From: Desulfobulbaceae bacterium
GTDB lineage: Bacteria > Desulfobacterota > Desulfobulbia > Desulfobulbales > Desulfobulbaceae
Direction: 5' to 3'
Assembly (NCBI GenBank): GCA_024763055.1
Contig: JANTGH010000014.1
Span: forward strand, 1-43,999
DNA length: 43,999 nt
Shown: piece by piece, positions 1 through 43,999 of the stretch
How the letters are laid out: each line of letters begins with the position of its first letter
Position numbering within the stretch: the stretch's first letter is position 1
Translations under genes and position numbers: made by a program
The notes under the pieces: model-generated
What the model saw: only the letters and a program-made list of their open reading frames with translations
The model's database searches: none
Told to the model about the DNA's origin: nothing

Positions 1-757
1 AAAAAGCATCTATTTTTAGCCGTCCCTTTTCCGTATTATATATTTTTTTATATATAAAAAAGATTATACCTGCGGCTATGGCAATAAAGAAAAAGTTTCC
101 CTTTACAAAGTTGCTCATATCCACGACAATTTGAGTCGGTACCGGCAGAGCAGAGTCCATACTTTCAAACATATCAACAAAAACAGGAATAACAAAGACA
201 AGAATCACAACCAGAATTAAAAGAGAAATGGCAAGACAAATAATAGGGTAAGTCATCGCCCCTTTAATTTTTTTCTGCAGAGCCATGGCTTTTTCCTTGA
301 AAACGGCCAGTCGGGAGAGAATGGTATCCAAGATACCGCCGAGCTCTCCAGCTTCAATCATGTTTGAATAAAGATTATCAAATATTTTCGGATGCTTACG
401 CATTGAATCAGCCAGCGTCGTTCCTGTCTCTACATCTGTTTGAATATCCTGGAGAACCTTGCGAAAGGTGGAATTACTTTGCTGTTTGGCAAGTATCTGC
501 AAGCATTGGACAAGGGGGAGACCGGCATCTATCATGGTGGAAAGCTGTCGAGTGAAAACGACGATGTCCTTGCCGGTAACTTTGGGTCGGAAGAGGGCTA
601 TATTTTCAAAGAGATCTTTTGGTTTCTCTTTGATTTTTGGATTATCAATGCGTAATCGACGCAACTGTGCTCGGGCACCGGTTTCATCAATAGCTTCGAT
701 TTCTCCTTTTCGTTTTTCTCCGTAACTGTTCGTTCCTTTCCATATGTAAACCGGCAT
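1..757 (-). CDS. pilC: Type IV pilus / type II secretion inner-membrane protein, PilC/GspF family (partial, C-terminus beyond window edge)
   Basis: Minus strand reads MPVYIWKGTNSYGEKRKGEIEAIDETGARAQLRRLRI...VTGKDIVVFTRQLSTMIDAGLPLVQCLQIL...LYSNMIEAGELGGILDTILSRLAVFKEKAMALQKKIKGAMTYPIICL, the typical T2SSF domain. Open to window start. Confidence 0.9.
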   Translation of the reverse strand, partial: MPVYIWKGTNSYGEKRKGEIEAIDETGARAQLRRLRIDNPKIKEKPKDLFENIALFRPKVTGKDIVVFTRQLSTMIDAGLPLVQCLQILAKQQSNSTFRKVLQDIQTDVETGTTLADSMRKHPKIFDNLYSNMIEAGELGGILDTILSRLAVFKEKAMALQKKIKGAMTYPIICLAISLLILVVILVFVIPVFVDMFESMDSALPVPTQIVVDMSNFVKGNFFFIAIAAGIIFFIYKKIYNTEKGRLKIDAF

Positions 758-940
758 AAAGTATCTCCGTGCTGGATGTAACCTGTAAAGTCAATGTAGA
801 TAAGAGGTTGACAGACAGTCGTTTTGCTTTTATATATTTGTTCCTTTTAAGTTAAAAAGTTTCAGTTGTTGAATTTATTGTATGGAAAATTATTCTCTGA
901 TTCAAGGGAAAATTGATATTTTTTACAGGAGGTTGGTCGT

Positions 941-1186
941 ATGGAGGCCGTAAAGGAGAAAAAATACGCTGACAGGTCATTCCAGCCGATTATTGAGCGG
1001 TGTGACGGTTGTGAACGCGCTGTTAGTGAAGATGGGACAACATATTGTAAAACATATATAAATCCTGCAGCAAAATGGCGATTAGGCATCTGCAACTTTG
1101 CCACCCATGCCAAGCCGGAAATTAAAGTAGTGAAGGTCCGAATTAATCCATTGAAAGCTGCCAAGCGTGCTTCACGAAGAGGATAA
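941..1186 (+). CDS. PxxKW-type small cysteine-rich protein
   Basis: 81 aa; CDGC...YCKTYINPAAKWRLGICNFATH has a PxxKW motif and four Cys; RBS-like aggagg upstream. Confidence 0.7.
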   Translation: MEAVKEKKYADRSFQPIIERCDGCERAVSEDGTTYCKTYINPAAKWRLGICNFATHAKPEIKVVKVRINPLKAAKRASRRG

Positions 1187-1246
1187 CAGGAGCTTTTTCA
1201 AAGAAAAAAGGGCGCATTTTTCTGTTTTATCCCAATTCTATTTCTT

Positions 1247-1933
1247 TTAATCTCTATGGCCGAAGAGGGCCGTTCCCACACGAACAAGGGTTGCGCCCTC
1301 TTCAATGGCAATAGTGTAATCAGCTGACATTCCCATGGATAATTCGATGTTATTATCATTTGGAAATAATCCCTTGTCAGCTAATTGTTCGGAAAGTTTT
1401 CGTAATTTTCCAAAGTAGTCTCTACTGGCTTCCGGTTCCTTTGACCAGGGAGGCATACCCATCAGGCCTGCGGCCTGAAGGTTTGTTTCTCTATGGATGC
1501 TTTTTATGAGGTTTTCTGCATCTTCCGGTAATATACCATGTTTCTGTTTTTCCCTGCCAATATTAACCTGGATAAGAATGCGTATATCTTTTTGAAGTTC
1601 CGCAGCGTGACGAGCGAGGATTCGTGCAATTTTTAACCTGTCCACGGTTTCAATAACATCAAAAAGCTCGACAGCAACCCTGCATTTATTACTCTGCAGG
1701 TAACCAATGAAGTGCCAGCAAAGATTTTGATCTAAAGACGTTATTTTTTGTCGCGCTTCCTGCATGTAATTTTCGCCAAAAATCTGTTGTCCGCAGGAGA
1801 TCGCCTTCCTGATCTTTTCAAGCCCCTGACGCTTGGAAACCGCAACAAGCTGTACGGAATCAGCACTGCGGCCACTTCGTTCGGTCGCAATGTCTATATT
1901 TTTTTGTATTCTTTTAAGATTGTCACAGATCAT
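1247..1933 (-). CDS. yggS: YggS family pyridoxal phosphate homeostasis protein
   Basis: VQLVAVSKRQGLEKIRKAI, FGENYMQEARQK, WHFIGYLQSNK, LSMGMSADYTIAIEEGATLVRVGTALFG motifs. Confidence 0.93.
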   Translation of the reverse strand: MICDNLKRIQKNIDIATERSGRSADSVQLVAVSKRQGLEKIRKAISCGQQIFGENYMQEARQKITSLDQNLCWHFIGYLQSNKCRVAVELFDVIETVDRLKIARILARHAAELQKDIRILIQVNIGREKQKHGILPEDAENLIKSIHRETNLQAAGLMGMPPWSKEPEASRDYFGKLRKLSEQLADKGLFPNDNNIELSMGMSADYTIAIEEGATLVRVGTALFGHRD

Positions 1934-2737
1934 TTATAACTCCGGAAAGGTAAAGAGCGCCTGAGCATTAGCCGTTGTCGCCCTTGCGATTTCAGCAAGT
2001 GTTGTATTGCGAAGTTCGGCAATTTTTTGTGCGGTATGGAGAAGAAATTCAGGGGCGTTTCGTTTGCCGCGATAGGGGACTGGAGCAAGAAAAGGGCCGT
2101 CCGTTTCAATTAACATCGATTGCAGAGGTATCACGCGGGCCACCTGTTGCAGAGAGATAGCATTTTTAAAAGTTACTATGCCTGGAATAGAAATAAACAA
2201 ACCGAGTTCCATGACGTTATCGGCAAATGGAACATCGCCTGAGAAACAATGCATAACGCCACCGGCAGGAAATGGGGCATGCTGCTTGAGTATGCGTAAG
2301 GTATCATCATGGGCATCCCTGTCATGGATTATAATCGGAAGACCCAGTTCTTTTGCCATGGAGAGCTGCCGGGAAAATACCTGTTGTTGTATATCTTTTG
2401 CCGAATACAGCTTGGCGTAATCAAGACCGATTTCGCCATAACCAACCACCTTTTTATGTAAGGCAAGTCGCTCAATGGTTTTAAAATCGTTTTTGGTAAC
2501 CTGCGCCGCATCGTGTGGATGAACACCTATGGCTGCATAGGCGGAGGGATACCTTTCCGAGAGCCTGACAGCCCGTTGTGAACTGGCTGCATCAATTCCT
2601 ATGGTGATGATCTTGCTGATTCCCATTTGAGATGCCCGGTCAATGACCTCATCAAGGTCATTTTTGTAGGCCTCCATGTCAAGATGACAGTGGGTATCAA
2701 TAAATTGAAGATTTTGATCAAAAGCTATTTGTGACAT
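1934..2737 (-). CDS. tatD: TatD family metal-dependent hydrolase
   Basis: FIDTHCHLD N-terminus, AIGVHPHDA, GEIGLDYAK, IIHDRDAHDDTL, HCFSGD, IETDGPFLAPVPYRGKRNAPEF. Confidence 0.94.
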   Translation of the reverse strand: MSQIAFDQNLQFIDTHCHLDMEAYKNDLDEVIDRASQMGISKIITIGIDAASSQRAVRLSERYPSAYAAIGVHPHDAAQVTKNDFKTIERLALHKKVVGYGEIGLDYAKLYSAKDIQQQVFSRQLSMAKELGLPIIIHDRDAHDDTLRILKQHAPFPAGGVMHCFSGDVPFADNVMELGLFISIPGIVTFKNAISLQQVARVIPLQSMLIETDGPFLAPVPYRGKRNAPEFLLHTAQKIAELRNTTLAEIARATTANAQALFTFPEL

Positions 2738-3029
2738 TTTTTCACACCGTATTTTATTGGGTTCTTTTCTTACCAGATACGTAAGGGTGAGGCAAGAAAC
2801 AAAGGGGATAGATATACCTGCTCTTGCAATATGCTACCCGGAAAATTATCATTAATGCTGTTTCACTCTTTTTACGGGGTCACGCAGGCAATGATTGTTG
2901 ACAGGGAAGAGGTATTCTTTTACAACTACAGGTTATAAGATGATAATATTAAATTTTTTCTACAAATAATAACCGAAAGCGAAGGTGTAGTCCGGTAGGA
3001 GCTGGAAAAGCGCTGATTGTCAGTTGATT

Positions 3030-3071
3030 CTATTTTCGCTCAGATACGTTCTATCTGGCGAATAGTTTTTT
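3030..3071 (+). terminator. Rho-independent terminator-like hairpin in the leader of the downstream lipoprotein gene
   Basis: CTA-tt-TTCGC-tc-AGATA-cgttc-TATCT-g-GCGAA-TAG followed by TTTTTT. No plus-strand gene ends upstream (tatD diverges). Confidence 0.6.
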
Positions 3072-3186
3072 GGGACTTATAAGAGACTGTTTATGTTGAA
3101 ATTGCCTTGGGATATCGAGGATATCTTTCGATAATTTCAGGGATATTTGTTTAATGTCTTTCTAAACCATGTAAAGGAGATGACTC

Positions 3187-3681
3187 ATGAAGAAAATCCA
3201 TTTCTTATCAATCTTTCTTTTCCTGATACTTATGGCAGCATTACTTATTGTCGGGGGCTGTACCAACGGCTCTCTCGGGAAAACGGAAGTCGTTCATGGA
3301 GACTCGGCCTTACCGCCTGTTTCGGGGTTTGCCGACGACATACAGGACATCGTCCTGCCGACGGATATGGAGTGGAAGCGGGACAAATCAATGACCATCA
3401 AGACCGAATCATTTCGGGGTGGCATCTGGTATTATACCGGACGAGTTGAGGTAGTTTCGCTTAAGGATTTTATGACCAGCGCCATGCAGGATAATAAATG
3501 GAAGCTTGTCGGTGAAGCAACATCTAAGGATGTTATGCTTGCTTTTGTTAAGCCGAACAAGACCTGTATGATGGTTATTGCCGATGAAACTTTCGGAAAA
3601 ACCTCATTGACCCTGTATGTTACCATTGATAAGACTGCCGCGGCGGCACTTAATCCATTTGGCGAGGCTGTCAGTCAGTAG
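3187..3681 (+). CDS. Putative lipoprotein of unknown function
   Basis: Signal peptide with lipobox-like LLIVGGC; RBS aaaggag before ATG; lies directly upstream of coaBC. Confidence 0.75.
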   Translation: MKKIHFLSIFLFLILMAALLIVGGCTNGSLGKTEVVHGDSALPPVSGFADDIQDIVLPTDMEWKRDKSMTIKTESFRGGIWYYTGRVEVVSLKDFMTSAMQDNKWKLVGEATSKDVMLAFVKPNKTCMMVIADETFGKTSLTLYVTIDKTAAAALNPFGEAVSQ

Positions 3682-3699
3682 AGGACTTCAACAATTGGT

Positions 3700-4923
3700 A
3701 TGAGTGCGGACAAAGGACATTCTGTTTCCACCACATCACCGCTGCGTGGCAAGAATGTCCTGCTTGGTGTTACCGGGTCTATTGCCGCCTTTAAGGTTGC
3801 GGGCTGGATCCATGCATTAACCGCTCAGTCTGTCGGTGTGACTGTAATGATGACCGGAGCGGCTGAGCGTTTTGTTTCCTCCTTGACCTTTGGCGCATTG
3901 TCGGGAAATACCGTTTACAGGGATATGTTTGATGAAGAACCGGAAAAGCTGATGGCTCACATCACCCTGTCTCGAGAAGCCGATGTTATCCTCATAGCAC
4001 CTGCTACTGCCCACACCATGGCCCGACTGGCACATGGCATGGCCGATGATCTTCTCTCGACAGTTGTCTTGGCGGCCAAAATTCCAGTGGTCATCTGTCC
4101 CGCCATGAATACAAACATGCTTTCACATCCGGCAACCCGGCAAAATTTAGAGAGATTGCAGGGATTAGGTTACCAGGTTGTTCCCCCGGACAGCGGAAAT
4201 CTCGCCTGTGGTGAGGAGGGCGCAGGACGTTTACCTGAATGGGAAGGTGTGTATGAAAAACTTGTTTCACTCTTTTGCCCGCAAGATCTTGTTGGAAAAA
4301 AAATTCTTATTACTGCCGGACCGACCAGGGAGCCACTTGATCCCGTCAGATTTTTAAGCAACCGTTCGAGCGGGAAAATGGGCCATGCTCTTGCCCGGAC
4401 TGCTGCTCGCAGGGGCGCTGAGGTTGTGCTGATCAGTGGGCCGGTAGCCCTTGCCGCTCCTTGTTTTGTGACAACCCTTCAAGTGACGACCGCGCTCGAG
4501 ATGCGGGAGCATGTGCTCCAGCAGTCTCGGGATGCTGATATTATCGTCAAAGCGGCGGCTGTAGCTGATTTCAGGCCAAAGAATTATCAGAAGCAGAAAA
4601 TCAAAAAAAATGGAGAAAACAGACAGATTGCTCTAAAAGAAAATCCTGATATTCTGGCAGAGTTGGGAAAGAATCGGCGGGCAGGTTGTGTGCTGGTTGG
4701 TTTTGCCGCGGAAAGTCGGAACCACGAAAAGGAAGGTCGCAATAAATTAAAGCGGAAAAATGTCGATCTCATCGTGGTCAATGATATCCTCAGCCCAACA
4801 ACCGGCTTTGACGTTGAAACTAATCAGGTTACCCTTGTTGATAAAAGCGGGAGCCTGCAGCTGCCGCTTCTATCCAAGGTCGACACCGCGAACCGGATAT
4901 GGGATCACATCCTTACCCTATAA
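3700..4923 (+). CDS. coaBC: Bifunctional phosphopantothenoylcysteine decarboxylase / phosphopantothenate-cysteine ligase
   Basis: GVTGSIAAFKVAGWIHAL, PAMNTNMLSHPATRQNLERL, ITAGPTREPLDPVRFLSNRSSGKMGHALA, GFAAES. Confidence 0.96.
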   Translation: MSADKGHSVSTTSPLRGKNVLLGVTGSIAAFKVAGWIHALTAQSVGVTVMMTGAAERFVSSLTFGALSGNTVYRDMFDEEPEKLMAHITLSREADVILIAPATAHTMARLAHGMADDLLSTVVLAAKIPVVICPAMNTNMLSHPATRQNLERLQGLGYQVVPPDSGNLACGEEGAGRLPEWEGVYEKLVSLFCPQDLVGKKILITAGPTREPLDPVRFLSNRSSGKMGHALARTAARRGAEVVLISGPVALAAPCFVTTLQVTTALEMREHVLQQSRDADIIVKAAAVADFRPKNYQKQKIKKNGENRQIALKENPDILAELGKNRRAGCVLVGFAAESRNHEKEGRNKLKRKNVDLIVVNDILSPTTGFDVETNQVTLVDKSGSLQLPLLSKVDTANRIWDHILTL

Positions 4924-4971
4924 AAGGGGTCATCCTGGTCGAATCAAATTTTTTCAGGCTATGTGATTCTT

Positions 4972-6150
4972 CTAAATTATTGATCCTTCCATTGCCTGCT
5001 CATAAATCGCGATAATATCTTCTTTGGAAGGCTGCCTTGGATTGTTTTCAACCGGTCTGGCGACTGTCAAGGCTATCTCGGCCATTTCAGGTAATTTTTC
5101 TTCAGGTATATTTAGAGCGCGTAAGCTGCCGGGAATGCCGAGATCCTGGTTGAGGAGGTGCAGCTCTTCAACCGTAATTTCCGCTGCATCCCGTAGGGAA
5201 AGACCACTGATGTCCTGTCCCAGCAGCTCTGCAAGCAGGGCGTGTTTATCCAGATTACCGATTAGATTATAAGCGCAGACAAAGGGAAGCAGGGCCGCAT
5301 TGGCAAGTCCATGCGCTATACCAAACATTCCCCCTAAAGGGTAGGCCATGGCATGCACAAGGCCAACACCGGCAATGGCCAGCGCCTTTCCCCCAAGCAG
5401 GCTGCCAAGCAGCATGTTTCCGCGAGCCTCCATGTTTCTGCCATCTGCATAGGCAGCCCTGATATTATCCGCGATCAGGGTAATGGCCCTGGTGGAGTAC
5501 ATTTCCGAGATTGGATGGGCCTGGACCGATGTATAGGCCTCAAGCGCATGTGTCAAGGCATCGATTCCTGTTGTTGCCGTAACATGAGGGGGCAGACTCA
5601 GCGTCAGTTCCGGATCAAGTATGGCTATATCGGGATAGAGCGGATCACCGTTCATACCGCCTTTTGATCCTGTTTCCTCATTAATAAAAACTGCGGTAAA
5701 GGTGACTTCAGCCCCTGTGCCTGCTGATGTCGGCACCATGATTTTCGGGACCCCGGGTTTTTTGATTTTTCCAACCCCAAGGTAATCTATTGCCTTGCCG
5801 TCATTGGTCAGAAGGATGCTGATTGCCTTTGCCACGTCCATGGCGGAACCCCCGCCGGCACCGATAACGCAGTCGCAGTTTTTTTCACGGGCAAGATTGG
5901 TGCCGGCGTCGGCCAGACGAAGTCCGGGTTCGGGATCAATGCGGTCATAGACAACAAAATCAATTCCGGCATTTTCCAGCGGAACCCGGATATTGTTGTC
6001 CTGATTTGCCGCTACCAGGCCGGGATCAATAACCAGCAGGGGCCTGTTGCCACCCGTTTGCTTGATGATCTCAGGAAGACCTTTAATCAATCCGGCGCCA
6101 AAATGAATTTGAGTGGGTTGGGTTATGGTAAAAGATTGTACAGTAGACAT
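4972..6150 (-). CDS. Iron-containing alcohol dehydrogenase
   Basis: IHFGAGLIKGLPE; GGGSAMDVAKAISIL; PTSAGTGAEVTFTAVF; TGIDALTHALEAYTS; metal-ligand histidines in GIAHGLANA. Confidence 0.93.
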   Translation of the reverse strand: MSTVQSFTITQPTQIHFGAGLIKGLPEIIKQTGGNRPLLVIDPGLVAANQDNNIRVPLENAGIDFVVYDRIDPEPGLRLADAGTNLAREKNCDCVIGAGGGSAMDVAKAISILLTNDGKAIDYLGVGKIKKPGVPKIMVPTSAGTGAEVTFTAVFINEETGSKGGMNGDPLYPDIAILDPELTLSLPPHVTATTGIDALTHALEAYTSVQAHPISEMYSTRAITLIADNIRAAYADGRNMEARGNMLLGSLLGGKALAIAGVGLVHAMAYPLGGMFGIAHGLANAALLPFVCAYNLIGNLDKHALLAELLGQDISGLSLRDAAEITVEELHLLNQDLGIPGSLRALNIPEEKLPEMAEIALTVARPVENNPRQPSKEDIIAIYEQAMEGSII

Positions 6151-6610
6151 AAGTATACCTTGGTAGGGGTTTTTTTACATTCCTGGTGATATAAAAAAAA
6201 TCATTGGCCGGAGAGGGCAAAAATCAAATGCCCTGATCAAGCGTATCTTGCCAAAACTATATCATATAAGTAGACTACCCGTTGAAATGTACTATAGCGC
6301 AAGCAATATTTTTCGCCAGATAAACCAACATGGCCGAATTATAATGATTTAGGGTTGCCTTGAAGAATTAGGATTTGTGTTCAAGGCCAAGGCATACGAA
6401 AAATTATACCACAGGTACCATGCCTTTAGCGTGGTTCCGAGGATAAAATTTTGAGTATAACGCAGAAATTTTGCGAAAATACAATTTTTCAAGGTAGCCT
6501 TATAGTTGCCGGTCGCAACAATGAGAGAGATACCATTGTCAATGAGCCTGATCCCCGGCATAAGATATTTCGGGAAGAAACCGGCTGTGTGAAAATATGG
6601 AATATTTGTT

Positions 6611-7162
6611 ATGGCCATTCAACTAAGTCGATCAGAGCGGAAAAGAAGGATTAAAAAGGTTGAGCAGCTGGTTCGGCAGTTGGTTGAATTGTCGGAACAG
6701 GACATAAAAAAACTCCCCTGTGATCATCAGATTCTGGAATTATTTCTTGAAGCACAACCGCTTAAAGGCGGAACAAAAAAAAGGCAGATTAAATATATCA
6801 CAAAAATTTTAAAAAATGAGCCAATTTCAGGCCTGTATGATTTTCTTGCCAGGAGAAAGGGAAGGGCGCTTAAGAACAAAGAACAATTTCATGAGCTGAA
6901 ATATTTTCGTGATACCCTGCTTAATGAGGCCATTGCCGCAAGAAAAGTGCTTCGGAGCGAACAACAGGAGCTTGCGGAAACCTGGGCCAGTGCGACCATT
7001 GATGAAATTACAAAAAAGATACCAACGGTCGATGCAATTGCCTTGAGCCGGTTGTCCGCTATTTTCGCACGCACGAGGCAGGCACGGCACAGTCGTGAAA
7101 TATTCCGTCTTCTCCGGGCAGCCCGCGAACAGATGGATCGGACTTCGACTCACCAAGGATAA
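6611..7162 (+). CDS. yjgA: YjgA/DarP (DUF615) ribosome-associated protein
   Basis: LSRSERKRRIKKVEQLVRQLVELSEQDIKKLP ... KGGTKKRQIKYITKILKNE matches the DUF615 pattern. Confidence 0.85.
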   Translation: MAIQLSRSERKRRIKKVEQLVRQLVELSEQDIKKLPCDHQILELFLEAQPLKGGTKKRQIKYITKILKNEPISGLYDFLARRKGRALKNKEQFHELKYFRDTLLNEAIAARKVLRSEQQELAETWASATIDEITKKIPTVDAIALSRLSAIFARTRQARHSREIFRLLRAAREQMDRTSTHQG

Positions 7163-7165
7163 TAT

Positions 7166-9076
7166 TTAACGGGCGTCACTGTCGATCTGCAATAATTTAT
7201 CTCCGGGTTTTACGGCCTGGCCGGTTTTTGCGAAGATCGATGCTACCGTGCCGGAAGTTTCACTGATAACCGGAGTCTGCATTTTCATGGCCTCAAGGAC
7301 CGCAACTTGGTCACCAGCGTGAACCTCCTGGCCTGTTTCAACCGATATTTCATAAACATTACCGCCAAAAAGGGCTCTGATGTCGCCACTTTTGGCGAGG
7401 TTGGCTATCTCATTTTTAGAAAGTGTTGCTTCAGCAGCTGCTCCGGCCTGTGTTTCCGGTTCAATAATAAATGTTCTCTGATGATGATCAACGTTGAGAT
7501 AGACGTTGGTCCTTCCATCGTCGTCCTGCTGGCTCGGCCCGATTTCAATGAGATGCTCTTTGCCGTCATGGTCACGAAAAACAAGGGTTTCTCCAAGCTG
7601 GAATCCTCCCTGTCGGAGAAAAATTGCCGGTGGCAGGACATAGGACTGACCAAATTTTTCTTCAAATTTGAAAAATTCAACGGCGTCATTGGGATGTTGG
7701 AGATAGCTGACTAACTGTTGTTCTGTTGGCTCCTTGCCAAGTTTTCCAGTCAGCGTCTGCCGTTCCTTATCAATATCCATATCCTCAATGTTTTCGATGC
7801 CGCCTTCTTGTTCAAGAACCTTCTCCCAGTCAGGGCCAAATGCCTTTTCGTAAATCCAGTCAGCGGGTCGATAAAAGGGAAAGGGGCCGTATTTTCCTAA
7901 AAGTAAATTTTTCAAATCACCGGACGGATTGCCGTAGCGATCACCGTCAAGGACATTGGAGACTGCCGTGGTCCATAAAATTTGTGAACCAGGGGTTACG
8001 CTCCAATAATTACCGAGTTCCTTCTGTACTTTTGGCAGTTCGTTATGCAGAATATCCGGCATTTTATCTAAGAAACCACCTTTTGCAGCCTGCTCCAGGC
8101 TTGAACCCATTGCTCCGCCAGGGAGTTTATGGATCTGGACAGTGGGCATAAAACCTTTAATCTGTGCTTCAAACTGCGCGTAATATTGTCGTTGGTCACG
8201 AATAACATCGGATGATCTGATAACAGCCTCTTCGTTAATACCGACAGCAACTCTATCGTAATCTTTCAGGGTCTGAATGACGGTTAGAATTGGAGGAGGG
8301 CCATAAAAGCCGGTGAACGCGTGATCTGAAGCGTCGACAATGGCAGCGCCGTTAAGAACTGCGGCTGTTATTCGGCCAATATCATTTCCGTCGGTATTAT
8401 GTCCATGATAATGGATAATAAGCTCAGGATAGGCCTGCTTGATGGCATTAACCAGTTGGCCGATACGTTTTGGAGAACCAAGCCCGCCATGATTTTTGAT
8501 GCATAAAATTATTTCAGGGCCGGTAACATCAATAATCTCCTGGACCTTACCCACATAATACTCATTGGTATGTTCGGGACCGGTTGAAAAACAGATGCAT
8601 GGTTCATTAATTTTACCTGCTTTGGCAACTTCCTCAAACACTGCCTGCATATTGGGAACATGATTCATGAAGTCAAAGGTACGCCAGACATCAACATATT
8701 TGGCAAATTCACGAACAGTGAGCCTGATGACATTCTGCGGATATGGCCGGTAACCAAAAAGGTTGACCCCACGACACAAGGTCTGAAACATGGTATCGGG
8801 CATTTGTTTCCGCAGCAGCTTCAGCTTGAGAAAAGGATCCACCTGCTTGCGGAGAATATCAACATGTATGGATGCTCCACCGGTAATTTCCAGGGAAAAA
8901 TAACCGGATTCCTCCCTGGCCTTGGCAGCCAGTAGATCAGTATGGAGAAGAATACGGTTTTTATAATCTGACTGGGACATGTCCCGGGCAGTATTGGTAA
9001 TATAATAACCATCGGTATGGCGCAGGGTGTCCAGCACCACAGAGGCGTTCATTTTTTCTGTAATCCGTGTCATCAT
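7166..9076 (-). CDS. pycB: Pyruvate carboxylase subunit B / carboxyltransferase with C-terminal biotinyl domain
   Basis: Carboxyltransferase domain (KNHGGLGSPKRIGQLVNAIKQAYPELIIHYHGHNTDGN) plus C-terminal biotin-acceptor motif EAMKMQTPV. Confidence 0.92.
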   Translation of the reverse strand: MMTRITEKMNASVVLDTLRHTDGYYITNTARDMSQSDYKNRILLHTDLLAAKAREESGYFSLEITGGASIHVDILRKQVDPFLKLKLLRKQMPDTMFQTLCRGVNLFGYRPYPQNVIRLTVREFAKYVDVWRTFDFMNHVPNMQAVFEEVAKAGKINEPCICFSTGPEHTNEYYVGKVQEIIDVTGPEIILCIKNHGGLGSPKRIGQLVNAIKQAYPELIIHYHGHNTDGNDIGRITAAVLNGAAIVDASDHAFTGFYGPPPILTVIQTLKDYDRVAVGINEEAVIRSSDVIRDQRQYYAQFEAQIKGFMPTVQIHKLPGGAMGSSLEQAAKGGFLDKMPDILHNELPKVQKELGNYWSVTPGSQILWTTAVSNVLDGDRYGNPSGDLKNLLLGKYGPFPFYRPADWIYEKAFGPDWEKVLEQEGGIENIEDMDIDKERQTLTGKLGKEPTEQQLVSYLQHPNDAVEFFKFEEKFGQSYVLPPAIFLRQGGFQLGETLVFRDHDGKEHLIEIGPSQQDDDGRTNVYLNVDHHQRTFIIEPETQAGAAAEATLSKNEIANLAKSGDIRALFGGNVYEISVETGQEVHAGDQVAVLEAMKMQTPVISETSGTVASIFAKTGQAVKPGDKLLQIDSDAR

Positions 9077-9130
9077 ATTCGTGTCCGTTGCAATCGGGTT
9101 GTGGAAAAGCTGATGCCGTGCCTGTTGTCG

Positions 9131-10573
9131 TCAGGCAGCGTAAGTATTCTGTTTGTTCTGATGGATTTCCGCTATCAGTCGGGCAAGTTTATTCACTTCG
9201 CTGGCATTCTCTACGTATTCAAAAAGCTGTTCATTTTCATCTAAAAAGGAGGTGTCAAACCGGCCTTTTTTAAAATCCGGGTGGTTGATCAGATTCAGGT
9301 AAAACGGGATCGTGGTTTTGGGGCCGGTGATAACAAAATTGGTCAGACAACGCTTGAGTCTGTCAACAGTCTCATTCCATGACCAGCCAAAGACCGTCAA
9401 CTTGACAAGCAGAGAGTCATAGGCTTCTGGAATGGTAAGTCCCTGGTAGCAGAAGCCGTCAAGACGAACGCCGTATCCCCCGGGAGAACGATATACTGTA
9501 ACGGTTTTGCCTCCCTCCGGCATAAAGTTGTTCTGCGGATCTTCAGCGTTAATACGCATCTCTATGGCATGACCGCGCAACTGAACATGATCCTGATTGA
9601 ACAAAAGCTCCTTGCCCAGGGCAAGTTTGATCTGGGTGCGAACTATATCAATACCGGTGATCATTTCCGTCACCGTATGTTCAACCTGCAGACGAGTATT
9701 TATTTCCATAAAATAAAAGGAATTGTCACTGTCGAGAAGAAATTCTACCGTGCCGGCGTTAAAATATCCTGCTGCTTTTGCCGCCTGGATGGCTGTTTCG
9801 CATATCTGTTTATTAAGTTCGGAACTTAAGTGAAAAGCAGGAGCAATTTCGATGAGTTTCTGGTTTCGACGCTGGATGGAGCAGTCACGGGTGCCAAGAT
9901 GAATGGTTTTTCCGGTTTTATCGGCAATGATCTGCACTTCGACATGTTTTGGCCTGACCACAACTTTTTCAATATATACCGAATCATCGTTAAAGGCGGC
10001 CTTTGCTTCGGACCGGGCAATAGGATACTGTTCCGCAAGTTCGGATTCCTTTTCTATCCGTCGAATACCTCGTCCGCCACCACCCGAGGTTGCCTTCAAC
10101 ATTATGGGATAGCCGTATTTTTTTCCAAAAGCTATGGCCTCCTGTAAGCCCTCATCTCCCGGCTTCAAGTTGTCTGTTCCCGGAACCATGGGAATGCCAG
10201 CCTGTGCCATAATCTCCCGGGCCATAACCTTATTACCAAGTTTGTCTATCACCTCTGAAGAAGGGCCGATAAAAATAATTCCGGCGTCCTCACAGGCACG
10301 GGCAAAATCAGGATTTTCCGCGAGGAATCCATACCCGGGATGAATGGCTATGGCCCCAGCATGAACAGCTGCTGTAATAATTTTATCTATGTCAAGATAA
10401 TCACAACGCGGGCCATCTCCAATCCATACCGCTTCGTCGGCGATTCGGATATGCCGGGAATCACGATCCGGAGTCTCGTAAATCGCTACCGCCTCATAAT
10501 TCAGCTCTTGAATGGCGCGGCTTATGCGAATGGCTATCTCCCCACGATTCGCTACAAGAATTTTTGTTTTCAA
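9131..10573 (-). CDS. pycA: Biotin carboxylase subunit (pyruvate/acetyl-CoA carboxylase)
   Basis: KILVANRGEIAIRISRAIQEL; IHPGYGFLAENPDFA; ATSGGGGRGIR; RDCSIQRRNQKLIEIAPA; FYFMEINTRLQVEHTVTEMITGIDIV. Confidence 0.95.
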   Translation of the reverse strand: MKTKILVANRGEIAIRISRAIQELNYEAVAIYETPDRDSRHIRIADEAVWIGDGPRCDYLDIDKIITAAVHAGAIAIHPGYGFLAENPDFARACEDAGIIFIGPSSEVIDKLGNKVMAREIMAQAGIPMVPGTDNLKPGDEGLQEAIAFGKKYGYPIMLKATSGGGGRGIRRIEKESELAEQYPIARSEAKAAFNDDSVYIEKVVVRPKHVEVQIIADKTGKTIHLGTRDCSIQRRNQKLIEIAPAFHLSSELNKQICETAIQAAKAAGYFNAGTVEFLLDSDNSFYFMEINTRLQVEHTVTEMITGIDIVRTQIKLALGKELLFNQDHVQLRGHAIEMRINAEDPQNNFMPEGGKTVTVYRSPGGYGVRLDGFCYQGLTIPEAYDSLLVKLTVFGWSWNETVDRLKRCLTNFVITGPKTTIPFYLNLINHPDFKKGRFDTSFLDENEQLFEYVENASEVNKLARLIAEIHQNKQNTYAA

Positions 10574-10680
10574 TTGTGTGCCTTTGGGTTGTGGTTAATA
10601 CAAGTAGTACAGGTGTCAACTGTGTTCACTGCCGATTATTTCACAAACTATACCGTGAAAAATGAAACAGGCGTGAGAAT

Positions 10681-10699
10681 CGTTTAAATCAGGTAAACG
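10681..10699. promoter_or_regulatory. Inverted repeat CGTTTA-N7-TAAACG upstream of the minus-strand biotin carboxylase gene
   Basis: Direct reading: cgtttaaatcaggtaaacg. Confidence 0.35.
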
Positions 10700-10728
10700 C
10701 AGTTATCTTTCCAACCATGGAGAGGAGT

Positions 10729-10749
10729 GTTAAAAGTATGTCTTTTAAC
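10729..10749. promoter_or_regulatory. Perfect 8-bp inverted repeat GTTAAAAG-N5-CTTTTAAC
   Basis: Direct reading: gttaaaagtatgtcttttaac in the intergenic region between pycA and the TrxR-like gene. Confidence 0.4.
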
Positions 10750-10933
10750 GGTCTCTTCAGGGTAAAAAAAATCCTGCCTGATGCAAGATTACTTCAGCCA
10801 AGGATAAAAAAGGGAATTTATTCTGATTGGAAATTAAATATAAATATAAACATATTGTTTAAAGAAAAGCAAGGCAAACCCCCTCTATATTAGAAGGTTT
10901 CGATCATATTGGAGTTGTATTGCCGCCCGGGTA

Positions 10934-11848
10934 TCAAGTCGGTTTTTTTTGCCTTCGGGCATAAGTGGCAGCGTTCATGCCGGCAACACAGCCTTCGCCT
11001 ACGGCTTTGGCCATCTGATATGGGGGGCCGACAATATCACCTGCGGCATAAATACCGGAAATATTAGTCTCCTGTTTTCTGTTCGTATTGATATATTTAA
11101 AGTATTCACTGTCAAGGGCAACACCGACCTGAGTGGCAAGTTCAAGCGCGCCCTTGGAACCAAGTTCGATAAAAATACCGTCAATATCAATAGATGAGTT
11201 ATTTTCAAGGGTAACCGAGGAAACCTCCTGGTCTCCATGTATCTCCTTAATCCAGGCGGGTTCAAGAACTTCCACCCTGCTCTGTTGAAGACGTTCCATG
11301 AGCTCATCGGTAACATTAAGCTGTTGGGCGACAAGGTATACCTTGTCGGCATAGCCGAGCAGGGTGAGGGCGCCATCTACTGCAGCACTCCTGTTGCCGG
11401 CAACCATTACAGTAGCTCCTCTATAAAAATTAGCATCACAGTCGACGCAATAACTGACACCCTGACCGCTAAGTTCTCTTTCTCCAGGCACACTGAGTTT
11501 TTTCTTTGAAACGCCCATGGAAAAAATAACGGTCCGGCAAATAATGGTTTTACTGCTTTCAAGTTCCAGTGCAAAGAGTTGCTCCCGTTGTTCTATCTTC
11601 AGTACATCTTCGGCAAGAATGTCGGCACCGAAATGTTTGATCTGCGACATTCCTGCTTCAAGAAGATCTTTGCCATCTGTCACTCCTTTGATACAGGCAT
11701 AGTTCTCGATATGCGCTCCGTAGAGAGCGCTGTTCTCAATACGGCCGAGAACGAGCACACGTGTTTTTTTCCTGGCAGCGTGTATTGCCGCCTGAATACC
11801 TGCCGGACCGGCTCCGATGATGACCACGTCAATAATGGAATCAGACAT
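10934..11848 (-). CDS. Thioredoxin reductase-like NAD(P)/FAD-dependent oxidoreductase
   Basis: VVIIGAGPAGIQAAIHAARKK; redox motif YCVDCDANF (CxxC); AAGDIVGPPYQMAKAVGEGCVAG. Confidence 0.92.
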   Translation of the reverse strand: MSDSIIDVVIIGAGPAGIQAAIHAARKKTRVLVLGRIENSALYGAHIENYACIKGVTDGKDLLEAGMSQIKHFGADILAEDVLKIEQREQLFALELESSKTIICRTVIFSMGVSKKKLSVPGERELSGQGVSYCVDCDANFYRGATVMVAGNRSAAVDGALTLLGYADKVYLVAQQLNVTDELMERLQQSRVEVLEPAWIKEIHGDQEVSSVTLENNSSIDIDGIFIELGSKGALELATQVGVALDSEYFKYINTNRKQETNISGIYAAGDIVGPPYQMAKAVGEGCVAGMNAATYARRQKKPT

Positions 11849-12232
11849 TTTATACGTATCTCCTGAAATGATTTTTTTGATGTTATCAGCTTACGTAAAT
11901 CATTATATAAGCGCACTCTGAAAGAAGTCCGGAAGAAAATTTACACTATCCATAGAACAAGGTCGACAGAATTTTTATTCTAAGCTATAATGAAATTTTC
12001 AGTAATTCACCTGGAATTTCTCCGACTGAAAACAGCAGGTTCCGGTAGAACTTCACCATTAAATATAGGTGTGCATAGGGCAATTGGCAGTGATTTTGCA
12101 TAGTTTTCATTTGAGGATCAGCCGGCAAACCTTGATGCACGAATCGATTTTCAGAACAGCAAAGCAGTGTCATCATCGCGAGTTTGGCCTGAAAATTTGG
12201 AGCGGTCATGCCGGCTGCTCAAATTGTCTACG

Positions 12233-12460
12233 ATGAAAAACAGAGTGAGCAGCACCTTTGGTGATGATGAATCGGAAATGGATCTACTCTGCCCGCATTG
12301 CGGTGGTGCTGCTGATTTGAAGGGACGTTGACATAATGGCAGAGTTGTCTGCCGTGATTGCGGGCAGGAATTTCCGGTTGCCGACTTTGAAGATCAGATA
12401 GAGGCGTGGAAAGACCGTGTCTGTTCCCGATTCAGTGGACCTGTATCTGAAGAATCGTAA
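12233..12460 (+). pseudogene. Small zinc-ribbon ORF with in-frame TGA at 12329-12331 (nonsense-interrupted gene or selenoprotein candidate)
   Basis: Frame reads MKNRVSSTFGDDESEMDLLCPHCGGAADLKGR[TGA]HNGRVVCRDCGQEFPVADFEDQIEAWKDRVCSRFSGPVSEES*. The CxxC pairs lie on both sides of the TGA in one frame. Confidence 0.5.
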
Positions 12461-12545
12461 TTACTTGATTTCGTAACAGCATATTTCAATATACAACCAT
12501 ATTTGATGAACTCGTAAAAAGTCAAAACAACGTTTAAAGATGGCT

Positions 12546-12684
12546 AAGTAAAAACACAGATATACAGGTAAGCGTAGACTCCGAGGAGTAGTGTTTTGTG
12601 GCGGGTCTTAACTATACATATAGTATGTTGAGAATCGCCACAGGACACACGACGCAGTAGATCGAAGTTTTTACGACGCCATCA
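12546..12684 (+). repeat. Copy A of a dispersed 139-bp structured repeat (possible ncRNA or MITE-like element)
   Basis: Gap-free alignment to 41387-41525 with 16 mismatches in 139 by hand. Terminal inverted repeat GTAAAAAC (12548-12555) / GTTTTTAC (12667-12674); internal stem with compensatory changes. Confidence 0.88.
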
Positions 12685-12703
12685 TATTTAATTTTAATAG
12701 ATT

Positions 12704-13390
12704 ATGTCAATTTTCTCTATGATGATCGGGGCCGGGCTTATGGTCAAGCTGGTTATGTCCACCCTGCTTATCTTTTCCGTCGTTTCCTGGGCAATTATCA
12801 TTCTCAAGCAAGTAATGTTTAAACGATCAGAAAGGGCTTCGGTAAAATTTCTTGATCTCTTCTGGGAAAGTACAACGTTAAATGAAGCCTATGAGTCAGC
12901 CCGTGAATACACGATGAGTCCCGAGGCTGCCGTATTTGTTTCCGGATTTAATGAAATGAAAAAGATCAGCGGTGCGCGTCAGGATCTGAGGGGCAACGAG
13001 ACCCTGGAAATGCAGCTGGCAACCATGGAGAATCTGAAGCGGGCGGTACGAAAAGCTCAGCTCATAGAGAGCGATCGTTTTGGTCGCTCCCTTTCGTTTT
13101 TAGCCACCACAGGCAGTGCCACGCCCTTTATCGGTTTGTTCGGTACTGTCTGGGGAATTATGACCTCGTTTCAAGATATCGGTATACGTGGGTCAGCCTC
13201 TCTTGCCGTGGTTGCTCCAGGTATTTCCGAGGCATTAATTGCCACGGCCGCCGGTCTTGCCGTTGCCATTCCCGCTGTCATTTTTTATAATTATTTTTCA
13301 AATAAGCAGGCAGACGTGGAAACCGACGTAGATAATTTCACAACGGATTTCCTGAACCTCATTGAACGGGATATTCTCGCCCGTGGATAA
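12704..13390 (+). CDS. tolQ: TolQ (MotA/TolQ/ExbB proton channel)
   Basis: LIESDRFGRSLSFLATTGSATPFIGLFGTVWGIMTSFQDIGIRGSASLAVVAPGISEALIATAAGLAVAIPAVIFYNYF. Confidence 0.94.
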   Translation: MSIFSMMIGAGLMVKLVMSTLLIFSVVSWAIIILKQVMFKRSERASVKFLDLFWESTTLNEAYESAREYTMSPEAAVFVSGFNEMKKISGARQDLRGNETLEMQLATMENLKRAVRKAQLIESDRFGRSLSFLATTGSATPFIGLFGTVWGIMTSFQDIGIRGSASLAVVAPGISEALIATAAGLAVAIPAVIFYNYFSNKQADVETDVDNFTTDFLNLIERDILARG

Positions 13391-13469
13391 AGGTAAGTCT
13401 GCCTTAAACTTGATTTCATAAAGGTTTTTTTGAAAATTTTGAACAATTTGAATCCAAGGCACTGATATA

Positions 13470-13892
13470 ATGGGCCCTGTCGGCGGTAGAGGAAAAAATA
13501 GACTGGTCTCTGAGATTAATGTGACGCCACTTGTTGACGTCATGCTGGTTTTGTTGATTATTTTCATGGTCACTGCCCCGATGATGACCCAGGGTCTTGA
13601 GGTCGATCTGCCAAAGACCACGGCAAAAGCACTGCGTCAACAGGAAGAGCCCCTGGTTGTTACCGTTAATGCCAAAGGTGAAATTTCTCTTGGCAAAATC
13701 AGGGTGAACAGAGATCAGTTCTATCAGCAGCTCAGTCGTCTGCCCGTGGAGAAAAAGCTGCAACCACTGTACCTTCGAGCTGATAAGGACGTCCCGTATG
13801 GAGTGGTGGTAACAGCTATGGCTGATATTAAAAGGGCAGGGTTTGAAAAGCTGGGCATGATTACGCAACCATCCGAAGAGAAAAAGAAATAA
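13470..13892 (+). CDS. tolR: TolR (ExbD/TolR biopolymer transport protein)
   Basis: VSEINVTPLVDVMLVLLIIFMVTAPMMTQGLEVDLPKTTA. Confidence 0.95.
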   Translation: MGPVGGRGKNRLVSEINVTPLVDVMLVLLIIFMVTAPMMTQGLEVDLPKTTAKALRQQEEPLVVTVNAKGEISLGKIRVNRDQFYQQLSRLPVEKKLQPLYLRADKDVPYGVVVTAMADIKRAGFEKLGMITQPSEEKKK

Positions 13893-13895
13893 CCG

Positions 13896-14849
13896 GTGAT
13901 TCTCTTGGATGGTATGATCTTTTCCGAACAGGAATTTTATCAACAACAAAATCAGGATGACCGGCGGTGGGGCAGAGCGATTAATCTCGCTGTTATTTTT
14001 CATGCCCTCATCTTGGTCAGCGCTTTGTACCTACCCAATATTTTTGATCGAAAGCCGCTTCTTGAGGAGGTGCTGACTATCGATCTCGTTTCTATGCCGG
14101 AATCACCGGTAGAGGTTGAGAAGCCACCTGCGGCAGTCGAGCGGCATGAACCTGCCCCGGAACCCAAGCCTGTTCAGCCTCCACCGGAACACGTGGATGC
14201 GGTTCCGATTGAGGTATCCACAAAAGCTGTACTCAAAACGGAACCGGAATCCTTGACAGAGGTTAAGCCTATATCTGTCCATCCTTTGAAACGTAAAGTA
14301 AAAAAGGCACGAGATACCAGGCTTGAGGAAGAAAAACAGCGCGAGCAACAGGCCCTTGAACTTAAACGTCGGCAACGGGAACAGCAGCGTGCAAGGCAAA
14401 AAGCTCTTGCAAGGGCAAGGGCGCAAGAAAAGCAGGCCAAGGAAGCCGCACGCAGGGCACGGGCCGAGGTTGCTTCCGTGATTCGGGAACAGGAGAGGTT
14501 ACACGCCGTACGACCTGCAACCAGAGGCGGACAAGGAAATAAAACGGTGCAATCCGCTTTTGAGCGACAGTATTATATGGACCTTGCCGGCCGTGTTCAA
14601 CGATTATGGATTCTACCTGAGCTAAAAAAATGGTCGCCGTCTCTGGAAACAATTGTTGAATTTACAGTCCTGCGGGATGGTCGCCTTGTCAATGTAAAGG
14701 TGGCTAAGAGTTCCGGAGACTCTTTTTTTGATCGGTTTGCCAGGGAGACAGTAAAAAAAGCGGCTCCCATGCCGCCTTTTCCGCCTGGCCTGAAAAAGAA
14801 ACGAATAGATCTCGGTTTTCGACTACGACCCGCCGGCGTGCAGCATTGA
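13896..14849 (+). CDS. tolA: TolA/TonB-like protein (TonB C-terminal domain)
   Basis: N-terminal TM, Pro/Glu-rich and KR-rich coiled middle, C-terminal TonB-like RVQRLWILPELKKWSPSLETIVEFTVLRDGRLVNVKVAKSSGDSFFDRFARETVKKAAPMPPFP. Start codon uncertain. Confidence 0.85.
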   Translation: MILLDGMIFSEQEFYQQQNQDDRRWGRAINLAVIFHALILVSALYLPNIFDRKPLLEEVLTIDLVSMPESPVEVEKPPAAVERHEPAPEPKPVQPPPEHVDAVPIEVSTKAVLKTEPESLTEVKPISVHPLKRKVKKARDTRLEEEKQREQQALELKRRQREQQRARQKALARARAQEKQAKEAARRARAEVASVIREQERLHAVRPATRGGQGNKTVQSAFERQYYMDLAGRVQRLWILPELKKWSPSLETIVEFTVLRDGRLVNVKVAKSSGDSFFDRFARETVKKAAPMPPFPPGLKKKRIDLGFRLRPAGVQH

Positions 14850-14906
14850 AATTACTTTAGGTTAACACTTTACACTAATTATCCACAACGTGAGCATACA
14901 TATCTC

Positions 14907-16196
14907 ATGAAATTTACCAAAAAATTGCTTTCACTTACCGTTGTATTTCTGTTATTTTCTTTTATTGCAGGATCTGCTTATGCAGAACGTGTATATCTCG
15001 ATATTACCGCCACTGATGTTCGAAAAATTGTCGTTGCTCTGCCTGCCTTTCATGATTTAAAGACAGGCCATGCTGATAGGACACGTGGAAGAGCCATGGC
15101 TGAACTGCTTGGCCGTGCCCTTGAGTTCCATGGTTTTATTCGCGTGGTCGATCCCAATACTTACGGCACTGGTTCTGATGTGGACTGGAAAGCATACGGA
15201 GTCGATTTTGTGGTCAGAGGTCAGTTTAGTCGTCATGGAGATAATCTTGTCATTGAAGGGCGGTTGCAGGATATCGCAGAGAATAAGATGCTTGCCGGCA
15301 GAAGATATAAGGGACAGCTTGGCCAGCAGGACGATATGGTTCTGCGCCTTGGCGATGCGCTGGTAGAAGAATTTACCGGCGAACCTGGGATAAGTCGCAC
15401 GTCAATCGCCTATGTTTCCGATGAGACCGGAGCCAAGGAAGTATTTATAGGTGACGTGATGAGTCGTGGAAGGCGTCAGATAACCCGGCATAAGCATCTC
15501 TGCGTGTCTCCCCGTTTCACACCGGATGGGAAATACCTTGCCTATACTACCTATCATAGAGGCAATCAGGATCTGTATATTACTGATTTACGACAAAACA
15601 AGATAACTCGCTCACTTTCGAGGCGAAAGGGCATGAATCTTGCCCCTGCCTTTTCTCCCGACGGTCAAACAATGGTCGTTACCTTGAGCAAGGACGGCAG
15701 TCCCGATCTGTATCTTCTGGATCGAAAAGGAAAAATTCGCAAGCGACTGACCTCAAAGATGGGAATCAATGTTTCTCCATCCTTTTCTCCAGAGGGCAAA
15801 TTCATTGTTTTTGTCTCTGACAGAAGCGGTCAGCCCCAGTTATATACAATGAACATGACGAACACCAAGGTACAGCGGCTGACATTTGAGGGAAAAGAAA
15901 ACAGTGAGCCTTGCTGGTCGCCAAAGGGTGACAAAATCGTTTATACTGGTCGAGTCGATGGTCATTACCATCTTTTTATCATTGACCCGAAAGGTGGGCG
16001 TCCCATTCAAGTTACTTCGGAATGGGGAGATTTTGAGTCAGCCACCTGGTCACCTGATGGTAACCAACTCGTCTTTTCCCGTCGCCGTAACGGACATTCG
16101 GAGATCTGCACAATTTTCCCGAACGGTAAGGGAATGCGGGTTCTTTTTTCCCTGAAAGGCAATCAGTCGTATCCGCGATGGTCTGCTCGGCCATGA
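14907..16196 (+). CDS. tolB: Tol-Pal system translocation protein TolB
   Basis: Signal peptide, TolB N-domain, WD40-like repeats (SPDGQTMVVTLSKDGSPDLYLLD, SFSPEGKFIVFVSDRSGQPQLYTMN). Confidence 0.95.
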   Translation: MKFTKKLLSLTVVFLLFSFIAGSAYAERVYLDITATDVRKIVVALPAFHDLKTGHADRTRGRAMAELLGRALEFHGFIRVVDPNTYGTGSDVDWKAYGVDFVVRGQFSRHGDNLVIEGRLQDIAENKMLAGRRYKGQLGQQDDMVLRLGDALVEEFTGEPGISRTSIAYVSDETGAKEVFIGDVMSRGRRQITRHKHLCVSPRFTPDGKYLAYTTYHRGNQDLYITDLRQNKITRSLSRRKGMNLAPAFSPDGQTMVVTLSKDGSPDLYLLDRKGKIRKRLTSKMGINVSPSFSPEGKFIVFVSDRSGQPQLYTMNMTNTKVQRLTFEGKENSEPCWSPKGDKIVYTGRVDGHYHLFIIDPKGGRPIQVTSEWGDFESATWSPDGNQLVFSRRRNGHSEICTIFPNGKGMRVLFSLKGNQSYPRWSARP

Positions 16197-16293
16197 GAAA
16201 AGTACCTGTCTGTAACAGCGAAATCTTTCAGGAATCTGAGTGCCTATTTAACTTATGTTTGAAAAATCGTTTTTTTGAAGAAAGAGGAAAATA

Positions 16294-17322
16294 ATGAAGG
16301 GTATACGAAATATTTTAGTTGCGGGTTGTTCGCTTTTACTCCTCTGTCAGTGTGCTACTCAGGACGATCTTCGAAAGCTGGATTATCAGATGCGTGCTGT
16401 CAATCAGAAAGTAGATGAGGTAAAAAACAGCACCGTTGATCAATTACAGAAAAGGCAGGCCAGTTCGGTCAGTAAGATTGATCAGGTGTATGAAGAGCTT
16501 GTACAGTTAAAAGCGCGTCTTGAGGAAAATGCCCACCAGGCAAGTCAGTATCGCGAACAGAATAGAGAATCCCTGACCACTTTACAGGCTGCTTTAGAAG
16601 AACGAATTGCGGCCAATGAACAGAAAACAACCGCTTTGCAACAGCAGATACAGCAATTGACAACCGGAATTGATTCCATGCAGCAGGCCAGGATACGGGA
16701 GGCGGAAAGACGGGCCCGTGAGGCTGCCAGAAAAGCGGAATTGGCTAAACAACGGACTGTGATGGCCGCTGCATCAAGTTCGTCTTTTGTCAAGGTGAAG
16801 CCCACAAGAAAAAAGGTTCGTGTCGGGAGCAGTCAGCCTGTTTCAATGAAAACAAACTCCTCTTCTGTCCACATCGCCGAGCCGGAAACCGTATCGGCAC
16901 CATCCGGAAATGAAAAAAACGGGTCATCCGTACAAACCGTGGTCGTCCCGGATAACGCCTCCGCTCCCTTTGATCAGGCAATGGCAAAGTTTAAGGCAAA
17001 ACAGTATAAGGAGGCATATGCCGGCTTTGAGCAGGTTCTTGTTAAAAATCCAAGAGGAGAACAGGCAGCACAAACCTTATTTTACATGGGGGAGTCATTA
17101 TATAATCAGGGTGAATATGACCTGGCCATTCTTGATTATCAAAAGGTTATATCCAACCATGCCAAGGATCCACATACACCCGCAGCACTGTTAAAACAGG
17201 GAATGTCATTTGAAAAGCTCACGGATAATGAGACAGCTAAAATTATTTACAAAAAGTTAATTAACGAGTATGCCGGCAGTCCCGAAGCAGGCAAAGCCAG
17301 GAAACGGTTGGAAAATTTATAA
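16294..17322 (+). CDS. ybgF: Tol-Pal system protein YbgF/CpoB
   Basis: Lipoprotein-like signal, coiled coil, C-terminal TPR: FDQAMAKFKAKQYKEAYAGFEQVLVKNPRGEQAAQTLFYMGESLYNQGEYDLAILDYQKVISNH. Confidence 0.9.
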   Translation: MKGIRNILVAGCSLLLLCQCATQDDLRKLDYQMRAVNQKVDEVKNSTVDQLQKRQASSVSKIDQVYEELVQLKARLEENAHQASQYREQNRESLTTLQAALEERIAANEQKTTALQQQIQQLTTGIDSMQQARIREAERRAREAARKAELAKQRTVMAAASSSSFVKVKPTRKKVRVGSSQPVSMKTNSSSVHIAEPETVSAPSGNEKNGSSVQTVVVPDNASAPFDQAMAKFKAKQYKEAYAGFEQVLVKNPRGEQAAQTLFYMGESLYNQGEYDLAILDYQKVISNHAKDPHTPAALLKQGMSFEKLTDNETAKIIYKKLINEYAGSPEAGKARKRLENL

Positions 17323-17324
17323 TA

Positions 17325-18101
17325 TTGCAATACTCTTCCGAAGTTCTTGGGCATAAAATGGGAGGACGGAAAAAGCAACGGCTGGACGTGCTGCTCGTTG
17401 AACAGGGCCTTGCCGAAAATGTGACGGAAGCTGCGGCCCTTATAGGAACGGGTCGGGTACTGGTCAATGGCAATCCTTTTGCCAAGGCAGGGAGCCGGTG
17501 GATTGTTGATTGCCCGATTACAGTACAAGGAAAAGAACCTTTTGTCAGCCGGGGAGGGAAAAAGCTTGCCGCCGGGCTTGATGCATTTGCAATCGATCCC
17601 TGTGGATTGATCTGTGCCGATATAGGATGTTCAACCGGAGGGTTTACCGACTGTCTGTTGCAGAATGGAGCCGCCCGTGTATATGCCGTTGATGTCGGCT
17701 ACGGCGTCCTTGACTGGACTCTCAGGAATGATGAGCGGGTCATTGTTCTGGAACGGTGTAATGCGAGATATTTAACCGTCAAGGAAATTTCGGAGCCGTT
17801 AGATCTTTGTGTAGTTGATGCCTCCTTTATTTCACTGGAACTCTTACTTGGGGCGATGCTTCGTTTGTTTGATGGTTTTATCCGTATTGTCGCACTTGTG
17901 AAACCGCAGTTTGAACTGCCAAGGAAGAAGGTTGCTCACGGCGGCATTGTCCGTGACATCAACTTACAACAGGAGGCTCTTTCTAAGATTGAGGTCTTTG
18001 GTAAAAGTCTTGGTTTACAGTGTCAGGGTGTAATTCCTTCACCAATACAGGGTGCCAAGGGAAACCAGGAATATCTGATGTATTTAACAGGAGTCGACTG
18101 A
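17325..18101 (+). CDS. tlyA: TlyA family rRNA methyltransferase / hemolysin A (start may be the internal ATG of MGGRKKQ)
   Basis: RLDVLLVEQGLAENVTEAAALIGTGRVLVNG (S4), DIGCSTGGFTDCLLQNGAARVYAVDVGYGVLDWTLRND, VDASFISLELLLGA, LVKPQFEL. Confidence 0.93.
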   Translation: MQYSSEVLGHKMGGRKKQRLDVLLVEQGLAENVTEAAALIGTGRVLVNGNPFAKAGSRWIVDCPITVQGKEPFVSRGGKKLAAGLDAFAIDPCGLICADIGCSTGGFTDCLLQNGAARVYAVDVGYGVLDWTLRNDERVIVLERCNARYLTVKEISEPLDLCVVDASFISLELLLGAMLRLFDGFIRIVALVKPQFELPRKKVAHGGIVRDINLQQEALSKIEVFGKSLGLQCQGVIPSPIQGAKGNQEYLMYLTGVD

Positions 18102-18139
18102 TAGATGCGATTGGCTCTATGTGCTTGAAGGAGAGTAAA

Positions 18140-18598
18140 ATGAAAACTACAGATTTGAAGAAGATGGTTAAAATCAGCGTTATGGCAGCATCAATAGTCG
18201 CGTTTTCATCAGTAAGCAGTATGGCGGCCGAGTTTGTCAGTGTGGTGAAGGACGGAGTGAATCTTCGTTCCGGTCCGGCAACCGGCAATGAGGTTTTATT
18301 TCAACTCCCCGCAGGTTATCCGCTTAAAGTCCTTGCCAGAAAAGGCAAATGGTTAAAAGTCAGTGATTTTGAAAATGATAAGGGCTGGATTTTCAACGCA
18401 CTGGTCAGCAAAACCCCCTATGTCATTGTTAAGGTCAAGGAGTGCAATGCCCGCAAAGGCCCGGGAACCAACTATCCTAAAGTCGGCAGTCTTGCCCGGG
18501 AAGTGATTCTTAAAAAGGTCAGCCGTAAAGGGGCATGGATAAAGATTTCCCATCCGAAATTAACCGGCTGGGTCCATTCAAAATTGGTCTGGCCTTGA
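18140..18598 (+). CDS. SH3 domain-containing secreted protein
   Basis: RBS-like aaggagag then ATG; signal peptide; two bacterial SH3 repeats (VKDGVNLRSGPATGNEVLFQLPAGYPLKVLARKGKWLKVSDF; VKECNARKGPGTNYPKVGSLAREVILKKVSRKGAWIKIS). Confidence 0.85.
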   Translation: MKTTDLKKMVKISVMAASIVAFSSVSSMAAEFVSVVKDGVNLRSGPATGNEVLFQLPAGYPLKVLARKGKWLKVSDFENDKGWIFNALVSKTPYVIVKVKECNARKGPGTNYPKVGSLAREVILKKVSRKGAWIKISHPKLTGWVHSKLVWP

Positions 18599-21517
18599 TT
18601 TTTTAATAATTTTTTCAATTTCACGGTCGAAATGTACCGGTAGCCGCACCACTTTTCCTGCTTTGTTTTGGAAAAGAAGGTGCTGCTGCCGCAGGCCATG
18701 GACGAAGAGATCCCGTGTTATCTCCACATCCTTTCTGCAATATTCCCGGATTTTTTCTATTTTACCCTGTTTATACCACGCAAGGGCCTGCAAACCGTCC
18801 CCATTTTTTGTAATACCCAGGGTGTGTTCAGCTAATCGATTCAGGCTCAGTCGATAGCCAAGTTGCTTGGTGATCTGTTCCAGAATATCAAAAGAGGGGA
18901 GACTGGAAATTGTTTGGCGTGTATATCTCGACAGTACCTTGTTATCAAATTTTTTATTATTGAACCCGACCACAAGATCAAGATTGAAAAGATGCTCAAG
19001 AAGTCCGGTAATATCATGTTCATCGTAGGAAAAAAATCTATCCTCATCTCCATCATAGACCACGGCCATTGATATACCCATCCTCTCCGCCCGGTGCCAG
19101 CCACCGACCTCTTTGGCTGAGCGTTTGGTTTCAAGGTCAAAGACACCCCAATGTTTTACCGGTTGAATTCTTTTTGTTTTTTTCTTTTTTTGCCGTTGCG
19201 GCAACGTATTAGATCTGGAACGGGACGGCGATAATTTTAATTTATCGGTGAGCAGGCGATGCAGGAGCAGTGTGCAGCCCTCTTTATCAATAGGCCTGTT
19301 CCCTGATCCACATTTCGGCGAGTGCACACATGAAGGGCAGCCAAAATCACAACTGCAGCCGGAAATGATTTTTTCAGTCTGCGTGAGTAATTTTTGGATA
19401 AATGAAAAGGCTTTTTCGCAGAGTCCGATACCCCCGGAATAGCCGTCGTATATAAAAACAGCCGACTTTTGGATCTGTTCATGCCATGGATGGGAAATGC
19501 CGCCGATATCATTTCTATCGCAGAGAACAAGAAGCGGCATTGTCCCTATCAGAGCATGTTCAAGCGCATGGATACTTCCCATGAAATGGTATTTCTCCTC
19601 TTCCATGGCCTGGCGAAGTTTATCGGGAATTTCAAGCCATAACCCTTTGGTTTCAAAAATCTGGGGAGGAAATTCAAGTGGAAATCGGGCAAGAATGCGC
19701 CTTTTACCGGGCAGAATTTTTTGATATCCATGAATATGTTCAGTAACTCGCAATTTTCCGAAATATATGGTTGTCGATCCGCAGTGAGTAACTTTTTCGG
19801 TTGCAAGTATTTCAGTATTCTTATCGACCATAGCTCGGGTATAATAGGCTGGCCGTGCTTGAGTGACGAGGATCTCACGAGCTTGAAGATCAAGTCGCCG
19901 TACGAGCCAGGACTTTGCCATGTGCAGATAGACCGCTCCTTCATGACATTCCCTGCAGGCACGATATCCATCAATCTCCCCGAGCAGGGAATGATTTTTT
20001 GTGTCATAAATCAGAAAAATATTTCCTGTGCCTCGCAGGTTAACCGTACGTTGCGGGTATTTTCGAGCTGAAAACCAGGTGTTGCCGTCAGCAGACTGTA
20101 AAATTTTACCTCTTTGGGTCATTCGGGCAAGAAAAGACATGCAGCTGTTGTCACGCAAAAGATCTTCATCTCTTGTCAATGGTATTTCCGCCGATGCACA
20201 GAGCAGGTGGGCGCCTGCAATATTTTCGTTTTCCGGGTCAAGTACAACCGGCTCAATCGACCGATTGAAAAAGTCCTCCGGATGGCGCATAAAGTTCTGG
20301 TCAAGGGCATCCTCTTGTCCAATAAGAACAATAAGGCATTCACGACCATTACGACCGACCCTGCCGGCCCGCTGCCAGGTTGCCATCATTGAGCCGGGAT
20401 AGCCCACCAGCAGGCAAATATCGAGCCCGCCGATATCTATACCGAGTTCCAGGGCGGAAGTGGAAATGACGCCGAGCAGCTCACCATTGACAAGCTGTTG
20501 TTCTATCCTGCGCCTATCCTCTGGAAGAAATCCTGCCCGATAAGAGGCAATCCTGTCCTTGTTTTCTTTTAAACGGGTTTCACACCAAAGCGTGATAAGT
20601 TCGGTCAATTTACGGGACTGGGTATAAACAATGGTGCGTAATTTTCGATAAATTGCTGCCTCAAGAAGCAAAGTTGCCGCAGCAGGCGCGGATTCCAAAG
20701 GATTTAAGAGTAAAATATTTCTTGGAGGTTGCGGAGCACCTGAGGCCGTGATGACTTTTACAGGTCCGGAAAGTAGATTTTTACCAAGCTCTTCTGGATT
20801 GCCAATGGTGGCAGAGGAGAGAATGAAAACCGGTTCGCTGCCGTACAGGCTGCAGATTCGTTTCAGCCTTCGCACTACCCAGGCCATATGTGAACCGAAA
20901 ATTCCACGATAGGTATGCACCTCATCAAGGACAATATGTGTCAGGTTGGCAAAAAATGGTCCCCAGAGATGATGGTAGGGCAACAGGGAAAGATGCAGCA
21001 TGTCCGGATTGGTAATGAGAATGGCGGGCAGGTTGTCCCGGATTTTTTTCCTTTGGTATCCGGTGGTATCGCCGTCATACACGGCTGCAGGTGACATATT
21101 GATATCGGCAAAATGTGTCGGTAGAAGGGCGCCCCATTGTCTGACGGTTTTAAGTTGGTTCCGGGCAAGGGCCTTCAGCGGAAAGAGATAGAGCGCCCTG
21201 GCTTGGGAATTTTGCAAAAGTTCCTGAAAGACGGGGAGGTTGTAAATAAGGCTTTTCCCGCTTGCCGTCGGGGTTGCAACCAGAACATCTCTTTTTTGTT
21301 GGATCAGTTTAATTGCCTGGTTCTGATGGCTGTAGAGTTTGGTTATTCCAAGTCCGGCGAGCAGATCGATGAGCTCCGGAAGTATATGCTGCTCTATAGG
21401 GCGGCCATGGCCTTTTTGACGGGCAAATCGTCGATAAGCTACAACCTGGGGGCCAAATCGATCCGATTCCCTTAGTGCCGTTACATATTCAGCGACTGTA
21501 CCCTGTTTCCGGATCAT
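18578..21517 (-). CDS. DEAD/DEAH-box helicase with DUF1998-type C-terminal region fused to a DEDD-type 3'-5' exonuclease domain (MrfA-MrfB/YprA-YprB-like fusion)
   Basis: Helicase motifs VATPTASGKSLIYNLP, LDEVHTYRG, LSSATIGNPEEL, STSALELGIDIGGLD, QRAGRVGRNG; Cys cluster CSCDFGCPSCVHSPKCG; then FDLETKRSAKEVGG, VVGFNNKKFDNKVL, YCRKDVEITRDL. Confidence 0.9.
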   Translation of the reverse strand: MIRKQGTVAEYVTALRESDRFGPQVVAYRRFARQKGHGRPIEQHILPELIDLLAGLGITKLYSHQNQAIKLIQQKRDVLVATPTASGKSLIYNLPVFQELLQNSQARALYLFPLKALARNQLKTVRQWGALLPTHFADINMSPAAVYDGDTTGYQRKKIRDNLPAILITNPDMLHLSLLPYHHLWGPFFANLTHIVLDEVHTYRGIFGSHMAWVVRRLKRICSLYGSEPVFILSSATIGNPEELGKNLLSGPVKVITASGAPQPPRNILLLNPLESAPAAATLLLEAAIYRKLRTIVYTQSRKLTELITLWCETRLKENKDRIASYRAGFLPEDRRRIEQQLVNGELLGVISTSALELGIDIGGLDICLLVGYPGSMMATWQRAGRVGRNGRECLIVLIGQEDALDQNFMRHPEDFFNRSIEPVVLDPENENIAGAHLLCASAEIPLTRDEDLLRDNSCMSFLARMTQRGKILQSADGNTWFSARKYPQRTVNLRGTGNIFLIYDTKNHSLLGEIDGYRACRECHEGAVYLHMAKSWLVRRLDLQAREILVTQARPAYYTRAMVDKNTEILATEKVTHCGSTTIYFGKLRVTEHIHGYQKILPGKRRILARFPLEFPPQIFETKGLWLEIPDKLRQAMEEEKYHFMGSIHALEHALIGTMPLLVLCDRNDIGGISHPWHEQIQKSAVFIYDGYSGGIGLCEKAFSFIQKLLTQTEKIISGCSCDFGCPSCVHSPKCGSGNRPIDKEGCTLLLHRLLTDKLKLSPSRSRSNTLPQRQKKKKTKRIQPVKHWGVFDLETKRSAKEVGGWHRAERMGISMAVVYDGDEDRFFSYDEHDITGLLEHLFNLDLVVGFNNKKFDNKVLSRYTRQTISSLPSFDILEQITKQLGYRLSLNRLAEHTLGITKNGDGLQALAWYKQGKIEKIREYCRKDVEITRDLFVHGLRQQHLLFQNKAGKVVRLPVHFDREIEKIIKKSRPDQF

Positions 21518-21737
21518 GGGAGGTCGGCTGTTATTTTAGGGTTTAATAATTGAGGCATATCTTTTATGATTACTGATTCTTTTGCGTGAAAAAATACTTT
21601 GTTGTTGATGTGGGGGAAAAATTTTTCATTTTCAAAAAAGTATTAAAGCGGAATAGTGTAATTGTAATGAATAGAGAAATTTTTGACACAAGCACTGTCC
21701 TCTTGATTTTGATGAATACTCCAATGGAGCAGGATCC

Positions 21738-23426
21738 GTGTCCATTTTGACTATTGCCACCGTAGGACCTGAGAAATCACACTCCTGGCTTGCTGCAAGC
21801 CGATATGCCCCGGGTGCTGATATTGCCCTTTATCCTCATACCAGTGCTCTGATTGAGGCTTTTATTGAGGGACAGGCGAACCTGATTGTTGTTCCAATTT
21901 ATAACACTCGTGAAGGGGAGAATAAACCGTATTTCCGTCTTTTTGAGAAGATAAAATCAGGGTACTGGGTCGATAACATTGTTTTACCGGTAGATTTATC
22001 TCTTGGTGCCCTGCAAAGCGGAGAAACAATAGAGGATCTGACAACCCTGATTGGCAGTCAGGCCGTGTTTAAGCAATGTGAAGAATATCTTGGCAATGTC
22101 CTGCCTGATGTAACTTTAATGGGGGTTCATGATGTCAAGCAGGCGGTCCGTAATATCAGCAGACAAAAACCTGCCGGATTCGGTGCGATTGACGGTGAGA
22201 AACTGCTAACCACACTGGGACTCGGAATTCTTGAACGCGACGTTGCCCCCCACAACAGGACGCGCTATGCCGTTCTTGGGCCGGAACTTGCCGTTCCGAC
22301 CGGTTATGATGCCACGGTTTTGATTACGGAACCTCTTGATGACCGGGTCGGTATGCTGGTGGATATCCTCGGCGAATTCACCAGGCGGGGCATTAATATT
22401 CTTGATATGCGATCTGAAAATGATATCAAAACCCAGAAACTGCAAGTCTACATAGAGATAGAAGGGCATATCCAGGATGACGTGATTAAAGAGGCAGTGC
22501 GCCGTATTGAAAACAGGGTGATTCAGCAAATGGATTCCCTGCGCCTGCTGGGCAGTTTCCCCCGGGTCGATATGCGGACCAAGTATATTAAGTCATTTGG
22601 TTTTATCGGCACCGGCGCAATGAGTACATGGTTTGCCGACCGGTTGGAAAATGAAGGGTACCATGTCCTGCTCAGTGGTCGTTCAACTAAACTGCGCCCT
22701 GAAGATATGATTTCCGAAGTGGATGTTCTTGTTCTCTGTGTGCCGATCTCAGCCACGGTAGCGGCCATTCAGCAATACGGGCCTCTGCTCACCGACGGCA
22801 TGGCCTTGATCCTGCTTGCTGGTGAATCTGAAACCACGGTTACATGTGCGCTTGAAGTAACCTCACCTGGTGTTGAGGTGATGTTGGTCCATAATTTATG
22901 GGGGCCTCAAGCCGCGACAATGAAGGATAAAAACGCCATTGTTGTACGTACTTCGAGGAGTGGTCGTTTTTGTGGTGAATTTGAAGCGTTTCTGTATAAA
23001 CACGGTGCGGATATTTACCATGATTCTCCGAATAAACATGACCTGCTCATGGGGGTCGGACAAAAACTGCCTACAGTTATCTCGGTTGCTTTGGCAATGA
23101 CGCTTGAGATGAACAATATTACCGCAGAAGATATTGCCGGGCACTGCACTTTAACCTCATTGTATCCGATTCTTGCCATGGCCAGGGTACATGCGCAGAA
23201 TCCACGCACCTATGCCGAGATTATGGCCACCTCTGGTGAGGGACGAAAGATTGTCCGGGACTTTTCAGACAATTTAAAAAAAGTCATTGCTATGGCGGAC
23301 GCTTCTGCCATTGGGAATCTGACTGAGTTGATAAATCTAAATGTCGATCATCTGACGGATGATTTTATCAGGGCAAGGATGGAACAGGCAAAGGCTGTTG
23401 ATGAAGTGCTGGGAAGAATGGTCTGA
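21738..23426 (+). CDS. Fusion protein: prephenate dehydratase-like domain, ACT domain, prephenate dehydrogenase-like domain
   Basis: N-term PIYNTREGENK and NRTRYAVLG (PDT-like TRF region); ACT DDRVGMLVDILGEFTRRGINILDMRSE; Rossmann FGFIGTGAMSTWFADRLENEGY with VLCVPISATVAAI, HNLWGP. Confidence 0.85.
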   Translation: MSILTIATVGPEKSHSWLAASRYAPGADIALYPHTSALIEAFIEGQANLIVVPIYNTREGENKPYFRLFEKIKSGYWVDNIVLPVDLSLGALQSGETIEDLTTLIGSQAVFKQCEEYLGNVLPDVTLMGVHDVKQAVRNISRQKPAGFGAIDGEKLLTTLGLGILERDVAPHNRTRYAVLGPELAVPTGYDATVLITEPLDDRVGMLVDILGEFTRRGINILDMRSENDIKTQKLQVYIEIEGHIQDDVIKEAVRRIENRVIQQMDSLRLLGSFPRVDMRTKYIKSFGFIGTGAMSTWFADRLENEGYHVLLSGRSTKLRPEDMISEVDVLVLCVPISATVAAIQQYGPLLTDGMALILLAGESETTVTCALEVTSPGVEVMLVHNLWGPQAATMKDKNAIVVRTSRSGRFCGEFEAFLYKHGADIYHDSPNKHDLLMGVGQKLPTVISVALAMTLEMNNITAEDIAGHCTLTSLYPILAMARVHAQNPRTYAEIMATSGEGRKIVRDFSDNLKKVIAMADASAIGNLTELINLNVDHLTDDFIRARMEQAKAVDEVLGRMV

Positions 23427-23468
23427 GCCGCTTGACGCTGGGGCCGACCATGCTTACTGTACAACCCT

Positions 23469-23570
23469 ATGAAAACAAAGTTGACCGGTAAAAGGTTTAT
23501 CCTGATTATTTTTGCACTCTGGTTTGTGTTGATTATGTATCAGTCACTGCATCGCAGTGGTTCTTCGTGA
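23469..23570 (+). CDS. Small single-TM protein (33 aa)
   Basis: MKTKLTGKRFILIIFALWFVLIMYQSLHRSGSS*; no strong supporting context. Confidence 0.35.
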   Translation: MKTKLTGKRFILIIFALWFVLIMYQSLHRSGSS

Positions 23571-23730
23571 CGTCCATTTTTCATTGCGCCGGTTGGCGGA
23601 ACCGGATGTACTCTCCCTGATACCAGTCAAATAAAGTAATATTGTTTGTTTAAAGTAGAGAATGTACTGTCCATCTTTTTGGAAATTTCACTGTATCTTT
23701 TGAAGGCATCCATGAGATACGTCATATTAT

Positions 23731-24420
23731 ATGCCTGTTCTATCAGGCCGGAGTAATAAAAAGACTATGCTGGCAACTGTATTGCAATATCTTGAAGAAG
23801 AACACACCTGTCCTCACTGCAAAACAAAGTTAACACTCTGCCATGCGCCGCCAGTGCATGTTGGAGACGGTCTTGGCTGGGGTTCGGAGTATCTGTTTAT
23901 CTGCTTGAACGATGACTGTTCACTTTTTGCTAAGGGTTGGGAATATATTGAGAATCAATATGGTCACGTGGGGTCGTATCGCTATATGGAAATCCCCGGA
24001 AGCAAGGAAACCTATAATATGATGGTCGCTGGCAGGGGCGCGTTTACAGGAAGCATTGTTGATGTTGAGGCGATGAAGAGGCAAAATAAAAGATATCAAC
24101 AGGAAAAGAAGGCTGAAGCGGCCCTTGATACCTGTCTCGAAGACAATAACCTTGAGCCGGTACTCTTTCTTCTTCTTGATGAAGCTGCCGATATCAGGGT
24201 GAGAAAAGAGGCTGTCGAATTATTGGTTCCCTTGAACGATCTTGACTGCATTGAGCCGTTGCGCAATCATACATTTCGGGATACATCCTTGGAACAGGAA
24301 GTGAATATGGCCATTTCAGCAATACTGACCAAACATTTTTTAAAGGAATGTCCGTTTTGTGCGGAGTTGATTAAGGCCCGGGCCACTGTTTGTAAACACT
24401 GTCGGAAAGAGCTGCCGTAA
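23731..24420 (+). CDS. Zinc-ribbon protein of unknown function with HEAT-like middle (start may be internal ATG at MLATVLQYLEEEHTCPHC)
   Basis: CPHCKTKLTLC near N-term; CPFCAELIKARATVCKHC at C-term. Confidence 0.7.
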   Translation: MPVLSGRSNKKTMLATVLQYLEEEHTCPHCKTKLTLCHAPPVHVGDGLGWGSEYLFICLNDDCSLFAKGWEYIENQYGHVGSYRYMEIPGSKETYNMMVAGRGAFTGSIVDVEAMKRQNKRYQQEKKAEAALDTCLEDNNLEPVLFLLLDEAADIRVRKEAVELLVPLNDLDCIEPLRNHTFRDTSLEQEVNMAISAILTKHFLKECPFCAELIKARATVCKHCRKELP

Positions 24421-24477
24421 AAGCAGACTTTCTCCTTGCCAAATTGACACCATCTGAGTATAAAAGCGCTCGCATAT

Positions 24478-24555
24478 GGTGAGCGTAGCTCAGCTGGTGG
24501 TAGCACCGGGTTGTGGCCTCGGAGGTCGTGGGTTCAAGTCCCATCGCTCACCCCA
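24478..24555 (+). tRNA. tRNA-His (GTG anticodon), including G-1 and encoded CCA
   Basis: GGTGAGCGTAGCTCAGCTGGTGGTAGCACCGGGTTGTGGCCTCGGAGGTCGTGGGTTCAAGTCCCATCGCTCACCCCA; 7-bp acceptor stem, GGTTCAAGTCC T-arm, G-1:C73 typical of tRNA-His. Confidence 0.96.
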
Positions 24556-24563
24556 TAAAATAC

Positions 24564-24606
24564 AAAGGCGTTTCAGGTGGTTAGCCTGAGGCGCCTTTTT
24601 TGTTTT
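24564..24606 (+). terminator. Rho-independent terminator after tRNA-His
   Basis: AAAGGCG-tttCAGG-tggtta-GCCTGAG-GCGCCTTTTTTG hairpin plus T run. Confidence 0.75.
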
Positions 24607-24638
24607 TTTTTACAGCCGACTTTCATCGATTGAAAAAT

Positions 24639-26261
24639 TTAATCTTTTTTAAAGCGTTGTTTTATTTTTCCCGTAATAAGATCAAGTTCCGGCAGTTTGA
24701 GCAGGTGTAGTGTCGCACCATAAAGCAACGATCCAATGAAGATCAGGAGAAAAACCAGGATAAATTGCATAAATATTGAACCGTGCAAAAGAGAAGTCAT
24801 CTGTTTTTGCAGCAGGAAAAGAGCCAGGGACATCACGCCGGTACTTAAAAAAATCTTTGCAAGACCAGTCCCGATGTATCGTAAAGAATACCCTTGCAAT
24901 TTAATATAGAGTACCCCTCCAAGAAAGAAAAAGTTGAGAATCATAACGCATGATGTTGAAAGAGCGATTGCCTTATGTTGAAATTGACTGATGGTTAGAG
25001 AGATAATCAGGATGTTGGCCGCAACGGCAAGAAAACTGCCGATTACAGGATACTTTGTATTGTTTAAGGCATAAAAAACCGGAACCATGATCTTTACCGC
25101 CGAATAGGCAAAGAGTCCGTAGGCATAATAAGTAAGGGCGGCCGCTGTCTGGGTTGTATCAACAGCGGTAAAGGCGCCGTGTTCAAAGATCAGGCGAATA
25201 ATCGGATCGGCAAGGAGAACGAGACCCGCTGTTGCGGGGATTGTCAGACTGAAAACCATCAACAGTGATGAGGTGAAAGTTTGCCGCAGGCCATTCATGT
25301 CTTTTTTTGCCGCACAACGGGCCAGCACCGGCAGTGCGGCGATGGACAAGGCGACTCCGAACACCCCAATGGGAAGCTGCACCATGCGAAAGGCATAATT
25401 CAGCCAGGAAACCGACCCCTGAGCACAACTTGCGGCAAAGTTGGTGTTAATGAAAATATTGATTTGGGTGGCGGACAGTCCGATGGTTGCCGGCAACATG
25501 AGGAGTAATATTCGTTTCAAGCCGGGATCATTGAGCTTTAAGCGTGGAATAAAGACAAATCCGACCTTGCGAAGCGACGGTAACTGAATGAGCAGTTGCA
25601 TGAGACCACCGATCAGGGTGCCCCACGCCATTCCGGCAATGGCAGGTAAATCGAATCGGGGGAACACAAGGGCCAGGCTTACGCCGCCAAGGATAGAGCC
25701 GAGATTAAAAAAAGCCGAAGACATGGCCGGGATAAAAAATTTGCCTTTGGTGTTGAGCATGCCCATGACAACAGCTGCCAGGGCAACGAAAACCAGAAAA
25801 GGAAACATGATTCTGGTCAGCATGGTTGTCAGTTCTGTTTTTCCTGCAACGAGAGAAAAATCAGGAGCAAGCAGGTGCACAATGGGACCTGAAAAATATA
25901 TGCCGGCAAGGGTCAGCAGACTGAGAAAAATAGTAAAAAATGTCAGCACCGTTCCGGCTAGCTTCCAGGTTTCTTCCGCTCCCCGGTTTGTGTCGTACTC
26001 GGAGAAAACGGTGACAAAGGCAGCTGAAAGGGCCCCTTCACCAAAGAGGTCGCGCAGCAGATTTGGAATCCGGAAAGCAACCACAAAGGCGTCATAGGCA
26101 AAACCGGCACCAAACAGGCCCGCAAAGATTTGTTCCCGTACAAGCCCAAGGACGCGACTGCACATGACAGCCACGCTGACAGCACCAGCGGACTTTGCTA
26201 TTTTTCCGGTAAAAATGCTTGGTTTTCCAGTTGTTTCGGGGGAATGAGACTGAGCAGCCAT
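24639..26261 (-). CDS. murJ: Lipid II flippase MurJ (MviN)
   Basis: SVAVMCSRVLGLVREQIFAGLFGAGFAYDAFVVAFRIPNLLRDLFGEGALSAAFVTVFSEY. Confidence 0.96.
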   Translation of the reverse strand: MAAQSHSPETTGKPSIFTGKIAKSAGAVSVAVMCSRVLGLVREQIFAGLFGAGFAYDAFVVAFRIPNLLRDLFGEGALSAAFVTVFSEYDTNRGAEETWKLAGTVLTFFTIFLSLLTLAGIYFSGPIVHLLAPDFSLVAGKTELTTMLTRIMFPFLVFVALAAVVMGMLNTKGKFFIPAMSSAFFNLGSILGGVSLALVFPRFDLPAIAGMAWGTLIGGLMQLLIQLPSLRKVGFVFIPRLKLNDPGLKRILLLMLPATIGLSATQINIFINTNFAASCAQGSVSWLNYAFRMVQLPIGVFGVALSIAALPVLARCAAKKDMNGLRQTFTSSLLMVFSLTIPATAGLVLLADPIIRLIFEHGAFTAVDTTQTAAALTYYAYGLFAYSAVKIMVPVFYALNNTKYPVIGSFLAVAANILIISLTISQFQHKAIALSTSCVMILNFFFLGGVLYIKLQGYSLRYIGTGLAKIFLSTGVMSLALFLLQKQMTSLLHGSIFMQFILVFLLIFIGSLLYGATLHLLKLPELDLITGKIKQRFKKD

Positions 26262-26441
26262 TCAGTATGTTATCACTTGACTTTACAAGGTTAATGAGAA
26301 TATATAGAGGTCACTGACGTTCTTGGCAACGATGGTTACCATCCCTGATGCAAAAGCGAAAGAATTATTCGACATACGCTGGCGCAGCAGTGAAGAGGAA
26401 TCATCACCTTATCAACCCTACCCGCACTACCGGAGGTATTC

Positions 26442-28505
26442 ATGCAGGACGTACAACACATCAGGAATACAGTTATTCTCGGCCATGGAAACAGTGGAAA
26501 AACCACACTGGCAGATGCTCTGCTCTTTACAGCCGGAGCCGTAAATCGGATGGGTAAGGTGGATGATGGTTCGTCAGTGATGGATTTTGAACCTGAGGAA
26601 ATCAAGCGGCAGGTGTCTATCAGTACCGGATTTAACCATGTGGACTGGAAGAAAAATGAGATTTTTTTCAGCGATACTCCTGGAGATGATAACTTTGTCA
26701 ATGAAACTAAATTTGCCGTTCAGGTGGCTGATAGTGCAATTTTATCAGTAGGTGCAGTTCTTGGTGTACGTAGTCAGACAGAACGCTTTGTTGATTTTAT
26801 TCAGGATCGTCATCTTTCCTGTCTGATCTGTATTACTAAAATGGACCGTGAGCGGGCCAATTTTCAGAAGACGGTTGATGAAATAAAGGATAGTTTTGAT
26901 CTTAATCCCGTCATCCTCTATCTACCCATTGGCGCAGAAGATAAATTTGAAGGGGTGGTTGATATTGCTGCCAATGTTGCTTTGTTTTTTGTGAAAGATG
27001 GATCCGGCAAGGTAACAGCAGGTGAGATACCTCCTGACATGGTGGATGAGGTAGCTGTTCTTCGTGAGAATTTGATGGAGTATGTTGCCGAGACTGATGA
27101 TGATTTGATAGAGAAATTTCTGGAAGAGGGTGAGCTGACCAATGATGAATTGACACAGGGACTTTCCATTGCCGTGCAACAGGCCAAGATTGCTCCTGTC
27201 TGTGCTGTTGCAGCGCTCAATAATGCCGGCACAAGCGTAATCCTTGATGCCGTTGTTGATCTTCTGCCTTCTCCTGATCAAAGGCCTGCTCACGTTGGTG
27301 TTGACGCACAGGGAGAACTCCTTGAGCGCAAGGCCTCGGTTGATGAACCTTTTTCAGCGCTGGTCTTTAAAACCATGGCCGATCCTTTTGCCGGTAGATT
27401 GACTATTTTTCGGGTTTATTCCGGTATACTGCAAGGAGACACTTTTTATAATTCAACTAAAAAAACCAGTGAACGCTTCGGGCATCTGTTTGTTCTGGAA
27501 GGAAGGGAACAAAAGCAGGTTGAACAGGCCATTCCCGGGATGATAGTTGCAGTGGCAAAGCTTAAAGAGACGGTCACTGGAGATACCCTTTGTGATGAAA
27601 GTAATCCGATCATCTATGATGTTCTTGAACCCATTCCTCCTGTTATCTCCTATGCGGTCAGTGCTAAAAAAGGTGACGAAGAAAAACTATTTTCCTCCAT
27701 CACCCGAATGCTTGATGAAGATCTTACCCTGCAGTTGACACGTGAACCGCAGACCCATGAGGTACTGATCTTAGGAGTAGGGCAGATTCACCTTGAGGCA
27801 GTTGGAGAAAAGATGAAGCGTAAGTTCGGGGTGGAAATGGAACTGCGTTTACCAAAGGTGCCTTATCGTGAAACCATTAAGGGTTCTGTTACCGTCCAGG
27901 GAAAACATAAAAAACAATCCGGCGGTCGCGGGCAATATGGAGATTGTACCATTGAGATGTCACCCCTTGCAAGAGGTGAAGGTTTTAAATTTATTGATTC
28001 CATTGTCGGTGGTGTAATTCCGCAACAATATCGACCTGCTGTAGAAAAAGGTATTGTTGAGGCAATGGAGAAAGGTGTCATTGCGGGCTACCCTTTTGTT
28101 GATGTTCAGGTCAACCTGATCGACGGATCTTTTCACAATGTGGATTCTTCGGAAATGGCCTTTAAGATTGCCGGGTCATTAGCGTTTAAAAAGGGCGTTA
28201 TGGATGCCGGTCCAGTGCTTCTTGAGCCTGTTCTTGAACTTGAAGTACAGGTTGACAAGGAGCATGTGGGCGATGTAATGGGCGATTTGAACAGTCGGCG
28301 CGGCAAGGTGCTCGGCATGGATGCCACGGACAAATATGAAATCGTCAGAGCCCATGTTCCCCAATCAGAGATTCTGCTCTATGCGCCTGACCTGACCTCT
28401 ATTACCGGGGGGCGAGGTTCCTTTACTGTTCATTTTTCCCATTATGAAGAGGTGCCGTCCCATTTGGCCGAAAAGATCATTGAGCAACATAAAAATGAAG
28501 AGTAA
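26442..28505 (+). CDS. Elongation factor G-like GTPase (FusA2-type)
   Basis: GHGNSGKTTLADALL, DTPGDDNF, ITKMDRERANF, C-terminal EF-G domains IV/V (KKQSGGRGQYGDCTIEMSP, DLNSRRGKVLGMDA). Confidence 0.92.
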   Translation: MQDVQHIRNTVILGHGNSGKTTLADALLFTAGAVNRMGKVDDGSSVMDFEPEEIKRQVSISTGFNHVDWKKNEIFFSDTPGDDNFVNETKFAVQVADSAILSVGAVLGVRSQTERFVDFIQDRHLSCLICITKMDRERANFQKTVDEIKDSFDLNPVILYLPIGAEDKFEGVVDIAANVALFFVKDGSGKVTAGEIPPDMVDEVAVLRENLMEYVAETDDDLIEKFLEEGELTNDELTQGLSIAVQQAKIAPVCAVAALNNAGTSVILDAVVDLLPSPDQRPAHVGVDAQGELLERKASVDEPFSALVFKTMADPFAGRLTIFRVYSGILQGDTFYNSTKKTSERFGHLFVLEGREQKQVEQAIPGMIVAVAKLKETVTGDTLCDESNPIIYDVLEPIPPVISYAVSAKKGDEEKLFSSITRMLDEDLTLQLTREPQTHEVLILGVGQIHLEAVGEKMKRKFGVEMELRLPKVPYRETIKGSVTVQGKHKKQSGGRGQYGDCTIEMSPLARGEGFKFIDSIVGGVIPQQYRPAVEKGIVEAMEKGVIAGYPFVDVQVNLIDGSFHNVDSSEMAFKIAGSLAFKKGVMDAGPVLLEPVLELEVQVDKEHVGDVMGDLNSRRGKVLGMDATDKYEIVRAHVPQSEILLYAPDLTSITGGRGSFTVHFSHYEEVPSHLAEKIIEQHKNEE

Positions 28506-29008
28506 TGGGTGATTACAACGTAGGTATATTGACGCTCAGTGATAAGGGATCGCGAGGTGAACGTGAAGATACCAGCGGCGCCATGCTGCGCGAATTGTTT
28601 AACACTCTCGATGGGTATCGGGTAACCGACTATAGCGTTATAGCAGACAACCATTCCCTTATCATTGCAACGTTGACCCGGTGGGTGGATGAAAAAGGTA
28701 TTGATTTGATTGTCACCACCGGTGGCACCGGTGTTTCCCCGAGCGATCAGACCCCGGAAGCGACACGGGCTGTGATTGATCGTGAGGTGCCGGGTCTTGC
28801 CGAGGCCATGCGCCGGGCAAGTCTAATAAAAACTGTCCAGGCGGTATGGTCACGCGCCATAGCGGGGATACGAAAAGAAAGCCTTATTGTTAATTTGCCG
28901 GGAAGTGAAAAGGCGGCGAGAGAGAACATTGAGGCAATATTGCCTGCACTGTCCCATGGTCTTTATAAACTTAAAGGGGGAACTGCTGACTGCGGCGTCA
29001 GTGTATGA
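28505..29008 (+). CDS. mogA: MogA/MoaB family molybdenum cofactor biosynthesis protein
   Basis: GILTLSDKGSRGEREDTSG; IVTTGGTGVSPSDQTPEATRAVIDREVPGLAEAMR; VNLPGSEKAARENIEAILPAL; start overlaps upstream stop (TAATG). Confidence 0.93.
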   Translation: MGDYNVGILTLSDKGSRGEREDTSGAMLRELFNTLDGYRVTDYSVIADNHSLIIATLTRWVDEKGIDLIVTTGGTGVSPSDQTPEATRAVIDREVPGLAEAMRRASLIKTVQAVWSRAIAGIRKESLIVNLPGSEKAARENIEAILPALSHGLYKLKGGTADCGVSV

Positions 29009-29068
29009 GTGGGACCCACATAAATGATTCTGATATAACTAAAGACTACCTAAGGGACTGTAATTTTT

Positions 29069-30130
29069 TTACAGCCCTTCCATGGTAACTTTTCTCTGAT
29101 TATCATCTTCAGCGGCTACGATTTCGCCTATAATCACCGGTGATTCACCAAGAGCGGAAAATTGCTGCATGATATCTTCTACTTCTTTTTCCGGGACAAG
29201 AGCCATCATGCCGATTCCCATATTAAAGGTGCGGTACATCTCTTCGATGGGAATTTTTCCCTTATCTTGGAGAAAGGAAAAAACAGGGGGAATATCCCAG
29301 GAATCGACCTGAATAATCGCCCTGCAGCCGCCCGGCAGAATTCTTGGAACATTGTCGATAAAACCGCCGCCCGTATTATGGATCAGGCCGTTTATGGTAA
29401 AATTGCGCAATACCTTAAGTACACTTTCGACATAGATTTTAGTCGGTCTGAGCAGTTCTTCCCCAACCGTGCACCCAAGTTCAGCAATCTGATCAGTTAC
29501 CGACAGACCAAGTTCTTCAAAAAAGACTTTGCGAACAAGTGAATATCCATTGGAATGAAGCCCGGATGAGGTAAGACCTATGATTTTATTACCAACCCGG
29601 ATATCGCTCCCGTCAATAATCTCATCACGCTCCCCTATACCGACAACAAAACCGGCCAGATCATAATCACCTGGTTGATAGAGACCGGGCATTTCCGCTG
29701 TTTCTCCACCGATCAGAGCGCAGCCGGAGATTTTACATCCCTCGGCAATGCCGCGAACCACTTCGGTGGCCACATCAAGATCAAGACTGGAAACGGAAAA
29801 ATAATCAAGGAAAAACAAAGGCTTTGCCCCACTGACCACCACATCGTTGACACACATGGCCACCAAATCAATACCTATAGTATCATGCTTGTTGCAGAGC
29901 TTGGCTATGTTGAGCTTGGTGCCGACGCCATCAGTTGAAGCGATAAGCACCGGATCTTCATAACCGGCATTGCCTATTGCAAACAACCCGGAAAAACCGC
30001 CGATATCGTTGAGAACGCCACGGCCATGGGTATCTGCAACCAGCCCCTTGATTCGAGAGACAAAAGCGTTCCCCTTGTCGATATCGACACCGGCCTGACT
30101 GTATTTAGAGCCTGCTGCTTCCTGATTCAT
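29069..30130 (-). CDS. purM: Phosphoribosylformylglycinamidine cyclo-ligase
   Basis: YSQAGVDIDKGNAFVSRIK, STDGVGTKLNIAKL, GIDLVAMCVNDVVVSGAKPLFFLDYF, IGGETAEMPGLY, NTGGGFIDNVPRILP. Confidence 0.97.
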   Translation of the reverse strand: MNQEAAGSKYSQAGVDIDKGNAFVSRIKGLVADTHGRGVLNDIGGFSGLFAIGNAGYEDPVLIASTDGVGTKLNIAKLCNKHDTIGIDLVAMCVNDVVVSGAKPLFFLDYFSVSSLDLDVATEVVRGIAEGCKISGCALIGGETAEMPGLYQPGDYDLAGFVVGIGERDEIIDGSDIRVGNKIIGLTSSGLHSNGYSLVRKVFFEELGLSVTDQIAELGCTVGEELLRPTKIYVESVLKVLRNFTINGLIHNTGGGFIDNVPRILPGGCRAIIQVDSWDIPPVFSFLQDKGKIPIEEMYRTFNMGIGMMALVPEKEVEDIMQQFSALGESPVIIGEIVAAEDDNQRKVTMEGL

Positions 30131-30495
30131 ATCGTTAGTCTATAAAGAATTGTATATATAAAAGCAAAATATGAGTTCTACGAATGATCCGTATCGGTCT
30201 TTGTTTGGAGAGTTCAACTTACTTTTTTTTGTTCTCTATTGTCAATATCTTTACCGGTTAATCGATCTGAATAAGTCGTTTTTTAATGATTTTTATTGTC
30301 TGTTCGGACTGTGTCGTGAAAACTCGAAGTCGTGTGGTGGAAACTGCCGAAAATTTTTTAACAAATGGTGTAGATTATAGTTGTGTCGGACTGTTTCGAG
30401 GGACACTCCAGGGAACATTTAACGGATCATCAGCAAAAAAACGAGATTCCTTTTCCTGTCTTGCAGCTGCTTGTCGGTTCTGGTAGGCTACCAGC

Positions 30496-30696
30496 ATGAA
30501 ACTTCTTCTTACGCTCATCGGTCTGGTCTTTATCCTTGAAGGATTGCCCTATTTTGCCTTTCCCGAAGCCATGCTGAAATGGCTTAAACAACTTTTGGCA
30601 ATGCGGCCTGCTCAGCTTCGAATCATGGGTCTGCTTGCCATGGCTTTTGGCTTTTTCCTCTGCTTTCTTACCCAGAAGTCAGGATTGTTTCACTGA
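30496..30696 (+). CDS. DUF2065 family small membrane protein
   Basis: MKLLLTLIGLVFILEGLPYFAFPEAMLKWLKQLLAMRPAQLRIMGLLAMAFGFFLCFL. Confidence 0.8.
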   Translation: MKLLLTLIGLVFILEGLPYFAFPEAMLKWLKQLLAMRPAQLRIMGLLAMAFGFFLCFLTQKSGLFH

Positions 30697-30872
30697 TTTT
30701 TTGCTGTTCTTTTTTATCCTCAACCTTTTTCGATACAGTTTATTTCCTTTTCTGGTAAATAACCGAACATTTTGTTTATAACTGTCTCCTTTTCTGATTA
30801 CGGGCAATACTTTTCTTGCGGCAATTTATTTTGTTGGGTAATTTAAAATATTTTTGAAAAAGTATTGTCCCA

Positions 30873-32282
30873 GTGCGGTCGCAATTCCGGGGGAAATGTA
30901 TGGAAAAAACACCAAAAAGAGAAATGATAGGCCTGGAGGGCAGGGTATTGCTTGATACGCTCAGGCGCCTCCATCGCCGTGGTGCGACTGAAAACATTGC
31001 CAAGCTTATCAACAAAACACACCCGGCCGATTTGGCATGGGTTTTTCGTTCACTCAGCCCGGTTGAGCAAAAAGATATTTTTCAGATTATTGCCAGGACC
31101 GACTTCGTCTCTGATTTTTTAAGCGAACTTGATTCTTCCATCATGGTTGAGTTGGTGACCGGGCTTTCACCTGATTTCATGGCTGATATTGTCACCAGGA
31201 TGGCTTCAGATGATGCGGCTGATCTCCTTGAAGCGCTCCCCGAAGAAATTGCCCATGAGATTCGGACGAATATGGAGGCTGATGACCGGCAGGAGGTTGA
31301 GGAACTTCTCAAGTATGACCCGCAGACCGCTGGTGGCATCATGTCGCCGGACTTCATGTATCTTGATGAAGATCTAACCGTTGAGGACGCCATCAATAAA
31401 GTCCAGAAACGAAGTGAAGAAAAGGAGATGGTTTTTTATCTCTATATCACCCATGGTGAAGGTCAACTTACGGGGGTTCTGTCCCTGCGAGAACTCTTGC
31501 TGCATCCCATGCATCGGCAGCTGAGAAATATCATGAATACCAATGTCATCTCTGTCACCACGGACACCGACCAGGAGGAGGTGGCCCACATTGTTTCTCA
31601 ATATAACCTATTGGCTGTACCGGTTGTGGACGCCACCTTTAAACTCGTAGGTATTGTTACTGTTGATGACATTATTGATGTCCTTCGTGAAGAAGCAACA
31701 GAGGATTTCCTGCAGATGGCAGGCGCAGGCAAGGAGCAGGAAATTCTCCTTAAGCCTCTGCATAAGAAAATTATACTCCGTGCCCCCTGGTTACTGGCCT
31801 CCTGGATAGGTGGGGTCGGCGCAATGTTCATCATCAATTCGTTCCAGGGAGAATTGCAGCGGGTATTGGCTCTTGCCTCTTTTATTCCTATTATTGCCGG
31901 CATGGGAGGAAACATCGCCACCCAGTCAAGTACAATTATTGTCCGTGGTCTGGCTACTGGTCGGGTGAATATGAACCAGTTTTTTCAAATAATGGGCAAA
32001 GAACTGGCAGTGGGCGTTGTCCTTGGCTCCCTGTTTGGTCTTCTTCTCGGGGTTCTGGCCTATTTCAAATATACTTCACCCTTGTATCTTGGGCTGGTTG
32101 TAGGGTTGTCTGTTTTTCTTGTTATGACTATGGCTGCCACTATCGGTTCGCTTGTTCCCATGATTTTAAAAAAATTTAATGTGGATGCAGCGATTGCAAC
32201 CGGTCCCTTTATCACCACCTCCATTGATGTTCTCGGGGTGTCCTTATATTTTACTATCGCTAAAATTTTTCTTCATCTATAG
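30873..32282 (+). CDS. mgtE: Magnesium transporter MgtE (start may be the ATG at MEKTPKRE)
   Basis: MgtE N domain, CBS pair (MNTNVISVTTDTDQEEVAHIVSQYNLLAVPVVD), TM region PIIAGMGGNIATQSSTIIVRGLATG. Confidence 0.95.
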   Translation: MRSQFRGKCMEKTPKREMIGLEGRVLLDTLRRLHRRGATENIAKLINKTHPADLAWVFRSLSPVEQKDIFQIIARTDFVSDFLSELDSSIMVELVTGLSPDFMADIVTRMASDDAADLLEALPEEIAHEIRTNMEADDRQEVEELLKYDPQTAGGIMSPDFMYLDEDLTVEDAINKVQKRSEEKEMVFYLYITHGEGQLTGVLSLRELLLHPMHRQLRNIMNTNVISVTTDTDQEEVAHIVSQYNLLAVPVVDATFKLVGIVTVDDIIDVLREEATEDFLQMAGAGKEQEILLKPLHKKIILRAPWLLASWIGGVGAMFIINSFQGELQRVLALASFIPIIAGMGGNIATQSSTIIVRGLATGRVNMNQFFQIMGKELAVGVVLGSLFGLLLGVLAYFKYTSPLYLGLVVGLSVFLVMTMAATIGSLVPMILKKFNVDAAIATGPFITTSIDVLGVSLYFTIAKIFLHL

Positions 32283-32290
32283 ACGTTTTT

Positions 32291-33409
32291 ATGCCGTTAC
32301 ATTCTTTTTCTCCCTTCCGTCGAATCTCTCCGGTCATCCTTTATATTCTCCTCGGCCTTGGCGGTTGGTTACTGTATCAGACTTTTCAGCCTTCACTCCT
32401 TGATCCGAGCGCTGAACCACGAGCAATTATGGCGCGTGGAAATTTAGCCGAAGATGAAAAAAATACCATAGAGGTTTTTAAGAATTCTGCGCCTTCTGTT
32501 GTGTATATCACTTCTATCGCCCTGCGCCGAAACCTCTTTAATTTAAATGTGTACGAAATACCCCGGGGAACGGGTTCCGGCTTTATCTGGGACAAACAGG
32601 GACGTATCGTTACGAATTACCATGTAATTTCTGATGCCAGTCGGCTCGAGGTAACCCTTGCCGATCACTCAACCTGGAAAGCGGTTCTTGTTGGTGCGGC
32701 TCCTGACCGTGATATTGCCGTATTAAAGATCTCCGCGCCGAAAAATACGTTGCATCCTATTTCATTAGGTGATTCCGACGACCTGCAGGTGGGACAAAAA
32801 GTTTTTGCCATCGGTAACCCTTTCGGCCTTGACCAGACCCTGACCACAGGCATTGTCAGCGCTCTCGGTCGAGAGATAAAATCAGTGACCGGTCGAATTA
32901 TTTCAGATGTGATCCAGACGGACGCCGCGATAAATCCTGGCAATTCAGGAGGACCGCTTCTTGACAGCGCCGGACGGCTGATCGGAGTGAATACCGCAAT
33001 CTACAGCCCGTCCGGGGGAAGTTCCGGCATTGGTTTTGCCGTACCGGTGCATGAGGTAAACAATGTGGTACCCCAGGTGATCCGCCATGGTCGGTTGATT
33101 CGGCCGGGGCTCGGCATCAGTATCGCTCCCAGAAAACTTGCCGAAGAGTTTGAACTTCCCGGGGTGCTTGTGCTCAATGTTCAGCCCGGCTCGACCGCGG
33201 CAAAGGCCGGGTTGCGCGGTACCCGCCAGGTCCGTGGCGGTCTGATACTTGGCGACAGTATTTTAACCGTGAACGGTAAGCCTGTTCATAACTATAATGA
33301 GTTACGTGATGCTTTTGAACAGTATCAGGTTGGAGATTCCGTCACCTTGACGGTTCTTCGGGATGGTGTGGAGCAGGAACTGATCGTCATCCTTGAGGCC
33401 ATGCAATAA
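32291..33409 (+). CDS. DegS/DegQ-like membrane-anchored trypsin-like serine protease with one PDZ domain
   Basis: N-terminal TM; catalytic NYHVISDA, DRDIAVLKI, NPGNSGGPLLDSAGRLIGVNTAI; C-terminal PDZ. Confidence 0.93.
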   Translation: MPLHSFSPFRRISPVILYILLGLGGWLLYQTFQPSLLDPSAEPRAIMARGNLAEDEKNTIEVFKNSAPSVVYITSIALRRNLFNLNVYEIPRGTGSGFIWDKQGRIVTNYHVISDASRLEVTLADHSTWKAVLVGAAPDRDIAVLKISAPKNTLHPISLGDSDDLQVGQKVFAIGNPFGLDQTLTTGIVSALGREIKSVTGRIISDVIQTDAAINPGNSGGPLLDSAGRLIGVNTAIYSPSGGSSGIGFAVPVHEVNNVVPQVIRHGRLIRPGLGISIAPRKLAEEFELPGVLVLNVQPGSTAAKAGLRGTRQVRGGLILGDSILTVNGKPVHNYNELRDAFEQYQVGDSVTLTVLRDGVEQELIVILEAMQ

Positions 33410-33454
33410 TTATGAGAGCCATCATCCTGACCCGGTAACCCAACGGAGTTTTCT

Positions 33455-33892
33455 GTGCGGATAAAAAAGATTATTATTCTTATTGCGGCCCTTTTGCTTG
33501 CTTTCCTGTATTCCCGGTATCCAAACCTGCTGCACACCAATTCGCCGGTCATTCAACCGGGAAATGCCGATATAACCACGCTGTACAGAAATCGGCAGAG
33601 TAATGTTCAGGTGACGGGACAAGGGATTGTCCGTCGAGTGCTGCGTGATGATCAACAGGGGCGCAGGCATCAGAAGTTTATACTTAGTCTCCCCACCGGA
33701 CAGAGTCTGCTGGTCGCACACAATATTGATCTTGCCCCACGAATTAATTCCTTAAGAAAAGGAGATGAGGTCTCTTTTTTCGGCGAGTATGAGTGGAATG
33801 AAAAAGGCGGGATCCTGCACTGGACCCATAAAGCACCCCATGGCCATCACGTTGATGGCTGGCTCAGACATAAAGGAAAAATTTATCAGTAG
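33455..33892 (+). CDS. DUF3465-like protein
   Basis: VTGQGIVRRVLRDDQQGRRHQKFILSLPTGQSLLVAHNIDLAPRINSLRKGDEVSFFGEYEWNEKGGILHWTHKAPHGHHVDGWLRHKGKIYQ. Confidence 0.75.
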   Translation: MRIKKIIILIAALLLAFLYSRYPNLLHTNSPVIQPGNADITTLYRNRQSNVQVTGQGIVRRVLRDDQQGRRHQKFILSLPTGQSLLVAHNIDLAPRINSLRKGDEVSFFGEYEWNEKGGILHWTHKAPHGHHVDGWLRHKGKIYQ

Positions 33893-33981
33893 TAGTTTTT
33901 TCCTTCCCTGACGTAAGCGCTCTCTGTCTTGACTGCAGGCTGCTTATGACGTTTACTGTCCTGCCGTATTTTCAGGGTCGG

Positions 33982-35886
33982 TTATTGCTTCATGACCTCC
34001 AGGGCGCCGTTGATAATTCCCGCGGTATCAATACCGGCATCCTTCCATAAAATTTCCTGTGGTCCCTGTTCGATAAAGGTATTGCCGTAACCAAGCAGAC
34101 GAACCGGAATATTTATGTGCAATTCGGCCAGCATTTGCAATACTGCACTGCCAAATCCGCCTTTTTTCATGTTGTCTTCCACCGTAACAACCCTGCCTGT
34201 CTTACGCGCCCAATGGCTTATAAGTTCGTTGTCAAGAGGCTTGATAAATCGCGGATTGATAACAGCGGCGTTGATGCCAAGCTTTTCCAGGCCTTGTGCC
34301 GCTTCAAGCGCCGGATATACTCTGTTGCCGATCGGCAGCAACAGTAGGTCTTCCCCTTCACGCAGCAGTTCTCCCTTGGCAATTGCAAGAGCTTTTTCCG
34401 GATGTTCGAGTTCCACCCCGATGCCGCAACCTCGCGGATAACGGATGGCAACAGGCCCACGGTGATTAATGGCGGTATACAGCATGTGTTGCAACTCGTT
34501 TTCATCCTTGGGCGCCATCAGGACGAGATTGGGAATACAACGAAACAGGGAAAGGTCAAACACGCCGTGATGGGTAGGGCCGTCATCGCCGACCACGCCA
34601 CCTCGATCAAGGGCAAGGGTTACGGGCAGATCGGGAATGCAGACATCATGAATAACCTGGTCCAGGGCGCGTTGCATAAAGGTTGAGTAGACTGCAACCA
34701 CCGGTCGCATTCCCTCCAGGGCTTGGCCGGCTGCAAAGGTAACCGCGTGCTGCTCAGCAATGCCGACATCAAAAAAGCGATCGGGAAATTGCTTGCTGAA
34801 ATCTATCAATCCTGTTCCGGCAGGCATTGCCGCGGTAATGGCTGTGATGCGCTTATTTTTTTTTGCAAGTGTACACAGCGTGTTGCCAAATGCCTTGGTG
34901 TAAGAGATATTTCCCTTGCAACTCTTTGCCTTACCCGTTGCGATATCAAAAGGGCCGACCCCGTGATAATCACCGGGGTTTGTTTCTGCAGGCTTATACC
35001 CCTTTCCCTTGGTCGTCAGCACATGAACCAGCACCGGGCCATGGCTGTGTTTTTTGACATTTTCAAGGGTTGTGATCAGGTCTTCAACATTATGCCCAGG
35101 AATAGGACCGATATATTGAAATTTAAGGGCTTCAAACAGCATGCCGGGGGTAAAGAATCCCTTCAGGCTTTCTTCGCTTTTTCGCAGAACCGACAGGATA
35201 TTTTCTCCAACCGAAGACAGGGCCATTAACCGGTCCTCGATATGATCCCGCAGCCGCCGGGCTGCCTTGCCGGTGAGCTTTTTATTCAAGAAGCTGGACA
35301 AGGCCCCGACATTTTGTGAAATGGACATCTCATTATCGTTGAGGATAACGATCAGGTCTTTGTCGAGATGCCCTGCCTGGTTTAAGCCTTCAAAGGCAAG
35401 TCCGGCCGTCATAGAGCCATCGCCAATTACGGAAACAACCTTTCTACAGTCATTTTTAAGACATTTGCCGGCGGCAATACCAAGCCCATACGAAATCGAG
35501 GTTGAGCTGTGACCGGTTTCAACAACATCATACGGGCTCTCATCCCGCTTGGGAAAACCGCTGAGTCCGCGATGTTGGCGCAATGTATGAAACAGTTTGC
35601 GTCTGCCGGTAAGCAGTTTATGAGCATAGGTCTGGTGGCCGACATCCCAGATTATTTTATCTTCAGGGGTGTTAAAGACAAAATGCAGGGCAATGGTCAG
35701 TTCAACCACGCCGAGGCAAGGGGCAAGATGGCCACCGGTTTCGGCAACAGTGTTGATAATTATGTCCCGCAGTTCATCGGCAAGCAGCTCCAACTGCTGC
35801 AAGGAGAGTTTTCGCAGATCAGTTGGAGAATCAATGGAATCAAGCAGGCTGGTCTGCTGGTCTGCCTGTGAATTTATCATAAGCAT
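33982..35886 (-). CDS. dxs: 1-deoxy-D-xylulose-5-phosphate synthase
   Basis: [79 protein letters not shown]. Confidence 0.97.
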
Positions 35887-35955
35887 ATGATTATAATTTC
35901 GTCAAAGTTAATCAAAAAGGTGGGCGCGTATGCAGAGAGGACCTTCGGAAAACAG

Positions 35956-36189
35956 CTATTCCGATGAGGTCGTCTCGTCAAAAGGTTCGGTTGTCAGCCG
36001 GCCATCTTTTTTCAGCAACAGGTCAACCTTGCTTTTTGCCTCTTCGAGTTTGTGATTACAGAATTCAACGAGGGTAATACCTTCATCGAATTTTTTTAAA
36101 CTTTTTTCCAGGCTGAGTTCACCTTCTTCGAGTTCATCGGTGATGGACTCGAGACGTGACAAAGCACTTTCAAAGGTTTTTTTTGCCAT
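35956..36189 (-). CDS. xseB: Exodeoxyribonuclease VII small subunit
   Basis: [56 protein letters not shown]. Confidence 0.93.
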
Positions 36190-36389
36190 AATAACACCTT
36201 ACAGGGGCATTATTTCATAATTTGCCCGCAGAACCTCCCTGTCCATTTAAACACTGTTTATGCCTTTTAAACAGGCTAACCTTGTGGGAATACACCCACT
36301 GTTGTCGGTCATGGTTTACAAACTGTGTATTCGAGAGTATTCTGTCAACATTAAACCGTAATGATAACGCTTTCAAGATTTCTTTTTTT

Positions 36390-37313
36390 ATGCCCCGTCT
36401 CCTTGAGAAATTTCAATCCTGGCTTCTTGTTGAAAGGGGCTATTCACCCCTGACCGTACAATCCTATTGTTCAGATGTCAGTGAGTTGTATACCTTCAGT
36501 GAGCAGAAGAGCGGTCTTGATCCTTTGCAGACCGAGACATTACGGGCCTTTATCGGTTCACTGCACGGGAAAAACTCTGCTGCTTCAGTTGCGCGAAAGC
36601 TCTCTGCTCTCCGTACTTTTTTCAGATACCTGCTGATAGAAAATAGAATAAAAAAAAATCCTCTGCAGGGTATTGCCAATCCCAAGCTGGTTCGCTATAT
36701 TCCTTCGTTTTTAACTGTGGATGAGGTATTTTGTCTTCTTGATGCCCCTGACGGTCGCGACAGCTTCGCCCATCGTGACCAGGCAGTTATGGAACTTTTG
36801 TATGCAACAGGTATGCGGGTTTCTGAACTGGTTTTCTGTAATCTCGGCGATCTTGATTTTGACACAGGAATGGTTAAGGTGACGGGCAAGGGACGCAAAG
36901 AGCGTATTGTTCCATTTGGCACGGCTGCCGCCGAGGCGCTGCATCGCTATTTTCCCCAGCGGGAGTCCCTGATTGTAAACAGGATAGAGCGGGGCCACCA
37001 GCCGGAAAAAGAAGCTCTTTTTTTAAACAGCCGCGGGACGAGACTGACCACGCGCAGTGTAGAGAGATTAATCAGTATGTATGGACAGCGAGCTGGTATC
37101 CAGGTAACGGTTACTCCCCATGCCCTGCGCCATTCTTTTGCCACCCATCTGCTGGAGATGGGGGCAGATCTACGGACTGTTCAGGAACTGCTCGGACATG
37201 TCAGCCTGTCGACAACTCAGAAATACACCCATGTCAATATGGAGCATCTGACTCGGGTTTATGATCAGGCACATCCCCAGGCCCTGAACAACAGACAGCG
37301 TGAGTCGTCATAA
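36390..37313 (+). CDS. xerC: Tyrosine recombinase XerC-like (ORF track extends to 36222; start likely 36390)
   Basis: FQSWLLVERGYSPLTVQSYCSDV; ATGMRVSELVFCNLGDLDF; catalytic HALRHSFATHLLEMGADLRTVQELLGHVSLSTTQKYTHV. Confidence 0.93.
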   Translation: MPRLLEKFQSWLLVERGYSPLTVQSYCSDVSELYTFSEQKSGLDPLQTETLRAFIGSLHGKNSAASVARKLSALRTFFRYLLIENRIKKNPLQGIANPKLVRYIPSFLTVDEVFCLLDAPDGRDSFAHRDQAVMELLYATGMRVSELVFCNLGDLDFDTGMVKVTGKGRKERIVPFGTAAAEALHRYFPQRESLIVNRIERGHQPEKEALFLNSRGTRLTTRSVERLISMYGQRAGIQVTVTPHALRHSFATHLLEMGADLRTVQELLGHVSLSTTQKYTHVNMEHLTRVYDQAHPQALNNRQRESS

Positions 37314-37413
37314 GTTTTTTTGTATCTGTGCGGTATCGATATTTCATACTGAAAAAACTGTATCTAAGCTTCTGAAAATAAAATCGGCTTCGCAAGAATG
37401 TCGGTGAGGTATA

Positions 37414-37947
37414 ATGAAAAAAATACGTTCAACAACAATCCTGGCCCTTCGCCATAATGGTGAGGTGGTCGTTGCCGGTGACGGTCAGGTCAGTCTTGGT
37501 TCGACCATAATCAAGCATCAGGCCCGCAAGGTCAGGCGGTTGTATCACGATAAGGTCATCACCGGGTTTGCCGGATCAACGGCCGATGCCCTTACCCTCT
37601 ATGATAAACTGGAACAGAAACTGGAACAGTTTAACGGTAACCTTTTGCGGGCCGCCGTCGAGCTTGCCAAGGACTGGCGCACGGATAAATACCTGCGCAG
37701 GCTTGAGGCCATGCTTATTGCCGTGGATAAAGAGTATTCACTTCTGCTTTCAGGGACCGGTGATGTTATTGAAGCGGATGACGGTATCCTTGCTATCGGC
37801 TCCGGCGGTCCTTACGCCCAGGCGGCGGCTACCGCTCTTGTCCGGCATGCTGATCTTGACGCGGAGGCCATTGTCCAGGCAGCTATGAAAATAGCCGGTT
37901 CCATCTGTGTCTATACCAACCAGAATGTTGTCCTTGAAAAAATTTAA
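37414..37947 (+). CDS. hslV: ATP-dependent protease proteolytic subunit HslV
   Basis: [54 protein letters not shown]. Confidence 0.97.
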
Positions 37948-38058
37948 CCCTATATCATCGTACCGGATTGCCCGGTGCGGTCAATACAATCAGATAAATT
38001 TATGCCCGTTGCTGCTTTTTATGGCAATTTTCTGATGCAACATCTTTACTGATAAAAA

Positions 38059-39474
38059 TTGATGAAAAAAATACATTCGCTTACCCCGAGAGAAACAGTT
38101 CGGGCCCTGGACCGCTATATAATCGGCCAGGATGATGCCAAACGTTCGGTGGGTATTGCTCTTAGAAATCGCTGGCGACGGCAGCAGGTCGAACCGCAGC
38201 TCCGGGAAGAGATTGCGCCGAAAAATATTATCATGATCGGGCCGACCGGTGTCGGCAAGACAGAAATTGCCAGACGGCTGGCCCATCTTGCCCAGTCTCC
38301 TTTTTTAAAAGTGGAGGCCTCAAAGTTTACGGAAGTCGGTTATGTCGGCCGTGATGTCGAATCTATGATCCGTGACCTGACCCATCTGGCTATCAACATG
38401 GTGACAAAAGAAGAGGAAGAGAACGTAGCTGAAAAGGCCAGGCAAATGGCCGAGGAACGGTTGCTCGATCTCTTGCTGCCCATTGGGGTGAATCGACCAG
38501 TCGGGCCGGAAGAACCCGGGGAAAGCCGTCTTGCCATCGGCCAGTCGGATGATCGGAGACTGTCTGTCGACCATGGGCATGATCATTACCCGACCAGGGA
38601 AAAACTTCGGCAGATGCTGCATGAGGGAAAACTTGACGAGCGTCTCGTGGAAATGGATGTTGCCGCACCTGCCGCAGCACCCATGGTTGAGGTTTTTTCA
38701 GCATCCGGTATGGAAGATATGCAGTCTTCCCTGCAGGATGCGTTTTCCAAATTTTTCCCCAAGAAAAAACATAAACGCAAAATTCGTGTACCGGAAGCGC
38801 TTGAATTTTTGACAAAAGAAGAGGCTGAACGTCTTGTGGACATGGAAAGCGTGACCGAAAAAGCCATTCGCAAGACCGAGCAATCCGGGATCATCTTTCT
38901 CGATGAAATTGATAAAATAGCATCCCGGGGAGGCACGGGATCCGGCTCGCCTGAAGTTTCAAGGGAAGGGGTGCAGCGTGATTTACTGCCCATTGTCGAA
39001 GGAACGACTGTAACAACCAAATATGGGCTGGTCCGTACGGATCATATTCTGTTTATCGCAAGTGGCGCCTTTCATGTGAGCAAACCATCTGATCTGGTTC
39101 CTGAACTGCAGGGCCGATTTCCCATTCGGGTTGAGCTTAACGCGCTTGGGGAGGAAGAATTTTTTCGGATCCTGACCGAGCCGCAGAATGCGCTGATTAA
39201 GCAATACACTGCGCTGATGGCAACTGAGGGGATAACCCTTCATTTTGAAGAGGCGGCCATTCGCGAGATGGCGGTTATTGCGGTTCAGGTCAATCAGAAG
39301 ACCGAAGATATCGGCGCCCGCAGACTGCATACGATCATGGAACGTGTTCTTGATGAGCTTTCCTTTGACGCGCCGGAAAGGGATGAGCAGAGTTTTACCG
39401 TCACCTCTGAGTATGTACATAAGCAGCTGGCCGACATTTCCGATAATGAAGATTTGAGCCGGTATATTCTGTAG
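38059..39474 (+). CDS. hslU: ATP-dependent protease ATPase subunit HslU
   Basis: [79 protein letters not shown]. Confidence 0.97.
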
Positions 39475-39506
39475 GCCGTTTTAAGCCGACCAAAGGAGAG
39501 ATTGCC

Positions 39507-40034
39507 ATGGAACTCCACATTGAAGATGGATTAAAGTATTGTCCCAGATGCCGGGATGAGTATCGGGCCGAGATTGAAACCTGTGTCACCTGCGAGATTA
39601 CCCTCTTGACCGGCGTGGCCATGCGGGCCATGCTTGAAGAAAAACAAAAAGCACGGGGCAATCGAAGTATGGAGATCAGCCCGGATGATACGTTGGTTGA
39701 TATCCGTAAGGGGCCGGTTCTGGCGATGAAGGAACTGCAAAAGATTCTGGCCGATCAGTCCTTGCCCTCGCTGGTGATCAAGGAAGAGGGCGGTTGCGGT
39801 CAGGGATGCTGCGGCACCGATCTTCTTCTGCGCGTACGGCTTGACGACATCCAGGACGTTATGGCCATACTCGAGGAAGAGCATGTCCGCACCACAGCTC
39901 TCAATGAGCATGATACCAGTCATGCCGGCGCGGTTTTTAATACCCATGCCGAGCAGGCCACCTGTCCGGCCTGCGGTTGTACGTTTCCGACCACCCAGCC
40001 CACCTGTCCTGATTGTGGCCTCTGTTTCGCGTAA
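39507..40034 (+). CDS. DUF2007-like protein flanked by N- and C-terminal zinc ribbons
   Basis: YCPRCRDEYRAEIETCVTC; VIKEEGGCGQGCCGTDLLLRVRLDDIQDVMAIL; CPACGCTFPTTQPTCPDCG. Confidence 0.7.
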   Translation: MELHIEDGLKYCPRCRDEYRAEIETCVTCEITLLTGVAMRAMLEEKQKARGNRSMEISPDDTLVDIRKGPVLAMKELQKILADQSLPSLVIKEEGGCGQGCCGTDLLLRVRLDDIQDVMAILEEEHVRTTALNEHDTSHAGAVFNTHAEQATCPACGCTFPTTQPTCPDCGLCFA

Positions 40035-40349
40035 GAGACAGGCAAAACAGCATCATCGATTAGAGAGCAATCGTTATAAGATGAAAGTCGGCATTCGGAG
40101 CCGGAGATGCGGTTAAATGTACCCCCTCCCTGTTCTCTTAATCCTGAGTTTCAGGGTGCCGTTTTTGTATTGATTTTTGTCAGATACGGACAGGGGAAAG
40201 ATTGGTCGCTATTCTTTCATAGGAGTGGCGCAAAATAGTGGGTTGTACATCAATTGCTTTCCGGTTCTCCCTATAAATCACTACGCTCCAGTTGTCTTAA
40301 GGAGAAAATGTGTAAAAAAAGGTCAGGAGATATTGTATAAAGAAGGGGA

Positions 40350-41321
40350 GTGATGCCGGATCGATTAGGTGTCATTTCCGCATGCTCATTGTCGATGCTT
40401 TGTGCCCCCTTCATACGCCCCGAGATCAAAGCGCAATTACCGCCACCTTGTCTGCTGATTGATGTGGAAAAAAATAATCAACGTGGACACAAAGCAATGA
40501 ACGGTTTGGCCAATATCCTGTTGGTGGCCGTAGTAGGCTACGGTCTTTTTCTGGTTTTTATGTATTATTACCAGAACCGGCTGTTGTTTCTGCCGAACCT
40601 CCCCTCCCGCAACGTGGAGAGAACGCCGTCGTCAGTGGGACTGGCCTATGAGCCGGTCGATTTGGTGACCAGTGACAACATCCACCTGGACGGCTGGTTC
40701 ATTTCCGCGCCTGAAAAACGGGGTGTCATACTGTTCTTCCACGGCAATGCCGGCAACATCTCCCACCGGCTTGATTCACTGCTGCTGTTCCATAAGCTGG
40801 GGTTCAGTACCCTGATCTTTGATTACCGAGGCTATGGTCGCAGCCAGGGCCAACCTTCTGAAGCAGGTACCTATCTGGATGCGGAGGCGGCCTGGGGGTA
40901 TCTGACCACGGATCGCTCCATGGCGCCGTCGCGCATTATCCTGTTCGGCCGTTCGCTTGGCGCTGCTGTAGCGGTCCATCAGGCTGCCGTGCAAACTCCC
41001 GGGGCATTGATTGTTGAATCATGTTTTACCTCCGTACCCGACATGGCGGCAGAGTTGTATCCTTTTCTGCCTGCCAGATGGTTGAGCCGGCTTGATTACA
41101 ATGTGCAGCAGCAGCTGCGGAGGGTGTCGAGCCCGGTACTGGTGGTGCACAGCCGGGACGACGAGATTATCCCCTTCAGGCATGGCCGGGCGTTGTATGA
41201 AGCAGCCAATGAACCGAAGCAGTTCCTGGAACTCCGCGGCGGGCACAATGATGGTTTTCTCGTGACCGGCCGAACCTACACGCAGGAGTTGGATGGCTTT
41301 TTATCTGCGTGGATCAAATAA
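40350..41321 (+). CDS. Membrane-anchored alpha/beta hydrolase (likely start ATG at MNGLANILL, about 40498)
   Basis: LFFHGNAGNISHRLDSLLLFHKLGFSTLIFDYRGYGRSQGQPSEAG; nucleophile GRSLGAAVAV; VHSRDDEIIPF; GGHNDGF. Confidence 0.9.
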   Translation: MMPDRLGVISACSLSMLCAPFIRPEIKAQLPPPCLLIDVEKNNQRGHKAMNGLANILLVAVVGYGLFLVFMYYYQNRLLFLPNLPSRNVERTPSSVGLAYEPVDLVTSDNIHLDGWFISAPEKRGVILFFHGNAGNISHRLDSLLLFHKLGFSTLIFDYRGYGRSQGQPSEAGTYLDAEAAWGYLTTDRSMAPSRIILFGRSLGAAVAVHQAAVQTPGALIVESCFTSVPDMAAELYPFLPARWLSRLDYNVQQQLRRVSSPVLVVHSRDDEIIPFRHGRALYEAANEPKQFLELRGGHNDGFLVTGRTYTQELDGFLSAWIK

Positions 41322-41386
41322 GATCCTCACTGTGCCCGCATGGAGCCCAGTTGCGGCTGTCGGTCCGAGCCCGGGACATCGGTCCC

Positions 41387-41525
41387 AAGTAAAAACACAG
41401 ATATACATGGAAGCGTAGACTCCGAGGAGTAGTATGTCGGGGCAGGTCTCAACTATACAGGTAGTATGTTGTGAATCGTCCCGGCACACACGACACAGTA
41501 GATCGAAGTTTTTACGACGCCATCA
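41387..41525 (+). repeat. Copy B of the dispersed 139-bp structured repeat
   Basis: Gap-free alignment to 12546-12684. Shares GTAAAAAC (41389-41396) ... GTTTTTACGACGCCATCA end; compensatory substitutions in the internal stem. Confidence 0.88.
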
Positions 41526-42240
41526 AACCATGAAGAGTTCGCTGCACGGATGTGAAACTATCTTTTTTTTCTGTTGATTCTGTATCTTAAGGCCATCTTG
41601 CAAGGTACCCCCTCCGACCATTTTCCTCCCGCCGGTTCACCTTTTCTATAAATTGCTGTTTCTCATAAAGTGGCTGAATGGGTACAGGGTGGCAGCCGAC
41701 TGTCTGGTTGAAAATAACACATAAACAGCCTCTATACGGAATATTTACGATCTCTACCAAATCGATTAATGTGTTCTGGCGGTCTTGTTTTTGTTGACTC
41801 TGGAACAGAATCAACAGTCATGGTTAATCTATGAAATTGTTTGACAAGGACAGGTAATTTAATTGATTAAACGATTTTTCTTTACACTCTTTACGTGATC
41901 TTTCTCGGTCACTTTTGTTTCTTTCATCATGCCGCCATCTTCTGAAGTAGAGATGTCACAACAGAAGGAAACCATTTGGCTTGATAGCCGCTATGGTTGC
42001 AGTTACGGGTAACAATCACCATGCTTCATGTAGGCAATTTTAGCCAGCTTGTGAATACCGACTGTAACCTCTTCAACTTTCTTTTCGATTGCAAGTTTTT
42101 TGGCGTAAGTTTTCATCACGGCTTTGATTGTAGTGGCATAAAGTGCTACCATATTAAACATGAAAGCAAAACACCGGAAGATATTAGCGGCCATTTTTGC
42201 CAGGCCCACCAGAGCAAACATTAAATTCAGCGATATTTAG

Positions 42241-42414
42241 ACATTGATCAAGGCTCTTGGTGGTGAAGTTCGAGAGGGCAATGGTTCACGGGTAGCTCTG
42301 GAGTTGCATGGCAAAAGAGAATACGCTCACAGGCCGCATCCGGGCAAAGAAGCAAAAAAATATATGGTTGAAAAAATTCGCGAATGGTTAACAGGTCTGG
42401 AGGTGACACCATGA
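42241..42414 (+). pseudogene. hicA: 5'-truncated HicA toxin remnant
   Basis: Frame reads TLIKALGGEVREGNGSRVALELHGKREYAHRPHPGKEAKKYMVEKIREWLTGLEVTP*, preceded immediately by in-frame TAG (42238-42240); no N-terminus. Confidence 0.75.
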
Positions 42415-42746
42415 ACAGCATGACCCACAAAGGCTATTTTGCCAAAATCAACTTTGACGAGCGAGACAACATTTTTTGGGGCAAGGTGGTTGGTATAAAG
42501 GACAGTATTACCTTTGAGGGTGAAACGGTAACTGAACTTACCGAAGATTTCCACAACGCCATTGACCATTATCTTGCCGACTGCAAACAAGAGGGACGAA
42601 CCCCGGATAAACCTTATTCCGGCAAACTGACCCTGCGTGTGCCTCCCGCTATCCATGCAGAAATAGCCGCTGCCGCCGCTCACGCCGGGAAAAGCCTTAA
42701 TAAATGGGTAGCTGATACTTTGCGCCGGGTTGTTCATTCGCATTAG
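42411..42746 (+). CDS. hicB: HicB-like antitoxin (HicB fold plus Arc/RHH C-terminus)
   Basis: HKGYFAKINFDERDNIFWGKVVGIKDSITFEGETVTELTEDFHNAIDHYLADCKQEGRTPDKPYSGKLTLRVPPAIHAEIAAAAAHAGKSLNKWVADTLRR; ATG overlaps hicA stop (ATGA). Confidence 0.88.
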   Translation: MNSMTHKGYFAKINFDERDNIFWGKVVGIKDSITFEGETVTELTEDFHNAIDHYLADCKQEGRTPDKPYSGKLTLRVPPAIHAEIAAAAAHAGKSLNKWVADTLRRVVHSH

Positions 42747-42819
42747 CAGTGTTAACGGCGACCGTTTATTTTCGTGGTTCTTCAAGTTCATGGTTTCAGT
42801 CATAATCCGGTATTTCCAA

Positions 42820-43293
42820 ATCGGGTAGCCGGGGGTTGTTCTCCCCCAGCCCCCACAGCACCCCGCATGCGGAACCGCACGGGGCGCCTCATCAAGGTCG
42901 CCGGGCCGTAACCAGGCTGTGAAAATTTAAGGCCGGTTCTTCCACTCCGCGCCTGAACAATACTCCTCCGGTCGGATTCAATGTATGTTCAGAGCCCATG
43001 GATACCTCTCCTCTCCTTGATGTTTGGCCCTTCACCGTGTCCGGGGCATTACCCCCGGCGTTCGAAGTCTCTACCTCGCTTATCTGGCTATTATGGCGTC
43101 TGCTGAGTTACCGCTCCCTGCGGTCGCTTTCGCCTACGGCTCATGGTCTCCGCTTCGCTCCGGCTCCTTCAGACCCCACCTCACGGTGACGACCTTGCCT
43201 TCGGCTAATAATTTTGTTACGTTTCACAACGTTACATGGAACCCTTACAGGGGACTTGAACCCCATAAGTTCACGCCCATGCCGGGCGTACAC
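42820..43293 (-). mobile_element. Group II intron, apparently ORF-less
   Basis: Minus strand: 5' GTGTACGCCCGGCATGGGCGTGAACTTATGGGGTTCAAGTCCCCT...GAGGTGGGGTCTGAAGGAGCC...; domain V-like GGCGCCCCGTGCGGTTCCGCATGCGGGGTGCT (42857-42888) then domain VI-like GGGGGCTGGGGGAGAACAACCCCCGGCTACCCGAT 3' end. About 474 nt, no reverse transcriptase. Confidence 0.75.
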
Positions 43294-43378
43294 AATCACA
43301 TTAAAGGGACGCAAAACCTCGGCGGTTTTTCTGAGTTCATGATCGCGCTCCAAGTTTGTCGGTAACTCAAAAGTTATT

Positions 43379-43409
43379 GCCACGCAATTTTGCGCCCCTT
43401 ATGCGTGGC
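43379..43409. repeat. 8-bp inverted repeat GCCACGCA-N15-TGCGTGGC just upstream of the terminal ORF (weakly attC-like)
   Basis: Direct reading: gccacgcaattttgcgccccttatgcgtggc, followed by GTTCGGTGAAGGTTAAACTATG. Confidence 0.45.
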
Positions 43410-43428
43410 GTTCGGTGAAGGTTAAACT

Positions 43429-43999
43429 ATGGAACAAAAACCAATAGTCAGAAACAGACTCACAAGTAAAATATTTTCCTTTTCTGCTTCTAAAGAAGAT
43501 CTTTACAAGCTCTTCCAGGTACTTGAAGAACGTAGCCAGGCAGCTGGTGACATAGAAGTGTCAAACTTTAAAAAGCTTGATCAGACAGATGAGGTTTTTG
43601 AAGAAAATAAGAAAACATTAAAGGAAGGGTTTAACCTAAAACCAACGATTATAAGTTCAGATGGTAAAGAACTTTGGGGGAATTATAAAGATATTTTTGA
43701 TTCTCCAAATTTTCCCTATGAAATAAAATCAATATATGTCAATAGTGAAATCCCCCTAAAAGCAAGATACAATTATAATCCGGCCAATTCTTTTGTATTG
43801 TTTCTTGATTTTTCAAAACCAGATTTATTCAACCTCTCTTTTCTTCCGTCACAGGCGACTCCAAATGAAAGCAATATTTCAGTGCAGGGGTATGATGCCA
43901 CTTGGGTTCATGGGGTCTTCAACGAATTCAATAGCTTTGTAAAGAAAAATCCTTCTAAAATGACATGGTTGCATAAACATAGTATCTACGATCTCTTAG
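43429..43999 (+). CDS. Hypothetical protein (partial, continues past window end)
   Basis: Open frame from ATG 43429: MEQKPIVRNRLTSKIFSFSASKEDLYKLFQVLEERSQAAGDIEVSNFKKLDQTDEVFEENKKTLKEGFNLKPTIISSDGKELWG...; no stop in frame up to the edge. Confidence 0.65.
   Translation, partial: MEQKPIVRNRLTSKIFSFSASKEDLYKLFQVLEERSQAAGDIEVSNFKKLDQTDEVFEENKKTLKEGFNLKPTIISSDGKELWGNYKDIFDSPNFPYEIKSIYVNSEIPLKARYNYNPANSFVLFLDFSKPDLFNLSFLPSQATPNESNISVQGYDATWVHGVFNEFNSFVKKNPSKMTWLHKHSIYDLL

Follow-up and report, generated by a model that had tools for sequence, protein, structure and literature searches.

A 139-bp sequence occurs twice in the 43,999-nt stretch of Desulfobulbaceae DNA analysed here (the window), once directly upstream of tolQ, and its two copies differ in a way that preserves base pairing. 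This raises the question of whether the repeat is a structured RNA, a hairpin-forming mobile element or both, and whether the copy before tolQ has any role in that gene. The original prediction had described the repeat pair and its compensatory changes, and both descriptions stand: positions 12546–12684 (copy A) and 41387–41525 (copy B) form a gap-free alignment with exactly 16 differences in 139 positions on recounting. In the stem formed by 12591–12603 and 12636–12648, three pairs are changed on both sides from copy A to copy B and still pair (T-G to G-C, T-A to C-G and T-A to G-C). Of the other altered pairs, one is G-T in copy B and two are A-C. The outer stem GTAAAAAC/GTTTTTAC is identical in both copies. 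No open reading frame of 80 aa or more was reported across the element, in line with the absence of an ORF noted before. The pair is also not a coincidence, since a genome-wide search revealed approximately 100 copies.

The 139 bp proved to be the core of a longer element, because the homology of aligned copies and their flanks continues to the left of the start first reported. The size given earlier was therefore too small, and copy A extends from 12504 to 12684 with a left terminal inverted repeat (TIR) and a target site duplication (TSD). Its position upstream of tolQ holds, with a gap to the ATG at 12704 of 19 nt rather than 20. The features of the two copies are as follows.

12500..12503 (no strand): left copy of the target site duplication, TATT, 4 bp
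12504..12684 (+): copy A, complete element of 181 bp; the TIR pattern matches at 12504 (+) and at 12666–12684 (−), with TATT/TATT flanks
12504..12523 (+): left TIR, TGATGAACTCGTAAAAAGTC, found by TIR pattern search
12539..12555 (+): 5' strand of the basal helices, made up of GATGGC, the TAA internal loop and GTAAAAAC, pairing with 12667–12683 (GTTTTTAC, GAC, GCCATC) in the minimum free energy fold
12559..12565 (+): GAT-A-TAC, opposite GTA-G-ATC at 12657–12663, with a conserved A.G mismatch
12577..12589 (+): small hairpin GACTCCGAGGAGT within the module GGTAAGCG...GACTCCG, a module absent from many copies
12591..12648 (+): long variable hairpin with the compensatory pairs (12591–12603/12636–12648) and an apical hairpin at 12605–12634
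12665..12684 (−): right TIR, reading TGATGGCGTCGTAAAAACTT inwards; also the 3' side of the basal helices
12685..12688 (no strand): right copy of the target site duplication, TATT
12704..13390 (+): tolQ, ORF 19 nt 3' of copy A, with orthologues in 8/8 genus genomes
41387..41525 (+): copy B, 130.7 bits, consisting of core and right TIR; left TIR and linker are absent

The covariance model R1 spans 12536–12684 of copy A with 178 bits. Copy B lacks its left end: there is no left TIR within 60 nt, and no TIR-like site elsewhere at up to 3 mismatches. Complete elements read TGATGRACTCGTAAAAAGTC – linker – core – ACGACGCCATCA, with imperfect TIRs of about 20 bp, and range from 150 to 195 bp across copies.

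To estimate how far the family extends, we combined sequence and model searches. The sequence search of the own genome gave at least 41 matches (with 40 of 149 candidates scored), and the covariance model, which had been suggested as a check, gave 115; the latter include antisense echoes of the same copy and contig-end fragments, so that we place the copy number at about 100. Model R1 also matched 29 of 57 relatives, 74 of 160 genomes of the order (37 of 56 genera) and 47 of 394 genomes of the phylum (31 of 248 genera), frequently with multiple copies per genome. Named records carrying the element are mainly Desulfobulbaceae and other deltaproteobacterial MAGs, and the order and phylum surveyed are most likely Desulfobulbales and Desulfobacterota. 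The family is thus phylum-wide with hundreds of copies, in a phylum of mostly sulfur-cycling bacteria. No Rfam 15 family matches the window's element or 20 divergent copies, and no plasmid or phage record matches a relative of it. One copy with an ATTT duplication (L254) was found in a MAG with a betaproteobacterial label (VMTA01000007.1, titled Sideroxydans sp.), reflecting either transfer or mis-binning, and a contig from a viral collection (L294, IMGVR_UViG_3300037247_002436), perhaps a provirus or a host fragment, carries two copies.

The mobility of the element is directly visible at its ends. Of the 55 own-genome copies whose left TIR could be recognised, 38 (69%) are flanked by an exact 4-bp TSD, compared with 1.4% when flanks were mismatched; the duplications are rich in A/T, and a few copies show a 5-bp TSD in place of the 4-bp one. 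Copies from other genomes show the exact 4-bp TSD in 44 of 80 cases. With up to 2 mismatches, the left TIR pattern occurs at 103 places in the own genome, against 1 for the reversed pattern, and it bounds at least two other small MITEs there. When the tolQ orthologues of all eight genus genomes were compared, the element was found upstream in this genome only and was absent in the other seven, among which G003 offers the most alignable empty site. The repeat is short, multicopy and non-coding, it has TIRs and a TSD of fixed length, and the site before tolQ is polymorphic for its presence and absence; it is a MITE, that is, a non-autonomous DNA transposon. The region upstream of tolQ in G006 holds another MITE, with ends of the same type (GTCGGTATCGTAAAAAG...CGAGTCCATCA; L339), which suggests that this region is a repeated target.

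Several neighbouring structures were noted along the way. A longer left extension in seven copies was considered as an autonomous form and rejected, as it is a group II intron with a reverse-transcriptase ORF inserted in the left TIR. The intron, whose 5' end GTGCGCC lies on the opposite strand, sits at one point of the TIR, between C and GTAAAAAGT, in own-genome copies L066, L070, L076, L085, L143, L152 and L155, and in G001 L312 contains it with the RT ORF. The same insertion point in seven copies of different subfamilies makes it appear that the intron homes to the MITE end. Two further TIR matches were discarded as well: one 2.4 kb upstream in L203 belongs to another decayed copy, and one in the viral contig L324 lies within an unrelated gene. 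Other MITE families share the TIR TGATGGACTCGTAAAAAGT, with 4-bp duplications in several copies (L033, L118–L137, L011 1651–1753); one measures ~103 bp and ends in ACGAAACCGACA, another ~132–180 bp with GTCATCCCCG..CGGGGATCC palindromes. In L011 and L051, the 103-bp MITE comes immediately after the element's TSD. Some copies (L054, L016, L024 and L051) combine the 5' arm of one subfamily with the 3' arm of another, so that their stems are broken; either recombination among copies or chimaeric assembly would be expected to give this pattern.

We searched eight genomes of the order for an autonomous partner by its TIRs. An IS sharing the TIR was observed directly in G128, where an identical left TIR, TGATGAAGTCGTAAAAAGTC, bounds both an IS of ~1.93 kb and MITEs of ~164 bp. 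Its transposase of 608 aa contains the Pfam domains DDE_Tnp_1_6 and DUF772, and it matches the NCBIfam IS1182 model with E=2.5e-39 at 135 bits, which lies under the curated cut-off of 270. Relatives of this transposase in G032 are encoded by ISs of 1,895 bp with the ends TGATGG..AAAAAGTC and target duplications CTAT, ACCT, ATCTT or AGTGA (4–5 bp). From the shared left TIR in G128, together with the similar TIRs and 4–5-bp TSDs of the IS relatives, we infer that an IS1182-like IS is the parent type of this MITE. This assignment is weakest in that most element-bearing genomes, the own genome included, have no detectable transposase relative (7 of 57 relatives have one, whereas 29 of 57 carry the element). 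Neither a relative of the G128 transposase nor an autonomous copy was found in the own genome, but with a fragmented assembly (350 contigs, 97% complete) this absence is weak evidence.

The core between the TIRs follows a conserved plan, from the outside inwards: GATGGC/GCCATC, the loop TAA/GAC, GYAAAAA.../...TTTTTRC, GAT/ATC, the A.G mismatch (A in 75 and G in 77 of 79 copies), TAC/GTA, and a long hairpin, variable but with its apical part conserved. The basal helices are paired at 96–99% in 31 copies and at 92–96% across genera, double changes included, and the arms of the long hairpin are nearly wholly different in sequence between genera while their complementarity is kept. In copy A, the + strand folds at -61.3 kcal/mol (shuffled sequences, -35.6 ± 3.7; z = -7.0), and the − strand at -51.7 kcal/mol. 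The TAA/GAC loop resembles the known UAA/GAN internal-loop motif, a likeness that serves only as a lead, because our literature search gave no paper on the motif and the loop sequence is changed in G098. In this closed genome, which has 48 TIR sites, the basal stem of the copies read (L351, L358, L362, L366, L370, L374 and L378) is altered on both sides, with GATGGACTC/GAGTCCATC replacing GATGGC-TAA/GAC-GCCATC; this is another compensatory change, and it also modifies the TAA/GAC loop. The module GGTAAGCG..AGACTCCG (12566–12583 in copy A) is present or absent between copies, is tandemly repeated in L058 and occurs at a second place, after GGCTAAGCA, in G053 (L369, L373); it looks like a nested mini-repeat of ~25 nt.

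Compensatory change, first seen in two copies, recurs throughout the family and was observed directly. Among 79 own-genome copies, 173 cells are doubly changed, against 69 after shuffling. In 24 copies sampled across genera, almost every one from a separate genome, double changes affect 26 of 39 pairs and 91.5% of cells are paired, and the covariation score is 0.383, compared with 0.180 for shuffled alignments and at most 0.117 for slid partners, controls that ignore kinship and are applied to a structure derived from the same alignment. A preference for one strand was also observed: the + strand is the more stable in 60 of 62 divergent copies, with a mean difference of -11.8 kcal/mol as opposed to -4.0 in dinucleotide shuffles. 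DNA energy parameters favour it likewise (61 of 62 copies), so this preference does not separate RNA from single-stranded DNA. The original alternative of a structured RNA or a hairpin mobile element is thus borne out on both sides: TIRs, 4-bp TSDs, empty sites and an IS1182-like relative mark a mobile element, and its core covaries strongly, prefers one strand and has no Rfam family, the folded molecule being either RNA or single-stranded DNA.

Where does selection on this fold act? One possibility is that each copy serves as a cis-acting structured RNA of host transcripts, for example controlling tolQ. The strong strand-specific fold and the location of copy A, on the same strand shortly before the gene, are compatible with such a role, and ERIC and NEMIS can alter mRNA stability (PMC2229807). 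Against it, copies show no orientation bias to neighbouring genes (++ 17, −− 18, −+ 14, +− 9, from simple ORF calls), private substitutions hit paired positions as freely as unpaired ones (1.48% and 1.79%, respectively), and the genus-mates lack the element before tolQ. We consider a host function of this kind very improbable, and, given the same three observations, the earlier hint at a function of copy A in the tolQ leader lacks support. Raw counts over all cells of own-genome copies show no excess of G-U (132) over A-C (152). Once private and shared states are split, private ones comprise 27 G-U and 32 A-C, whereas states found in at least 7 copies comprise 8 G-U and 0 A-C (Fisher p=0.005), a signal that involves few pairs and emerges only after this split. 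On our reading, resident copies decay as if neutral, and constraint acts on the spreading lineages. With neutral resident decay, shared states limited to G-U and no orientation bias, the fold seems to be selected in propagating lineages rather than as a tolQ riboregulator.

Replication could also have produced the compensatory changes, through template switching (quasipalindrome correction) in the inverted repeat of a MITE whose fold has no function. Perfect hairpins can arise and be maintained in this way, with compensatory changes that span several bases (PMC8794818), and some copies do have near-perfect arms that are wholly different between genera. A tract copied from the opposite arm should, however, be all Watson-Crick, whereas 47 copies keep the U-G pair of A4 columns 130/180 even though its neighbours have changed as single pairs. 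The restriction of shared non-Watson-Crick states to G-U, the retention of specific internal loops (TAA/GAC, A.G mismatch) and the preference for one strand also speak against it. As the whole explanation template switching is unlikely; it probably contributes. Alternatively, transposition might proceed through single-stranded DNA, as for IS200/IS605, and require the folded + strand in that form; the strand preference, just as visible under DNA energies, would fit this. IS200/IS605 elements are not known to have TIRs or to leave a TSD. The present element has both, and so departs from the IS200/IS605 or REP/RAYT type; the 4-bp TSDs and the TIRs that it shares with ISs encoding DDE transposases point instead to double-strand transposition, which makes a single-stranded DNA route improbable.

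The explanation that we favour, and hold to be moderately probable as a whole, is a MITE moved by an IS1182-like transposase, with a folded + strand core selected for propagation. An IS1182-like DDE transposase would act on the ~20-bp TIRs and make a target duplication of 4 bp, sometimes 5 bp. Between them, the + strand of the core folds up as a closed stem interrupted by conserved internal loops, with one optional small hairpin and one long hairpin; the right TIR itself supplies the 3' strand of the basal stem. The folded + strand would matter for the propagation of source copies, more likely as RNA than as single-stranded DNA, and ordinary resident copies, the one before tolQ included, would be decaying passengers. 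A more specific version, in which the element's transcript assists or regulates the transposition of the element's own DNA as an RNA partner, perhaps by binding the IS1182-like transposase or its mRNA, is speculative and has a low probability. If true, only copies with an intact + strand fold could spread, amounting to RNA-dependent amplification of a DDE-type MITE.

Comparison with known systems places the element in context. IS1182-family ISs share with it the left TIR in G128 and the 4–5-bp TSD in G032, but encode a transposase and have no folded core in the copies read. The Chunjie MITE of Geobacter uraniireducens comes from the same broad bacterial group but is 235 bp long, a comparison made by description (PMC10969869). 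In Geobacter metallireducens, "24 predicted short RNA elements", multicopy and intergenic with the central palindrome GRCGTAGCGCTGCTACGCC, have been reported (Aklujkar et al. 2009, PMC2700814). By eye and without a model score, the palindrome places read CAAGG...GGCGTAG...CTACGCC...ACGCAG in the same order as the element, and one of them (L331) looks like its second subfamily. The text itself does not present these elements as mobile; given the shared order of motifs, they may be distant relatives. Our literature search, which covered mainly the main texts of open-access papers, found no description of the present family as a mobile element. The family also provides a repeat and RNA model that the annotation of Desulfobacterota genomes has lacked; in these genomes the element breaks assemblies. 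The folds of known bacterial MITEs are usually taken as by-products of inverted repeats or as accidental mRNA signals. In this family, neutral decay of resident copies can be separated from structural constraint on spreading ones and an autonomous relative is recognisable; together with its wide distribution, this makes it directly testable whether MITE movement needs an RNA or single-stranded fold. ERIC/IRU, NEMIS/Correia and RUP are likewise intergenic MITEs of small size that have TIRs and TSDs and whose transcripts are predicted to form long stem-loops (PMC2229807), but their sequences are unrelated, their termini are of TA type and RUP is tied to IS630, whereas the element has a 4-bp TSD, an IS1182-like partner and a right TIR within the folded stem. 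The bcr1 repeat of the Bacillus cereus group (listed as Bcr1, PMC2267715), set beside it by description, is similarly a dispersed mobile repeat of ~150 bp with a predicted conserved secondary structure, but differs in host phylum and sequence. The element is a new, large family of an already known kind, that of bacterial MITEs with folding transcripts such as ERIC, NEMIS, RUP and bcr1.
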